From Paludibacteraceae bacterium (GTDB taxonomy: Bacteria; Bacteroidota; Bacteroidia; Bacteroidales; Paludibacteraceae), in NCBI GenBank assembly GCA_017417025.1, contig JAFPZY010000036.1:1-59447 (forward strand): a stretch of DNA of 59,447 nt. The letters run 5' to 3'. This document shows positions 1 through 59,447 of this stretch, piece by piece; positions within the stretch are counted from its first letter, which is position 1, and each line of letters opens with the position of its first letter. Position numbers and translations under genes: made by a program. The notes beneath the pieces are model-generated. The model was not told the origin of the DNA and made no database searches. It was given only the letters and a program-made list of their open reading frames with translations.

Positions 1-110
1 AAGTCGAAGGTCGAAAGCCACAGCGGACATAACAACCGCAGGCAGGATGCCTGCGTACCCAGTGGGGCGCTGATGCAATCTTACCGCAGGCGACAATGTA
101 CAGCGGAGGA
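1..110. repeat. Direct repeat, copy 1 (second copy at 13783-13900)
   Basis: The first 89 bases match 13783-13871 with three mismatches. Copy 2 then has an 11-base insertion, after which both continue with GCGACAATGT and CAGCGGAG. The repeat contains the perfect hairpin GCAGGCAGGATGCCTGC (7-bp arms, GGA loop). The two copies bracket the surface-protein cluster at 638-13528. The left end may be cut by the window edge. It is probably a dispersed intergenic element; copy number elsewhere cannot be seen. Confidence 0.85.
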
Positions 111-300
111 GAGGGCGGGGGCGGAAATGGGAAAAGGAAACGAGGAACAAGGGACAGGGGACAGGGGACAAGGAAACGAGGACCAAGAAAACGAGGAAAA
201 GAATGGAGAAAAATGCGAGAGGGGGATAAGGGGCATACAGAGCCAGGATTGCACCGGCAGTACACGAAAAAATACACTTTGGAAAGAAAAATATAAAAAA
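111..300. repeat. Purine-rich low-complexity tract
   Basis: A G/A-rich stretch with irregular short repeats such as GGGACAGGGGACA and AACGAGGA. Open frames through it have low-complexity composition and no start signals, so I see no gene here. Confidence 0.5.
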
Positions 301-312
301 GTTTTCAAAATG

Positions 313-344
313 TTTGCATAAATAAATAATTTGTTGTACTTTTG
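313..344 (+). promoter_or_regulatory. Bacteroidetes-type promoter of the surface cluster
   Basis: TTTG at 313-316 and TACTTTTG at 337-344, 20 nt apart, match the Bacteroidetes -33/-7 consensus. Transcription would start near 350, leaving a leader of about 285 nt before the first surface gene. No other consensus promoter is seen before 13528. Confidence 0.7.
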
Positions 345-420
345 CACGCTGTAGAGTTTGTTTTTGATTATTTATGAAAAATCAGACCATAACGACAGTT
401 TTGAACAAATGTCATTGAAT

Positions 421-630
421 TTAGAATATAAGCCAGGAAAGGCATAGAACATTAAGCCAGAAAAAACAGAATATAAGCCAAAAAAGCATAGAATATAAGC
501 CAGGAAAAGGCATAGAATATTAAGCCAGAAAAAACAGAATATAAGCCAGGAAAGCATAGAATATAAGCCAGAAAAAAGGCATAGAATATTAAACCTGAAA
601 GAAACATAGAATATTAAACCATAAAAAATA
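421..630 (+). repeat. Tandem repeats in the leader of the first surface gene
   Basis: Nine degenerate copies of a unit around AGAATATAAGCCAG begin near 422, 445, 468, 489, 513, 536, 557, 581 and 607, so the period is 21-26 bp. The array fills most of the predicted 5' leader between the promoter at 313-344 and the start codon at 638. No hairpin is obvious; the transcript would be A-rich. Confidence 0.85.
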
Positions 631-637
631 CCCCTTT

Positions 638-3085
638 ATGAAACATTTATACACCTCTCTTTTTGTTATTCTTCTTACGACGCTGTCTCTCCTTCCTGCC
701 CAAGCCAGGGCAGATGTGGATTACTTCACCATTACCGCAGAAGAAGCCAATGTGACGGTTACTATTAAATACGTTGGTAGTAGTTATCCAACAGACAAAG
801 TAACTCTAGATTATAGTAACGATGATGGAGCAACTTGGGCAACCGCTACTAATATTACAAACTGGACAACTACTCTTACAAATATAGGTGATAAGCTTTT
901 GTTTAGAGGAAACAACTCCAAAGGATTCAACACTACAGCAAATAAGAATGCTTCTTATAACGCTTTCCAATTTAGCAAAAAGGTTAGTTTGAGTGGAAAT
1001 ATTATGTCGCTTATTGACAAAACTGCAGAAACTTTAACTATCCCTGCCTATTGTTTCTTTCGAGCTTTCCGTAATCAAAAAACAATAATCGACGTTTCCA
1101 ACCTAAAACTTCCCGCCACAACACTTTCTATAGGCTGCTATCAGGGATTATTTGACGGCTGTACAGGACTTATCGGCAATACCCCTGATTTGAGTGCAAT
1201 AGAATCTGTAAGTGAGTCCAGTTGTCAGGAGATGTTCAGGTCTTGTAAAATTACCTCAATCATAGGCTTTCCACAATTAACCATTGTTGGCAGGAACAGT
1301 TTTCAAAACACTTTCAACGGTTGTACAGAACTTGTTTCTGCACCTGAATTGACCGCCACAGAAGTGGGGGTGGGTAGTTATTCATCTATGTTTTCAGGCT
1401 GCACAAAACTGAAGAATGCCACGACTGCACTCCCTGCAACAACTGTATATTCGGATTCTTATGTTTCTATGTTTTCGGGATGTACCAGCCTTGAAGTGGC
1501 TCCCGAACTGCCTGCAACCACATTAGGCGCACGTTGTTACAATCACATGTTCTATAATTGTTCCAGTCTCACTACAGCACCTGCCGAATTACCTGCTGCT
1601 ACTGCGGTCGCTGAATGTTATAGTTTCATGTTTTATGGTTGCTCCAATTTAGAAGAGGCACCTGTTATCAAAGCTACCACATGGACAACAGGCACTGGCA
1701 TGGATAAAGGATGTATGGCAGAAATGTTCTATAACTGCTCCAAACTCAATTATCTGAAAGTCTATTTCACCACTTGGGATAACAATAGTACGGCAAGTTA
1801 TCAATCCACTTACAATTGGATGAAAAATACTCAGCAACAAACCAGCCGCACTTTCCTATGTCCTTGTGCTTTGATTTCTCCATCAGTACCACGTGGAGTC
1901 AGCCGCGTCCAAACATACTGGACAGCAAAATGTATTTGTATCTACACTTTAGACGTAGCCACTAACGGCGGCACATGGGACGGGACAAAAAATGAGGCAC
2001 GCACGATTGACCGCGTTTCTGAAGAAGCCTCGCTATCCTCTCTCCCCGAAGCACAAAAGACAGGCTACAGATTCATCGGCTGGAACACGAAGGCTGACGG
2101 CAGCGGCGATGCAATAACACTTGACAACCAGACCGACTTCACCACAGACGCGACGTTCTACGCGCAGTTTGAGAAGATGCCGGCATACACCTTCGATGTA
2201 GCCACCACCGGCGGAACATGGGACGGGAGCGACGTTGCCAACCGCGTGCATTATGCAGAACTGCCAAGCGTCACACCCCAAAAAGAGGGGAACAACTTCA
2301 CGGGCTGGAACACGGAGAGTGACGGCAGCGGTAATGCAATAACCGCAGACAACATAAGCAGTTTCACTGCAGACGCAACGTTCTATGCGCAGTGGCAGCC
2401 GCAACTTGTGGAATTAGACGACACGCAGGACAACACCGCACTGCTTGCATCGCTCAACGGTGTGAGCTGTGACGTGCTGCTTGCAGGGCGCACACTGGTT
2501 GGCGGATGCGCAAACACGCTGTGCCTGCCCTTCGACCTGACGGAGGAGCAACTGGCTGAAAGTCCGCTCAGCGGCTGCACGATATGGGAGTTCGGCAGCT
2601 CAACGTTTAACGGCGAGACGCTGCATATAGACACCAACGTGGCCACAGAGATAGAGGCAGGAAAGCCTTACTTGGTGGAGCCGGCAGCCGCAGTACAGAA
2701 CCTGCGCTTCGAGGGAGTGACCATCAGTGCAAGCACGGGCACAGAGCTCGGGAACAATGCTGTGCGCTTTGTAGGGATACTGAGCCCCTTCACTATGACA
2801 GCCGGAAGCGAGGACCAGCTGTTTGTAGGCGCGGGTAACAAGCTGCTCAGGCCTTCGTCCACGTCGGCCCTGCGCGGCTTCAGGGCCTGGTTCAGGCTGA
2901 ACGACGGTCCGGCACAGGCAGCACCGCGCGCCAAACTGACCTTCGGCGAGAAGCCGCAAGTGCCCACCGGCCTTGACATCACGGAGAAAGACAACAGCCC
3001 CCGCAAGATATTCATAAACGGACAACTATACATAACACACGACGGCGCGACCTACACCCCCGCAGGAAACGTGATGCCCAAATAA
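638..3085 (+). CDS. Exported MFxGC-repeat / InlB-repeat surface protein 1
   Basis: This 815-residue protein begins with a clear signal peptide (about residues 1-25). A beta-rich N-terminal domain (about 26-140) carries FTITAE and SLSGNIMSLID, which recur in the proteins at 3315, 5690 and 53827. Residues ~150-400 hold short leucine-rich-like repeats of the type CYxxMFxGCxxLxxAPxLPA, each with two cysteines. Two Listeria-Bacteroides (InlB/Flg_new, TIGR02543-type) repeats follow at ~434-588, then a ~180-residue domain with NTLCLPFDLT that is homologous to one in the next gene. The tail NGQLYITHDGATYTPAG resembles the tails of the other surface proteins here. It is probably displayed on the cell surface through T9SS; a ligand cannot be inferred. 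Codons up to ~1940 are clearly more AT-rich than the rest. Confidence 0.85.
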   Translation: MKHLYTSLFVILLTTLSLLPAQARADVDYFTITAEEANVTVTIKYVGSSYPTDKVTLDYSNDDGATWATATNITNWTTTLTNIGDKLLFRGNNSKGFNTTANKNASYNAFQFSKKVSLSGNIMSLIDKTAETLTIPAYCFFRAFRNQKTIIDVSNLKLPATTLSIGCYQGLFDGCTGLIGNTPDLSAIESVSESSCQEMFRSCKITSIIGFPQLTIVGRNSFQNTFNGCTELVSAPELTATEVGVGSYSSMFSGCTKLKNATTALPATTVYSDSYVSMFSGCTSLEVAPELPATTLGARCYNHMFYNCSSLTTAPAELPAATAVAECYSFMFYGCSNLEEAPVIKATTWTTGTGMDKGCMAEMFYNCSKLNYLKVYFTTWDNNSTASYQSTYNWMKNTQQQTSRTFLCPCALISPSVPRGVSRVQTYWTAKCICIYTLDVATNGGTWDGTKNEARTIDRVSEEASLSSLPEAQKTGYRFIGWNTKADGSGDAITLDNQTDFTTDATFYAQFEKMPAYTFDVATTGGTWDGSDVANRVHYAELPSVTPQKEGNNFTGWNTESDGSGNAITADNISSFTADATFYAQWQPQLVELDDTQDNTALLASLNGVSCDVLLAGRTLVGGCANTLCLPFDLTEEQLAESPLSGCTIWEFGSSTFNGETLHIDTNVATEIEAGKPYLVEPAAAVQNLRFEGVTISASTGTELGNNAVRFVGILSPFTMTAGSEDQLFVGAGNKLLRPSSTSALRGFRAWFRLNDGPAQAAPRAKLTFGEKPQVPTGLDITEKDNSPRKIFINGQLYITHDGATYTPAGNVMPK

Positions 3086-3098
3086 ACACCCCCTAATT

Positions 3099-3275
3099 AT
3101 GATGAAAGACAACAGACAAACCTATTGCCCGCCGCAGACCCACGCGGCAATGCTTGAACGCCCTCTATGCCTTGACTTAACGGGAGGAGGGACAGGCGAC
3201 GCCTCGACGCAAGGCCTCGCCCCCACACGAAGAGGAGCGGCCATTTACGGGCTTGATGTGGAAGTGGGCAAATAA
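3099..3275 (+). CDS. Short ORF between surface genes (58 aa, Y-x-x-P-x-T family)
   Basis: ATG at 3099 (or 3102) to TAA at 3273-3275, 13 nt after the surface protein stop and 39 nt before the next one. The product is hydrophilic, with YCPPQT at residues 9-14, PLCLDLTGGG at 22-31 and a basic segment near 44-46. The ORFs at 5472 and 53633 share Y-x-x-P-x-T followed by 7-9 residues and a [LM]-x-x-[QD]-x-x-x-G block, and they too follow a large surface gene. I do not recognise a named family. Repeated position and motif support it being real; the function is unknown. Confidence 0.6.
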   Translation: MMKDNRQTYCPPQTHAAMLERPLCLDLTGGGTGDASTQGLAPTRRGAAIYGLDVEVGK

Positions 3276-3314
3276 GGAAACTATTGTTTTACGACTTTAT
3301 ACCCCCTGAGCGCT

Positions 3315-5438
3315 GTGGAAAGACTAAAGAATAATATATGCAGTGTGCTGCTATTGTGTCTGCTGCTGCCGGCGGGCGTTGCAGCACAGACCGACTGGTT
3401 TACAATAACGGCGGAGAAAGACGGCGTGAACATAAAACTCGACCGCACCGGCACTCCCGCCGATGTGTCGCTGCGCTACAGCACAGACGGCGGCGTGTCG
3501 TGGCAGGCAGTGCCGGGCGACAAGTCGGTGTTCTGCACCCTCGCCCAGACAGGCGACAGGCTGCATATCCGCGGCAACAACCCGAACGGCATCAACAACG
3601 AGATCGATTACGGCAACCGGTTCTGGTACTTCGTCATCTCGGGGGAGGTGTCGTTGAGCGGGAACATAATGACGCTGGTGGATGACGACCATCCTTCAAC
3701 CGTGATTCCTTCGCAGTACTGCTTCTTCAGGATGTTCCAGAGTTGTCCGCTAACGGACATATCAGGCTTGAGCCTGCCCGCCACAACACTGAAAAAAGGC
3801 TGCTATGAAGGCTTGTTCCAGCACTGCCGGAAGATGACCGCCCCTCCCGTGCTTGGTGCGCCGGCTATAGTGCCGGAAGCCGCCATGAAGCAGATGTTCA
3901 TGGACTGCGAGTCATTGGCTTCCGCGCCTGCGTTGCCCGCCGACTCGGTGGCCGGCAGCGGCTACGAGCAAATGTTCCACCACTGCCCTGCATTAGTATC
4001 CGCGCCCGCACTGCCCGCGACGCACATAGGGAGCAGCTGCTACCACACGATGTTCGCCAGATGCACCTCTCTGACGGAGGCACCCGAGCTGCCCGCGAAA
4101 AAAGCCCCGTCGCACTGCTACAACAGCATGTTTTCAGGCTGCTCAGAGCTGGTGAGCGCCCCTTCGGAACTGCCTGCGCTGCGATTGTCGGCAGGATGTT
4201 ACGCGTCGATGTTCGCGGACTGCCCGAAGCTGACAGCGGGTCCCGTCATACGTGCGCGCGAACTATATTATAAAAAGGACACGCAAGGCTGCATGGCTTA
4301 CATGTTCTACAAGTGCTCGTCTCTCGCTTCAGTGACCGTGCACTTCAAGCTCTGGAACGAAGAGGGGAACCGCTCCACAACGGCAGGCAACTCAACCAAC
4401 CCGACCGCCTCATGGATGTACGGCACACCGCAGAAGAGCGCCTCGGTGTTCTACTGCCCGTGCCCGTTGGCGGACGTGCGCAACGAGCACCACATACGGC
4501 AGTACTGGACGCGCATCTGCATACCCGAATATACATTCCGCCTGTCAAACGGGGGCACGTGGAGCAACGGCATGGCCAACGACAGCACACTCACACAGCC
4601 TTTCAGTGCGCCAGTGTGCACGCGCGAGGGCTATGTGTTTGCAGGCTGGAACACGGAGGCCGACGGCTCGGGCACGGCATTTGATATTGACAACCTGCCT
4701 TCAGGCGAAGATGTCACCTTCGAGGCCTTGTGGCAGCCCGAAGACCTCGTGCTATACGACAACATCGACAACACGGCTCTGCTGGAGGGGTATATGGGTC
4801 TGACAGTGTCGTCGGTAAGGTTTGCGGGCCGCACTATATCCGCAGCCTCGACCAACACTCTGTGCCTGCCCTTCTCACTGACAGCGGAGCAGATAGCCAG
4901 CAGTCCGCTTGCGGGAGCGCGTATATGGCAATTCAACAGCGCAGTGCGCAGCGAAGACCTGATGGACGTGAACATGGACCTCACCGACGGCATAGAAGCC
5001 GGCTACCCCTATTTAGTGCAGCCCGCGACAGACCTGACGGAGCCCGTCTTCACGGGCGTGCGCATAACATCGACGGATGAGCAGACGAGGGGCGACGGGA
5101 ACGTGACCTTCATAGCGGCGCAGAAGCCATACATGTTTACAGCGGGGGACGAGTCACAGCTGTTCCTCGGAGCGGGGAACACCCTGCACGCCGCCGCCGT
5201 GAGCAAGCCCATGAGAGCCTACAGGGCATGGTTCAAGATAACGGGAAGCGCCTCTGTAGGCATACGCCGCGCACGGCTCGTATTCGGCAAAGAGAAGCAG
5301 GTGCCGACCGACATACAGAGTGCTGACAGCAGGACACAGCAGCCGCAGTTCGTGATGATTAACGGCACGCCGGCGATACTACGCAACGGCATATACTACG
5401 ACCTCTGCGGCAGCCCCGTTGCGGCAGAGGGAAAGTGA
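3315..5438 (+). CDS. Exported MFxGC-repeat / InlB-repeat surface protein 2
   Basis: The only start that retains the signal peptide (VLLLCLLLPAGVAAQ) is GTG at 3315; no ATG lies upstream before an in-frame TAA at 3273. The protein has 707 residues. It contains the shared N-terminal domain (about 26-135, DWFTITAE, SLSGNIMTLVD), about eight CYxxMFxxC leucine-rich-like repeats (~140-345), one InlB repeat (~405-475) and the NTLCLPFSLT domain (~476-655) also found in surface protein 1. It ends with a NGTPAILRNGIYYDLCG tail. It shares the transcript with its neighbours. Probably a T9SS-exported surface protein of unknown ligand; the C-terminal tail is shorter than a classical type A sorting domain. 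Confidence 0.85.
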   Translation: MERLKNNICSVLLLCLLLPAGVAAQTDWFTITAEKDGVNIKLDRTGTPADVSLRYSTDGGVSWQAVPGDKSVFCTLAQTGDRLHIRGNNPNGINNEIDYGNRFWYFVISGEVSLSGNIMTLVDDDHPSTVIPSQYCFFRMFQSCPLTDISGLSLPATTLKKGCYEGLFQHCRKMTAPPVLGAPAIVPEAAMKQMFMDCESLASAPALPADSVAGSGYEQMFHHCPALVSAPALPATHIGSSCYHTMFARCTSLTEAPELPAKKAPSHCYNSMFSGCSELVSAPSELPALRLSAGCYASMFADCPKLTAGPVIRARELYYKKDTQGCMAYMFYKCSSLASVTVHFKLWNEEGNRSTTAGNSTNPTASWMYGTPQKSASVFYCPCPLADVRNEHHIRQYWTRICIPEYTFRLSNGGTWSNGMANDSTLTQPFSAPVCTREGYVFAGWNTEADGSGTAFDIDNLPSGEDVTFEALWQPEDLVLYDNIDNTALLEGYMGLTVSSVRFAGRTISAASTNTLCLPFSLTAEQIASSPLAGARIWQFNSAVRSEDLMDVNMDLTDGIEAGYPYLVQPATDLTEPVFTGVRITSTDEQTRGDGNVTFIAAQKPYMFTAGDESQLFLGAGNTLHAAAVSKPMRAYRAWFKITGSASVGIRRARLVFGKEKQVPTDIQSADSRTQQPQFVMINGTPAILRNGIYYDLCGSPVAAEGK

Positions 5439-5471
5439 GGCATAGAAAACAAAAAGACACACAACATAACA

Positions 5472-5633
5472 ATGGAAAAACGACATACAGCCTACAAGAC
5501 CCCCCTTACGTGGTGCTGCATAACAGATAGCGGCCTGTGCCAGCAGTTTGCTGTGGGCAGCAACGCCAACCCTGACGACGCATGGGCACCAGGGAGAAGG
5601 ACAGTGTCATTCAAGCCGCAAGGCGCAAACTAA
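5472..5633 (+). CDS. Short ORF between surface genes (53 aa, Y-x-x-P-x-T family)
   Basis: ATG at 5472 to TAA at 5631-5633, 33 nt downstream of surface protein 2 and 56 nt upstream of surface protein 3. YKTPLT lies at residues 8-13 and GLCQQFAVGS at 21-30, followed by a polar Asp/Pro/Arg tail. The spacing from the Thr to GLC (7 residues) equals that in the ORF at 3099. A longer open frame of the next gene overlaps it, but that frame's first 36 codons lack a signal peptide, so this small ORF is the better reading. Function unknown. Confidence 0.6.
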   Translation: MEKRHTAYKTPLTWCCITDSGLCQQFAVGSNANPDDAWAPGRRTVSFKPQGAN

Positions 5634-5689
5634 GAGACGCAGAACAACAACTGACATTCAATATACGGAACAGAAAAAACACTTGCAAT

Positions 5690-8600
5690 ATGGTTAGACG
5701 AATCCTGTTTGTATGGATCAGCCTGCTTTGGGGAGCAGGTTGCATGTTTGCTGCCGACTGGTTCACTGTGACAGCAGTGACTGCAGGCGCGAAAGTGACG
5801 ATAGTCAATCAGGGTAGCGGAGGAGAGAAGCCCTCGCTGCAGTGCAGCACCGACGGCGGCGCGACGTGGACGACGTTTACAGCCGGCTCGTCGTCGGTAA
5901 CGCTTCCCGCGGTGGGGAGCAAGGCGATGTTCAAGGGTGTCAATCCCAACGGCTTCAACCGCGAGTACAACAGCGGCTACAGGTTCTCCTCCACTGCTGA
6001 CATAGCGGTGAGCGGCAACATAATGACCCTTATAGACGGCGATTCGCCGGGCACGACGATTACAGCCGAAGCGTGCTTTGCATTACTCTTTATGAACTGC
6101 GACAAGCTTGTGTCCGCACAAGGGCTGCAGATGCCCGCCACCACAGTGTCGCCATTCTGCTATTACCGCATGTTCTACAGGTGCTCCCGCCTTGCCGATG
6201 CGCCCGAAGTGATAGGTGCGAAGAAGCTTACTAACGATGCGTGCCACGACATGTTCTACCAGTGCAAGCTGCTAACTGAAGCCCCGCGCATGGCAGCCGA
6301 CACCGTTTATGACAGCGGGTGCGAGAACATGTTCATCGGCTGCACGGCACTGACAACAGTTCCAGACCTGCCCTTCAAGGCCATAGGGACAAAAGGCTGC
6401 TCCGCCATGTTCTCCAGCTGCACGGCACTGACCACAGCCCCGAACATGCCCTCACTCATATCAGCCGGGGAAATGGGCTGCGCCTATATGTTCACCGGCT
6501 GCACGCAGATGGTGTCTTCGCCTGTTCTTGCCGCCAAGACCATAGGCGAAGCAGGATATAAGGAGATGTTCTCGAAGTGCACGGCACTGACCAGTGCGCC
6601 CCACATGGCAGCAGAGACAGTAGGCAAATACGGGTGCTACCGCATGTACTCGGGCTGCAACAAGCTGAGCAGTTCTCCGGACCTGACCGCGCAATACGTG
6701 AGCACCAACGCCTATCAGGAGATGTTCGCCTCGTGCGCCGCACTGACAGCGGCACCACGCATAGAGGCGATAGTGATAGGCATAAGCACCTGCAACAAGA
6801 TGTTCTCGTCGTGCACGGCTTTAGTATCCGCGCCCGCCGAACTGCCCGCCACAGCCGTGAGCGACTCGGGCTGCTATGCCATGTTCGAGAAATGCACGCG
6901 CCTGACAGCCGCACCGTCGATGCCCAATGTGCGCGTAGTAGGACTGCACGGCTGCCGGACGATGTACTCGGGCTGCACTTCGCTGACCGCAGGGCCGGCA
7001 GTGCTTGCCGCCGAAAGAATAATGGACTACGGATATGCGGAGATGTTCACCGGCTGCAGCAAACTGACTTCGGTTGCCGGCAAACTGCCTGCCGCCATAG
7101 CAGGCTCATACGGGTACCAGCGCATGTTCTTCAACTGCGCGGCACTGACAACAGCCCCCTCCATTGCCGCAAGCACGGTAGGCACATATTGCATGCAGGC
7201 TATGTTCTCGGGCTGCAAAGCACTGACAGCGCCGCCGGCACGGCTGCCCGCAAAGACACTTGCCAACTACTGCTACGCATCGATGTTCTCCGGCTGCACG
7301 GCACTGACAACAGCCCCAGAACTGCCGGCGACGACACTTGCCAACTACTGCTACAACTACATGTTCTCCGGCTGCAGCAAACTGACAGAGGCACCGGTGC
7401 TGCCTGCGCTGTCGCTGAAATACAACAACAACGGCACAACTGCCAACCACACAGGCTGCTACGCACGGATGTTCCAGAACTGCTCTTCGCTGACCACGAT
7501 AGAAGTGCACTTCAGCGAATGGGGCGACGGCAGCGGAAGCAACACCGACACACAGAACAAGTACCCCACCAACCTCTGGCTTGACGGCGTTCCCGCCAAA
7601 GGGACCTTCCGCGCCCCATGCGAACTTGCCGACATGCGCGGAACACACAACATACCCACAGGCTGGACCTTCAGCTGCATGGTGCGCTTCACCTTTGACG
7701 TGCGCACCGCCGGAGCTTCGTGGGACGGCACAGACACAGTGCGCCGCATACTAACCGCCCCGCTTGCAGAGATGCCCGTAGCACAGAAAGAGGGCTGCCT
7801 CTTTACCGGCTGGAACACCGCCCCTGACGGCTCTGGGACGGCATTAGACCTTGACAACCAGCCAACGACGGCACAGGTGTATTACCCCGTGTTCCGCGAA
7901 GCCGACATACAAGTGACCGACTGGCTCGACGGAGCCTGCATAGTCCGCACGACCATGAGCGGCATAACCACGGTGCGCACACTGGCAGAAGGCGGCAAGA
8001 AGCCCGTGAGCGGCAACCTCAATGACCTGCTGATAGACAAGCCCGGGGTATATGCCATCCGCTTTGACAGCGGCGAAGCCGACGAAGCCACAGGACAGCC
8101 GCTGCGCATAACATTCTATGACAGCAACGGGAAGGCCACAGGCACCTTCTCCGTCGGCCTGCCCGTATTCGTGCGCCAGACGACCAACGCCTCGTCGATT
8201 CAGAATATAGAGAACAACGATGCAGTCGTGCTCCCGGGAGCCACTCTGACCTTCGACAGCGACATAGCCATAGGCGACCTGTATGTATCAGGCGGAGCCA
8301 AAGCCGTAGTGGCAGAGAACACCACTCTGCAGGCAGAAAGCGTGGTGCTCCGCGCAGGGAGGCTCGGCACTGACGGCGCTTACACTTTCTGCTACCCGCA
8401 AATGGTGGCTCTGGGAGCGGTGAGCACGCCGTCCTCAATAATAGAGTACCGCTATCTAATCAGCCGCCAGCAATACTACGCGCTCACACTCCCCTACACC
8501 GTCAGCCTGCGGGACGTGACGCTGCTTGACGGCAGCCCCGCCGAGATTGTGGTGCAACGCTACAACGGAGCCGCCCGCACCAGCGGACAGACAGGCTGGG

Positions 8601-9778
8601 AGACATTGTGGAACCCATATACAGGCAGCAGCACCTATCCGGAACTGGAAGCGGCAACGGGCTATACCTGCTATGCCGTGCCCCCGCAGATTACGATGGA
8701 AGGCTCTGCAGCGGCAGAACGGCGCACATGGTGCTATGTCTCTTTCCCGATGAAGCCCAATCTGTATTACGGCGAGAAAGCCTCTTACGGCTCGCGCACC
8801 GTCAGCGTAACGCCCCACGGCATGGCTGACGGAGCCGTACTGCCAGGTGTACGCCCGAATGATGCAGCATGGAACTTTGCGGGGAACCCGTACCTCGCCG
8901 ACTTCGGCGGTCTGGACGGACTGACAGAAAGCGGTCCGATAGGCCTGCTGCAGTTGCAGGACGAGGAATATGTGTGGGTGGGGACCCAGCGCTATGTGGT
9001 GCTGCCTGCCGATGACGGCCGCTCGTTCACGCCGGCGTTGGCTTCTTCCGCCGTACTCGGCGCTTTCCGCCCGTTCTTCGTGCAGACAGGGAAAGGCGAC
9101 GCTCTGGTCTTCCCTGTGACAGGCAGAGCGCAGGGCATGCCGTCACGCGCAGCCGCACTGAGCACCGAGTTGCCATTCGGCATATCACTGCGCGGACAAG
9201 GAGCAGAAGACCGCATAGCCTTCCTGCTGGGCGACAATTTCAGCGAAGCCTACGACTTCAATGCAGACCTTGCCAAATGGGAGAACAAGGGACTCAATAT
9301 ATGGGCACCCGCAGACGGCGCGGCACTATGCGCGGCTGCACTGCCCTATGAGGCACTAAAGCAACAAGTGCCTGTATCCGTATCCACCGCAGAAGCGGGG
9401 GAGTACACATTCTCTATAGACGAGAGCCTGACCCCCGACCGCAGCCAGCTGACACGACTCTACCTGTATGACAAACAGACAGGCCAATATGCCGACCTCA
9501 TGCTCGGCGGGTACTCATGCACACTGCCTGAAGGAAGCGAGGAAGGGCGGTTCTTCCTGACCTCAGAGCCGCAAGGCATAGCAGCCGGCGAGCACAGCCA
9601 GTATGCAGCCGGCGCATGGAGCACGGCCGAGTACATAGAAGTGTTCACCACTACAGGGACATGCCTGTATTCCGGTCCGCCAGCAGGGCTGCGTTCAGAC
9701 CTCCTGCCAGAAGGCACGGTGCTGATACGCCTGCAGAACGGCGAAGGTGCAGCAGTCAAGAAAGTTATTATCCGTTAA
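5690..9778 (+). CDS. Exported giant MFxGC-repeat protein 3 with T9SS-type C-terminus
   Basis: ATG at 5690 places a signal peptide (RRILFVWISLLWGAG) at the N-terminus; the frame is open from 5582, but that extension is charged and overlaps the small ORF at 5472. The 1362-residue protein has the shared N-terminal domain (FTVTAVTAG, VSGNIMTLIDG), about 18 leucine-rich-like repeats (residues ~130-620) with MFxGC or MYSGC cores, and one InlB repeat (~663-735). A long beta-rich region follows, and the ending (EVFTTTGTCLYSG, then IRLQNGEGAAVKKVIIR) fits a T9SS type A sorting domain. The repeats carry about 35 cysteines, suggesting stacked disulfides after export. The next gene starts 15 nt downstream. 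Confidence 0.85.
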   Translation: MVRRILFVWISLLWGAGCMFAADWFTVTAVTAGAKVTIVNQGSGGEKPSLQCSTDGGATWTTFTAGSSSVTLPAVGSKAMFKGVNPNGFNREYNSGYRFSSTADIAVSGNIMTLIDGDSPGTTITAEACFALLFMNCDKLVSAQGLQMPATTVSPFCYYRMFYRCSRLADAPEVIGAKKLTNDACHDMFYQCKLLTEAPRMAADTVYDSGCENMFIGCTALTTVPDLPFKAIGTKGCSAMFSSCTALTTAPNMPSLISAGEMGCAYMFTGCTQMVSSPVLAAKTIGEAGYKEMFSKCTALTSAPHMAAETVGKYGCYRMYSGCNKLSSSPDLTAQYVSTNAYQEMFASCAALTAAPRIEAIVIGISTCNKMFSSCTALVSAPAELPATAVSDSGCYAMFEKCTRLTAAPSMPNVRVVGLHGCRTMYSGCTSLTAGPAVLAAERIMDYGYAEMFTGCSKLTSVAGKLPAAIAGSYGYQRMFFNCAALTTAPSIAASTVGTYCMQAMFSGCKALTAPPARLPAKTLANYCYASMFSGCTALTTAPELPATTLANYCYNYMFSGCSKLTEAPVLPALSLKYNNNGTTANHTGCYARMFQNCSSLTTIEVHFSEWGDGSGSNTDTQNKYPTNLWLDGVPAKGTFRAPCELADMRGTHNIPTGWTFSCMVRFTFDVRTAGASWDGTDTVRRILTAPLAEMPVAQKEGCLFTGWNTAPDGSGTALDLDNQPTTAQVYYPVFREADIQVTDWLDGACIVRTTMSGITTVRTLAEGGKKPVSGNLNDLLIDKPGVYAIRFDSGEADEATGQPLRITFYDSNGKATGTFSVGLPVFVRQTTNASSIQNIENNDAVVLPGATLTFDSDIAIGDLYVSGGAKAVVAENTTLQAESVVLRAGRLGTDGAYTFCYPQMVALGAVSTPSSIIEYRYLISRQQYYALTLPYTVSLRDVTLLDGSPAEIVVQRYNGAARTSGQTGWETLWNPYTGSSTYPELEAATGYTCYAVPPQITMEGSAAAERRTWCYVSFPMKPNLYYGEKASYGSRTVSVTPHGMADGAVLPGVRPNDAAWNFAGNPYLADFGGLDGLTESGPIGLLQLQDEEYVWVGTQRYVVLPADDGRSFTPALASSAVLGAFRPFFVQTGKGDALVFPVTGRAQGMPSRAAALSTELPFGISLRGQGAEDRIAFLLGDNFSEAYDFNADLAKWENKGLNIWAPADGAALCAAALPYEALKQQVPVSVSTAEAGEYTFSIDESLTPDRSQLTRLYLYDKQTGQYADLMLGGYSCTLPEGSEEGRFFLTSEPQGIAAGEHSQYAAGAWSTAEYIEVFTTTGTCLYSGPPAGLRSDLLPEGTVLIRLQNGEGAAVKKVIIR

Positions 9779-9793
9779 TCCTCACGCAACCAG

Positions 9794-12700
9794 ATGGTCA
9801 TGAAACATACAACACTTACTCTGTTGGCAATAGTGCTCGCCCTGCCTGTTTGGGCAGACCACCAATGTATAGACTATACCGACCTGTCTTCCGCCGTGTG
9901 CCAGACCGCAGTGTTCAACGACAAAGGGCAGCTCGGCACGTGGGGGACACGCATAGTGGACAACGGGCCTGCCGCCTCTTCAAGCCGCCATACCGTCCAC
10001 ACAGACCCCTACGAGCTGGATGCCCGCACCAGCTACCAGCTGCACACAACGCTCCCCGACGGGAGTCCGTCGGTCAGGCTCGGCAACTGGGAGAGCGGAA
10101 AACAGGCAGAGCGTATCACCTATACTTACACTGTCCCGGAAGACAACCCCGTACTGCTGCTCTACTATGCAGTGGTTCTTGAGGAACCCGGGCACGAGGC
10201 ACAAGAACAGCCGCGCTTCACTCTCGAACTGCTCAAAAACGGCGTTGCGGCCGAAAGCCAGTGCTTCTCTTTCGACTTCAAAGCCGGTTTCGACATGGAC
10301 TCCGCCTTGTGGCATCTCGAGATGCCAGGCATCTGCTGGAAGGACTGGACGATGATGGGTATCACTCTTTCGGAATTTGCAGGACAGACGGTGCAGATAC
10401 GACTTACCACCTACGACTGCACCAAAGGCGAGCACTACGGCTATGCCTATTTCGGGCTGGCATGCCGCAGCAACAAGATGCAGACCTCTTCGTGCGGCGA
10501 CTATACTGCAGAAGATGCCGCCGTGTTCCGTGCACCGGCAGGTTTCAAATACAGGTGGTACCGCAAGTCGGAGCCAACGGTGACACTATCCGAGGAGCAG
10601 ACGTTCACGCACACAGGTCCGTCGGTGACCTACCTGTGCGACATCATCAACAAGGAGAACGAGGAATGCTACTTCACCCTTGAAGCCACTCCCGAGTCGC
10701 GCTACCCTGTGGCCGAGTTCAGCCTTGAGCAGAACAGCACCGGCTGCGCGGATACGATAGTAGTGCACAACCTGAGCGGCGTAGCAGGAGAAGACCGCGT
10801 CAAGTTTGACCCTATACAGCCCTGCGACAACTATCTGTGGGACTTCGGCGACGGGCGCACATCGGTTGAGGCAGAGCCCAAGATAGTGTATGAACAGCCA
10901 GGCGAATATACGATAACACTGACGGCAGGGCTCAACGGCTGGCAATGCGCGTCCTCGGCTTTCACGCGCACAGTTACAGTCAGTGCGCGCAAGGACGCTG
11001 TCCACCAGAGCGGAGTTATATGCGAAGGCGAGACTTTTATGTGGCACGGCAAGGCCTATACGCAGGAAGGCTCATACGCCGACCCTCTCGCCACCAATGC
11101 GCTTTGCGGCGAGATACTGGACCTGACGGTGCACCCGATGGGGAAGAAAGTGGTATATGACACCATCTGCCACGGCGACAGCTATACGTGGAGGGGAGCC
11201 GTGCTCTCGGAGTCGGGCGTTTATACAGACACCGCCTACAACCGCACGGCCGACGGCTGCGACTCGGTCTATTACCTTAACCTCGCTTACTACACACGCT
11301 ACGACCGCGTGCCGCAGTCGCTGAAAGACAAACTCGGACCCGCGTCCGTAAGCGGACGAAGAGATGTGACTTACTATTCGTCGAATGCAGACCCGTGGGA
11401 CGACCCCTATATGCTGGTTCATATAGAGCATGAGACCGTTGATGCCTCTTCCTTCACATGGCACGGACACACTTACACGGAATCGGGAGTGTATATGGAC
11501 ACCATCCCTACGGCACTGCACGGCTGCGACAGTATAGTGTTCCTGGACCTGGTGCTCAACGAAGTGGAGCATCAGAAGACCATAGTGCCCGAAGAAGACT
11601 CGTTCTGCGAGGGGACATCCTACAACTGGGAAGGACGCGACCCGCGCTTCAGCGCCATAAAAGAGGCAGGGATATACAACGACACTGTCATCAATACTTC
11701 GCTTGACACGACGGTGTATATACTCACTCTGTCGCTCAAACAAAGTTCAAGTAAAGAGGTAAACCTTACAGTCTGCAACAAGCAGATACCTTATGTCTGG
11801 AACGGCATAACATGCACAAAAGCAGACGACTACACCTACACGACAGTGAACGCGGCAGGCTGCGACTCGGTGGTGACAATGCACCTTGAGGTGAACACAT
11901 ATTCGGCTTCAGAAGAGAGCGAGACGGTGTGCGAAGCGGAACTGCCGTACGAGTGGAACGGCATAAAGTGCACAAAGGCAGACGACTACACCTACACGAC
12001 AGTCAATTCGGCAGGCTGCGACTCTATAGTGACATTGCATCTTGCCGTAGCCAAAGCCACGACAGGCGAAGAGTCCGTAAAGATATGCGACAAGCTGCTC
12101 CCCTACGCGTGGAACGGCATAATCTGCACAAAAGCAGACGACTACACCTACACGACAGTGAATGCGGCAGGCTGCGACTCGGTGGTGACAATGCATCTGA
12201 CCGTGCTTCACCCTTCAACGGGAGAAGAGAGCATCAGCATCTGCGACAGCGAACTGCCCTACAAGTGGAACGGCATAACATGCACAAAGGCAGACGACTA
12301 CACCTATACGACCGTGAATGCGGCTGGCTGCGACTCGGTGGTGACACTGCACCTTAATGTGCTTCCTTCGTCCTCGACAAAAGAGGTGTTCAGCCTGTGT
12401 GACAGCGAACTGCCGTATGTGTGGAACGGCATAACATGCACAAAAGGCGGCGACTACACCTACACGACCGTGAATGCGGCAGGCTGCGACTCGGTGGTGA
12501 CACTGCAACTGGCCGTGCGGTATAAGTCAGCAGGAGAGCAGTCGGTGAAGATATGCGAGCAGGAACTGCCGTATATGTGGAACGGCATAACGTGCACACA
12601 GGGCGGCGACTACACCTACACAACAGTGAACGCGGCTGGCTGCGACTCGGTGGCGACGCTGCACCTGACGACAGAGTCGTGCGTGCCTCCTTGCGCGGCA

Positions 12701-13528
12701 CTGCAAGCGAAAGTGACGCTTGACACACTCTGCGCGGACGACCGTTACCTGCCTCTTGAGATAGAAGTGTCGTCAGGACGGATACGCAGTTACGAAGTGC
12801 GGTTCGACGAGGCAGCCCGCAAGCAGGGCTTCAACGACATGCCGGCACAGGCATATCAGGGGCGCACTCCAGACATAGCAGTGCCGCGCAATGCAGACAC
12901 AACGCGCTATGTCCGCCCCGACAACTACAACCTGACACTGACCCTGACGGACACCTGCGGAGGCGTACAGGACTTCAAGTTGTCGTTCACGGTGCTCTAT
13001 CCGGCGTGGATTATTCTGCAGCGGTGGAACGACGTGCTTGCACTGCTCAACGAGCGCTACAACGGAGGTTACACCTTCTCGTCAATCCGGTGGTTCCACG
13101 AAGGCAGCGAACTGGAAGCGCGAGGGGAGCACAATTCGTATATCTACATCCTCCCGACACTCGGTTTCGAGGAGGCTTATTGGGCGGAACTCACCCGCAC
13201 GGACGACGGCAAGACGTTCCGGACATGCTACAAGTACCCGCACCACACCAACAAGGACCGCACAGGCTTTGTGCCAGAAAAGATACGGTTGGTGCCGGCA
13301 GAAGGACGGAGATACTGCTGGCAGGTGAGCACCGAACTGAGCGGCACCTATATGCTGTATGACGTATGCGGGCGCATGCTCCGCCCCGGGCGTTTCGGCA
13401 GCAGCGGCGAAAGAGGCGGTGCGGAGGACATACTGGATTTGAGCGACTTGGGGCATGCAGGCTGTTTCCTTGTCGTTTTCCATGCGGATGACGGCACTGT
13501 AGAGACCAAGAAACTGACCTTGCAATAA
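9794..13528 (+). CDS. Exported PKD-domain protein with six identical-length GCDSVVT repeats
   Basis: Starts are possible at 9794 and 9800; both keep the signal peptide MKHTTLTLLAIVLALPVWA. The ~1244-residue protein has an N-terminal carbohydrate-binding-like beta region (to ~290), a PKD domain (~305-395, NYLWDFGDGRTS and YEQPGEYTITLTAG), four degenerate repeats and six close repeats of exactly 52 residues (core WNGITCTKADDYTYTTV then GCDSVVT). A C-terminal region ends YMLYDVCGRML and later FLVVFHADDGTVETKKLTL, which fits a T9SS sorting domain. Such GCDSVV.L.L repeats are frequent in exported Bacteroidetes proteins. It is the last gene of the surface cluster and is followed by a terminator. 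An adhesin or matrix role is an inference. Confidence 0.8.
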   Translation: MVMKHTTLTLLAIVLALPVWADHQCIDYTDLSSAVCQTAVFNDKGQLGTWGTRIVDNGPAASSSRHTVHTDPYELDARTSYQLHTTLPDGSPSVRLGNWESGKQAERITYTYTVPEDNPVLLLYYAVVLEEPGHEAQEQPRFTLELLKNGVAAESQCFSFDFKAGFDMDSALWHLEMPGICWKDWTMMGITLSEFAGQTVQIRLTTYDCTKGEHYGYAYFGLACRSNKMQTSSCGDYTAEDAAVFRAPAGFKYRWYRKSEPTVTLSEEQTFTHTGPSVTYLCDIINKENEECYFTLEATPESRYPVAEFSLEQNSTGCADTIVVHNLSGVAGEDRVKFDPIQPCDNYLWDFGDGRTSVEAEPKIVYEQPGEYTITLTAGLNGWQCASSAFTRTVTVSARKDAVHQSGVICEGETFMWHGKAYTQEGSYADPLATNALCGEILDLTVHPMGKKVVYDTICHGDSYTWRGAVLSESGVYTDTAYNRTADGCDSVYYLNLAYYTRYDRVPQSLKDKLGPASVSGRRDVTYYSSNADPWDDPYMLVHIEHETVDASSFTWHGHTYTESGVYMDTIPTALHGCDSIVFLDLVLNEVEHQKTIVPEEDSFCEGTSYNWEGRDPRFSAIKEAGIYNDTVINTSLDTTVYILTLSLKQSSSKEVNLTVCNKQIPYVWNGITCTKADDYTYTTVNAAGCDSVVTMHLEVNTYSASEESETVCEAELPYEWNGIKCTKADDYTYTTVNSAGCDSIVTLHLAVAKATTGEESVKICDKLLPYAWNGIICTKADDYTYTTVNAAGCDSVVTMHLTVLHPSTGEESISICDSELPYKWNGITCTKADDYTYTTVNAAGCDSVVTLHLNVLPSSSTKEVFSLCDSELPYVWNGITCTKGGDYTYTTVNAAGCDSVVTLQLAVRYKSAGEQSVKICEQELPYMWNGITCTQGGDYTYTTVNAAGCDSVATLHLTTESCVPPCAALQAKVTLDTLCADDRYLPLEIEVSSGRIRSYEVRFDEAARKQGFNDMPAQAYQGRTPDIAVPRNADTTRYVRPDNYNLTLTLTDTCGGVQDFKLSFTVLYPAWIILQRWNDVLALLNERYNGGYTFSSIRWFHEGSELEARGEHNSYIYILPTLGFEEAYWAELTRTDDGKTFRTCYKYPHHTNKDRTGFVPEKIRLVPAEGRRYCWQVSTELSGTYMLYDVCGRMLRPGRFGSSGERGGAEDILDLSDLGHAGCFLVVFHADDGTVETKKLTLQ
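11758..12693 (+). repeat. Six tandem 156-bp coding repeats
   Basis: The codon TGG of WNG occurs at 11798, 11954, 12110, 12266, 12422 and 12578, exactly 156 bp apart, so each repeat encodes 52 residues with no length variation. Within each unit roughly 80 bases (TGGAACGGCATAA to GTGGTGACA) are nearly identical and the linker diverges. Confidence 0.95.
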
Positions 13529-13564
13529 GACAGGAGACGTTCCCCGAAAGGGGATACAGGGCAT

Positions 13565-13598
13565 AACGGCGGCTGAACAAGGCCGCCGTTGTTGTTAT
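13565..13598 (+). terminator. Hairpin terminator of the surface cluster
   Basis: AACGGCGGC at 13565-13573 pairs perfectly with GCCGCCGTT at 13582-13590 and is followed by the T-rich GTTGTTATCTATTT. It lies 36 nt after the last surface gene. Confidence 0.75.
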
Positions 13599-13621
13599 CT
13601 ATTTAGCTAACCCCGGGATTA

Positions 13622-13722
13622 CCTCTGGTGACCTATTGGCGACCTTTGAGTGACATATGCGTGACCTATGGGCGACCTTTGGGTGACCTTTGGGTGACCT
13701 TTGGGCGACCTTTGGGAAAGAC
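13622..13722. repeat. 12-bp tandem repeat array
   Basis: About eight copies of a 12-bp unit close to GTGACCTTTGGG (variants GCGACCTTTGGG, GTGACCTATGGG) run from about 13628 to 13719, downstream of the terminator. No reading frame or hairpin explains it. It forms the start of a 790-bp non-coding stretch before the peptidase gene. Confidence 0.85.
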
Positions 13723-13730
13723 TGCTGTTT

Positions 13731-13900
13731 TTAGTCGAAAGTCAAAAGTCGAAAGTCGAAAGACTGATTAGTCGAAAGTCAAAAGTCGAAGGTCGAAAGA
13801 CACAGCGGACATAACAACCGCAGGCAGGATGCCTGCGTACCCGGTGGGGCGCTGATGCAATCTTACTGCAGTTACAGCAAGCGACAATGTTGCAGCGGAG
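13731..13900. repeat. GTCGAAAG array and direct repeat, copy 2
   Basis: 13733-13800 holds clustered AGTCGAAAG/AGTCAAAAG motifs. From 13783 the sequence repeats 1-110 nearly exactly, including GCAGGCAGGATGCCTGC, with an 11-base insertion after the TTACTGCAG. The same AGTCGAAAG word appears inverted near 53025-53060 and at 53364. Confidence 0.85.
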
Positions 13901-14058
13901 AAGAGAGGGGGGAAAGAAAGTTCAGAGAGGGCGAGAAAGATGTTTCGAGAGGACGATAAAGCTGTTTCGAGAGGACGAGAAAGCTGTTTCTGGATGACAA
14001 AAAGCATATCCGATACGACAAAAAAGTTTGACAGTAATACAAAAAAAAACGGGAAAGA

Positions 14059-14090
14059 TTTGCACGGGTGAAAAAAAAGCAGTACCTTTG
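14059..14090 (+). promoter_or_regulatory. Bacteroidetes-type promoter of the M13 peptidase
   Basis: TTTG at 14059-14062 and TACCTTTG at 14083-14090 with a 20-nt spacer. The start of transcription would fall near 14096, directly at the beginning of the 58-bp repeats. Confidence 0.75.
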
Positions 14091-14094
14091 CAGC

Positions 14095-14318
14095 CCGAAA
14101 CGAAAAGAGGGATGGAATATTTCCTTATTAAGAGGAACAAGATATTCTCTGACAGAAACGAAAAGAGGGATGGAATATTTCCTTACTAAGAGGAACAAGA
14201 TATTCTCTGACAGAAACGAAAAGAGGGATGGAATATTTCCTGGTTAAAAGGGACAGGATATTCCTAAATGAAACGAAAAGAGGGGAATGATGTTTCCTGA
14301 ATGAAACGAAAAGAAACG
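14095..14318 (+). repeat. 58-bp tandem repeats forming the peptidase leader
   Basis: CGAAAAGAGG occurs at 14101, 14159, 14217 and 14274 and, as CGAAAAGAAA, at 14307. There are three units of 58 bp, a shortened unit and a partial one. The first three units each contain AAAAGAGGGATGG, a purine-rich stretch directly before an ATG that opens a short frame (14112-14189, 14170-14247, 14228-14290), each beginning MEYFL. The upstream ATG at 14301 of the peptidase frame is itself inside the last partial unit. Confidence 0.85.
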
Positions 14319-16493
14319 ATGAACAAGACACTTCTCGCCGCGACAACGGCAATAATGGTTATGACGACCGCATGCACACAGAAAGAGCCTCTGCAGACAG
14401 GTATTCATATCGAGAACCTCGACATGAACGTATGCCCGCAACAGGACTTCTACCAGTTCGCCACCGGCGGCTGGCAGCAGCAGAACCCGCTCACCGGCGA
14501 ATACGCCCGCTTCGGGAGCTTCGACAAACTGGGTCTGCAGAACCTTGAGCAGGTGAACGGTCTGATACAGGACATTGCCGCCACAGAGCACAAACACGGC
14601 AGCGTCGAGCAGAAAATAGGCGACATCTACAATCTGGCTATGGACACCGCGCGCCGCAACAACGAAGGGTATGAGGCGATACGCCGCAGCATAGAGGAGA
14701 TAGACGGCGTGACGGACCGCAGCCAATTGTCAGGCCTGTTAGGAAAGTCGATGGAATACAGCCTGTGGGCGATGTATGTGGATGCCGATGCGCTGAACTC
14801 GTCAATGAACATCCTGAACGAGTATCAGGCAGGTTTCGCGCTCGGGCAGAAAGAGTATTATTTAGACGAGGACGAGCACACGCGCAGCATACGCGAGGCA
14901 TACCTGAAGCACATAGCACGCATGTTCTCGCTGTACGGCATAGGCGAAGCCGACCAGGCCGCACAGACAGTGCTGAGATTAGAGACACGTCTGGCGAAGG
15001 CCGCCAAATCGAATGTAGAGTTGCGCGACCCGATAGACAACTACAACAAGATGTCGATAGAGGAGCTGAAGCAACTGGTTCCGCAAATCAACTGGGACGA
15101 GTACTTCGCCGCGATGGACATAAAGACCGACAGTCTGTCAGTCGGGCAGAAAGAGCACCTTGCCGAGGCAGGCAGGATGCTGGGCGAAGAGCCATTGGAG
15201 GACCTGAAGACGCTGCTGAAGTGGCAGGTGCTTGACGGCGCGGCTTCTTACCTGACCGACGAGATGTACGCCGCCAACTTCGACTTCTACGGGCGCGTGC
15301 TGTCCGGCAAAGAGGAGCAGTCGCCGCTGTGGAAACGTGCCGTGGGGATGGTGAACGGGACTCTGGGCGAAGCCGTGGGACAGATGTATGTGAAGAAATA
15401 CTTCCCGGAGGAGAACAAGAAACGCATGCTGTCATTGGTGAAGAACCTGCAGAAGGCCCTGTCGGAGCGCATAGCCGCTTTGGAGTGGATGAGCGACGAG
15501 ACCAAAGCCAAAGCCCAGGAGAAACTGGCAAGCATGACCATCAAAATAGGCTATCCAGACACCTGGCGCGACTACTCGAAACTGGATATCGACCCCGCCC
15601 TGAGTTACTACGAGAACATACAGCGCGCTGCGAAGTTTGAGCAGGAGTACTCGCTGAGCTATCTGAACAAGCCCGTGGACAAGACGAAATGGTACATGAC
15701 CCCGCAGACGGTGAATGCGTACTACAATCCGTCGTCCAACGAAATCTGTTTCCCCGCCGGCATACTGCAATACCCGTTCTTCGACATGAGCGCGGACGAT
15801 GCTTTCAACTACGGCGCAATAGGCGTGGTGATAGGGCATGAGATGACTCACGGCTTCGACGACCAGGGGTGCCTGTTCGACAAGGACGGCAACCTGCAGA
15901 ACTGGTGGACCGCAGAGGACAAAGCGCGCTTCGACGAGCGCACGGCAGTGATGCGCGACTACTTCGACAACATAGAAGTGGCTCCGGGCGTGCATGCCAA
16001 CGGCGCATTCACACTGGGAGAGAACATTGCCGACCACGGAGGCCTGCAGATATCGTATCAGGCTTTTGCCTCGCAGATGAAGAAGAACGGCCTCGACCCG
16101 ATGCAGGCCTGCTGCGAGAAGAAAGAAGGTTGCTGCAAAGAGGAGCAGAAATGCTGCAAAGAAGATAAATCATGCTGCAAAGAGGGAGAGAAAAAATCCT
16201 GCTGCAGCGAAGGACAGGCCTGCTGCAAGGAGGGAGACAAGAAAGCCTGCTGCAAGGACGGCGGCGCGATGTTCTCGCCGGCACAACGCTTCTTCCTCGC
16301 CTACGCCAATGTATGGGCGGCCAACATCAGGGACGAAGAGATACTGCAACGCACCAAATCGGACCCCCACTCTCTTGGCCGCTGGCGCGTGAACGGCGCA
16401 CTGCCCCACATCGGAGCATGGTACGAGGCGTGGAACATAACAGAAGAGAGCCCGCTGTATCTTGCTCCTGAAAAGCGCGTGAGCATCTGGTAA
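14319..16493 (+). CDS. M13 (neprilysin/PepO-like) metallopeptidase lipoprotein with Cys-Cys insertion
   Basis: I choose ATG at 14319 rather than 14301, because the latter lies in the leader repeat and 14319 gives a compact lipoprotein signal ending MVMTTAC. The 724-residue product matches M13 endopeptidases along its length: GHEMTHGFDDQG (HExxH at about 507-511), the third zinc ligand in GENIADHGG (~568), and the terminal FFLAYANVWAA and RVNGALPH motifs. The family cleaves peptides outside the cytoplasm; here it is probably anchored in an envelope membrane. Between the GENIAD helix and the FFLAY block, residues ~598-649 form an insert of seven CC pairs separated by Lys/Glu-rich spacers; an insert of this kind is not part of the usual M13 fold. 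Transcribed alone from 14059-14090. Confidence 0.92.
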   Translation: MNKTLLAATTAIMVMTTACTQKEPLQTGIHIENLDMNVCPQQDFYQFATGGWQQQNPLTGEYARFGSFDKLGLQNLEQVNGLIQDIAATEHKHGSVEQKIGDIYNLAMDTARRNNEGYEAIRRSIEEIDGVTDRSQLSGLLGKSMEYSLWAMYVDADALNSSMNILNEYQAGFALGQKEYYLDEDEHTRSIREAYLKHIARMFSLYGIGEADQAAQTVLRLETRLAKAAKSNVELRDPIDNYNKMSIEELKQLVPQINWDEYFAAMDIKTDSLSVGQKEHLAEAGRMLGEEPLEDLKTLLKWQVLDGAASYLTDEMYAANFDFYGRVLSGKEEQSPLWKRAVGMVNGTLGEAVGQMYVKKYFPEENKKRMLSLVKNLQKALSERIAALEWMSDETKAKAQEKLASMTIKIGYPDTWRDYSKLDIDPALSYYENIQRAAKFEQEYSLSYLNKPVDKTKWYMTPQTVNAYYNPSSNEICFPAGILQYPFFDMSADDAFNYGAIGVVIGHEMTHGFDDQGCLFDKDGNLQNWWTAEDKARFDERTAVMRDYFDNIEVAPGVHANGAFTLGENIADHGGLQISYQAFASQMKKNGLDPMQACCEKKEGCCKEEQKCCKEDKSCCKEGEKKSCCSEGQACCKEGDKKACCKDGGAMFSPAQRFFLAYANVWAANIRDEEILQRTKSDPHSLGRWRVNGALPHIGAWYEAWNITEESPLYLAPEKRVSIW

Positions 16494-16521
16494 CGTGCGC
16501 CCCGCACGCTAAAAAGGGGAT

Positions 16522-16596
16522 GGTCTCTTAGCTCAGTTGGTTAGTAGCACCTGACTCATAATCAGGGGGTCGTAGGTTCAAGCCCTACAGAGACCA
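16522..16596 (+). tRNA. tRNA with CAT anticodon (Met elongator or Ile2)
   Basis: Acceptor GGTCTCT/AGAGACC, anticodon stem CCTGA/TCAGG with loop CTCATAA (anticodon 16557-16559), T-arm GTAGG/CCTAC and discriminator A at 16596; CCA is not encoded. The D-arm reads GCTC...GTAGC instead of the expected GCTC...GAGC, an extra T at 16545. Anticodon CAT alone cannot separate Met from lysidine-modified Ile2; the body resembles elongator Met. Confidence 0.9.
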
Positions 16597-16673
16597 CAAA
16601 AAAAAATAGTTGGTAATGGGTAATTGGCGACAGATATTGATTGGCGCTTGACAATTGGTATCAGAGTCGCAGA

Positions 16674-16713
16674 AAAAACGGAAGGACAACCAAGAAATTG
16701 TACTTCCGTTTTT
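16674..16713. terminator. Bidirectional hairpin between the two tRNA genes
   Basis: AAAACGGAAG at 16675-16684 pairs perfectly with CTTCCGTTTT at 16703-16712, with T-runs on both strands. It can end the minus-strand tRNA-Leu transcript (3 nt from its 3' end) and the plus-strand tRNA transcript. Confidence 0.7.
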
Positions 16714-16716
16714 CAG

Positions 16717-16802
16717 TACCGCAGGCGGGACTTGAACCCGCACAGCCATCACTGGCCAAAGGATTTTAAGTCCTTCGTGTCTACCGATTCCACCACTGCG
16801 GC
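16717..16802 (-). tRNA. tRNA-Leu (TAA)
   Basis: On the minus strand: acceptor GCCGCAG/CTGCGGT (first pair G-U), anticodon stem AAGGA/TCCTT with loop CTTAAAA (anticodon TAA at 16766-16768), a long variable arm typical of class II tRNAs, T-arm GCGGG/CCCGC and discriminator A at 16717. Confidence 0.93.
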
Positions 16803-16948
16803 TCCGTCAGCCGTCCTACAAAGCCGGACGAGGGATGCTCCGAAAGCCAGCCCGAACAGGCGTTATTGACTTTGGGAGTGCAAAGGTACGTTGTTTTTTT
16901 GAAGTGTGCAACAAATATGCAAAAAAAATGTATTTTATCCACTAAAAA

Positions 16949-16980
16949 TTTGCGCATATCAAAAAAAAGGCTTACCTTTG
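16949..16980 (+). promoter_or_regulatory. Bacteroidetes-type promoter upstream of the greA region
   Basis: TTTG at 16949-16952 and TACCTTTG at 16973-16980 with a 20-nt spacer. It would transcribe the 63-aa ORF at 17174, greA and perhaps all genes to 25212. Confidence 0.75.
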
Positions 16981-17027
16981 CACCCGAAAATAAAAATATT
17001 TTCATAGTTAAGGTTTAGGTTTAATGG

Positions 17028-17060
17028 CAACAGGTGGCTGTGAAGTCCCCTGTTGTTTTT
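17028..17060 (+). promoter_or_regulatory. Leader hairpin with T-run before the greA operon
   Basis: CAACAGG at 17028-17034 pairs with CCTGTTG at 17049-17055 and is followed by TTTTT. Placed about 45 nt after the predicted start of transcription, it has the form of an attenuator or intrinsic terminator. The 14-nt loop makes this tentative. Confidence 0.35.
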
Positions 17061-17173
17061 CCAAACAAATCCGAGCCTGCCTTGAACAATGCGGGCGGGA
17101 TAGAAGCGTTACGGGGAATGAGAGCCGTCAGAAACAGGCACAGCGACAAAGAAGACAACACAAAACCGGCAAA

Positions 17174-17365
17174 ATGAAAAACGACAACGACAAGACAACC
17201 ACTTTCGACCAGGCGATGAACGCCCCCACGCGCCATGCCGCCGCAGAGCACATACCTGCCGCAGACACGAAAGAGAAAACGGGAACATACCTGCCTGACT
17301 TCACGGACATAGAGGAAGTCCGCCGCGCATTCATAGCGTCGGAGATATTCAACAGAAAATATTAA
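17174..17365 (+). CDS. Small conserved-looking Bacteroidales protein (63 aa)
   Basis: The frame is open from 17024, but its N-terminal part runs through the leader hairpin; ATG at 17174 gives MKNDNDKTTTF and a compact 63-residue protein. It is hydrophilic, without signal peptide or membrane segment, and ends DIEEVRRAFIASEIFNRKY. From memory, short Bacteroidales proteins often end in a similar (L/R)RxAxIxSEIxxxKY helix, but I know of no assigned function. It sits 27 nt before greA and so is probably co-transcribed. Confidence 0.6.
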   Translation: MKNDNDKTTTFDQAMNAPTRHAAAEHIPAADTKEKTGTYLPDFTDIEEVRRAFIASEIFNRKY

Positions 17366-17392
17366 CACAGAAAACCAATATCCTAATATATA

Positions 17393-17863
17393 ATGGCAAC
17401 AACCTACATGACTGCAGAAGGCCTGCAGAAACTGAAAGACGAGCTACAGTACCTGGAAGGTACGGAGCGTCCGCGCGTGATAGCCGCGATAGCCGAGGCC
17501 CGCGACAAGGGCGATTTGTCGGAGAATGCGGAATATGACGCCGCCAAAGAAGAACAAGGCCACCTTGAGAGCCGCATAGCCCTGCTGAAAAGCAAGATAA
17601 TGGATGCGCGCATCATAGACGAGCGCAGCATAAAGACCGACGAGGTGCAGATACTGACAAAAGTGCGCGTGCGCGTTAAGAACACGGGCGCAGAGAAAGT
17701 GTACCAGCTTGTCACCGAAGGCGAAGCAAACATAATGGAGGGCAAGATAGCCGTGACCACCCCCATAGCCAAAGGACTGATGGGCAAGAAAGTGGGCGAG
17801 ACGGCACAAGTGCAGGTGCCTGCCGGCGTGATGGAGTTCGAGATACTGGAAATAGGTGTCTAA
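17393..17863 (+). CDS. greA: Transcription elongation factor GreA
   Basis: The 156-residue product has the normal GreA length. The N-terminal coiled coil carries the acidic tip around residues 41-55 (DLSENAEYDAAKEE), whose Asp/Glu residues reach into the RNA polymerase secondary channel to stimulate cleavage of backtracked transcripts. The C-terminal FKBP-like domain includes NIMEGKIAVTTPIAKGLMG. It is 21 nt upstream of the HIT gene; the pairing greA-HIT is, as far as I recall, common in the phylum. Confidence 0.97.
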   Translation: MATTYMTAEGLQKLKDELQYLEGTERPRVIAAIAEARDKGDLSENAEYDAAKEEQGHLESRIALLKSKIMDARIIDERSIKTDEVQILTKVRVRVKNTGAEKVYQLVTEGEANIMEGKIAVTTPIAKGLMGKKVGETAQVQVPAGVMEFEILEIGV

Positions 17864-17884
17864 AACAAAAGAAAGGGGAAAGAC

Positions 17885-18298
17885 ATGACCATCTTTACTA
17901 AGATCATCAACGGCGAAATACCGAGTTACAAAGTGGCGGAGGACGAGCACTGCTATGCCTTTCTGGACATCCATCCGCTGGTAAAAGGGCACACACTGGT
18001 TATCCCCAAGCTGCCCGAGCCCGAAGCGGACTACATTTTTGACCTTGACGACGAGATGCTGTCGGGGCTGACGGTGTTCGCCAAGCGCGTGGCACGCGGC
18101 ATAAAAGAGGCGACGGGCTGCAAGCGCGTAGGCGTGGCAGTGTTAGGCATGGAGGTGAACCACGTGCACATCCACCTTGTCCCTCTGAACAAGGAGACCG
18201 ACATGCTCTTCACCAACCCCAAACTGGAGTTGCCGAGCGAAGAGATGTGCGAGATAGCCAACTCGATAGCCGAGGCTATAGAGACAATCGATAATTGA
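17885..18298 (+). CDS. HIT family nucleotide hydrolase
   Basis: This 137-residue protein has the histidine triad HVHIHLV at about residues 94-100 (His-x-His-x-His), which in this family catalyses hydrolysis of purine nucleoside phosphoramidates or related nucleotides. The N-terminal TIFTKIINGEIPSYKV segment matches the bacterial HinT/Hit subgroup. It follows greA by 21 nt and precedes aspA by 23 nt. The exact substrate cannot be deduced. Confidence 0.95.
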   Translation: MTIFTKIINGEIPSYKVAEDEHCYAFLDIHPLVKGHTLVIPKLPEPEADYIFDLDDEMLSGLTVFAKRVARGIKEATGCKRVGVAVLGMEVNHVHIHLVPLNKETDMLFTNPKLELPSEEMCEIANSIAEAIETIDN

Positions 18299-18321
18299 CA
18301 ATTGATAAAACAACAAGTCTT

Positions 18322-19752
18322 ATGGAAAAGTTTTCCGGAAAAACTCGCGTAGAAAGCGATCTGATTGGAGAGTTGCAGATCCCTGTAGAGGCTCTGTATG
18401 GTGTACAAACCCAGCGCGGCATTGAGAACTTCCCTATTTCGAAGTTCAAGTTGCAGGACTACCCCGCGTTCATCAACGGCCTGGCTTACACGAAGTTAGG
18501 CGCAGCGATGGCTAACCATGAACTTGGTCTGCTGACAGACGCGCAGTTCAATGGCATCCGCCAGGCTTGCGAAGAGATACTGGCAGGCAAGCACCACGAC
18601 CAGTTCCCCGTGGACATGATTCAGGGCGGAGCCGGCACCACCACCAACATGAACGCCAACGAGGTGATAGCCAACCGCGCCCTGCAGATTATGGGTCATG
18701 AGCCCGGCGAATACCAGTACTGCTCGCCCAACGACCATGTAAACTGCTCGCAGAGCACCAACGACGCTTATCCCGCCGCTATCCACATGGGGCTGTACGC
18801 CACTCACCTTGAGTACATGAAGCACTATCAGATGCTCATTGACGCTTTCCAGAAGAAGGCAGAGGAGTTCAAGAACGTGCTGAAAATGGGCCGCACGCAG
18901 CTTGAGGACGCAGTGCCGATGACCCTCGGCCAGACCTTCGGCGCATTTGCCAGCATCCTGCGCGACGAGGTCAAGCACCTGAACGACGCAGCGGAAGAGT
19001 TCCTGACAGTGAACATGGGCGCAACAGCCATAGGCACAGGCATCTGCTCGGAGCCCGGCTACAGCGAGAAATGCGTAAAAGCGATGGCACAAGTGACAGG
19101 CTGGAACGTAGTTCTCGCCGACGACCTCGTAGCCGCTACCAGCGACACAAGTTGCATGGTAGGCTACAGCAGCGTTCTGCGCCGCATCGCCACCAAGATG
19201 AACAAGATAAGCAACGACCTCCGTCTGCTCGGCAGCGGCCCGAAGTGCGGCCTGCACGAGATTGACCTTCCCGCACGCCAGCCCGGCAGCAGCATCATGC
19301 CCGGCAAGGTGAACCCCGTCATCCCCGAGGTGATGAACCAGATATGCTACAAGGTGATAGGCAACGACCTGTGCGTGGCCATGTGCAACGAGGCCGCACA
19401 GATGGAGCTGAACGCCATGGAGCCGACAATGGCACAGTGCTGCTTCGAGAGCGCAGAGATAATGATGAACGGCTTCGACGTAATGCGCAAGTACTGCATC
19501 GACGGCATCAAAGCCAACGAGGAGCGCTGCCGCAACTACATCACCGGCTCAATCGGCATCGTCACCGCCCTGAACCCCATCATCGGCTACAAGAACAGCA
19601 CCAAGATTGCCAAAGAAGCGATGGCTACAGGCAAAGGCGTGTACGAACTTGTGCTTGAGCACGGCATCCTGACCAAAGAGGAGCTGGACACCATACTCAG
19701 CCCCGAGAACATGATCAAACCGGTGAAACTCAACATCAAGCCCCGCCGCTGA
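18322..19752 (+). CDS. aspA: Aspartate ammonia-lyase
   Basis: ATG at 18322 gives a 476-residue protein beginning MEKFSGKTRVESDLIGE; the frame extends to a TTG at 18295 overlapping the HIT stop, which is less likely. It belongs to the fumarase/aspartase superfamily: the signature loop GSSIMPGKVNPVIPE is present, as are GGAGTTTNMNANE and QSTNDAYP. Similarity along the whole length, including HVNCSQSTNDAYP, GRTQLEDAVPMTLGQ and SIGIVTALNPIIG, favours aspartase over fumarase. It converts aspartate to fumarate and ammonia in the cytoplasm, feeding fumarate respiration or succinate production in anaerobes. Confidence 0.95.
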   Translation: MEKFSGKTRVESDLIGELQIPVEALYGVQTQRGIENFPISKFKLQDYPAFINGLAYTKLGAAMANHELGLLTDAQFNGIRQACEEILAGKHHDQFPVDMIQGGAGTTTNMNANEVIANRALQIMGHEPGEYQYCSPNDHVNCSQSTNDAYPAAIHMGLYATHLEYMKHYQMLIDAFQKKAEEFKNVLKMGRTQLEDAVPMTLGQTFGAFASILRDEVKHLNDAAEEFLTVNMGATAIGTGICSEPGYSEKCVKAMAQVTGWNVVLADDLVAATSDTSCMVGYSSVLRRIATKMNKISNDLRLLGSGPKCGLHEIDLPARQPGSSIMPGKVNPVIPEVMNQICYKVIGNDLCVAMCNEAAQMELNAMEPTMAQCCFESAEIMMNGFDVMRKYCIDGIKANEERCRNYITGSIGIVTALNPIIGYKNSTKIAKEAMATGKGVYELVLEHGILTKEELDTILSPENMIKPVKLNIKPRR

Positions 19753-19796
19753 ACGGCACGGACACCGGCGGTCGGGAACCTGTTTCAACAAACATA

Positions 19797-20414
19797 ATGA
19801 CAATGAAACTCGTATTTGCGACCAATAACAAACATAAACTGGAGGAAGTACGCCAAATACTTCCGCCAGTTTATGACATTCTGTCACTCTCAGACATCGG
19901 CTTCACAGGCGAGATAGAGGAAAACGGCGACACTCTCGAGGCCAACTCGATGCTGAAAGTCCGCTGCGTGACCGACTGGCTGAAAGCCCGGGGCAAGGAC
20001 ATGCCCGACGGCGTGTTTGCGGACGACACCGGATTGGAGGTAGCCGCCCTCGGCGGAGCACCCGGTGTGCACACCGCACGCTATGCCGGCGAACCCGCCA
20101 ACGATGCCGCCAACAGGCGCAAACTGCTGGAGGAACTGCGCAAAACAGGGACCGCAGACAGGCGGGCTTGCTTCAGGACCGTGGTGACTCTGGAGAGAAA
20201 CGGCAGAACAGAACAGGCGGAAGGGCGCGTGGACGGAACAATAGCCACAGAGGAACACGGCGCAGGCGGCTTCGGCTACGACTCGCTCTTCATTCCGCAA
20301 GGCGGACAACGATGCTTCGCCGAACTCACCGCCAACGAAAAAAACAGCATAAGTCACAGAGGCAGAGCTATGGAGGAACTCCGCAAACTGCTGTCAGAAG
20401 CACAAACATCATGA
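19797..20414 (+). CDS. rdgB: XTP/dITP diphosphatase (RdgB/HAM1)
   Basis: Starts MTMKLVFATNNKHKL; ATG at 19797 or 19803 would both serve. The 205-residue protein has the family hallmarks FATNNKHKLEE, FADDTGLEV, TARYAG, GGFGYDSLF and SHRGRAM. It hydrolyses non-canonical purine triphosphates to monophosphates and so keeps deaminated bases out of DNA. Its stop codon overlaps the start of porZ by four bases (ATGA), indicating translational coupling. Confidence 0.95.
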   Translation: MTMKLVFATNNKHKLEEVRQILPPVYDILSLSDIGFTGEIEENGDTLEANSMLKVRCVTDWLKARGKDMPDGVFADDTGLEVAALGGAPGVHTARYAGEPANDAANRRKLLEELRKTGTADRRACFRTVVTLERNGRTEQAEGRVDGTIATEEHGAGGFGYDSLFIPQGGQRCFAELTANEKNSISHRGRAMEELRKLLSEAQTS

Positions 20415-22744
20415 AAAAAACACTGCTCATAGCAACGCTGATGCTCTGCACAACGCTCTGCTTTGCAGGGCAAGTGGGCGAATGGACATCACACCTCGCC
20501 TACAACAATGTCACCGAAGCTGTGAAACTCGGCAACCGCATCTACGCCCTCGCCGACGGCTCGCTTTTCTCAGTGGACACCGACGACGAAAGCGTCACAT
20601 ACCACAACAAGCAAACCGGCTTGCACGGCGCAGCCATAGTGCACATTGCCGGCAACCAAAGCGTGAAACATATAGCGGTGTTCTACGACGACGGACTGAT
20701 TGACCTGCTTGACGAAGAGGGCAACGCTTACGCCGTAACCGACCTGCTGCTCAAGGACATGAGCGACAACAAAGCACCAAACAGCATCTTCATGCAGGAC
20801 GAATATGCCTACTGCTCAATGAGTTTCGGCATAATGGTGCTCAACCTGAAAAAGAAAGAAATTGCAGATGTATATTATATAGGCGCGGAGGGCAAAGCCG
20901 CAAACGTGCTGAAGACGGCACTGATGAACGACAGCATCTACGCCATAGCCGGCAACAAGCTTTACAGCGCATCACTCACTGACAACCTGCCCGACTACAA
21001 CAACTGGCACTCCACCGCCGCCCTGCCCGGACAAGGAGCTCTGCAGGACATAGCCCCATACCAGAACAACCTCTACCTGCTGCGCAACGGACAGCTATGG
21101 GCAAGAACCGGCAAAGGGAACTGGGAACAGACAGGCGAAGACCTGACCTTTGAACTTTTATGCCTGAACAAAGACTTGTTCTGCGTGTCTCCGGAAGGTG
21201 CTTACAGACTGAAAGACAACAAACTGACCCCCATACCGCTCTCTTTCAAGGCCTCAGCCTTCATTCCGGCTGACGGCGGGCTGTGGATAGCGGCAGGAGA
21301 GCACGGGCTCGCCTACTACACACAGGAGGGCACATCCTTCTACCGCCCCGACGGACCGGCGATGAACAGCCCCTTCCGCATGACCGTGGCATACGGCAAA
21401 CTCTATGTCGTGCCCGGAGGACGCTGGGCTTCGCAATACGGCAACCCGGGGTGCGTGATGATATATGACGGACAGCAGTGGACCAATATCAGCAACGGCT
21501 ACATCGCTGCGGCGGCAGGAGGAGCGGCCAAAGACTTTATGAACGTCGCCGTTGACCCTGCCGACCATGAGCACTTCTTCGTCACATCATACGGCATGGG
21601 CCTCTACGAGTTCCGCAACAACCTCCTGGTGCGCAACTACACCATGGGCAACAGCCCCATCGCCACAGGCGCACCCGGACCGAGCGCCCGATCATACGTC
21701 CGCACCGACGGTGCCATGTTCGACAGCGAGGGCAACCTCTGGCTCCTCAACACAGGCTCTTACGGACACAGCGTGCACGTCATTACGCCCGACAAAATGC
21801 TTGCTGCACAGACTGCCGACTCGGCGGCATGGTTCTGCATGAACATCCGCAACTCGGACGGAGGAAAGATTGTGCTCTTCACTCCTCTCGAGCCTTTTGT
21901 GGACAACCGCCACAGCAATCTCAAGTGGATTCCGCACGCACGAACACAGCCGGGAATAATACTGCTGGACGACAACGGCACGCCCACCTACGACGGCGAT
22001 GACGCTGCCGTCTTCCACACCGAGTTCACCGACCAGGACAACAACACCATTCGCCCCGAGGCTATCTACTGCGCCGTGCAAGACCGCGACGGCACGGTCT
22101 GGGTCGGACACAAAGCAGGGGTGTTCATCATACCGGAATCGTCTGATTTCATGCGCTCTAACGCCTGCGAGAGAATAAAGATTCCGCGCAACGACGGCAC
22201 CAATCTTGCCGACTATCTGCTCAACGGCGAACAGGTCAATGCCATAGCCGTGGACGGCTCCAACCGCAAGTGGATCGGCACTGAGAGCAGCGGGCTATAC
22301 CTCATGTCGGAGGACGGTGTCGAGACGGTCGAACACTTCACCACCGACAACTCGCCGCTCTTGTCCGACAGAATACTCTACATCTCCATCAATCCCGTCA
22401 CAGGAGTGGTCTGGGTTGGCACGGATGTAGGCTTGATGTCCTATCAGAGCGATGCCTCCGACCCAATGCCCGACTTCTCCTCTGCATACGCCTACCCCAA
22501 CCCCGTCCGCGAAGATTATCAGGGAGTTATAACCATCACAGGGCTGATGGACGAGACCGTTGTGCACATTCTTGACAGCGGAGGCAACCTCGTCTGCGAA
22601 ACGTACAGCAACGGCGGCATTGCCGTCTGGGACGGCCGGAACGGAGCCGGCAAATATGTCGCTTCAGGTGTCTATACCGCCCTCTGCAACACTGCTGACG
22701 GGAAAAACCACACTGCAGTCAAGATTATGATTATGCGCCGATGA
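20411..22744 (+). CDS. porZ: PorZ-like T9SS protein (beta-propeller, C-terminal signal-like domain)
   Basis: The frame is open from 20168, but ATG at 20411 overlaps the rdgB stop and starts a signal peptide (KKTLLIATLMLCTTLCFAG). The 777-residue protein opens with VGEWTSHLAYNNVTEAV and IYALADGSLFSVDTDDESV, closely resembling PorZ as I remember it. Two beta-propeller halves built of two-component-regulator-type propeller repeats (VWVGHKAGVF, KWIGTESSGLYL, VWVGTDVGLM) follow. The end is a FlgD-like/CTD module (YPNPVREDYQG, VWDGRNGAGKYVASGVY). PorZ is a surface component of the T9SS attachment complex, involved in supplying anionic LPS for cargo attachment. The next gene overlaps by four bases. 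Confidence 0.88.
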   Translation: MKKTLLIATLMLCTTLCFAGQVGEWTSHLAYNNVTEAVKLGNRIYALADGSLFSVDTDDESVTYHNKQTGLHGAAIVHIAGNQSVKHIAVFYDDGLIDLLDEEGNAYAVTDLLLKDMSDNKAPNSIFMQDEYAYCSMSFGIMVLNLKKKEIADVYYIGAEGKAANVLKTALMNDSIYAIAGNKLYSASLTDNLPDYNNWHSTAALPGQGALQDIAPYQNNLYLLRNGQLWARTGKGNWEQTGEDLTFELLCLNKDLFCVSPEGAYRLKDNKLTPIPLSFKASAFIPADGGLWIAAGEHGLAYYTQEGTSFYRPDGPAMNSPFRMTVAYGKLYVVPGGRWASQYGNPGCVMIYDGQQWTNISNGYIAAAAGGAAKDFMNVAVDPADHEHFFVTSYGMGLYEFRNNLLVRNYTMGNSPIATGAPGPSARSYVRTDGAMFDSEGNLWLLNTGSYGHSVHVITPDKMLAAQTADSAAWFCMNIRNSDGGKIVLFTPLEPFVDNRHSNLKWIPHARTQPGIILLDDNGTPTYDGDDAAVFHTEFTDQDNNTIRPEAIYCAVQDRDGTVWVGHKAGVFIIPESSDFMRSNACERIKIPRNDGTNLADYLLNGEQVNAIAVDGSNRKWIGTESSGLYLMSEDGVETVEHFTTDNSPLLSDRILYISINPVTGVVWVGTDVGLMSYQSDASDPMPDFSSAYAYPNPVREDYQGVITITGLMDETVVHILDSGGNLVCETYSNGGIAVWDGRNGAGKYVASGVYTALCNTADGKNHTAVKIMIMRR

Positions 22745-23130
22745 ACAAGTCAGACGATGCCGGACATACTGATATTAAGGAACTTGCGCGGTTTTGCATA
22801 GTGGGGCTCACTGCCACTGCCATACACTATGTCTCCTACCTGCTCCTGCAAAGTTTCATGCTCCCCAACATCGCCTACACGCTCGGTTTCATCATCAGCC
22901 TTGCCTGCAATTTCGTCCTCTCTGCCAAGTTCACCTTCAGGACGCGGATGTCGCTGCTCCGCGGAGGAGGGTTTGTTATGAGCCACCTGCTCAACTACCT
23001 CTTGCACATAGCCCTGTTCAATCTCCTCCTCTGGTGCGGCGTAAGCAAAATCATCGCCCCCATAGGCGTTTACGCAGTGGTGGTGCCTGTTAATTTCATA
23101 TTGGTTCGTCTCGTTTTCAGAAAATTGTGA
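22741..23130 (+). CDS. GtrA family membrane protein
   Basis: 129 residues with four predicted transmembrane helices, starting in the porZ stop (ATGA overlap). It has the GtrA pattern FCIVGLTATAIHYVSYLL near the N-terminus and a later VNFILVRLVFR end. GtrA proteins are proposed flippases or partners that present polyprenyl-phosphate-linked sugars to the periplasm. The adjoining gene is a polyprenyl-phosphate sugar transferase of the kind that usually accompanies GtrA, so the two likely act together in decorating LPS or other glycans. Confidence 0.9.
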   Translation: MNKSDDAGHTDIKELARFCIVGLTATAIHYVSYLLLQSFMLPNIAYTLGFIISLACNFVLSAKFTFRTRMSLLRGGGFVMSHLLNYLLHIALFNLLLWCGVSKIIAPIGVYAVVVPVNFILVRLVFRKL

Positions 23131-24071
23131 TGAAAGTTGTCAGTATTCTTGTCCCATGTTTCAACGAAGAGGCGGTGCTCCCGCTCTTCTTCGATGCCAT
23201 CAGCAGCCTCATGCAGCAGCCCGGGTTCGAGTGGCGGGTCCTCTGTGTCGATGACGGCAGCACCGACGGCACTCTCGCGCTGATGAAAAAGGCGAGGGAG
23301 AAAGACCCCCGCATCTCTTTTCTCGGGCTCAGTCGCAACTTTGGCAAAGAGGCGGCTATGATGGCGGGGCTGGACTATGTGGAGGGCGATTGTGTCGTGC
23401 TCATGGATGCCGACCTCCAGCACCCTGTCGATGTTATTCCGCAGATGCTCGACAAGTGGGAGCAGGGCTACGAGGATGTCTATGCCTGCCGGATGACGCG
23501 GGGGAGCGAATCCTGGCTCCGCAAAACCGCTACACGGCTGTATTACAAGCTCTTGCAGGCAGGGAGCAACTACAATGTCTATCCCAATGTCGGCGACTTC
23601 CGCCTGCTCGACAGGGTCTGCATCGAGGCGCTCAGGCAGTTGCGCGAGTCCAACAGATACACCAAAGGCCTTTACGGCTACATCGGCTTCCGCAAGACTT
23701 TTGTCTGTTTCCGCACTGCCGACCGCGCTGCGGGCAAAAGCAAGATGTCGGCGGCAGGGCTTGTCAGGCTGGCGCTCGACGGGCTGCTCTCCTCGTCTGC
23801 CGCGCCTTTGCGCCTTGCAACATACACTGGCCTCCTCGTCTCTGCATGCGCCTTTGCATACATGATTTTTGTCCTGGTGAAGACCATTTTCTACGGCGAC
23901 CCTGTCAAAGGCTACCCCACACTGGTCATTCTCATACTCTTCCTCGGTGGCATACAGCTCTTTTCGCTCGGGGTGCTCGGCGAATATGTCGGCCGCATCT
24001 TCACCGAAACCAAGAAACGTCCCAACTACTTCGTCCGCACGCTGAATGGAGAAAAACCGACCTCTCGATAA
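23130..24071 (+). CDS. Family 2 glycosyltransferase (GtrB/DPM1-like)
   Basis: ATG at 23130 overlaps the GtrA stop by one base (TGATG); a GTG three bases earlier is also possible. The 313-residue protein has the GT2 GT-A fold motifs VPCFNEE, VDDGSTDGT and DADLQHPVDVI (metal- and sugar-nucleotide-binding aspartates), plus two C-terminal transmembrane helices, as in GtrB and dolichol-phosphate mannosyltransferase homologues. The predicted reaction is transfer of a hexose from a nucleotide sugar to polyprenyl phosphate at the inner face of the inner membrane. The adjacent GtrA and membrane protein fit a sugar-lipid pathway. Confidence 0.93.
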   Translation: MKVVSILVPCFNEEAVLPLFFDAISSLMQQPGFEWRVLCVDDGSTDGTLALMKKAREKDPRISFLGLSRNFGKEAAMMAGLDYVEGDCVVLMDADLQHPVDVIPQMLDKWEQGYEDVYACRMTRGSESWLRKTATRLYYKLLQAGSNYNVYPNVGDFRLLDRVCIEALRQLRESNRYTKGLYGYIGFRKTFVCFRTADRAAGKSKMSAAGLVRLALDGLLSSSAAPLRLATYTGLLVSACAFAYMIFVLVKTIFYGDPVKGYPTLVILILFLGGIQLFSLGVLGEYVGRIFTETKKRPNYFVRTLNGEKPTSR

Positions 24072-25212
24072 CACCCTTGCTGTCTTGCTTTGGGCTGTTT
24101 ATGCCGCTGTAAACGTGCTCTTTGTCTGCAAGTATGTCCCGCGTGCAGGCCTGTCGCCGCTGTGGATGTCGGTGGCCTGGTGCGCACTCGCGGCGGGTGT
24201 GGCGGTGCTGTGGAACCGCTTCGGCGGCAGGCTGCCCGGCACTCTTGTCAAGTGGGCGGCATGGGGCCTTCCGGTCCTTGTGTCCGCCGCTGCAATAGCC
24301 GCTTTCTGCTTGATAGACCCGCTCACCATCAACGTGGACAGGTGGTCGGCAACAACATATTTCATCGACGCGCTTTTCCGTGGCGAATATCCTTACGGCG
24401 TGCACACCCACGTCTCCGACACCAATTTCCCCTCGCCTTTCCCCGTATGGCACTATCTCATCATCCCTTTCCGCCTCTGCGGGGATGTCGGCTTGGCTCT
24501 TGTTGCCTTCCTCTGGCTCGCTGTGGCGGCGGTTTTCCTCTATAGCCGCAGCCACAGACCGGTGCTCTTCTTCATGCTCATGCTGGTTGTCTCCCCTGCT
24601 TTTTGGTGGGAGATTCTCACGCGCAGCGACGGGCTGAGCAACATGTTCCTCGTCTTCGCAATCATCTTGTGGATGGAGAAGCGGGTCTGGACCGACCCTG
24701 TCACTCTCGGAAAACACTGGCCGCTCGTGGCTGTTATAGCGGGCCTGGTCGCCTGTACAAGGCTCAGTGCCGTCATTCCGCTTGCCCTTTTCCTGTTCGG
24801 CCGCTACGTCCGCTCCGGCGTTAAGACTCTTGTCTTCTTCCCGCTTATAGCCGCAGTTGTCGTGTTGGCTGTCTTTGCGCCATACGTGTTTTGGGACACC
24901 TCCGCATGGGTGTTCTTCAGCCGCAACCCCTTTATGTCGCAATCCTCACCTGGTAGTCCCGTCATCCTGGTATGCATGGTCGCTGTAGCGGTTATGCTTG
25001 CGTTGTGGAAGAAAGACTTTGTTGTCACTCTCGCCACTACAGGCGTCTTCATCTTCGCCTTTATGCTTGTCTCCATGCTCGGCCTTGTCTTCTTCAGCCC
25101 GGAGCCGGTCTCTTTGTTCGGCGCAAAGTGCGATATCTCCTACCTCACTCTCTCCTTCCCCTTCTGCCTCATGGCCCTCGCTATGAAACAGCAGTCAATA
25201 GTAGGTGATTAG
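24046..25212 (+). CDS. Polytopic membrane protein, glycosyltransferase-like
   Basis: 388 residues with about ten hydrophobic helices. Its start overlaps the glycosyltransferase by 26 nt in another frame. After helix 3 a periplasmic loop carries NVDRWSATTYFIDALFRGE and a following GVHTHVSDTNFPSPFP segment; acidic residues at such a place are typical of GT-C fold transferases, but I cannot assign a family. Its last codons and stop (QQSIVGD then TAG) are formed by the 11-bp repeat array at 25201. Probably uses the polyprenyl-linked sugar made by the neighbour; this is inference from position. Confidence 0.75.
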   Translation: MEKNRPLDNTLAVLLWAVYAAVNVLFVCKYVPRAGLSPLWMSVAWCALAAGVAVLWNRFGGRLPGTLVKWAAWGLPVLVSAAAIAAFCLIDPLTINVDRWSATTYFIDALFRGEYPYGVHTHVSDTNFPSPFPVWHYLIIPFRLCGDVGLALVAFLWLAVAAVFLYSRSHRPVLFFMLMLVVSPAFWWEILTRSDGLSNMFLVFAIILWMEKRVWTDPVTLGKHWPLVAVIAGLVACTRLSAVIPLALFLFGRYVRSGVKTLVFFPLIAAVVVLAVFAPYVFWDTSAWVFFSRNPFMSQSSPGSPVILVCMVAVAVMLALWKKDFVVTLATTGVFIFAFMLVSMLGLVFFSPEPVSLFGAKCDISYLTLSFPFCLMALAMKQQSIVGD

Positions 25213-25244
25213 TAGGTGATTAGTAGGTGATTAGTAGGTGATTC
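25201..25244. repeat. 11-bp tandem array (GTAGGTGATTA x4)
   Basis: Four copies start at 25201, 25212, 25223 and 25234 between two convergent genes. The period of 11 with a TAG and a TGA per unit puts stops in every plus frame, and the first unit supplies the stop of the upstream gene. No hairpin terminator is present in this 43-bp gap. Confidence 0.9.
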
Positions 25245-25255
25245 AGCCGGCATCG

Positions 25256-26911
25256 CTAAGGCCTGAAGGTGGTTATCTCGGCCTTCCCGTTAAGCACACG
25301 CACCTCTTCCTGCGACTCCAACTGCCCCGACAGCAGGCTCTTGCGCTTGTCCGCCACCTCCTCCAGGCCCGCCATGTCGCACAGGCTGTGGAACAGCACT
25401 TGCGAAGTTACGGTCTTCCTCCTGTTCTCCTTCATTGCCGCCACCTGCTCGGGGTGACGCTCGGCAAACTTCTCTGAGTACCAGACCAATAGCGGCACAT
25501 GGTACTCATATTCACTCCCCTCATACGAACCGTGCACCCACAGCCGACGCTCGTCGTCACACAGGTTCTCACCGTGGTCGGGCATGTACACCATGCACAC
25601 AGCCACACGCACCGAGTCCAGTATCCCGATGAAGCGCGAAAGCACATAGTCCGTGTAAACTATCGTGTTGTCGTAGGTGTTGGTCATCAGCTCCTTGTCA
25701 AAATGTCCCTGCTTCGCACCTCGCTCCAGGCATGGCTTGAACACGGCAAACGGCTCCGGATAGCGGTCCTGGTAGTTCAGGTGGCTGCCTTTCATCTGCA
25801 TGATTATCAGTTTCTTCCTTTCCTCTTTGCTCTCTATCGCCGCCCTCAGCGGGCTTATCAGTTCTTCGTCAAGCACGTCCTCCTTGTCCTTCGGGCATGT
25901 CCACACATGCTCAAACGTGGGCAGCACGTGGTGCAGATAGCGTATCGGCGACTGCTTGGTCGTCAGCCACCACACAGCGAACCCTGCCTCCTGAAAAGCA
26001 CCGCCAACCGTCTTCTCCGAATATGCCCTCTGCGGGTGCTCCGCGTCTGCGCGGGTCAGCATCAGTGGCACGGACCGGTCCGTGGCATTGGCCTGCGCCC
26101 ATGCGCTCTGGAAACTGAGCAGGTTATGCTGTTTCGACAGCCGCGGGGTCGTCTCCCGCCCGTACTCGCCGTTCAGACTGAAGTTCTTGTAGCGCGCCGC
26201 CTCACCTATAATCAGCAGATAAACCTCCTCTTCTGTGTCAGTCTTGCGGTTCACACCGAAACTGAAGTCATCCAGCTGCTGCAGGCCCTCAATCTCGCTC
26301 GCGTGCTTCATCGCGCGGAAGGTCTGCACATACACGTCTAACGGGAAAACGTCCGCTAAATGCATGCCTAACGACCACGCATATATCCCTGCATACACCC
26401 GCTTGCTCGGGGCTGTGTATGTCTTGTTTAGCCTGTTGCCGTGCATCAGCAGCAGCCCTGCACACACTGCCGCCAGCACCACGGCACCCCATCTCCGTCC
26501 TTTGCCCTCGGGCACGCGCTTGTTCTCCACTCCTGCCAGAAGCCACACATACACCCCCCATAGCACCGCCGTCAGCACCACCATCCACCACATCGACGAC
26601 AGCAGTTCTGCCGCCTCGTGCCTGTTTGTCGATATTATCCAGTGCATGAAAGGCATGCTCACAGGCTGCCCGTTCAAATAAAGGCTGCCCGCCTCAACAG
26701 GCACAAAAGGCATCACCGCCGCACCTGCCGCTATAAAAAAACTGCGCAGTCGCAGCAGAAGAAGCCCCGACAGCCACAGCGCGCACACAACTGACAAATA
26801 CCACCAGCGCCCGCTGCCGGACATAAATGTCGGGTCTGAAAAAAAGAATGTATATACATGCACGGAGCAGAGCATCACACACAAAGCCGCTGTCCTCCAA
26901 TGCCTTACCAT
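25256..26911 (-). CDS. Phosphoethanolamine transferase-like sulfatase-fold protein (EptA group)
   Basis: ATG at 26911 overlaps the lptE stop by seven bases; the open frame extends to 26968 within lptE. The 551-residue protein has about five N-terminal transmembrane helices and a periplasmic alkaline-phosphatase-fold domain, with LLIIGEAARYKNFSLNGEYG followed by RETTPRLS, and YMPDHGENL (zinc-binding Asp-His). The family moves phosphoethanolamine from phosphatidylethanolamine to lipid A or core sugars. The Thr that normally follows Gly-Glu and serves as nucleophile is Ala here (codons GAG GCG GCG CGC), so activity is uncertain. Last gene of the smpB-to-ept operon. Confidence 0.85.
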   Translation of the reverse strand: MVRHWRTAALCVMLCSVHVYTFFFSDPTFMSGSGRWWYLSVVCALWLSGLLLLRLRSFFIAAGAAVMPFVPVEAGSLYLNGQPVSMPFMHWIISTNRHEAAELLSSMWWMVVLTAVLWGVYVWLLAGVENKRVPEGKGRRWGAVVLAAVCAGLLLMHGNRLNKTYTAPSKRVYAGIYAWSLGMHLADVFPLDVYVQTFRAMKHASEIEGLQQLDDFSFGVNRKTDTEEEVYLLIIGEAARYKNFSLNGEYGRETTPRLSKQHNLLSFQSAWAQANATDRSVPLMLTRADAEHPQRAYSEKTVGGAFQEAGFAVWWLTTKQSPIRYLHHVLPTFEHVWTCPKDKEDVLDEELISPLRAAIESKEERKKLIIMQMKGSHLNYQDRYPEPFAVFKPCLERGAKQGHFDKELMTNTYDNTIVYTDYVLSRFIGILDSVRVAVCMVYMPDHGENLCDDERRLWVHGSYEGSEYEYHVPLLVWYSEKFAERHPEQVAAMKENRRKTVTSQVLFHSLCDMAGLEEVADKRKSLLSGQLESQEEVRVLNGKAEITTFRP

Positions 26912-27417
26912 TTTGCCACCGTGTCGTTGAAAATACTCTCCGCTATCTCCGTAATCATAATGTTGCAAAGTTCCTCCTGAACATCGTTCAGCACCTTGCC
27001 TGCATCAAAAGTCTGGTATGCGGTGTATGTCTTGTCGAAACTCTCTTCCGGCACCACGTTGTTGGTGAAATGCACGCGCACGGTCATGGTCAGTTTGGTC
27101 GCGGAGGCATAGCTGTCGGCGGCAACGGCCATTGGCGACAGACTGTAGCCTGTTATCTCACCTTCTATCTCGAGGTTGCCCCCCTGACGCAGTATCTCAA
27201 GCCGCGTCTGCCGCGAATAGAGGTCGCGCACAGCCTCGCTCAGGTTGCTGCTCAGCGGCGGATAGACCAATGCCGCTCTGTTGGGGAAGTCGGCTATTGA
27301 CACCGACTTGGTGGACGTGTAGTCTATGCTCGCGCCGTTGAACTTGTAGCTCACCTTGCAGCCGCCCAGCGCCACGCACATCGCTAACAAACATATTTTC
27401 AGAGCCTTCCCTCTCAT
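26905..27417 (-). CDS. lptE: LptE-family lipoprotein, LPS assembly
   Basis: A 170-residue lipoprotein: signal LKICLLAMCVALGGC, with Cys at residue 20. After the Cys comes KVSYKFNGASIDYTSTKSV, the beginning typical of Bacteroidetes LptE proteins, then PNRAALVYPPLSSNLSEAVRD. LptE plugs the LptD barrel in the outer membrane for LPS delivery. It lies 7 nt after the sigma54 activator, a gene order I recall from Bacteroides, and overlaps the phosphoethanolamine transferase downstream, consistent with an LPS theme. Confidence 0.88.
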   Translation of the reverse strand: MRGKALKICLLAMCVALGGCKVSYKFNGASIDYTSTKSVSIADFPNRAALVYPPLSSNLSEAVRDLYSRQTRLEILRQGGNLEIEGEITGYSLSPMAVAADSYASATKLTMTVRVHFTNNVVPEESFDKTYTAYQTFDAGKVLNDVQEELCNIMITEIAESIFNDTVAKW

Positions 27418-27424
27418 TTCTGCT

Positions 27425-28609
27425 TCAGTTCAGTCCGTATTCTTTTATTTTCCTGTACAGCGTCCTCTCTCCCATTCCCAAACTTGCAGCGGCGGCTTTT
27501 CTGTTGCCGCCCGCCTTCTCTAAAGCACGCCGTATTGCCTCTTTCTCCACATCTTCCATGCTTGGCACATAGTCCCTTACCACATCTGCTTTCACCGCAT
27601 CGTCTTTCACCACCTCGTCTTTCACCACCTCGGCTATCTGGTATTCGTCCTGCTTCACAGGGGCTGGTTGCTGCATGTTCTTGCGCCTTACCTCCTGCCT
27701 TAGTTCTGCTATGTCGCGCTTCATCTCAAACAGCACTTTGTACAGCAGTTCGCGCTCGTTCATGAAGTTGTCGTCCGCCATCATTCGCGGGCCTGCCAGT
27801 TGCAACTGACTGACATTCTCGTTTTTAGGCAGATAGCGTTCCAGGGTCTTGGCCGTTATATGGTGGTCCGTCTCTATTATGCTTATCTGCTCCGCTATGT
27901 TCTTCAGCTGCCGGACGTTGCCCTGCCAGTAGCTGTTCTTCAGCAGCTCTTTTGCTTCGTCGTCAAGTTGCAGGGGCGGCATGCGGTATTTATCGCTGAA
28001 ATCAAGCGCGAACTTCCTGAACAGCAGCGGTATATCGTCTTTGCGTTCTCTCAGTGCCGGCACTTTTATCTCCACTGTGTTCAGCCTGTAGTACAGGTCT
28101 TCCCTGAAGCGCCCCTCCTGTATGGCGCGACGCATGTCCAGATTGGTCGCGGCAACAACGCGCACGTTGGTCTTCTTTATCTGGCTTGACCCCATTCTTA
28201 TGAACTCCCCCGTCTCCAGCACGCGCAGCAGGCGCACTTGGGTCTGAAGCGGCAGCTCCCCAACTTCGTCAAGAAATAGTGTTCCCCCGTCCGCTATCTC
28301 GAAATAGCCTTTCCTCTCCAACTTGGCGTCTGTGAAAGCCCCTTTCTCGTGCCCGAACAGCTCGCTGTCTATTGTCCCCTCCGGAATGGCTCCGCAGTTG
28401 ATTGCAAAATACGGCCCAGACTTGCGCACCGACGAGGTGTGGATTATCTGCGGAAAAAACTCCTTTCCCGTCCCCGACTCGCCTGTCACCAACACGCTCA
28501 GGTCGGTCTTGGCCACCTGAACCGCCACTTCTATTGCGTGGTTCAGCTGGCTGTTGGTTCCTATTATCCCGAAACGCTGCTTTATTTTCTGTATTTCCTC
28601 TGTTGTCAT
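27425..28609 (-). CDS. Sigma54-dependent transcriptional activator (AAA+ and Fis HTH, no receiver)
   Basis: ATG at 28609 is preferred over the longer frame (to 28867), which would overlap the membrane protein gene. The 394-residue protein begins directly with the AAA+ domain: Walker A GESGTGKE (~43-50), the L1 loop GAFTDA (a variant of GAFTGA), Walker B GGTLFLDEVGELP and the sensor segment VRVVAATN. The C-terminus is a Fis-type helix-turn-helix (GGNRKAAAASLGMGERTLYRKI). No receiver or sensing domain is present, so activity may be set by level or by an unknown partner. Targets would have sigma54 promoters; none is evident here. Confidence 0.93.
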   Translation of the reverse strand: MTTEEIQKIKQRFGIIGTNSQLNHAIEVAVQVAKTDLSVLVTGESGTGKEFFPQIIHTSSVRKSGPYFAINCGAIPEGTIDSELFGHEKGAFTDAKLERKGYFEIADGGTLFLDEVGELPLQTQVRLLRVLETGEFIRMGSSQIKKTNVRVVAATNLDMRRAIQEGRFREDLYYRLNTVEIKVPALRERKDDIPLLFRKFALDFSDKYRMPPLQLDDEAKELLKNSYWQGNVRQLKNIAEQISIIETDHHITAKTLERYLPKNENVSQLQLAGPRMMADDNFMNERELLYKVLFEMKRDIAELRQEVRRKNMQQPAPVKQDEYQIAEVVKDEVVKDDAVKADVVRDYVPSMEDVEKEAIRRALEKAGGNRKAAAASLGMGERTLYRKIKEYGLN

Positions 28610-28650
28610 AACTGCTTTCTCTTTTAGTTGTCCCGTTGCGGCTGCAGGCA

Positions 28651-30138
28651 TCACGCTTTTCGCGCAGCCATCCACACAAAAGCTGCTTTCAGCGCGTGCA
28701 TCGGCATCCAGTATCTTATCACTATCGGCGCGGCAAACACTGTCGTCCCGTAAAATATGAAGCCGAAAACAAACAGCAGCACAAACGACAGCACATGCCG
28801 CCTGTCGGCAAGCAGTGTCTTGCGCCTTACGACTATCACTGCCGCCGCTGCCGCAAACAGCAGCCACGTCACCAGCTCTGAAGCCGGCAGCACGCCGCGC
28901 AGATTCTTCTCGTACAACTCATAGCGGGCAGGATGCGGCTGGCTGGTGTCCATGTCGTAATACGAGGCCATATCGGGCTGGTTCTGTGGTATCTCCCCGT
29001 AATGTCCTACCATCTCCAAGTTCCACGGCCGGAACGCACTGCATATATTGGGCGCAAGATAGTGTTTCCAGAACTCTGCCGGATAATGCAGAATCAGCCA
29101 CTTGCCGTAGTCGGCGAACACCCCCCCGCCGAGTCTCGCCCAAGTCACCGGATACGGGCTGCGCGTCTTCTCCATCGTGTAGAAGGTGTATTGCTTCAGC
29201 GGAAGGTCGCGCTGCCACAGGAAAGCGGCCGTCACTTTCCTGCCGCTGTCTGTCTTCTGCAGTATCTGCTCGTTGAATCGTATCCTCGAAAACTCGTGCA
29301 ACTCCCTCACTCTCTTGTCTTCAGGCACAGGCTTTGCCATTTCCTCCTCAATGAAAGGCAGCACGTGCATACCGTTGTTGGCAAGCTGCCAGCCGTCAAA
29401 GCCCGTAGAGAACTGCCGCTTGTGCACCACTTTCTCCATGTTGCCGCTGATGTTGCTGTAGAATATGCCAAACAGCACGCCGGTCACCACTATCGTCGTC
29501 CACCGCAGTGCCTTCTTTTCTGTGAACAGCAGCACGGGCACAAAGGCTATCGGGAAAAACATGGCCGAGTAACGCACAAACAGACATGCAAAGAACGCTG
29601 CCGAATATACCCCCGCGGCCGCCCACGATTGCTCGTTTATAACCACAAGCAGCATCGCCAGCATTATGAATATAAGGCAGCAGAACAGCGCGTCCGACAT
29701 CAGCGAGTTGAGCATATACACCGCCACAGGCGACAGCGTAATCCCCGCCTCCAGAAGCACGCGCAACCACGTCCGCTTTATCGGGTAATACTTCTTCAGC
29801 GCCAGTACAAACAGACCTGTAGCAACCGCGTAAAGCATAAACTGCGCTGCTATCACTGCCTGCCAGCTCCCTGACAGCACATGCACCGCCTGCAGAAAGG
29901 CCGAATAGCCGAATGGCCGGTAGATGCTGAAGGTGTCCGACTCCGCTGCGGCTATATAGCTGAACGAGTCGGAGTATGTCCCAGGATAAGGATAGCACAC
30001 GCGGATAAGCACATAGCCGCAGACACACGACAGCAGCACGGCAAGCCAGTCATACAACTGCCCGCGCCGGAAAAGAAAACGCCAGTAGTTTTCTTTCCCC
30101 GTCGTCTGCCCGCCTGTGTTGTTACTTCTTCTCCTCAT
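28651..30138 (-). CDS. Large polytopic membrane protein (GT-C-like, unassigned)
   Basis: 495 residues, about ten transmembrane helices. The first periplasmic loop contains [19 protein letters not shown], with several acidic residues and a following RPFGYSAFL, and a large periplasmic domain (~280-410) precedes the final helices. This layout is that of GT-C mannosyl/arabinosyl-type transferases, but no diagnostic motif allows a precise name. It overlaps the upstream FAD protein by 17 nt and is followed after 41 nt by the sigma54 activator. It could use a lipid-linked sugar supplied through the GtrA protein two genes upstream. Confidence 0.75.
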
Positions 30139-31690
30139 GGTACTCTGTTTCCGTGTTCACGTTCCACACATTGGTCTTGTCTTCTTGCCCGCTCACTATG
30201 TTGTCCACAGCCTCCATCGCGGTGAGCATCGAGTGGTCCATATTGTTGTAGCGGTGCTGCCCGTTGCGCCCGATGCAGTACAGGTTGCCTATCCTGTCTA
30301 TGAAGCTGCGCACTGTACCAAGCTGCTTGTAGGTCCCGAAATAAGCGGGATAAGCCTTCTTTATCTTCACCTGTGTCGCATCCGTTATGTCCGTCTTGTC
30401 GGCCACGCCTATGTGCGCTATCTCCTCTTTGGCCATCTCAATGAACTCGTCCTCAGGCATCTCCCATAGTCTGTCACCCTCGTTGCAGAAGTACTCCATG
30501 CCCACGAACATCGTGTTCTTGTAGTCCTTCACCATGTAAGGCGACCAGTTGTTGAATATCTGCAGCCGCCCCACTTTCACGTCACGCTCCTGCACGTAAA
30601 TCCATGTGTCCGGCACCCGCTTCTGCCATGTCGCCATCTTGGTTGCATTCTCTATTTTCAGCCTCTTCACCAGCAGTCCCACGGTGATAAAATCGCGGTA
30701 AGGCAGTCCCTCTGCCACTGCCGCCACCGTCTCCGGCACTTCTATGCCGCGCAGGTCTCTCACCAGCTCGCTCAGCGGCATGCTCGAAAACAGCAGGTCG
30801 CACTCTATCGTCTCAGTCCCCTCTGCCGTCTTCACCTCCACGCTGCTCACGCGTCCGTCGGCTATGTTCACTCCTGTCACCTCTGTCTGCAGCATCACTT
30901 CCCCGCCGAGGGCTTTAACGCGCTCTGCTGCTAAGGTCCACAATTGCCCGGGACCGTATTTGGGATACACAAACTGCTCTATCAGCGATGTCTCCACATC
31001 CTTCTGCCCGTTGCCCTTGCTGCGGAATGGACGCAGCAGCACGTCTTTCAGCAGCGCGAATATCGACAGCCCCTTCACGCGCTGCGAACCCCAGTCCGCA
31101 CCTATCCGGCTCGGGTGTACACCCCACACTTTCTCCGTGTAGTCCTCAAAGAACATCTCGTACAGCGGCCGCCCGAAGCGGTTGATATAGAAGTTCTCAA
31201 GCGAAGTCTCAGGCAGTTTGCTCACTACGGCTTTCATGTACCCCGCCACGGCACGGCAGGTGTTCTTCAGCCCCATGCTGGCAAAGGTCGCCCATTTCAC
31301 CGAAATAGGGTAATCGAAAAAGTGACGCAGAAAATATATGCGGCTTACGCGCTCGCGCGTAAGCATCACCCTGTCCTCTTTCTCGGGGTCCGGACCGCCA
31401 TCATGCAGAGGCTTGTTTTTGTTAAGCAGTATGTCGTCAAGCGCGGGCTGCCCCTGCATCGGCATCAGCTCCTCCCACCAGCGCGTCACACGCTCGTTCT
31501 TCGAGAAGAAGCGGTGACCGCCTATGTCCATGCGGTTGCCTTTGTAATTGACTGTCTGCGATATACCGCCTATCTGCCCGCTCGCTTCTATCACTATCGG
31601 ACGTATCTTGGTCCTGGTCAGCAACTCCGTGGCGGCTGTCAGTCCGGCCGGACCAGCACCTATTATTACTGCTGTCTCTTCTCTTTTCAT
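30122..31690 (-). CDS. FAD-dependent oxidoreductase (UDP-galactopyranose mutase/protoporphyrinogen-oxidase-like)
   Basis: 522 residues, beginning with the dinucleotide-binding motif [13 protein letters not shown] (~8-20), then [13 protein letters not shown] and DIGGHRFFS, the pattern of the amine-oxidase/UDP-galactopyranose-mutase superfamily. The C-terminal FAD-closing motif is [20 protein letters not shown]. Bacteroidetes often carry this protein in polysaccharide regions; its substrate is, to my knowledge, not established. Flanked by a GtrA protein (4 nt upstream) and a membrane transferase-like protein (17-nt overlap), so a role in sugar-lipid or glycan modification is likely. Confidence 0.88.
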
Positions 31691-31694
31691 CGTC

Positions 31695-32123
31695 TCATCG
31701 TTTTTTGCTGAACAGAGCTATCTTCCGCGCGAAGAAGTTCCAGAAGAACACTGTCACCGTGGACACCAGCTTCGACAGCATATAGTGTATTCCTATCATC
31801 TCCGAGCAGCAGTACATGATTGCCTCGTTCAGCCCCAGACCTATCACACCTATCACCGCAAACACCACAAACTCCGCTATCCGGCTCTCTAATCTGTGCG
31901 ACCGGAACACTATCAGGTTGCTCAGCAGATAATTAACTGTCAGCCCCGCAACAAATGCCACTGCCGCCGACACCAGATACTGCAGCCCCGCCTCCTCCGT
32001 CAGCACCCACAGCAGACCGTAGTCAGCCACAAACGCCACACCGCCCACAAAACCGTACCTTAACAACTGGAACACAGTCTTTTGCGAGTGAAGCACTTCC
32101 TCTGTCAGTTCTCTGATGCTCAT
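31695..32123 (-). CDS. GtrA family membrane protein
   Basis: 142 residues, four transmembrane helices ([77 protein letters not shown]), the complete GtrA pattern. The start overlaps the smpB stop by four bases (ATGA). It is the second GtrA protein of the window; as its partner it has the FAD oxidoreductase and a GT-C-like protein instead of a GT2. Confidence 0.9.
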
Positions 32124-32575
32124 CTCTTCATCATCCTGTCAAGCTCGCGCTTTGTCTCTTTTTCCTGTATCGACTGCCGCTTGTCATACGAGTGCTTGCC
32201 CTGGCACAGACCTATCTCCATCTTTGCAAAGCCTTTCTCGTTGATAAACAGCACCAGCGGGATTATCGTCTTGCCCGACTCCTTGGTCTGACGCTCCAGC
32301 TTGCGCAGCTCTTTCCTCGTCAGCAGCAGCTTGCGGTCGCGCTTCACCTCGTGGTTGGCATAAGAGCCGAACCTGTATTCCGCTATGTGCATCTGCTTCA
32401 CCCACAGCTCACCGCCCTGAAACACGCAGTAGCTGTCGGCAAGCGACGCTTTCGACTCGCGGATCGACTTTATCTCCGTCCCGAACAGCTGTATCCCTGC
32501 CACATAACGGTCCAACACCACATAATCAAACGTGGCACGCCGGTTCTTTATATGTACATCGCTCTTCTGACGCAT
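32120..32575 (-). CDS. smpB: SsrA-binding protein SmpB
   Basis: ATG at 32575 gives [18 protein letters not shown] and a normal length of 151 residues; the open frame extends upstream to 32734 but passes through the promoter. Conserved SmpB segments include [45 protein letters not shown] and the basic C-terminal tail beginning [13 protein letters not shown]. It binds tmRNA and brings it to stalled ribosomes. First gene of a seven-gene minus-strand operon. The promoter lies so close that the message should be leaderless or nearly so. Confidence 0.96.
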
Positions 32576-32584
32576 TGCAACGTG

Positions 32585-32616
32585 CAAAGGTAAGGCTTTT
32601 TTCCCGCGTGTGCAAA
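32585..32616 (-). promoter_or_regulatory. Promoter of the smpB operon
   Basis: On the minus strand TTTG (32613-32616) and TACCTTTG (32585-32592) are separated by 20 nt. Only nine bases lie between the -7 box and the smpB ATG, so the predicted 5' leader is about 2-5 nt. Confidence 0.75.
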
Positions 32617-32642
32617 CGATTTTGAGTTTTTTTGTGATTTTA

Positions 32643-32674
32643 CTTGCACATATCACCAAAAAAGCGTAATTTTG
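32643..32674 (+). promoter_or_regulatory. Promoter of the DUF5606 operon
   Basis: CTTG at 32643-32646 and TAATTTTG at 32667-32674 with a 20-nt spacer; divergent from the smpB promoter. The start codon at 32703 is about 23 nt after the predicted start of transcription. Confidence 0.65.
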
Positions 32675-32702
32675 CAGCCGATTTAGAATTATTCGCACAT
32701 TT

Positions 32703-33245
32703 ATGCTTAAAAACATTCTCGCTATCACCGGCAAACCCGGGCTCTACAAAGTCATCAGTCATGCCCCTAACATGATTATCGTTGAGTCACTCACAGACGG
32801 CAAACGTATGCCCGCTTACTCGCGCGACAAGATTGTGGCGCTCGCCGATGTTTCTATGTTCACCGTGGCGGACGACGTGCCTCTCAGCGAGGTGCTCACC
32901 AAAGTCGGGGAAAAAGAAGGACTCAAAATAGCATCCATCGATGCAAAAAAGGCTGAAAACGACCAGCTCCGCGAATGGTTCGGCGCTGTCCTCACCAACT
33001 TTGACCGCGACCGCGTCTATCCATCCGACATTCGCAAACTCATCACTTGGTACAACATCCTCATACAGGCCGGCATCACAGACTTCGCCGCAGAGGAAAA
33101 CAACGAAAACAACATAGAAGAAGACTCCCCTAAAAAAACAGAGGAGAAAAAAGAACAGAAGAAAGCCGCTAACCGGCAGGTCAAAACACAGAAGGCCGCG
33201 GCTAAAACTTCCGCTAAAACAGGAGTAGGAGCTAAAAAAGGTTGA
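32703..33245 (+). CDS. DUF5606 domain protein
   Basis: 180 residues. The N-terminal ~135 residues ([50 protein letters not shown]) match the conserved Bacteroidetes family known to me as DUF5606; the remaining ~45 residues are a Lys/Ala/Glu-rich flexible tail. The N-terminal fold is small and SH3-like by its pattern. No biochemical role is established as far as I know. Its TGA stop overlaps the likely TTG start of the Nif3-like gene. Confidence 0.88.
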
Positions 33246-34021
33246 TCCTTCGCCAAATCATTGATATCATAGAATCTGCCGCACCGCTGAGGTGGCAACA
33301 GGAGTGGGATAATTCGGGGCTGCAGGTGGGTGACACAGACGCTGAAATAAGCGCCGTGCTTGTTGCTGTCGATGTTACGGAGGCCGTCATCCGGGAGGCC
33401 CTCGACAAAGGCTGCAACCTCATCATCTCCCATCACCCACTCATCTTCCGCGGACTGAAAAGCCTCACCGGAGCCACGCCGCAGGAGCGGTGTGTCATCA
33501 GCGCAGTCCGCAACAACATTGCAGTCTATTCCTCGCACACACCCATCGACTCATGGCTCAACGGGGTCAGCGGCGAGATGGCGAAGCGCTGCGGTGTCTC
33601 CACATGCCGCATTCTCGCCCCTGACACGGCTGACAGCAGCGCGGAGCACGGGCTCGGAGTCATTGGCTCTCTGCCGGCCCCCGTCACCTTCTCCGCTTTC
33701 CTGCAAACCCTCAAAAGCACTTTCGCTGCGGACAGACTCGACTACACACCCGCATGCAAACAACACATACAGACCGTCGCCTTCTGCGGAGGGGCAGGCA
33801 GCGACTTCATACAGCTGGCGGCGGAGCAAGGGGCCGATGTCTATGTCACTGCCGACTGCAAGTACCACGAGATGCAGGCGGCTGTCGGCCGCATTGCCGT
33901 CGTCTCCCTCGACCACTGGGTCAGCGAGCACTTTGTGCGGGACATCTTCATCAGCCTCCTGAAAGATGTGCTCCCTGTCTTTGCCGCCGAAACCGACAAC
34001 TCCCCAGTGCACTCGCTGTAA
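33242..34021 (+). CDS. Nif3-like dinuclear metal centre protein
   Basis: The only start that keeps the conserved N-terminus (LRQIIDIIESAAPLRWQQEWDNSGLQVGD) is TTG at 33242, overlapping the previous stop (TTGA). The 259-residue product carries the metal-binding pattern of the Nif3/GTP cyclohydrolase I type 2-like family: LIISHHPLIF, YSSHTPID and DHWVSEHF near the end. Members form hexameric rings with two metals per subunit; a cellular role is not settled. Followed by the C4 zinc-ribbon gene, a neighbourhood I recall as typical of the phylum. Confidence 0.92.
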   Translation: MILRQIIDIIESAAPLRWQQEWDNSGLQVGDTDAEISAVLVAVDVTEAVIREALDKGCNLIISHHPLIFRGLKSLTGATPQERCVISAVRNNIAVYSSHTPIDSWLNGVSGEMAKRCGVSTCRILAPDTADSSAEHGLGVIGSLPAPVTFSAFLQTLKSTFAADRLDYTPACKQHIQTVAFCGGAGSDFIQLAAEQGADVYVTADCKYHEMQAAVGRIAVVSLDHWVSEHFVRDIFISLLKDVLPVFAAETDNSPVHSL

Positions 34022-34050
34022 CAACGTAAATAACTAAACAATACATAATT

Positions 34051-34797
34051 ATGGCTAAAAAAGAAGAAAAAGAGCAAGCTTCCATCGAAGACAAACTCAA
34101 AGCTCTCTATGAACTGCAGCAGGTCGATTCCAAAATCGACGAACTGCGTATCCTCGCCGGCGAACTGCCGCAGGAAGTCAAAGACATGAACGACGAGGTC
34201 GAAGGACTCAAAACGCGTCTCAAGAACATCGAGAACGACATCAAAGAGTGCGAAACACAAATCTCCGACCACCGCGTGCGCATCGAAAACGCCAACGCCA
34301 GCATCTCGCGCTACAAAGAGCAGCAGAACAACGTCCGCAACAACCGAGAGTTCGACAACCTCTCTAAGGAAATCGAATACCAGGAACTGGACATAGAGCT
34401 CAGCCAGAAGAAAATACGCAACTACACTGCACAGCTCGAAGAGCGCCAGACCGACAAAACGCGCACCATCTCCGAGATTGAAGAAAAAACAGTGGACCTC
34501 AACCAGAAAAAGTCCGAACTCGACTCCATTCTTGCCGAAACAAAGACCGAAACAGAGGCCCTCATGCTGCGCTCCGCTGACCTCGAGACACATATCGACG
34601 ACCGTCTCCTCGCTGCCTTCAAGCGCATACGCAAAAACGCACACAACGGACTCGCCGTCGTCAAAATTGAGCGCGACAGCTGCGGCGGATGCCACAGCAA
34701 GATTCCAGCACAGCGCCAGCTTGATATCCGCCAGCGCAAGAAAATCATCGTCTGCGAGTTCTGCGGACGAATTCTCGTCGATTCGGAGATGAAGTGA
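34051..34797 (+). CDS. Coiled-coil C4-type zinc ribbon protein
   Basis: 248 residues: a long N-terminal antiparallel coiled coil (~10-190, rich in Glu/Lys heptads) and a C-terminal zinc ribbon with two Cys pairs, CGGC (~212-215) and CEFC (~236-239), the C4-type family (PF02591-like). Proteins of this type bind nucleic acid or ribosome-associated factors; the precise function is not clear from sequence. Encoded 29 nt after the Nif3-like gene; its TGA overlaps the next start by one base (TGATG). Confidence 0.9.
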   Translation: MAKKEEKEQASIEDKLKALYELQQVDSKIDELRILAGELPQEVKDMNDEVEGLKTRLKNIENDIKECETQISDHRVRIENANASISRYKEQQNNVRNNREFDNLSKEIEYQELDIELSQKKIRNYTAQLEERQTDKTRTISEIEEKTVDLNQKKSELDSILAETKTETEALMLRSADLETHIDDRLLAAFKRIRKNAHNGLAVVKIERDSCGGCHSKIPAQRQLDIRQRKKIIVCEFCGRILVDSEMK

Positions 34798-35225
34798 TGG
34801 TTCCTCTCCTGCTTTTTATCCTCCTCGGACTCACTGTGCTTGTCCTGTTTGAATGGCGCGCGCGCCGTCAGACAGAACAGCAGAGGAGGGAGGAGGAAAA
34901 CGCCATCAAAGAAAGGCAGAGGCAGAACACCGAAGGAGAGTGCTGCGGACAGCACCTCGTCTGCGAACGCGAGTTGCCGCCGAAAGAGACTCCCGACTAT
35001 TACGACGACGAAGAACTGGACGCTCTCGCCGGAATACCTGCCTCCGACTACACACCGCAGCAACAGCAGCTTGTCCGCGATGTCTTTCTCACTCTGCACG
35101 AAACAGATGTCATAGGCTGGGTGCGCAGCCTCCAAATGCGCAACATCCAACTGCCCCCCGACATCCGCGAAGAAGCGCTCCTCATCGTCCGCGAGCAGCG
35201 GGCACTGTCCCGGCAGCACTCCTAA
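34797..35225 (+). CDS. Small membrane-anchored protein with CCGQHxVCE motif
   Basis: ATG at 34797 gives 142 residues with a single N-terminal membrane helix (VPLLLFILLGLTVLVLF), a charged linker, then ECCGQHLVCERE around residues 46-57 and YYDDEELDALAG, and a conserved-looking C-terminal helical region (DVIGWVRSLQMRNIQLP). From memory this CCGxHxVCE protein is widespread in Bacteroidales and sometimes misnamed phospholipase. The Cys-Cys/His/Cys set could bind metal or heme; I cannot assign a function. Confidence 0.8.
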   Translation: MVPLLLFILLGLTVLVLFEWRARRQTEQQRREEENAIKERQRQNTEGECCGQHLVCERELPPKETPDYYDDEELDALAGIPASDYTPQQQQLVRDVFLTLHETDVIGWVRSLQMRNIQLPPDIREEALLIVREQRALSRQHS

Positions 35226-35445
35226 CCACCTCCTTTACATGCACCCCTAACCGCTCTCTTCACAACATCACGACATCACAACATCACAACCACCTCATTC
35301 CCAGCACCACAACCACCTCTTTCCCAACACCATAACCACCTCATTCCCAACGCCCTAACCACCTTACTCCCAGCACCAGAACCACCTTATTCACAGCACC
35401 ATAACCACCTTACTCACAGCACCATAACCACCTCTCACAGCCCTT
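35226..35445. repeat. 23-bp tandem repeat array
   Basis: AACCACC begins at 35288, 35311, 35334, 35357, 35380, 35403 and 35426, exactly 23 bp apart, with units like AACCACCTTACTCCCAGCACC. Before it (35257-35290) lies a shorter 9-bp repeat of ACATCACA(A). The sequence follows the stop at 35225 and has no hairpin terminator; the rest of 35226-35644 holds the 11-bp array and no gene. Confidence 0.9.
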
Positions 35446-35481
35446 TACGCAGCCATTTCCCTGACACGCCGCTGTCAATCT

Positions 35482-35547
35482 CGGCAAAAAGACGGCAAAA
35501 AGACGGCAAAAGGACGGCAAAAGGACGGCAAAAGGACGGCAACAATA
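35482..35547. repeat. 11-bp tandem array (CGGCAAAAAGA x6)
   Basis: CGGC recurs at 35482, 35493, 35504, 35515, 35526 and 35537, exactly every 11 bp, with A-tracts between. It lies about 100 bp upstream of the start codon at 35645. The phased A-tracts predict intrinsic DNA curvature. Confidence 0.92.
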
Positions 35548-35644
35548 ACTGACAAAAACCTGACCTCACCCCGTCAGCCAAACATTGATAAACCTACCTG
35601 GTCTTATAACCATTAAATCGCTCTCCCCGGGAGACTATAATACT

Positions 35645-36751
35645 ATGAAAAAACTTCTCTCTCTCTCAGCCGTCTTCTTCGCGGCACTCGTTCCGCTCTT
35701 CGCCGAAACACCCTGCTTCACAGGCTACGACCGCCTGTCACTTAACGACGGTGTCACACTCGGTCATCTCTACTACCGCTACAACAGCTGCGCCAATGCC
35801 ATAGTCGCACCGCGCAAAAGCGGGACTTACTACAAGCAGCTCGTCATACCGGCAAACGCTGTCTATGTTCAGAGCACAATTTCTGACCAAGACCCCTTGC
35901 AGGGCAAAACACTCCTCCCTGTCATCGAGATTGACACCGCCGCACTTGTCGGTGCCACTTCACCCTCGCTCACATTCGAGACTCCCTCCAACTTGCGCAT
36001 CATACGCAAGCAGGGCATCAGCAGCATGCCTAACATCGCAGGCACACTCGAACTCCCCGAAGGGCTCGAACTCATTGAGACTGAAGGAGTTTCTAACATC
36101 GGCACTGAAACCGCGCCGCTCACTAAACTTATTGTCCCGTCCACCATCGACTCTCTCTCCCTGTCCTCTGTCCTGCTCGACAGACTCACAGTCATAGAGT
36201 TCAAAGGTGCCACACCGCCCCGATGCGCCGTCTCTGCATCGCTTTCGCCTTTCAGCAGCACCTCGCTCTCTACACCTGCAGCCGTCACGGTCATCGTCCC
36301 GGACGGCTCTTTCGACGCATACAGCGACGCTCTCGGCATCGGCTCTTACTTCGACTGCTTCCCTAAACGGCTGACTGTCAGCAGCAGCGCACACGGCTCT
36401 GCCACTTCCGACAAACCGCGCTACTTTGCCGGAGAAACTGCCATCCTCACCGTCACGCCCGATGAGCACTGCCATTTCGTTGCTTGGGAAGGCGACGACA
36501 ATGCCGCTATCACGCCTATTGACGGCACCCGTTTCTCTTATGTCATGGGCTCTTCTTTCCGCACCTTCACCGCCGTCTTCGCCGAAGACACCTCCACCGG
36601 CATCGACACAACGGGCACTTCCTCTGACTCCGGTTCAGCTCCTGCCGCCTCCTCTGCGCGCAAGTTACTGCACAACGGCACTCTCCTTATCTCCTGCCCG
36701 GACGGCACCATCCTCAATGCCTCCGGCACTGCGGTCAAGTCTCGTCCGTAA
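35645..36751 (+). CDS. Exported InlB-repeat protein with short C-terminal tail motif
   Basis: ATG at 35645 starts the signal peptide KKLLSLSAVFFAALVPLFA; the frame is open from 35585, but the extra residues precede the signal. The 368-residue protein has a beta-rich, BspA-like leucine-rich region (TLELPEGLELIE, KLIVPSTIDSLSL, VIEFKGATPP then VIVPDGSFDAYSDA), one divergent InlB B-repeat (~245-320, SSSAHGSATSDKPRYFAGE and HFVAWEGDDN) and a Ser/Thr/Ala linker. The tail is LLHNGTLLISCPDGTILNASG, which matches the NGxLxI-xxDG pattern of the other surface proteins. Probably T9SS-exported. No consensus promoter is clear upstream. Confidence 0.82.
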   Translation: MKKLLSLSAVFFAALVPLFAETPCFTGYDRLSLNDGVTLGHLYYRYNSCANAIVAPRKSGTYYKQLVIPANAVYVQSTISDQDPLQGKTLLPVIEIDTAALVGATSPSLTFETPSNLRIIRKQGISSMPNIAGTLELPEGLELIETEGVSNIGTETAPLTKLIVPSTIDSLSLSSVLLDRLTVIEFKGATPPRCAVSASLSPFSSTSLSTPAAVTVIVPDGSFDAYSDALGIGSYFDCFPKRLTVSSSAHGSATSDKPRYFAGETAILTVTPDEHCHFVAWEGDDNAAITPIDGTRFSYVMGSSFRTFTAVFAEDTSTGIDTTGTSSDSGSAPAASSARKLLHNGTLLISCPDGTILNASGTAVKSRP

Positions 36752-36797
36752 TCCGCTCCGCTTGGCGCGGATGCTTTGTCCGAAGATTCAGAAAATA

Positions 36798-38189
36798 TTA
36801 CTCCCCTGCAGACAAGGGCATACTTCTGCTGTCCGCTCTGCGTCCGGGTGCTTCTTCGCCGGTGAAATGAGTGATAGTCCCTGTAAAACTACCCTTTACC
36901 TGGTTGCCCGACAGTGTTGTTGCCTCGTATGAGACGCTGCTCTCACTTATGGTGATGCTGCCCGAAGCAAGCAGCCACTCAAAGCCTTTCAGATAGCCTT
37001 TGTTGAGCAAACTGTAATCAGCGAGGAACATCTCTGAACCGTAATACGTGAAATTCTCTTCCACTTTTGTCCCTGCCAGGGCTGTGTTGGGTTTGCCCGA
37101 AGAGGATAACTCGAAGGTCCCCACCGGCAAAGTGGACCCGTCGTTATCCACCACTATATACAGTGTCGCGACAGGGATGTATTGGGCTCTCTTGTAAGTA
37201 TAAAGTTCTGTGGAAAGCATCATTATCTCAACTACGTTATTCCCTCCCGCCTTATAGTTTGAAAGGTAATACTGCGCCGTAAGATATTCCACATTGCTAT
37301 AGTTGGCTGGCAGTGCCATTGTCTCTGGATAAGTCTCCGGCACTTTCACAGCCTTTATTCCCTCCGTCTTGAAGCTGGCCCCTCCATCGGTGCCGCTCAC
37401 CAACGGGGTCTCCGCTGCATTTATCACTTCGCCTGTTGTGTTGTCTGTGAGGAAAGCCACAACACTGCAGTTGTCAGCATTATAACTCTCATATAACTCA
37501 TAGTCCATAGACACTTCATAGTCCGCACCGTTGAACTCCAACACTTGTCCTTTGTACGTATTCAGGAAATTCCTTACAACGTTGTTGTGTACATAGTCCT
37601 CCCAGCCTTCCCACGTCCTGGAAGCGTCAAGCTGCCTCGCGTGTAGTCCGCTTTCTTTGAGGATTATAGTCAGGGTGATGTCTTTGTCGCCGCTCAGAGT
37701 TTTGCCGCTCACTTTGATGGATGACATTCGTGTCGAAGCGTCATAAGTGGTTGATACATTCACTGATACGTCAGCCTTTGAGGAGGGGCGTGAGATAAAC
37801 TGGCTGAAAAAACACGGGTGCATCACTTTGCCGCTTTCTTTTGTGCCTTCATTATCCCAGTCCCACAAAGAGCGGTTGTACAACATCGATGGCAGCAGCT
37901 CTACACCAAGTTCTTTTGCCAGGTTCTTCGTATAGTAGATGGTGAAGTCATCGTATGTGGAGCCGTAATAGTAGTTCAGCCTCACATACTTGCTCTCGTT
38001 TCCTTCGACAGCCTCGTCTATCTGCTCTGTCCCCTGCGGACAATATGGACTGTCCTGGTCGGTGAACATCTCAATAAGTTGCTTGCGTGGGAAGTCGGTG
38101 GGGCTTGTTTCTTGGTCTTTGCTTTTGCAGCCGTATATCAACACCACAAATGCAAACAGCGGTAATATAAACAGGTGATGCCTTCTCAT
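36798..38189 (-). CDS. Omp28-related outer membrane lipoprotein
   Basis: 463 residues with a lipoprotein signal (LFAFVVLIYGC, Cys near 21). The first domain resembles Omp28-type thioredoxin-like proteins: QLIEMFTDQDSPYCPQG, then VRLNYYYGSTYDDFTIYYT and GVELLPSMLYNRSLWD. A beta-rich C-terminal part follows. The PYCP segment holds only one cysteine instead of a CxxC pair, so disulfide chemistry is unlikely. Omp28-like proteins are surface lipoproteins of Bacteroidetes with no clear biochemical role. It could be transcribed with proS (51 nt upstream), and it converges on the exported protein at 35645. Confidence 0.78.
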   Translation of the reverse strand: MRRHHLFILPLFAFVVLIYGCKSKDQETSPTDFPRKQLIEMFTDQDSPYCPQGTEQIDEAVEGNESKYVRLNYYYGSTYDDFTIYYTKNLAKELGVELLPSMLYNRSLWDWDNEGTKESGKVMHPCFFSQFISRPSSKADVSVNVSTTYDASTRMSSIKVSGKTLSGDKDITLTIILKESGLHARQLDASRTWEGWEDYVHNNVVRNFLNTYKGQVLEFNGADYEVSMDYELYESYNADNCSVVAFLTDNTTGEVINAAETPLVSGTDGGASFKTEGIKAVKVPETYPETMALPANYSNVEYLTAQYYLSNYKAGGNNVVEIMMLSTELYTYKRAQYIPVATLYIVVDNDGSTLPVGTFELSSSGKPNTALAGTKVEENFTYYGSEMFLADYSLLNKGYLKGFEWLLASGSITISESSVSYEATTLSGNQVKGSFTGTITHFTGEEAPGRRADSRSMPLSAGE

Positions 38190-38240
38190 AATAACGGGGC
38201 TTCTAAGTGTGAGTTTTTTGTATGAATCTGTTACGTGCAG

Positions 38241-39746
38241 TTAGTAGGCTATGGCGAATACGACGCGCTGTTTCGAGGGCTTGCCCGTTACCATGCAGCG
38301 GCCTTCCTCGAAGATGGTGTTCTCGCCGTTGAAGAGGATGTTGTCGCGTTGCGGGATGCAGCGTATGGTGGCTTTGGTCTCTTCCTTTATCTTCTCTTCC
38401 GTTTCTGGAGTGCCGTCCCAGTGGCAGAGCAGGAATCCGCCCTTCTGGATTTCCTCTTTGAACTCCTCGTAGCTGTTCACCTCGCGCGTGTTCTGAAGGC
38501 GGAAGTCAAGGGCTTTCTTGTATATGTTCTGCTGTATCTCCTCAAGCAGTGCGGCAATATGTTCTTCTACGCCCTCAAAGGCTATTGTCTCTTTGCTGAG
38601 TGTGTCGCGTCGTGCCACTTCTATGGTGCCGTTCTCGAGGTCGCGCCCGCCCATGGCTATGCGCACAGGCACTCCCTTCAGCTCGTAGTCGGCGAACTTG
38701 AAGCCCGGAGTCTGCTTGTCGCTGGTGTCCACCTTTACGCGTATGCCCTTCGCTTTCAGCTTGTCTGCAAGCGGAGCGAGCACGGCCATCAGCTTGTCAA
38801 GGTCGTCCTGCTTCTTGAATATAGGCACTATAACCACCTGTATCGGAGCCAGATGCGGAGGCAGGACAAGGCCGTTGTCGTCCGAGTGTGTCATTATCAG
38901 CGCCCCCATAAGCCGTGTGCTCACGCCCCATGATGTTGCCCAGACATACTCGTATTTGTTCTCCTTGCTCAGGAACTGCACGTCAAACGACTTGGCGAAG
39001 TTCTGCCCGAGGAAGTGGCTTGTCCCTGCCTGCAGAGCCTTCCCGTCCTGCATCATTGCCTCTATGCAGTAGGTGTCGAGTGCGCCGGCAAAGCGCTCGT
39101 TGGGTGACTTGACACCCTTGATGACAGGTATAGCCATCACTTTCTCGGCAAACTCGGCATACACGCCCAGCATCTTCTCCGCCTCGGCAATGGCCTCTTC
39201 TTTGGTGGCGTGTGCGGTGTGACCTTCCTGCCAGAGGAACTCGGCGGTGCGCAGGAACAGACGTGTGCGCATCTCCCACCGCATAACGTTGGCCCACTGG
39301 TTGCAGAGTATAGGCAGGTCGCGGTAACTGCTGATCCAGTTCTTGTAGGTGCTCCAGATGATGGTCTCGGAGGTCGGACGTATGATGAGTTCCTCCTCCA
39401 GACGGGCATCCGGGTCCACCACCACGCCTTTCCCGTTAGGGTCGTTTTTCAGGCGGTGGTGCGTAACCACGGCACACTCTTTCGCAAAGCCCTCTACGTG
39501 CTCCGCCTCGCGGCTGAGGAACGATTTCGGAATCAGCAGCGGGAAATAGGCGTTCACATGCCCTGTCTCCTTGAAGCGGCGGTCAAGCTCCGCCTGAATC
39601 TTCTCCCAAATCGCATATCCATAGGGTTTTATCACCATGCAGCCGCGCACGGCCGACTGCTCCGCCAGGTCGGCTTTTACGACCAGTTCGTTGTACCACT
39701 TCGAGTAGTCCTCGCTACGTGGTGTCAGTTTCTGAAAGTTTGCCAT
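38241..39746 (-). CDS. proS: Prolyl-tRNA synthetase, archaeal/eukaryotic-like (type 3)
   Basis: 501 residues, the short form without the bacterial editing insertion. Class II motifs are visible: [12 protein letters not shown] (motif 1 region), RPTSETIIW, the motif 2 region [26 protein letters not shown], and motif 3 near [17 protein letters not shown]. The C-terminal part is an anticodon-binding domain (VVIVPIFKK) followed by the family's zinc-binding-like tail. It charges tRNA-Pro. The ATG directly follows the pdxB stop, so pdxB and proS are coupled. Confidence 0.96.
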
Positions 39747-40709
39747 TTATCTTAGTTTGTATTGTTTGCGCAGTTGTTCAAAGTCCCCTGGTCTGGCTTT
39801 CAGCTGTTCAGTCACCCTTCTGAGCCATCCCCGGGCAGAGTCGCCTTTCTCTTCGGGCTGCAAAGTTAGTGTTTTTTCTTCATCCGGCAAAGCGGGCAGC
39901 GAGAAAAAAGTGCGCAGAGCGTCAATACACATCCTCGTGGCGTTCATTTTCCCCTCTGCCGTGTAACCGGCTATGTGATAAGAGGCGGCCACGGTGTTGC
40001 GGCTCTCAAGCAGCCTTGTGTTGATGGCGGGTTCGTTCTCCCAGCAGTCAATCACGCACTCGTGCCCCGACTCCAGCAGAGCCTCCTCGTCCACCACTCC
40101 GCCACGTGCAGCATTGATTATCACTGCATTGCTCTTGCACTTGGCCAGAAAGCCAGAGTCACACAGATGGAAAGTCCGGTAGTCGCCGTCGGTGGTGAGC
40201 GGTGTATGGAAAGTGACGATGTCACTCTCTTCGGCTATCTCGTCCAGTGTCACGCCTATGCCCTTGGGCGGGTCGTTGAGCAGCACTCTGTATCCTCTTC
40301 GCTCCGCCATTTGTGCAACCTTGCTGCCCACATGCCCAACTCCCACAATGCCTATTGTCATCATCCCTTCGCCCGTCCCCCTTCTGCTTTCCACTTCTCT
40401 GAGCGCCTCCTCCACATAGTCGCACACCCCCTGCGCATTGCAGCCAGGGCAGGCGGTCCAGTGCACTCCGTGCTGTTCGCACCACGCGGTGTCTATGTGG
40501 TCGTAGCCTATAGTCGCCGTTGCCACCATACGCACCCGGGTCCCTGCCAGAAGCCTTGCGTCCGCATGCGTGCGCGTCCTTATTATAAGCGCATCCGCAT
40601 CTTTGACGCGGCTGTTGGTGAACTCCTCCGGCGTTATGTACTCTGTCACGGCATAATGCTCTGCCACTCCGCGCAGATAAGGGATATATGTGTCCGCTAT
40701 CAGCTTCAG
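39747..40709 (-). CDS. pdxB: 4-phosphoerythronate dehydrogenase, likely CTG start
   Basis: The frame from the first GTG (40667) lacks the conserved N-terminus. Reading upstream gives LIADTYIPYLRG before VAEHYAV, which matches the KIVIDD-MPY beginning of PdxB, and the only candidate initiator before an in-frame stop is CTG at 40709, overlapping the panC stop (CTGA). The 320-residue protein has ADALIIRTRT, ATATIGYDHID, PGCNAQGV, the NAD motif GIVGVGHVGSKVAQ, INAARGGVVDE and the catalytic His in SYHIAGYTAEGK. It oxidises 4-phosphoerythronate in pyridoxal phosphate synthesis. Confident in the function; less so in the start. Confidence 0.88.
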   Translation of the reverse strand: MKLIADTYIPYLRGVAEHYAVTEYITPEEFTNSRVKDADALIIRTRTHADARLLAGTRVRMVATATIGYDHIDTAWCEQHGVHWTACPGCNAQGVCDYVEEALREVESRRGTGEGMMTIGIVGVGHVGSKVAQMAERRGYRVLLNDPPKGIGVTLDEIAEESDIVTFHTPLTTDGDYRTFHLCDSGFLAKCKSNAVIINAARGGVVDEEALLESGHECVIDCWENEPAINTRLLESRNTVAASYHIAGYTAEGKMNATRMCIDALRTFFSLPALPDEEKTLTLQPEEKGDSARGWLRRVTEQLKARPGDFEQLRKQYKLR

Positions 40710-41569
40710 AGCGCAGGGTATTGTATGTTGTCAATCAGGCGGACAGGACCGCAGTAAACAGTGATACAGCCTATGGCGTTATGCCAGTTGTCGGTGGGCT
40801 GAAGCGTCGTCTTGTCCACTATCTCGTAGTACTCCACTTCCAGACCGTCCACGGCGTTCACAGCATCAACAACGCGCTTGCGCACTTCCTCCACGCTCTG
40901 CTCCTTTGCCCATTCAAGACTCTTGAACAGAGTCCGCGAAATCTCTACCGCCGTCCGTTTCTCCTCTGCCGACAGACGCTCGTTGCGGCTCGACATGGCC
41001 AGCCCCGACTCCTCGCGCACAATAGGGCATCCCACTATCTGCAAGCTGCCGAAACTGTCTTTCAGCTCCGAGCGCTCCACCATGAAGCGTATGATGGCCA
41101 GTTGCTGGAAATCCTTCTCACCGAAATAGGCGCGGTCCGGCTGCACAAGGTGGAACAAACGGCTCACCACCTGCACCATGCCGTTGAAGTGTCCGGGGCG
41201 CATCTTGCCCTCCATCACCTGGTCCAGACCGCCGAAGTCAAACGTGAAGCAGGTGTTCATCTCCTCGGCCGTGTACATCTCTTCCGGAGTGGGCGCGAAC
41301 ACGAAGTGCACACCTATGGACGACAGCAGAGCCGCGTCCCTCTCAAGGTTGCGCGGATACTTGGCCAGATCCTCTTTGTTGTTGAACTGTGTCGGATTGA
41401 CAAACACCGACACGAAGCACACATCGTTCTCGCTTACGCTGCGGCGCACAAGGCTCGCATGACCCTCGTGCAATGCACCCATTGTGGGCACCAGACCTAT
41501 CGACTTGTGCTGACGTTTGCACGCCTCTACTTGGCGTGCCAACTCTTGTTTGGTGGTTATTATTTGCAT
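40706..41569 (-). CDS. panC: Pantothenate synthetase
   Basis: 287 residues, normal length. It shows the ATP-binding HIGH-like motif PTMGALHEGHASLV, VFVNPTQFN, the substrate-binding MRPGHFNGMVQVV, FGEKDFQQLAIIRFMV and the KMSKS-like MSSRN. It joins pantoate and beta-alanine with ATP. Driven by the promoter at 41592-41622; its stop overlaps the presumed pdxB start. No panD is seen in the window. Confidence 0.97.
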   Translation of the reverse strand: MQIITTKQELARQVEACKRQHKSIGLVPTMGALHEGHASLVRRSVSENDVCFVSVFVNPTQFNNKEDLAKYPRNLERDAALLSSIGVHFVFAPTPEEMYTAEEMNTCFTFDFGGLDQVMEGKMRPGHFNGMVQVVSRLFHLVQPDRAYFGEKDFQQLAIIRFMVERSELKDSFGSLQIVGCPIVREESGLAMSSRNERLSAEEKRTAVEISRTLFKSLEWAKEQSVEEVRKRVVDAVNAVDGLEVEYYEIVDKTTLQPTDNWHNAIGCITVYCGPVRLIDNIQYPAL

Positions 41570-41591
41570 AACTGTTTCTTAAAAAAGCGGG

Positions 41592-41622
41592 CAAAGGTAA
41601 GGCTTTTTTTGCATAAAACAAA
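41592..41622 (-). promoter_or_regulatory. Promoter of panC-pdxB-proS
   Basis: On the minus strand TTTG (41619-41622) and TACCTTTG (41592-41599), 19-nt spacer. It is divergent from the promoter at 41638-41670, with the upstream elements only about 15 bp apart. Confidence 0.7.
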
Positions 41623-41637
41623 AAAAAATCACAAAAA

Positions 41638-41670
41638 TGTGCAAATAATAAAAAATTTTTCGTAACTTTG
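41638..41670 (+). promoter_or_regulatory. Promoter of the GT5-like gene
   Basis: TAACTTTG at 41663-41670 with TGTG at 41638-41641, 21 nt upstream, a weaker -33 match. Confidence 0.55.
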
Positions 41671-41702
41671 CAGCGGGAAATAATATTCATCCTAAAAAAC
41701 AC

Positions 41703-42539
41703 ATGCTTATGAAAGAGCCAAATCGCATTTTATTCGTTTCTCAGAAGATATATCCTTATTTGGCTGAAGAAACTGCCGTGAACCTCCTCAACAGGAAACT
41801 GCCCGAGTTTTTTCAGGCAAACGGCTATGAAACCAGAACGTTTATGCCCAAGTTCGGAGACATAAACGAGCGGAGAAACCAACTCCACGAAGTGATACGT
41901 CTCTCCGGTATGAACATCATCATCGAGGATACCGACCACCCCGTGATAATTAAAGTGGCAAGCATTCAGGCGGCAAGAATACAGATCTACTTCATCGACA
42001 ACGATGACTATTTCCACCGCCGCAAAGGCACTGCCGACGAAAACGGCGACGAATACAAGGACAACGACGAGCGCTGCATCTTCTACGCGCGCGGCGTGCT
42101 CGACACTGTCCACAAACTCCGCTGGACACCCTCTGTCATCCACTGCTCCGGCTGGATGTCCGCACTCGCACCTTTGTACCTGAAAAAAGCATACGCCGAC
42201 ACACCCTTCTTCCGCGACGCGAAAGTGGTCCTCTCCATCGACGACGATGAGTACAAGACACCCTTCTCCACCAAGTTCGCCGAGAAACTGCTTATGGACG
42301 GCATACGACCCAACGACGTGCGAAGCATTGCCGGATTCCCTGTCGGATATGAGGAACTTATGCGCCTCGCGGTGGACTACACAGACGCTATCGTCATCTC
42401 CTCCCCAACCGTCAACCAGCGCGTACTTAACTATGCCGAAACAAGCGGCAAACCGATGTTGAAATACAAAGACAATGACCCGAAAACATACTTTGATTTT
42501 TATAATACTCTGCTTGACGGCACTCCTGCAGGCATGTAA
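41703..42539 (+). CDS. GT5 glycogen-synthase-like protein, N-terminal half only
   Basis: 278 residues (ATG at 41703, or 41709). It matches the stand-alone ~270-residue Bacteroidales proteins annotated as glycogen/starch synthase: ILFVSQKIYPYLAEETAV, RTFMPKFGDINERRNQLHE, HCSGWMSALAPLYLKKAY and ending near TYFDFYNTL. The ADP-glucose-binding Lys-Thr-Gly-Gly of true synthases is absent (AEETAV instead) and so is the whole C-terminal Rossmann domain, so catalysis is doubtful. Neighbours panC and DUF4270 are, in my memory, conserved in the order, so the position rather than the name is informative. Its last 65 nt overlap the next gene. Confidence 0.82.
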   Translation: MLMKEPNRILFVSQKIYPYLAEETAVNLLNRKLPEFFQANGYETRTFMPKFGDINERRNQLHEVIRLSGMNIIIEDTDHPVIIKVASIQAARIQIYFIDNDDYFHRRKGTADENGDEYKDNDERCIFYARGVLDTVHKLRWTPSVIHCSGWMSALAPLYLKKAYADTPFFRDAKVVLSIDDDEYKTPFSTKFAEKLLMDGIRPNDVRSIAGFPVGYEELMRLAVDYTDAIVISSPTVNQRVLNYAETSGKPMLKYKDNDPKTYFDFYNTLLDGTPAGM

Positions 42540-43914
42540 GGACGATGTCGCCAACGCCGGAAGCTCCGCTCTGATGCAAGGCGAAGATGTGATTGTACGC
42601 TCCGACACACTGGCATACATCAACTCCTCCATCATGCCGGCGGCTCCCGTCTGGCTGACACCCGACTCTTTCCTCCTCGGAGAATGCAGCTCGCACGACT
42701 ACGGCACCCTGAAAGCGGATATCCTCACCCAGTTCGCCTGCCCTGAAGGGTGGGTCTTCCCCGACTCCTCCGCTCTCGACTCGGTCTGCCTTTATATCTA
42801 CTACACCTCATGGTGCGGCGACGGCAATGCCCCGCTGGGACTGACCGCCTACCCCATCGACCTTGAGCCGCTCTCTCCCGACTCGGTGTACGGCAGCAAC
42901 ATCGATATAGCACGCTTCTGCTCAATGCAGCACGAGGCCGTCAGGCAGAACAAAATCATAGCAGCTGCTTCGCCTGCTGACTCGCTATATTCGTCTATCA
43001 AAAAGGACTATGTCCCATACGTGTGCATGAGGCTCGCGGAGCAATACGAGAAACTGCTGTTCGATGTCGGCAGATACGAGTCGCAGGAGAAGTTCAACAA
43101 TCTCTTCCCGGGGCTGTGCATAACCTCGTCATACGGAGCATCAACCGCACTGTATGTCAGCAGCCTGTGCCTAACCGTCCACTATCACTACACCTACCCC
43201 GACTCCTCTGAACCTTCAGGCTACAAGACCATGGCTGACCACAAGATACTCTATGCCAACTCCGAAGTGCCGCAGGTCTGCCGCTACAGATGGCCGGAGC
43301 GCGAGCAGGTGCTTGACAACCTGCGCCAGGACACTACCGTCAATTATGTCCTCTCCCCCGCCAACATCTACGCCCATCTGCGTATCCCCGTTGCCGATAT
43401 CCTCGACAGCATACGCACAGGCGTAGGCTCCGACCGGCACGCATACGTCAATAAGGCGGAGCTGCGCATCGACGTGCTCAACGGGGCCAGCACGGCCACC
43501 AAGCAGGACAACTGGGCAGCACCGGCACCAAACATGATGCTTGTCTCCGAATCCGCATTCACAGATGTGTTCAGAAAAGGCCTCTTCCCCTCCGACACTA
43601 CGGCGCTCTACGCCTCGCTCACCTCTTACTACGATGCCGACTCTGCCCGCTATTTCCACTATTACCCCTTCGACATGGCACCACTCTTCACACTGCTCTT
43701 GCGTGAAGCGCCACGCGACACGCTGCACATGGTGCTTGTCCCTGTCGATTTGGGCTACACGTCCACCTCTTCTTCATCCACACCCTCCATCTCGTCCGTC
43801 CGCCTCAAGCAGACGCTCACTGCCACCAAGATACGCAGTGCGCGAAGCCCCGAAGCCCCGATGGATATTGAAGTGGTCTATTGCGGCTTCACCGACACAC
43901 GCATAGGCAAATAG
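42475..43914 (+). CDS. DUF4270 lipoprotein
   Basis: 479 residues. The lipoprotein signal (RKHTLIFIILCLTALLQAC, Cys near 21) is encoded inside the 3' end of the GT5-like gene in another frame. The mature part is beta-rich, with the DUF4270-like features IVRSDTLAYINSS, SFLLGECSSHDYGTLKADILTQF and LDSVCLYIYYTSWCGDG. This is a family of secreted or outer-membrane Bacteroidetes lipoproteins without known function. No other ATG with a lipobox lies downstream, so the overlap is required. Confidence 0.85.
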   Translation: MTRKHTLIFIILCLTALLQACKDDVANAGSSALMQGEDVIVRSDTLAYINSSIMPAAPVWLTPDSFLLGECSSHDYGTLKADILTQFACPEGWVFPDSSALDSVCLYIYYTSWCGDGNAPLGLTAYPIDLEPLSPDSVYGSNIDIARFCSMQHEAVRQNKIIAAASPADSLYSSIKKDYVPYVCMRLAEQYEKLLFDVGRYESQEKFNNLFPGLCITSSYGASTALYVSSLCLTVHYHYTYPDSSEPSGYKTMADHKILYANSEVPQVCRYRWPEREQVLDNLRQDTTVNYVLSPANIYAHLRIPVADILDSIRTGVGSDRHAYVNKAELRIDVLNGASTATKQDNWAAPAPNMMLVSESAFTDVFRKGLFPSDTTALYASLTSYYDADSARYFHYYPFDMAPLFTLLLREAPRDTLHMVLVPVDLGYTSTSSSSTPSISSVRLKQTLTATKIRSARSPEAPMDIEVVYCGFTDTRIGK

Positions 43915-44160
43915 CCCCCTCTCCTCCCGTCCGCTTTCTTCAACAAGAAAACAGCCCCTCTCCCATCCGCTGTCTTCAACAAGAAAACAGCCCTCTCTCC
44001 CCTCCGCTGTCTTCAACAAAAAACAGCCCCCTCTCTCTCGTCCGCTGTCTTCAACAAAAAACAGCCCATCTCCCCTCCGCTGTCTTCAACAAAGAAAACA
44101 CCCCCCTCTCCCCTCCGTTGTTTTCAACAAAAAACAGCTTTTTTTTGTCCGCTGTTTTCA
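43915..44160. repeat. ~37-bp tandem repeat array after the DUF4270 gene
   Basis: Seven degenerate copies of a unit like CCGCTGTCTTCAACAA(G)AAAACAGCCCC repeat every 35-38 bp from about 43929 to 44160. Within each copy CTGT...ACAG can form only short pairing. This and the next array occupy most of the 545-bp stretch up to the polyprenyl synthase gene, and no gene is present. Confidence 0.88.
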
Positions 44161-44226
44161 ACACAGGATTAACACAGGATTAACACAGGATTAACACAGG
44201 ATTAACACAGGATTAACACAGGATTG
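44161..44226. repeat. 11-bp tandem array (ACACAGGATTA x6)
   Basis: Six copies begin at 44161, 44172, 44183, 44194, 44205 and 44216; the sixth differs only in its last base. The period is exactly 11 bp and each unit supplies a TAA, so all forward frames are closed. It directly abuts the 37-bp array. Confidence 0.95.
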
Positions 44227-44379
44227 AAAAGATTAAACCCCGACCTCTCCATGTCTCCTGCCTGACTGCGGCGGCACGACCACCCATATATAAAATATGC
44301 CCGCGCACGCGCGGGAAACATGAATTGAAGGGAGCAAAAAAGAAATATATGTATTTTTTTGCGCAGTTGGCAAGATAAA

Positions 44380-44411
44380 TTTGCGGGAGTGCTTTTTTTT
44401 CTTTACCTTTG
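44380..44411 (+). promoter_or_regulatory. Promoter of the polyprenyl synthase gene
   Basis: TTTG at 44380-44383 and TACCTTTG at 44404-44411, 20-nt spacer, with the ATG at 44460. Confidence 0.75.
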
Positions 44412-44459
44412 TGCCCGCTTTTGCAAAATACAGGATTAGGCGGAGAAGCAGTATTATTT

Positions 44460-45452
44460 ATGATGACAATCGAGGACATATTGAGGCCGGTCGAGGAGGA
44501 GTTCGGGCAGTACAAGACGTTGTTTGAGCAGATACTCACTTCTGACGACCCTCTGCTCGGTCATGCGCTGAAGTATGTACTTCAGCGTCGAGGCAAGCAG
44601 CTGCGCCCTCTGCTGGTGCTCCTTTCGGCTAAAATATGCAGGGGCGTGTCAGAGAAGACCATTCAGTCGGCAGCGGCGATGGAACTGCTGCACACAGCCT
44701 CGCTGGTGCACGACGACGTGGTGGATATGTCCCCGGTGCGCCGCGGCCAGCCTGCCCTGCACACGCGCCTTGGCAACAAAGCCGCGGTGCTCGTAGGCGA
44801 CTTCATGATGTCGCGCGTGGTGGGAGTCGTGGCGGCACTGAAGAACACACACATACTCAACATTGTCGCCAACCTGGGCACCACTCTGGCTTCGGGAGAA
44901 CTGCTGCAGCTCCACAAAGACGAGTCAATGTGGATTACCGAAGAGCGCTACTACGACATCATTTCCCGCAAAACGGCCTGCCTCTTCTCCTCCTGCATGG
45001 AGGCGGGGGCGGAGTCGGCAGGAGCAAGCATGAGGCAATCAACTGCCCTGAGCAAGTTCGGGTGGCACCTGGGGATGTGCTTCCAGATGAAGGACGACAT
45101 CCTTGACTACTCCGACAGCGAGGAACTCGGAAAGCCCACCATGAACGATATCAGGGACGGGAAAGTGACACTCCCCCTGCTGATTGCGGTTGGCAGGGCT
45201 CCCGAAAGCGAGGCGGAAGAAATACGCCGCCTTGCGGAAGAACTTGCCGCAATGCCGGCAAAGGCTGATGCCGACAAGTCCGAGCAGATACTCAAGTCGT
45301 TTGTCATGCGCTACGACGGAGTGCGTTACGCTTATCAGCAGATGCGCCGCCACAAGGAAATGGCATGCCAATGCCTGTCCGTGTTCCGCGAGTCCGCGGC
45401 AAAAGACAGTCTGTCCGGATTAGTTGAATATGCTGTCAGCCGCCTGTACTGA
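44460..45452 (+). CDS. Polyprenyl (octaprenyl/solanesyl-type) diphosphate synthase
   Basis: ATG at 44460 (or 44463) gives 330 residues; the open frame upstream reaches into the promoter. The first Asp-rich motif is DDVVDMSPVRRG and the second KDDILDYSDSEELGKP (DDxxD), with GKQLRPLLVLLS upstream, so this is a trans-isoprenyl diphosphate synthase. The length and the small residues before the first motif (LLHTASLVHDD) favour a long-chain product for menaquinone rather than farnesyl, but the chain length is not certain. Its 3' end overlaps the convergent sufD-like gene by 33 nt. Confidence 0.9.
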   Translation: MMTIEDILRPVEEEFGQYKTLFEQILTSDDPLLGHALKYVLQRRGKQLRPLLVLLSAKICRGVSEKTIQSAAAMELLHTASLVHDDVVDMSPVRRGQPALHTRLGNKAAVLVGDFMMSRVVGVVAALKNTHILNIVANLGTTLASGELLQLHKDESMWITEERYYDIISRKTACLFSSCMEAGAESAGASMRQSTALSKFGWHLGMCFQMKDDILDYSDSEELGKPTMNDIRDGKVTLPLLIAVGRAPESEAEEIRRLAEELAAMPAKADADKSEQILKSFVMRYDGVRYAYQQMRRHKEMACQCLSVFRESAAKDSLSGLVEYAVSRLY

Positions 45453-46070
45453 CATTTCACGCTTTTGTTCATCGGGAATAGAGTCGATAATGTCGCTCAT
45501 GAATGCCCGTATCAGCATTTTGCGCCCTGTCTCGGGTGAGATGCCGCGTTGCTGCATGTAGAAGAGTGCAGAGTCGTCAAGTTGCCCCGTGGAGGCTCCG
45601 TGCGAGGCTTTCACGTCGTCTGCATATATCTCAAGCTGCGGACGTGTCCGCATATCGGCCTTGCCGCTCAGCAGCAGATTGCGGTTGGTCTGCTGTGCGT
45701 CTGTCTCTTGCGCGTCCTGAGCTATTTTCAGTTCCCCGTAAAACTCCCCTTTGGCGTTGTCATCAAGGATGAACTTTACCAGCTGCCGCGACGCACCCTT
45801 CCCTTTGTCGTGAGACACATGCGTATGCAGCGAAGCGGTGCTGTTGCCGCATAGATAATTGAGCGCGTATATCTCGGTCTGACAGTGCTCGCCCTGCTGC
45901 TCTACAAATATGTTGTCAGCCGTCACCGTCTCCTCGCCCCGCCTGTTGATGCGGATGACATAGAGCTTCAGGACAGAGTCCTGCTCCTGCCTGAACCTCA
46001 TCTCTCCGCCGGCCTCGTCAATAAGAATGACTACTGCCGTATCTCCCTTTTTTACAACGTGTTCAGCCAT
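45420..46070 (-). CDS. sufD: Short SufD-like protein (C-terminal half only)
   Basis: 216 residues against ~440 for normal SufD. The beta-helix core and the family-defining segment DVKASHGASTGQLDDSALFYMQQRG, split here as KASHGASTGQLDDSALFY and MQQRG, are present. The helical N-terminal domain is missing. Its start overlaps sufC by 19 nt, so the gene is not merely cut by an assembly gap; the reading frame upstream belongs to sufC. SufD normally forms a SufBC2D scaffold for iron-sulfur clusters. No sufB or sufS is in the window, so either a reduced scaffold exists or a second, complete set lies elsewhere. Confidence 0.82.
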   Translation of the reverse strand: MAEHVVKKGDTAVVILIDEAGGEMRFRQEQDSVLKLYVIRINRRGEETVTADNIFVEQQGEHCQTEIYALNYLCGNSTASLHTHVSHDKGKGASRQLVKFILDDNAKGEFYGELKIAQDAQETDAQQTNRNLLLSGKADMRTRPQLEIYADDVKASHGASTGQLDDSALFYMQQRGISPETGRKMLIRAFMSDIIDSIPDEQKREMSVQAADSIFN

Positions 46071-46804
46071 TCGTATCCTTTTTCTTCAAGTTCAAGAGCG
46101 AGTTCTTTGCCGCCCGTCTTCACTATGCGCCCGTTGGCGAGGACGTGCACGTAGTCCGGAACAATATAGTCAAGCAGGCGCTGGTAGTGGGTTATTACTA
46201 TGGAAGCGTTGTCTTTGGTCTTCAGTTTGTTCACGCCGTTGGCGACTATGCGCAGGGCGTCTATGTCCAGACCTGAGTCTGTCTCGTCAAGTATATTCAG
46301 ACAAGGCTCAAGCATCGCCATCTGGAATATCTCGTTCTTCTTCTTCTCGCCCCCCGAGAAGCCCTCATTGACGGAGCGGTTGTTGAGCTTGTCTGCCATC
46401 TCAAGCAACGCACGCTTTTCGCGCATCTGCTTCAGGAACTCGGTGGCGGAGAGTGCGGGTTTGCCCTCGTAGGCGCGTTTCTCGTTCAAGGCTGTGCGCA
46501 TGAAATTGACCATGCTCACACCCGGAATTTCAACTGGATACTGGAAAGAGAGAAAAACACCTTCGCGTGCGCGCTGCTCAGGCGGCATGGCAAGCAGGTC
46601 TTTCCCCTTCAGCGTCACTGTTCCTTCTGTAACTTCGTAGGCGGGATGCCCTGTCAGCACCGCGCTGAGAGTCGATTTGCCTGCGCCGTTAGGCCCCATT
46701 ATGGCGTGCACTTCGCCGGCGCGGATAGTGAGGTTCACGCCACGCAGTATCTCCTTGCCTGCTATAGTGGCGTGGAGGTTGTTGATATGCAAGAGTTCGT
46801 CCAT
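46052..46804 (-). CDS. sufC: Fe-S cluster assembly ATPase SufC
   Basis: 250 residues, complete ABC ATPase: Walker A GPNGAGKST (~37-45), Q-loop LSFQYPVEIPGVSMVNF, signature FSGGEKKKNEI (~150-160) and the SufC-typical Walker B ILDETDSGLDIDAL, then ITHYQRLLDYIVPDYVHV. It powers the Suf scaffold. It lies 3 nt after an M28-type gene and overlaps the SufD-like gene; sufB, usually adjacent, is absent here. Confidence 0.96.
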   Translation of the reverse strand: MDELLHINNLHATIAGKEILRGVNLTIRAGEVHAIMGPNGAGKSTLSAVLTGHPAYEVTEGTVTLKGKDLLAMPPEQRAREGVFLSFQYPVEIPGVSMVNFMRTALNEKRAYEGKPALSATEFLKQMREKRALLEMADKLNNRSVNEGFSGGEKKKNEIFQMAMLEPCLNILDETDSGLDIDALRIVANGVNKLKTKDNASIVITHYQRLLDYIVPDYVHVLANGRIVKTGGKELALELEEKGYEWLNTL

Positions 46805-46807
46805 TGT

Positions 46808-47809
46808 CTATTTTATTGTTTTCATCACCGTCTCGCCTACTGCCTGCAGCGTCTCGGTGCTGATATTGGTCATGTCGTCGTGCTGAGTGTGCCACCAGAA
46901 CGGGAAACCGGTGCCGGTGAGGCGGTTGTAATGTATGATGTCAAGGCACGGAATGCCGGCTATGGCATTGACGTAGTAGTGGTCGTCTGTTATCGGGCCT
47001 GTTTTGCTGTGCACAAAGAACTTGCCGTGACCGAGGCGGTTGGCGTTGCGCCATATCTTCTCCACATAGCCTCCTGCCGTCTGCATCGAGTAGTACTCTT
47101 TCGGGAAAACGGCATCGGGGGCCCCCACCATGTCAAGCACAATGCCGTACTGGAAGCGCTTCTTCATGTCAGGGTCTTTGGCTGTTTCGTCCGCCCACAG
47201 CTGTGAGCCGAGACACCATGTATGCTCGCGCTCCGCCCCTGTATAGAAAGAGGGTGTGCCCATGTCCTCGCAGTCGAAAAATACTATATCCACTGCCGGT
47301 GCATCTATTGTTGTGTCGGCTGCGGCAAGCCCGAGCTGCCGTGCTATCTCAAGCAGCACACCCACACCGCTTGCGCCGTCATTTGCGCCCGGAACGGCTA
47401 TGAAACGGTCATCGTAAAGTTCCTCTTCGTCGCACCACGGGCGGCTGTCATAGTGTGCACCGAGCAGGATGCGCCCTTTGGCGTCCGGCTTGCCGAAATG
47501 TCCTATTACGTTGATTACGTGCTGCTCGCGCCCGTCGTAGGCGGTCATGGTGCCCTGTTGGCACTCGCTCACCGCGCCGTAAGCATCCAGCCGGTTGAGC
47601 AGATAGAGTATGCACTCCGTGTGTGCTTTCGTATCGGGCACGCGCGGACCCATATTGACCTGCCGCTCTATATGCCTGTATGCCGAGTCGGCGGAAAAAG
47701 CGGGGCGCTGCTCCTGCGCCTGAGTGCTTTTGGTGCACGCGCCAAGCATGCCCGCTAACACTGCCAACAGGACTGTCATGCCTATATGTCTTGTCTTCTT
47801 GCTGCTCAT
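46808..47809 (-). CDS. M28-family glutaminyl-peptide cyclotransferase-like lipoprotein
   Basis: ATG at 47809 gives 333 residues; the frame extends to 47911 but those residues precede the signal. The signal ends LAGMLGAC (lipobox). The M28 zinc ligands are visible: GAHYDSRP, GANDGASGVGVLLE, FFDCEDMG and FWWHTQHDDMTN. This pattern matches the glutaminyl cyclase subgroup, which converts N-terminal Gln to pyroglutamate on exported proteins. That fits T9SS cargo, which in relatives often starts with Gln after signal cleavage. It lies 2 nt after prs. Confidence 0.88.
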   Translation of the reverse strand: MSSKKTRHIGMTVLLAVLAGMLGACTKSTQAQEQRPAFSADSAYRHIERQVNMGPRVPDTKAHTECILYLLNRLDAYGAVSECQQGTMTAYDGREQHVINVIGHFGKPDAKGRILLGAHYDSRPWCDEEELYDDRFIAVPGANDGASGVGVLLEIARQLGLAAADTTIDAPAVDIVFFDCEDMGTPSFYTGAEREHTWCLGSQLWADETAKDPDMKKRFQYGIVLDMVGAPDAVFPKEYYSMQTAGGYVEKIWRNANRLGHGKFFVHSKTGPITDDHYYVNAIAGIPCLDIIHYNRLTGTGFPFWWHTQHDDMTNISTETLQAVGETVMKTIK

Positions 47810-47811
47810 AT

Positions 47812-48768
47812 TTACTTGATGTTCAGTTCGCTGACACTGCGGTGCTCCTGAATGGCCTGTATGGTCTGGGCTATCGGCTCGGCTATGCTTACCACCTTTA
47901 CTTTGGCGCAACGTGTTGTGTCAAAGGGTATTGAGTCTGTAAATACAAGTTCCTCAAGCTCACTGTCCTGGATGTTGGTGCATGCGTTGCCCGACATTAT
48001 GCCGTGCGCCACCACAGCGCGCACCGACGCTGCTCCTGCCTCCTTCATCACAAGGGCGGCCTTGCATAGTGTGCCGGCGGTGTCTGCCATGTCGTCCACT
48101 ATTACCACGTTCTTGCCTTCCACCTCGCCGAGGACGCGCATCTCGCTCACTTTGTTGAAGTCGGGGCGGTGCTTGTAGCAAATCACCATCGGCACTTCCT
48201 TGTCAGTCAGCACATGCAGCTTCTTGCAGAACGCGGCTGCGCGCTTGGTGCCGCCTGTGTCGGGCGAAGCCACTATCAGGTTGTCAAGCTGCAGACTGGC
48301 CACATAATGGGCAAGGACGTTTGCGCCGTAGAGGTGGTCCACCGGGATGTCGAAGAAGCCCTGTATTTGGTCGGCATGCAGGTCAACGGTTATGACGCGG
48401 TCGGCTCCGGCAGTCTGCAGCATGTTGGCAACGAGTTTGGCGCCTATGCTCACACGGGGTTTGTCCTTGCGGTCCTGACGAGCCCAGCCGAAATAGGGGA
48501 TGACGGCTATCACCTTGTAGGCACTCGCACGCTTGGCTGCGTCTATCATGAGCAGAAGCTCCATGAGGTTGTCGCTTGTAGGGCAGGTCGTCTGAACCAG
48601 ATAAACCGACTGCCCGCGCACCGACTCCTCAAACGACACGGCGAACTCGCCGTCCGAGAAACGGTCAATCTTGACATTGCCTAAACTGCAGTTCAGATAT
48701 TGGCAGATGCGTTGTGCTATTGCGCCGCCTTTGCTGCCAGCGAACACTTTGTAGGGACTTGCTTCCAT
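47812..48768 (-). CDS. prs: Ribose-phosphate pyrophosphokinase
   Basis: 318 residues, normal length. Visible are FSDGEFAVSFEESVRG, PYFGWARQDRKDKPR (ATP-binding region), the catalytic-flexible loop HADQIQGFFDIPVDHLY, and the PRPP-binding VVIVDDMADTAGTL. It makes PRPP from ribose 5-phosphate for nucleotides, His and Trp. It sits 15 nt after the M6 protease stop and 2 nt before the M28 gene. Confidence 0.97.
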   Translation of the reverse strand: MEASPYKVFAGSKGGAIAQRICQYLNCSLGNVKIDRFSDGEFAVSFEESVRGQSVYLVQTTCPTSDNLMELLLMIDAAKRASAYKVIAVIPYFGWARQDRKDKPRVSIGAKLVANMLQTAGADRVITVDLHADQIQGFFDIPVDHLYGANVLAHYVASLQLDNLIVASPDTGGTKRAAAFCKKLHVLTDKEVPMVICYKHRPDFNKVSEMRVLGEVEGKNVVIVDDMADTAGTLCKAALVMKEAGAASVRAVVAHGIMSGNACTNIQDSELEELVFTDSIPFDTTRCAKVKVVSIAEPIAQTIQAIQEHRSVSELNIK

Positions 48769-48783
48769 ATTATCTCTTTTTTG

Positions 48784-51423
48784 TTAATATACAAATTTGG
48801 CCCAGATGTCTTTCCGCGCCATGCCGTCTTCAGAGGCGCACTTGACGAGGTAAAGATGCCCTCTTGTCAGTCCGTCGGAGGGTATCTGCTGCTGTGTCGC
48901 GCCCTCATCCACGGCTACGCTCAACGTGAGGCGGCCCGAATTGTCGAACAGCAGAAGCCGGCTGTTCTCTTTGGTCGTATCGGCGAAATACGCAGTCACT
49001 CTGTCGTCGTTGATGCCGATGGTGAACCGTGTGTCGGTGTCTGCTTCCCCGGGCAGTGTCCTCACGTGCGTCACTGTCCCCGCCTCCGAAGTATGCGGCT
49101 CGCAGCCTTTCTCCTCGTGGCTGGTCAGGTAGTAGTAATAGTCCGTCCCGGGCTTCAGACCGCTTATCTTCACGCTGCCTGTGTTGCCGCCGGTGTCGAA
49201 AGCATTGCCGGAGTAGATATAAACGGGCTGACGGTCGGTGGTTACATCCACGCTGCGCAGCAGTATCTCTCCTTCGCCCTCTATCAGTCTGTATGTCAGG
49301 CGGAAGCGGTTGTAGTTCTTATCCTTGCCGAAAGTCGTGGTGTTTATCACTACGCTGCCCGTCGCTCTTATCATCACCGAGTCTGCCGTCTCCCAACGCC
49401 CGTCCTCAAACCCTTCCACTGTCAGCACGCCTGTCGTCTTGGTCTTGCTCAGGGAGTAAGAGTGCTCTAATGTCACGCTTATACTGCTTATTGCCAGCGG
49501 ATAGCGCTGACTCATGTATATGTCGCCCGTCTTGCGCATAGTCTGCTTGAGGTCGAGCGTCTCGGTCTTGCTCTTGTCTTCTATGGTGAAAAGGGTCAGG
49601 TAGTATGTCTCTGCGTCCTGCTGCTCGTCCCACTGCGCAGTAAACGAGTACGGGGTTATGTCCGTTGCCTCCTGGCTTGTCACCTCGCGTATCAGGGTCT
49701 GCCGCACCGACGACCCCTTCATCGCTATCTGGGTGGTCTGCACTCTGTTGCGGGTGCCGGCATAAAGCATGCTGTTCTGCGTCACGCACGCGGCTTTGCT
49801 GTCGAAGCGCAGATAGACGTTGCCGTGGTAAGTGCTGTCGGCCCTCACATTGTCCCACAATGTGTCGTTGCTCCAGTTAAGGCTGTCAAGGCTGAGCTGG
49901 AAGAGCTTGTTGCTGGTTGTAAAGAACACCGTCTTGTCCTGCAGCTGGTATCCGCTTACCGCCACTCCCTTCACCTCATACACGCTCGGCGCGTTTCTCA
50001 GCACGGCGGTAGTCAGTTGCACCGAGTTCTCTACCAGCAGACGAAGCCCCGAACCGTCGTCCTCGCCATAATGGAAAGTCACCGACTTGTCGTCCGACTC
50101 GCGTATGTTGTTCAGCGAGTGCCACGACAGCTGGGTGCCGTCGTTGCTCACCGGCGTAAAGGTCCGTATGTCATACAGCCCCGGATATGTGTCAGAGGGG
50201 GAACTCTTGTAAGGGTCTTTGTAGAAAGCCTCGCAGATGTCATAACCGAGAGGCAGGGTGTTGTTGGGTGTGTTGTTGTTCCATTTGCCCTTGTGGAAAA
50301 TGATGTGCGAGATGAGCAGCCCCGTACCCGGCAGACAGCCGTCGGGAGCGTCCCAGCCCACAGCCTGCCTGTTCTCCACTAACCAGTACTCTTTCGGAGA
50401 TGGCGACAGCACCTGCATATTGTGCTCTGCGTCGGCTATCAGATAAGCCTTCCCCGAAGTCTCTAAAGGGTCCAGCATATAGTCTGCCGCCACTGTCAGC
50501 TGCTCCGGCGTAAGCCAGCCCACCATCCAGCGCTCGTAAGCCGAGTAAGAGGGAGGTGTGCGCCCGTTGTTGTTGTAGTTGCCCGAGCACATTATATCCC
50601 ACTCACCTACAGTATATATCTCGCTGTCTGCGGTGTTGTACAGGTCGTCTAACCCGAGCACGTGGCTGAACTCGTGGCAGAAAGTGCCTATGCCGCACTG
50701 ACGGCTTCCTTTGCTGCCTGTCAGCTCCGAGGTGCAGGCGTAGTCCCATATCCACACATCGTCAAGCGAGTATTTGTAGCCCTTCTCCGTCTCCTCGTCC
50801 CACACCACTGCATACGACCTGTGAGGCCACACCGCCTCTTCCGGACCGCCCTCGGCGGGGTTGTGACCGGCATAATACACAAACACGTTGTCTATGTTCC
50901 CGTCCTTGTTCACGTCATACTCAGTGAAATCCACACCGTCATCGTCTGCCAGACCGCACGCATCCACTATCATCTCCTGCTCGTGCCCCTTGTAGTAACT
51001 GCGCTCATGAGGCAGGGTGTAAGGCCCAAACACATCAAACTGCGGGCGGAACTTGCCACTTGAGTTCGCAATAAAATAGTCGCGCGCCGAGCCTGTACCG
51101 CCGTTGGTGCTGTAGTTAGCCTCGTTCAGCATACGGCTGAAGGCGGCGTTGGCATCAGGGGTCACAAACTGCACGTCCTCGTAGTTCACCAGTATCACGA
51201 TGCTCTTCACGTCACCGGTCGTCGGGAATGTCGTCTCCAGCTCCGGTGCGGGCTTGGGCCTGTATAAAGGAGGGACGCGCGCGGGAAGACGCACCCCTTG
51301 CGCGTCTATGCGGTAATGATGGTACTCATCGCCGTAAACTCCGCTGCCCGGCTTGGCTACCACTGCAAACGCCTCACCTGCCCACATCACAAGCAGCAAA
51401 TACAAGATTATTTTCCTTCTCAT
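48784..51423 (-). CDS. Exported M6-type metalloprotease with T9SS-like C-terminus
   Basis: 879 residues with a signal peptide (RRKIILYLLLVMWAGEAFA). The catalytic domain contains HEFSHVLGLDDLY (HExxHxxGxxD; ~245-257) and the following M6 segment WDIMCSGNYNNNGRTPPSYSAY. A calcium-binding-like DVNKDGNIDNVFVYYAG precedes it. The C-terminal region includes a fibronectin-type stretch (KISGLKPGTDYYYYLTS) and ends in a T9SS-like module (LLLFDNSGRLTLSV, HLYLVKCAS and KDIWAKFVY). It is the first gene of the operon with prs, M28, sufC and sufD. Extracellular proteolysis is the likely role. Confidence 0.9.
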   Translation of the reverse strand: MRRKIILYLLLVMWAGEAFAVVAKPGSGVYGDEYHHYRIDAQGVRLPARVPPLYRPKPAPELETTFPTTGDVKSIVILVNYEDVQFVTPDANAAFSRMLNEANYSTNGGTGSARDYFIANSSGKFRPQFDVFGPYTLPHERSYYKGHEQEMIVDACGLADDDGVDFTEYDVNKDGNIDNVFVYYAGHNPAEGGPEEAVWPHRSYAVVWDEETEKGYKYSLDDVWIWDYACTSELTGSKGSRQCGIGTFCHEFSHVLGLDDLYNTADSEIYTVGEWDIMCSGNYNNNGRTPPSYSAYERWMVGWLTPEQLTVAADYMLDPLETSGKAYLIADAEHNMQVLSPSPKEYWLVENRQAVGWDAPDGCLPGTGLLISHIIFHKGKWNNNTPNNTLPLGYDICEAFYKDPYKSSPSDTYPGLYDIRTFTPVSNDGTQLSWHSLNNIRESDDKSVTFHYGEDDGSGLRLLVENSVQLTTAVLRNAPSVYEVKGVAVSGYQLQDKTVFFTTSNKLFQLSLDSLNWSNDTLWDNVRADSTYHGNVYLRFDSKAACVTQNSMLYAGTRNRVQTTQIAMKGSSVRQTLIREVTSQEATDITPYSFTAQWDEQQDAETYYLTLFTIEDKSKTETLDLKQTMRKTGDIYMSQRYPLAISSISVTLEHSYSLSKTKTTGVLTVEGFEDGRWETADSVMIRATGSVVINTTTFGKDKNYNRFRLTYRLIEGEGEILLRSVDVTTDRQPVYIYSGNAFDTGGNTGSVKISGLKPGTDYYYYLTSHEEKGCEPHTSEAGTVTHVRTLPGEADTDTRFTIGINDDRVTAYFADTTKENSRLLLFDNSGRLTLSVAVDEGATQQQIPSDGLTRGHLYLVKCASEDGMARKDIWAKFVY

Positions 51424-51450
51424 CTATGTTCCTCCTGTTAAAAACGGCTG

Positions 51451-51481
51451 CAAAGTTAGTGTTTTTTTTTCATTTATGCAA
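51451..51481 (-). promoter_or_regulatory. Promoter of the M6-prs-M28-sufC-sufD operon
   Basis: On the minus strand TAACTTTG (51451-51458) with ATTG 20 nt upstream (51479-51482 region). The leader to the ATG at 51423 would be about 20 nt. Confidence 0.6.
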
Positions 51482-51507
51482 TTTTTTCAAGAAAAATAAA
51501 TCTTGCG

Positions 51508-51539
51508 CTTGCACGGTTGGCGCATTTTTTGTACCTTTG
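51508..51539 (+). promoter_or_regulatory. Promoter of the C10 protease gene
   Basis: CTTG at 51508-51511 and TACCTTTG at 51532-51539 with a 20-nt spacer; ATG at 51583. Confidence 0.7.
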
Positions 51540-51582
51540 CACCCGAGAAAATTCCGATTGTCTTATTTTAATGATTATACAC

Positions 51583-52764
51583 ATGAAAAAACTTCTTCTT
51601 TCAGCCTGCCTGCTCGCAGGAACAATGGCGTGGGCAGCACAGCCCGCACAAGTAGTAAGGGCGTACAACAACCCTGACGGAGGTTATGTTATTCTTGATG
51701 CCGACAACGAGATTGTCGCTTTCTCCGAAACAGGTGCCGCCTCTGCCGACAATCAGCCGCTGGCGGCTCTGCTCGGCGAAAACGGCATGAAGCTGCAAGT
51801 CATGCAGGAGCGCCTCCCGCAGAACATAGCAACTGATGCCGAGCTTGAAATCGTGGTTGCCCCGCTGCTCGGCGACATCGCTTACAACCAGGGCAGACCT
51901 TACAACAACATGGCACCTATGGGTGTTGATGACAAAGGCAAAGAGAAACGTTGCGTGACCGGATGCGTGGCTACCGCCATGGCGCAGATTATGGCGTACT
52001 GGAAGTACCCCGAAAAGTGCAACCCCACCGGCGAGTTCTCCTACACCACATCCACACAGGGCATTAAGATGAAACTCAACTACGACACCATCGCTTTCGA
52101 CTGGAGCCAGATTCTCCCCAAATACGAGGGTGTCGAGTCCACTGCCGAGCAGCGTCACCAGATTGCCCTGCTCATGCTCGCATGCGGCGTGTCGGTCAAG
52201 ATGAACTACACCCCCTCCTCCAGCGGCTCCGTCTCAATGCGCGTGCCCGATGCTTTCATCGAGCAGTTCGGCTATCAGAAGGGACTCCGCTTCGAAGGAC
52301 GTGACGACACCAGCAAATTCCCCACTGAGAAAGCCTTCCTGCAGGCTCTCATGGACGAGTTCGACAACAAGCGCCCCGTTTATTGCTCCGCCACCTACAA
52401 CGGAGATGACAAAGGCAGCTTCGACGGAGGACACGCTTTCGTCATTGACGGATATGCCTATGCCACCACCAACACCAAGAAGGACAAACCCTACTTCCAC
52501 TTCAACTGGGGCTGGGGAGGCACCGACCAGGTGGGCAACCCCACTCTCTGGTATCGTCTCAACGGCTCAACCGACAAGTCTCCCTACTCCTCTGCAATGC
52601 AGATTGTCCGCTACATAATGCCTGCCACACAGACTCCAGTGGAAGAAACCATGACCGACAACCGCAACGACGGACGCATCTTCGACATCCTCGGCCATGA
52701 GGTTAAGGAGACTGTTCCCGGACAGCTCTACATCCGCAACGGACGCAAGTTCATTGCTCGGTAA
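51583..52764 (+). CDS. C10 (streptopain-like) cysteine protease with T9SS sorting tail
   Basis: ATG at 51583 begins a signal peptide (KKLLLSACLLAGTMAWA); the frame is open upstream to 51517. The 393-residue protein has a short propeptide with the streptopain-type VVRAYNNPDGGYVILDAD, the active Cys in VTGCVATAMAQIMAYWKYP (Cys near 148; the Gly-Cys-Val-Ala-Thr-Ala pattern) and the active His in GGHAFVIDGYA. It ends FDILGHEVKETVPGQLYIRNGRKFIAR, split here as FDILGHEVKET and PGQLYIRNGRKFI, a classical T9SS type A terminus. An extracellular peptidase is expected. A terminator follows 20 nt after the stop. Confidence 0.93.
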   Translation: MKKLLLSACLLAGTMAWAAQPAQVVRAYNNPDGGYVILDADNEIVAFSETGAASADNQPLAALLGENGMKLQVMQERLPQNIATDAELEIVVAPLLGDIAYNQGRPYNNMAPMGVDDKGKEKRCVTGCVATAMAQIMAYWKYPEKCNPTGEFSYTTSTQGIKMKLNYDTIAFDWSQILPKYEGVESTAEQRHQIALLMLACGVSVKMNYTPSSSGSVSMRVPDAFIEQFGYQKGLRFEGRDDTSKFPTEKAFLQALMDEFDNKRPVYCSATYNGDDKGSFDGGHAFVIDGYAYATTNTKKDKPYFHFNWGWGGTDQVGNPTLWYRLNGSTDKSPYSSAMQIVRYIMPATQTPVEETMTDNRNDGRIFDILGHEVKETVPGQLYIRNGRKFIAR

Positions 52765-52784
52765 GTCCTTCCCCGCATCTCTCA

Positions 52785-52816
52785 AAACGAGCCGCACCTT
52801 GCGGCTCGTTTTTTTC
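52785..52816 (+). terminator. Terminator of the C10 protease gene
   Basis: AAACGAGCCGCA (52785-52796) pairs perfectly with TGCGGCTCGTTT (52800-52811), a three-base loop, followed by a T-run. Confidence 0.9.
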
Positions 52817-52824
52817 ATTCGCTT

Positions 52825-52857
52825 GCTGTCATTAAGCTGTCATAAAGCTGTCATAAA
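52825..52857. repeat. 11-bp tandem array (GCTGTCATAAA x3)
   Basis: GCTGTCAT begins at 52825, 52836 and 52847, exactly 11 bp apart, just after the C10 terminator. It opens a stretch (52765-53632) without any gene. Confidence 0.85.
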
Positions 52858-52861
52858 ACCG

Positions 52862-52990
52862 TCCGCAGATTACACAGATTAAACAAAGGATTAGTCAACA
52901 ATTACCAACAATTGAACAACAACCAATACATCCGCATATTACACAGATTAAGCGGAGGACGAGTTTTCTGCTCAATCTGCTTAATCTGTG
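52862..52990. repeat. Direct and inverted repeats of ATTACACAGATTAA
   Basis: TCCGCAGATTACACAGATTAA (52862-52882, here 21 bases with one differing position) recurs at 52931-52951. CACAGATTAAGC at 52942-52953 pairs perfectly with GCTTAATCTGTG at 52979-52990, a 12-bp stem with a 25-base loop. Probably part of a dispersed Bacteroidales intergenic repeat. Confidence 0.75.
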
Positions 52991-53046
52991 GATGCTTTCG
53001 ACTGTAGCAGCTCTGCTGCAGTCTTTCGACTTTCGACTAAAGAAAT

Positions 53047-53504
53047 GCTTTCGACTAAGGCCGAACAACATACCCCTCCATATATAAGGCAAAAAACTGC
53101 CACAATCTATCACCTCAAAAGCAACTTTTTTTCAAAAAAATGCATTTTCCACTCATTACCTGATATTTGCGCCTGATATTTGTGCCTTGTTCACTGTCGC
53201 AGGCTGTCACCGGGTACTCAAGCATCTTCGCGGGGTCCCCATAGGGCTTTGCTCGTATGGGGTGCTTTTTTGCCTGCAATTTATGGGGGTCGAGCCTCTC
53301 GACCGCTGTGAAAAAGGTTTACTGTGAAATATTAACTATTAATTATTAACTACCTCTGTGGACGCTTTCGACTAAAACCATCCAACATACCCCTTCCATA
53401 TATATAGAGCAAAGAAACAGCCAAAATCTATCACGCAAAATACATTTTTTTGCATTTTTCTGTATTTTTTTCGTCTTTGCCTGATATTTGCGCCTTGTTC
53501 ACTG
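53047..53504. repeat. ~145-bp imperfect direct repeats flanking a hairpin block
   Basis: 53047-53196 and 53364-53504 both run from GCTTTCGACTA through CATACCCC, CCATATAT, AATCTATCAC to CCTGATATTTGCGCC and TTGTTCACTG. The spacer 53197-53363 contains the hairpin block at 53231-53272. No coding frame with plausible composition crosses the region. Confidence 0.75.
53231..53272 (+). terminator. Isolated terminator-like hairpin, possible end of a small RNA
   Basis: CCCCATA at 53237-53243 pairs with TATGGGG at 53256-53262 (12-base loop) and is followed by GC and six T. There is no gene directly upstream on the plus strand (the C10 gene already ends in its own terminator), so it could end an unrecognised small RNA from 53047-53230. 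I recognise no known RNA family. Confidence 0.4.
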
Positions 53505-53570
53505 CCACTGACACACGCTTCAGTCGATAAAAATGCGTATATACGCAAAAATATCGGCTGAACATGAACA

Positions 53571-53603
53571 CAGAACCTGCACTTTTGCTGTGTGCAGGTT
53601 CTG
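53571..53603. repeat. Perfect 12-bp inverted repeat
   Basis: CAGAACCTGCAC (53571-53582) and GTGCAGGTTCTG (53592-53603) with a 9-base loop. It lies 29 nt beyond the 3' end of the minus-strand short ORF and may end that transcript, though without a clear T-run. A perfect 14-bp palindrome TGCGTATATACGCA lies nearby at 53534-53547. Confidence 0.6.
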
Positions 53604-53632
53604 CGTAGTATCAGGATGTGAGTCCGGATGGC

Positions 53633-53773
53633 TTAATAATCTCCGCCACCCTCTGCACCCTGTGTCGGTATCTCACCAAAATTCTGACTGTTGCCGCCGG
53701 CGGATTGCATCAGCATGCCGCTTGCACAAACCGTATCAACCATAGCCGTTACCGGCACTGAATATATTTTCAT
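53633..53773 (-). CDS. Short ORF downstream of a giant surface gene (46 aa, Y-x-x-P-x-T family)
   Basis: ATG at 53773 to TAA at 53633-53635, 53 nt after the giant gene on the same strand. YSVPVT is at residues 4-9 and GMLMQSAGGN at 19-28, then a Gly/Glu-rich tail ending GGGDY. The YxxPxT and the later hydrophobic-x-Q-x-A-x-G block match the short ORFs at 3099 and 5472, which occupy the equivalent position behind paralogous genes. The sequence GAGATAAG precedes the ATG. Function unknown. Confidence 0.6.
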   Translation of the reverse strand: MKIYSVPVTAMVDTVCASGMLMQSAGGNSQNFGEIPTQGAEGGGDY

Positions 53774-53826
53774 CTTATCTCAATTTTTTATAGTTCAACA
53801 TTCATTTTCAACTTGCTGTTTCCGCA

Positions 53827-56800
53827 TTATTCCATTCTTGCACCCTGCGCGTTGTATTTAACGCCCTCGCGCTCGATAACCAGCACGCCGTTCTCAATAT
53901 ACTTGCGCACTTCGTTACCGTCCTGCATGTCAGGCGCAAACTCAAGCTCTGTAGCCGTCTGACCGTTGAGCACTATGCGCACACGCGGAGCGACAGGGTG
54001 GTATACGACTGCGTCATCGCTCATCTGGAAATAGCCTCGGAATGCGCGGATGTAGGTGTCGCCGTTGGAGGTGGGATAATGGAGGTGATTATTATAGATG
54101 TATATCTGCTTCTTATCGCCCTTATTCAGCTTTGTGCGCACGATGGTATTGACAAAACTTATTGTGCCTTTAGTGAGATCCTTGACTACCGGTGCACTTG
54201 CCCGTGCCACAAACTGAACACCTTCGAACTTCTCGTTGGCGGCATCTACTGCACCGCTGTAATTCTCCGTCTCATTGTAATAGACGTAAGGAACATTGGC
54301 TGTCATAGTCCACACAGGAGTGAAATTCAAGTCAAGATAACCGCTGTTGTCGTATGTGACATCATTCAACTCGTATATGTTTCCTGCAAACTTGTGCGAG
54401 TTGTTCTGAACCAGACTGAAGTTGAACGGCAGCGAAACCACGTGCCATTTGCCACTCTCCATGCTACGTTTGTAAGTCACTCTCCTTGTTGTTGTCAATT
54501 CCGAGAGGGCATCAAGTGCCGCATAATAGTTATGACCGTTGTACGTGCCGCCCGCATCGATGCTGTCCACAAGGTCGAAGGTCGCGAGGTCGGCGGAGTT
54601 GTAAACTGCTGTATAGGTCACATTTCCCGACACTTCTGGCAGGTCGTCGCTCAAGCCGTATGTTGTCGTCCCATCGTTCCAGCCGGCAAAGGTGTAACTA
54701 TATACAAGGTCGTTCGCCTTCGTCGGATTAGTCGCACCATTATATTCCGGTGTCGCACCGTATGCCACATTCTCGTCCGTCTCCAATGTAGCCTCGCCGT
54801 TTTTCCATGTCACGGTGTAGGTGTTCACCGTGCGGCTGAAGTGTGCCGTGATAGTCATATCGCCGGTTACGGTGTTGCTGTTGCCGGTAAGTTGGGTCGC
54901 CGGATTGGTAGCATCGTTGTACCAACCATCGAATGAGTAGGTATATTGGGCATCGGACGAAGCGGGTGTAGCCGTAATAGTGGTACCACTGATAGTGATT
55001 TGAGTGCCGTTGATGGTGATACCGGTATTTCCTTCTATGTCACTCAATACGCGTTGGTTGCTGCTTTCGCCGGTCAGTGTACCATAAGTGTTATTATCCT
55101 TGTTGAAAGTCACATTGTAGTATTGGGTAGAGAGTGCAAAGTTAGCAGTAGTAGTTAGGTTACTGTTCATCGTGAACGTGCGGGTGGCGGTGGTGCTATT
55201 GTTGTCCGACCAGTTAGAGAAAACATAATTTTCCTGTGCATTTGCTGTAACTGTAATCTCCTGTCCTGCTTGGCAAATGTACTGATATTTCTTCGTTCCC
55301 ACATTGATAGTGAGTGTGTAGGTTGTATAAGTTGGCTGATAAATAGCACGGACTTGTGCACCATAGAGTACATATCCTTCATCATCTACTATATAATTAT
55401 CTCCTTCTTTAGAGAATGTGACAGCATTAGAGAAAGCATACCCATAGTAATATTGATAATTTACACTTGTAAACTCGCTGCTCCAATAATAGCCATTTGT
55501 AGTTGCTTGTAATACAAATTGGTAATAAGAAGTTTCACCATAGAATCCTCCGGTAGGCAATGTGAGTGTTTTATTATCCGATTTGCTTGTAAAGACAGTT
55601 CCCGAATAGGTTGTGTTATCCAACAACGATTGCCATTCTGCTTTGGTGGGCATGTGCCAATTTGAACCCATTACCACTTTTGCCGTTTCTGTATCATCGG
55701 GTAATATATCGCCCGCATTCATAGTGCTTACAATCTCAAGATAGGTACAAGCAGCACCAGCCTCAATAGGCTCAATACCACCATAGTTGTAATAATAACC
55801 CAAACCATTCTCTTCGGTTGCTCCAACGTTGCGGTCAGCCCAAGCCACACCGTAACCCATATCAACGAGTTTGTAGGTCTTGCTGTCCAAGCCGGTTTTA
55901 TCACTCAAGTCATATAAAATCTTCGTTTTGTCAGCAGTGATGCCCTGGTAGATATCCAGACTCTGATTGTCTGACACAAGTCGGTAGAATGCACTCAATG
56001 CAGTGTTTTCAGTCAGTTTCACGACACGAGAACTGGTAACAACATCATCGCTCCACATACTGAATTTATATGCGTCATTAGTAACGGTGGCTGTAATGGT
56101 CACATCTGTTCCGCTTCGGTAAGTACCGCTCGTTGTCTGCGGATCATATCCATCGGCCGTCATGGTGAACGACATATTGCTGCCGCTCAATGTAAGAGTG
56201 AAGGTTTGCACATATTGCGCAGTAAACGACACATCAGCCTTCCCCATCGTACCCAAAGCGCGGTCCCAACCGATGAACTCATACCCGCTGCGGGTAGGTG
56301 TTTCGCCCGTATAGGTAATAGCAGCATCTTCGTACACATTTTTGCGTTCCAGAACATTCTCACCGTCGTAGTCATAGAAAACAACTTCGTGTTGCGCACC
56401 TGAGCTTTCTTTATACACAGCCGTGTAAGTAAGATTCTCATACATTTTGACTACCAGCTGATTGGAAGTCGATACCACATTACCTGCTGCATCCTGCCAC
56501 TCCTTGAATGAAAAACCTTCAGCAGCGTTTGCGGTAATTGTCATCTGCTGATACAATTCGCAGTTATAGATGTAGGTATAGCCATTTGAATGGATGGTCA
56601 GCTTGCGCATGTCCATACTCAAGATCGGGCGTATGCCGCAAGCCGCAAAAATAGCACCCGTACCCTGTGAACCCGTCTTGTCGCTATTAAGCGTCGGGGC
56701 AGAAGGAGGATTTTCCCACTGGTTACTCGGTGTGGAGTACCCCCAGGCCTTTGCACTACCATAGGTACCGGTCGTGGCAAAGGTAGCGGTCCAGTACTGA

Positions 56801-58941
56801 ATAGAGTTAGCCCACGTTGTACCTGATGATGTCCGCGAACCGTTATGTGGGATGATAATGTAGTTCGAGTTCGTCTTGCTCGTCAGCTTGCGATCGTAAG
56901 TGTTGATTGTCGTCACATTCACATTCGCCAACAGGTTAGCCCATTCCTCGTAGGTAGCGATGCGCCAGATATGCCCGCAATACTTATACGCAGCATCCGT
57001 CTCTTCCGTTACTGGCAAGTTATCGCCCGAAGACATCGATTGCGAACCTTCATAATAACCCCCTGTAGAACCGGCATCCGTAGCAACAGTCAAAGTTCCC
57101 CAAGTGAAATAACTACCCGTTGCCGTTTCCGAAGTGGCAAAGCCGCTTGATTGATCTTTATCCACATTGTACTTTGCCCAAATACCTGCTTCGCCGAGGT
57201 CAACTGCTTGAGAGGGGAGGTCGTATTGACTGCTTGTACCAGCACCAGTACCTGCTTGATAGACTGTAACGTCCTTGGATACGGATGAAGATGTACCTAC
57301 TATAATAGCACCGAGCATGAGGTCTTTGGATGTGCCAAAAGTTGCAGTATTCCCCACTATTTCCGAACCATCCCGTGTGTATTTATAGAAACTATATCCC
57401 GATGTCTCATCCGAAGTTGAAAGGGTGATTGTGCGTGCAGCTTCAGCAGCGGTTCGCAAATATACTGTACCGGCAGTAAAGTTGTCTGTACCATCGGTGG
57501 CGGTTATGGTGGCTTTATCGCTCGGCTCGATATAAAGGACGTATTCGCTGTCAGAGGCAAAACGGGCATAGACGGTGGTACCGGATGTCATTGCTTTGAG
57601 TTGATTTTCTGTCACAAGTGAGCCTGCATCGGAAGGCGAAGTGAACCAACCTATGAAACGTTTGCCATCTTTATTATATGGAGCAGCAGGAACGGTTTTC
57701 ATCGTATAGTCGGAGCGCACTACGCGGCGGAGATTGGCATTGTATGTGAGTCCCTCATTCCAATAACCTTCATTAGTCGCACAATCAAAAGTAACATACT
57801 GAATCGTATTGCCGTATACGTCCGTACCCTTGTTCAAAGTGCAATACTGCGGGAAAAATGAGGCTTTCTTTGAAGTACTTGAACCACTTGTCGTTTTGCT
57901 TTGATATAGATTATTGTCGTGATAAAAAGCCAATCGACCTTGATAACTACTACTATTATTATAATACCCTCCCCACCAGTTATAGGTAGGGTTGGTAGTA
58001 GCGGCGGTGGTAGTGGTTGAATAGGTTGTTTGCCCCCATTCGCTGAAATATATACCAACCTTGCTATAACCATATTGTAAAGTATTAGAAGAACTACCGG
58101 TATATTTGAACATTTCTTGCAGCGGATTGGTGTATAGATTTCCTTCGCGGTCGCGTAGGGTAGTTGCCATTATCTCCACCGTGCGCGTAAATCCTCCCGA
58201 AGGCACACTATTCATCTCAAACATTTGCTCATAGCAATGATCTGCCAGTTCTTCTGCCGGAAGAATGATACTCGTATTGTTCCCATTTTGAACACTCAAA
58301 TTGGTCTTGGCAAACATACGTGCATAGCAATAGGGCTTCAAATTCTGCGCAGGCAATTTTGGAAAACCTGTTAAATACCAATATGATCCACTTGATTCAA
58401 ACATCCCATAATAACAACCTGTTGTTAATGTCGTAGCAGGCAATGACAATGCGGACGCATCTACCTTGTACGCACTTCCGGCAAATAGATTCTTGAAACA
58501 ATAGTCACATGGAATTACATCTCCTTCAGTCTGAAAATCATCTCCATAGACCAAGGACATAATGTTTCCTGCAAGTTTACGTATGTACGTCGTCCCTCCT
58601 TGAGATGAATAGACACTAAAATGCACATAGTTATTGTCATCTTTGTGAAACGGCGTTGAATTGTTCCCTTTGAAATAATACGTTGTAGCAGCACCAGATA
58701 ATGTTAGTTTGACCGTTTCTGTTGAAGAGCCTGATGTCGTTATTTCTGTCCACGTATTCTTATCCGTTGAGTAGTATAACTCTATTCCCGGATTTCCTTT
58801 TACTCTAATTTTGATTGCAGAATAAGAGTTATCTGTATTGTAGATATTAAAATACTCATTAATCTGCGCCTGCGCCTGCTGCGGGGCGAGGGTGAGGAAC
58901 AGTGCCATCAGCGGCACGAAAAGAGAAAGTAGTTTTTTCAT
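53827..58941 (-). CDS. Exported 1704-residue surface protein with InlB repeats and two FISUMP-type domains
   Basis: Signal peptide KKLLSLFVPLMALFLTLAPQ (about 1-26). The shared N-terminal domain follows (EYFNIYNTD, KLAGNIMSLVYG), then degenerate CYxxMF repeats, an InlB/Flg_new repeat (~378-455) and a Fibrobacter-succinogenes-major-paralogous-like domain (~560-775, VDLGEAGIWAKYNVDKD, CGHIWRIATYEEW). Two to three more InlB repeats, a second such domain (~1045-1235, VAWADRNVGATEENG, NWHMPTKAEWQSLL, GYYWSS) and further InlB repeats (~1240-1490) come next. A domain with VVSLPFNFS related to the LPF domain of surface proteins 1 and 2 precedes the tail IENGVLVIEREGVKYNAQG. The middle (about 55270-58800) is AT-rich, the 3' part GC-rich. 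No consensus promoter is seen. Probably T9SS-exported. Confidence 0.88.
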   Translation of the reverse strand: MKKLLSLFVPLMALFLTLAPQQAQAQINEYFNIYNTDNSYSAIKIRVKGNPGIELYYSTDKNTWTEITTSGSSTETVKLTLSGAATTYYFKGNNSTPFHKDDNNYVHFSVYSSQGGTTYIRKLAGNIMSLVYGDDFQTEGDVIPCDYCFKNLFAGSAYKVDASALSLPATTLTTGCYYGMFESSGSYWYLTGFPKLPAQNLKPYCYARMFAKTNLSVQNGNNTSIILPAEELADHCYEQMFEMNSVPSGGFTRTVEIMATTLRDREGNLYTNPLQEMFKYTGSSSNTLQYGYSKVGIYFSEWGQTTYSTTTTAATTNPTYNWWGGYYNNSSSYQGRLAFYHDNNLYQSKTTSGSSTSKKASFFPQYCTLNKGTDVYGNTIQYVTFDCATNEGYWNEGLTYNANLRRVVRSDYTMKTVPAAPYNKDGKRFIGWFTSPSDAGSLVTENQLKAMTSGTTVYARFASDSEYVLYIEPSDKATITATDGTDNFTAGTVYLRTAAEAARTITLSTSDETSGYSFYKYTRDGSEIVGNTATFGTSKDLMLGAIIVGTSSSVSKDVTVYQAGTGAGTSSQYDLPSQAVDLGEAGIWAKYNVDKDQSSGFATSETATGSYFTWGTLTVATDAGSTGGYYEGSQSMSSGDNLPVTEETDAAYKYCGHIWRIATYEEWANLLANVNVTTINTYDRKLTSKTNSNYIIIPHNGSRTSSGTTWANSIQYWTATFATTGTYGSAKAWGYSTPSNQWENPPSAPTLNSDKTGSQGTGAIFAACGIRPILSMDMRKLTIHSNGYTYIYNCELYQQMTITANAAEGFSFKEWQDAAGNVVSTSNQLVVKMYENLTYTAVYKESSGAQHEVVFYDYDGENVLERKNVYEDAAITYTGETPTRSGYEFIGWDRALGTMGKADVSFTAQYVQTFTLTLSGSNMSFTMTADGYDPQTTSGTYRSGTDVTITATVTNDAYKFSMWSDDVVTSSRVVKLTENTALSAFYRLVSDNQSLDIYQGITADKTKILYDLSDKTGLDSKTYKLVDMGYGVAWADRNVGATEENGLGYYYNYGGIEPIEAGAACTYLEIVSTMNAGDILPDDTETAKVVMGSNWHMPTKAEWQSLLDNTTYSGTVFTSKSDNKTLTLPTGGFYGETSYYQFVLQATTNGYYWSSEFTSVNYQYYYGYAFSNAVTFSKEGDNYIVDDEGYVLYGAQVRAIYQPTYTTYTLTINVGTKKYQYICQAGQEITVTANAQENYVFSNWSDNNSTTATRTFTMNSNLTTTANFALSTQYYNVTFNKDNNTYGTLTGESSNQRVLSDIEGNTGITINGTQITISGTTITATPASSDAQYTYSFDGWYNDATNPATQLTGNSNTVTGDMTITAHFSRTVNTYTVTWKNGEATLETDENVAYGATPEYNGATNPTKANDLVYSYTFAGWNDGTTTYGLSDDLPEVSGNVTYTAVYNSADLATFDLVDSIDAGGTYNGHNYYAALDALSELTTTRRVTYKRSMESGKWHVVSLPFNFSLVQNNSHKFAGNIYELNDVTYDNSGYLDLNFTPVWTMTANVPYVYYNETENYSGAVDAANEKFEGVQFVARASAPVVKDLTKGTISFVNTIVRTKLNKGDKKQIYIYNNHLHYPTSNGDTYIRAFRGYFQMSDDAVVYHPVAPRVRIVLNGQTATELEFAPDMQDGNEVRKYIENGVLVIEREGVKYNAQGARME

Positions 58942-59042
58942 AGGTGTATGAGTTTTGGTTAGTATTTATGTTTTATTTCTTTTACAATCAATTTGTTATT
59001 TATTACATCTTAGTTTAATTGTCATACTGATTACAAACAATA

Positions 59043-59113
59043 TTTTGAGATTTTACGCAAATTTCGCCAAAAACATTTTGAGATTTTACGCAAATTCCGC
59101 CGAAAACATTTTG
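59043..59113. repeat. 33-bp tandem repeat overlapping a promoter
   Basis: TTTTGAGA occurs at 59043, 59076 and 59109, exactly 33 bp apart, in units with ATTTTACGCAAATT and CGCC(A/G)AAAACA. The last copy provides the TTTG of the promoter at 59110-59140. The stretch 58942-59177 holds no gene. Confidence 0.88.
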
Positions 59114-59140
59114 AGAAACGAAATTTATATTGTACCTTTG
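59110..59140 (+). promoter_or_regulatory. Bacteroidetes-type promoter in front of an ATPase remnant
   Basis: TTTG at 59110-59113 and TACCTTTG at 59133-59140, 19-nt spacer; the only downstream frame in the window is the 33-codon remnant at 59178. Confidence 0.7.
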
Positions 59141-59177
59141 CAGCGTTTTTTAAGAATAACACATCTATTATAACAAT

Positions 59178-59279
59178 ATGATATTCAAGCGTAAACTTTA
59201 CAGCGAGATGCTCGAATGGAAACAATCCCGCAACGGAAAGACCGTCTGCGTGCCGGTGTATTTCACGCCGTTCTTGTAG
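59178..59279 (+). pseudogene. N-terminal remnant of an AAA/DUF4143-type ATPase
   Basis: ATG at 59178 to TAG at 59277-59279, 33 codons. The first ~22 residues, MIFKRKLYSEMLEWKQSRNG, match from memory the beginning of the very common Bacteroidales ATPases of the DUF4143 group (which continue with LLIEGARRVGKS). Here the sequence diverges after KT and ends after ten more residues, so the Walker A is missing. A live promoter and an uninterrupted start make a recent deletion likely, or a retained short peptide. Confidence 0.55.
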
Positions 59280-59316
59280 GTCGGTTCTTTCTAATAAACT
59301 TGGATTCCTTTTGCTT

Positions 59317-59360
59317 ATGCGGCAGACAAACAAGTTCTGTCGCATATTTATTGTTTGTTT
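59317..59360 (+). terminator. Terminator-like hairpin after the ATPase remnant
   Basis: ATGCGGCAGA (59317-59326) pairs with TCTGTCGCAT (59336-59345) with one G-U pair and a nine-base loop, followed by the T-rich ATTTATTGTTTGTTTT. The remaining bases to 59447 show no gene. Confidence 0.6.
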
Positions 59361-59447
59361 TCAGCACGTCAAAGGTCGTTTTGCGCGGTTCTGCAATGCG
59401 AAAAAATCCCAAAAATGTATGTCATAAAAAACGACCGTTTTTTGTGA

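Follow-up and report, generated by a model that had tools for sequence, protein, structure and literature searches.

The window analysed here, a stretch of 59,447 nucleotides from a Paludibacteraceae genome, holds a gene for an M13 zinc metallopeptidase that is interrupted, late in its reading frame, by seven Cys-Cys (CC) pairs within 49 residues. This raises the question of where such a cysteine array came from, and what it could do in an exported enzyme.

The peptidase and its insert

The 730-residue product matched both Pfam Peptidase_M13_N (PF05649, E 4.1e-119) and Peptidase_M13 (PF01431, E 2.1e-62), its zinc and catalytic motifs (HEMTH at 513 and GENIAD at 573) were invariant in all 24 rows of the alignment, and it was found to have the M13 fold. 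By domain, motif and fold the window protein is an M13 peptidase. The parts played by the HEXXH and ExxxD motifs, and by the GENIAD glutamate as a zinc ligand, are presumed to be those usual for the family, and the signal peptide with Cys25 was assigned by the lipobox rule. The motifs and fold of the insert-bearing lipoprotein are intact, and it is probably catalytically active. The features, all on the forward strand, are as follows.

14301..16493 (+): gene of the M13 (PepO-type) zinc metallopeptidase (730 aa), the start codon being that at 14301 or that at 14319
14319..14375 (+): signal peptide, from reading of the sequence, with the lipobox-like MTTAC at its end and Cys25 as the presumed lipidated residue
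15837..15851 (+): HEMTH, the HEXXH motif that binds zinc (residues 513-517), unchanged in all 24 rows of the alignment
16017..16034 (+): GENIAD, the third zinc ligand segment, residues 573-578, which opens a long helix (24-row alignment and structure model)
16110..16256 (+): in-frame insert of 147 bp, residues 604-652, with seven CC pairs (sequence, alignment, loops of relatives and model)
16284..16304 (+): QRFFLAY block, residues 662-668, where the M13 fold resumes (alignment)

Tandem repeats of 58 bp (3.3 copies, positions 14097-14284) were detected by TRF immediately 5' of the start codon.

The 49 residues of the insert include 14 Cys, 13 Lys and 9 Glu, and not a single aromatic or aliphatic/hydrophobic one; its cysteines are at residues 604/605, 611/612, 618/619, 625/626, 634/635, 641/642 and 650/651. 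The initial annotation had described seven pairs with spacers of 5, 5, 5, 7, 5 and 7 residues, exactly as found in the translated frame, and its residue numbers (~598-649) fit a count from the second ATG at 14319. The underlying DNA had also been called a degenerate repeat, and TRF indeed reported arrays of 21 bp at 16131-16193 and of 42 bp at 16110-16193, with 72 and 79% matches. All 14 cysteine codons are TGC, which alone carries little weight because TGC already makes up 256 of 301 Cys codons across those ORFs of the window that were counted. When the seven units were compared with one another, the bases of the Cys codons differed in 0/126 comparisons and those of the next three codons, the first of the spacer, in 63/153; the repeat has thus kept every Cys codon while the spacers of the insert diverged. 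Cys makes up 2.1% of the residues in 24 non-overlapping window ORFs longer than 250 aa (14,601 aa in total), which were taken longest first and may include some non-genes, and only one other CC was present among them. Shuffling of the residues within each ORF (200 shuffles) gave a maximum of 8 Cys per 48 residues, compared to the 14 observed.

Usual M13 enzymes were said to have a short loop at this position, and this proved right for all 156 relatives' loops that were read: they were 23-39 aa long, with 0-2 Cys and no CC. The 156 loops represent 115 distinct 300-nt stretches, some genomes being included twice and one locus being a paralogue. An M13 match was obtained in 170 of the 178 genomes of the genus, part of whose loops were read; among the unread rows listed, others were judged by the length of the open frame, and 20 with long frames or long alignments were then fetched. 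As the insert was absent from each of the 156 loops, the idea that it is shared among M13 homologues was rejected for the loops that were read. Set against the relatives, the insert follows A603 and precedes D653 exactly in frame; the sequence in the window is ...NGLDPMQA[49 residues]DGGAMFSPA, versus ...KGIDPLKADGNDFSPA in G080 and ...KGIDPMAVDKSGYSPA in G099. By this alignment, the insert is a clean in-frame gain of 147 bp relative to the sampled relatives. It is known from one metagenome-assembled genome (MAG) only, which is 89% complete and in 64 contigs. The closest M13 sequence of nearly full length shares only ~77% identity (a partial one, L193, 84%), so 'one species' with the insert means one long branch. 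The loci of the relatives belong to Paludibacteraceae or other Bacteroidales, nearly all are from MAGs, and many come from ruminant gut. The closest M13 structures, PepO of Tannerella forsythia (9eyg) and of Porphyromonas gingivalis (9kn2 and 9fma), have no CC array; the phmmer match to 9eyg_A breaks off at query residue 593 and picks up again at 657, a gap in which the chain has 9 residues (569 to 579).

Predicted structure and likeness to metallothioneins

In the AlphaFold2 model, the numbering of which is 6 lower than that of the 730-aa protein, a helix of 24 residues (model 566-589) was predicted to start at the zinc-ligand segment. The insert begins 30 residues past the ligand Glu574, beyond this helix (model residue 598), which indicates that the loop is probably away from the active site; judging by the length of the helix, it would be roughly 30 Å from the zinc. 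The insert had been proposed to lie beside the catalytic cleft, and this placement was set aside since the predicted helix separates Glu574 from it. It had further been called a domain, and here structure modelling gave a predicted disordered loop rather than a folded unit, with pLDDT below 50 at model residues 600-646 and 35-46 for the block, the input alignment containing no second copy of the insert and hence little for the prediction to use. The model is most compatible with a loop that is probably a flexible appendage.

Metallothioneins are exceptionally rich in Cys, contain hardly any aromatic residues or none, and have clusters of the CXC and CC type. The initial comparison to metallothioneins in composition is upheld by the insert's 14 Cys in 49 residues and its lack of aromatic and aliphatic ones. 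No match to a metallothionein family was obtained for the insert in Pfam or NCBIfam, and none to any structure in the PDB. We would therefore describe it as metallothionein-like in its presumed way of working, and do not place it in any described metallothionein family. In the Tetrahymena study PMC1808422, the metallothioneins of subfamily 7a are described as having C2X6 as the commonest unit, most Cys in CC clusters and growth by accretion of repeats, and as being induced more by Cd than by Cu. Unlike the insert, which has C2X5 and C2X7 units only, no C2X6, and is embedded in an enzyme, these proteins are eukaryotic and also contain CCC and CXCC clusters; the likeness is one of architecture and does not imply homology. 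The C2X6 unit was seen in a tail of another protein, NqrC, in the genome G019.

Cysteine-rich tails of NqrC in the same genome and genus

Na+-NQR is a respiratory pump in many anaerobes. Querying the whole genome of the window led to a second CC array, with eight CC pairs, at the C terminus of NqrC (L033:799-1617, G000:C51). This protein was identified by NCBIfam TIGR01938 (172.7 bits, cut-off 144) and is encoded within an apparent nqrBCDEF gene order, the names of the other subunits being our assumption. The units of its tail are mostly CCKEQSD and CCKEQKE, and all its Cys codons are TGC. Its core, cut at the start of the tail, matches the NqrC structure 3lwx up to residue 195 of 199, four from the end, and NqrC bears FMN on the periplasmic side according to PMC10739449; the tail should thus be periplasmic. 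A single mobile DNA repeat that seeded both genes is not supported, as the DNA of the M13 insert and that of the NqrC tail were not clearly more alike than codon-resampled controls, 31 of 500 of which scored as high. Pfam gave no match for five of the Cys tails of NqrC, and NCBIfam none for one. Residues 217-254, in the CC tail of NqrC, weakly resembled an SO_0444 family Cu/Zn efflux transporter (NF033936; E 2.3, 7.3 of 300 bits); this match is far below the cut-off, concerns a transporter and serves as a lead only. Some NqrC tails also contain CXC and CXXC, in distinction to the M13 insert with CC only.

Apart from the M13 and NqrC genes, whole-genome queries revealed no credible array in this genome. 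The NqrC-tail query returned two further places, one antisense and one weak (E 0.67 and 0.91); in 314,550 bases of other stretches of the genome, the weak place included, no further Lys/Glu-rich Cys array was found, and the other Cys-dense frames looked like noise of other reading frames. At a threshold of E 1, the same query matched 16 of the 178 genomes in the genus, outside the own genome never convincingly, and such queries are insensitive to other spacings, since this one missed the G019 tail. The insert query matched 2 of 178 genomes at E 0.01, the own genome and G010, where a small CC-rich, lipoprotein-like ORF in a style akin to the insert was seen (L032, from base 1293). At the level of the order it matched 2 of 393 genomes at 0.001, and a three-row profile matched 6 of 393 at 0.01, the weaker matches being doubtful; the order-level match G484 is a small secreted Cys/Lys protein. 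No insert-like array was found in viral contigs and plasmids.

Cys-rich NqrC tails, with the threshold set at 6 Cys, were more frequent in the genus. Among the 90 tails read, 16 (that of the window genome included) have 7-24 Cys, 4 have 2-5 and 70 have 0-1, the last group including L165, which is cut by a contig end. NqrC was matched in 131 of 178 genomes, and the 90 consist of the 30 best and 60 chosen with frame lengths in view and tails unseen. In the order, with NqrC matched in 299 of 369 genomes, none of the 49 loci read had more than 1 Cys in its tail (0/47 Cys-rich in other families); 29 of these were fetched beside the window genome's own, one from the same genus and one from the same family, and 20 mainly for their long frames.

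In the NqrC tree, 9 of the 16 Cys-rich sequences form one set together with G186 (SH-aLRT 98), and G186 has no Cys tail, indicating that the tail is dispensable. The Cys-tail label needs a minimum of 8 state changes, gains or losses, of which at least 5 are forced by well-supported branches; without L159 the minimum is 7, with 3 forced. Several forced changes make it likely that the Cys tails arose more than once or were passed between lineages. The tail of L159 (G099) aligns with those of G065, G177 and G137, and its core is located elsewhere in the tree; the mismatch suggests either exchange or a misplaced core.

Cys was the better conserved residue in most sets of tails, although the gapped alignment of Cys-rich tails favours matching of Cys and inflates these figures: in L141/L142/L143/L159, 114/122 aligned pairs involving Cys (93%) were identical versus 144/292 of the others (49%), with weaker conservation in L145-L149 (128/182 versus 196/383), 592/778 versus 575/1645 for ten tails (the clade and L159), and hardly any difference in L214/L217/L219 (24/24 versus 96/108). 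Several tails mix TGC and TGT codons (e.g. 14/8, 11/7 and 9/8), which points to the Cys residue, rather than the DNA repeat, as the thing that is kept; others are all TGC. The tail of G019 is a near-perfect 24-bp repeat with units of the CCKAEKEG type, and to judge from this near-identity, the array is young. Another kind of extension was observed in L208 and L210, which end in a TonB-plug-like segment (PF07715, E 1.3e-5, 26.1 bits, cut-off 23.9), as L211 and L256 appear to do by eye. The C terminus of NqrC seems from these sequences to be a hot spot for extensions.

Thiol state and competing explanations

Profiles for DsbB (PF02600) and VKOR (PF07884) gave no match in any of 16 genomes of the genus, of which only 5 reach 90% completeness with contamination of 5% or less. 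Of 14 control genomes, 6 matched the first profile and 3 the second. This favours reduced thiols. Cysteines paired this closely readily coordinate Zn, Cd, Cu(I) and As(III). We give about even weight to the reading that the insert is a metallothionein-like buffer of soft metals or thiols, grown by repeat expansion on a periplasmic protein; it is favoured by the composition and predicted disorder of the insert, by envelope thiols that are probably reduced, by the CC pairs as metal ligands and by the precedent of the Tetrahymena 7a proteins. A short CC-encoding repeat would have expanded within a surface loop of the M13 lipoprotein in this lineage, and the thiols would stay reduced in an anaerobic envelope that has no known source of disulfides. 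The pairs, held on a Lys/Glu leash, may then bind Zn, Cd, Cu(I) or As(III), or buffer thiols, at the cell envelope, the insert acting as a flexible, solvent-exposed, thiolate-rich loop and hence as a small metallothionein. The reduced state, the metal binding and any benefit to the cell are what we infer. Of the metal-binding or disulfide-switched domain that was initially suggested, metal binding stands as the best reading, in view of the kept Cys codons and the NqrC tails, and a disulfide switch is less likely in the light of the 16 genomes.

The insert may further be part of a habit of the genus, in which arrays have grown on periplasmic proteins, more often on NqrC. More tentatively, we suggest that the genus repeatedly builds metallothionein-like modules de novo on periplasmic enzymes. 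A CC codon pair would multiply in tandem, and its copies would then diverge while selection retains the Cys. The modules would be placed chiefly at the C terminus of NqrC, where metals or thiols at the Na+ pump could be shielded or buffered by them, and in this species also inside an M13 peptidase. As an equally tentative part of this suggestion, its stages might be seen side by side, from near-perfect (G019) and mildly diverged (NqrC of the window genome) to degenerate (M13) and non-repetitive Cys-rich (G065/G177/G137). If the arrays bind metal, periplasmic proteins would have acquired a metallothionein-like function more than once and in recent times, with the intermediate forms still present, and the birth of a metal-binding module through repeat expansion would become directly testable. 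Na+-NQR would also gain an accessory part in one genus. Among the titles and abstract openings listed from the open-access literature (e.g. 10 of 1,609 matches), none reported such a part, or an M13 insert or NqrC tail rich in Cys, which is not proof of absence.

The main rival, unlikely in our judgement but a serious one, is a neutral expansion of a TGCTGCAAAGAG-like minisatellite in a tolerant surface loop, without function. The insert is after all a degenerate tandem repeat in a window rich in minisatellites (e.g. TRF arrays of 7, 11, 22, 33 and 58 bp), its site tolerates 23-39 residues in relatives, it is known in one species only, and the G019 tail shows how regular such a repeat can be. 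However, mere expansion does not readily account for all 14 Cys being kept as the spacers diverged, for diverging NqrC tails that keep Cys with TGC and TGT mixed, or for the recurrence of Cys-rich tails on NqrC in several branches; the control-level similarity of the M13 and NqrC DNA likewise gives no sign of a single mobile repeat. We find it rather improbable that the pairs form a disulfide-stabilised or disulfide-switched domain, such as a granulin-like CC ladder or a redox gate on activity. CC pairs every 5-7 residues do recall granulin, and disulfides form in the Bacteroidota envelope in another setting, that of SprF-GldK (PMC12635249). The Pfam Granulin score (E 0.65, 10.7 bits) is nevertheless under the cut-off of 20.9, the insert is predicted to be disordered (by a model that had no homologous insert), and the DsbB and VKOR result speaks against disulfides.

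We consider it very unlikely that the array is a scaffold for another factor, be it a cofactor of the iron-sulfur or a comparable kind or a docked partner, which would give the peptidase a new role. This would suit the position of the NqrC arrays on an electron-transfer subunit, but Cys spacing varies widely among the tails and the five tested have no Pfam match. An artefact of assembly or binning is hardly credible: although a single incomplete and fragmented MAG carries the insert, its junctions are exactly in frame, the repeat units are distinguishable from one another, both ends of the window are over 16 kb away, and a like array is present in NqrC of the same genome. The metallothionein-like buffer thus remains the reading to which we give most weight.

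Repeats of other kinds were seen elsewhere in the window. An ORF at 638-3085 contains List_Bact_rpt repeats (Pfam PF09479), and an ORF of 1244 aa at 9794-13528 contains a PKD domain as well as several WNGITCTKADDYTYTTVNAAGCDSVVTLHL-type repeats.
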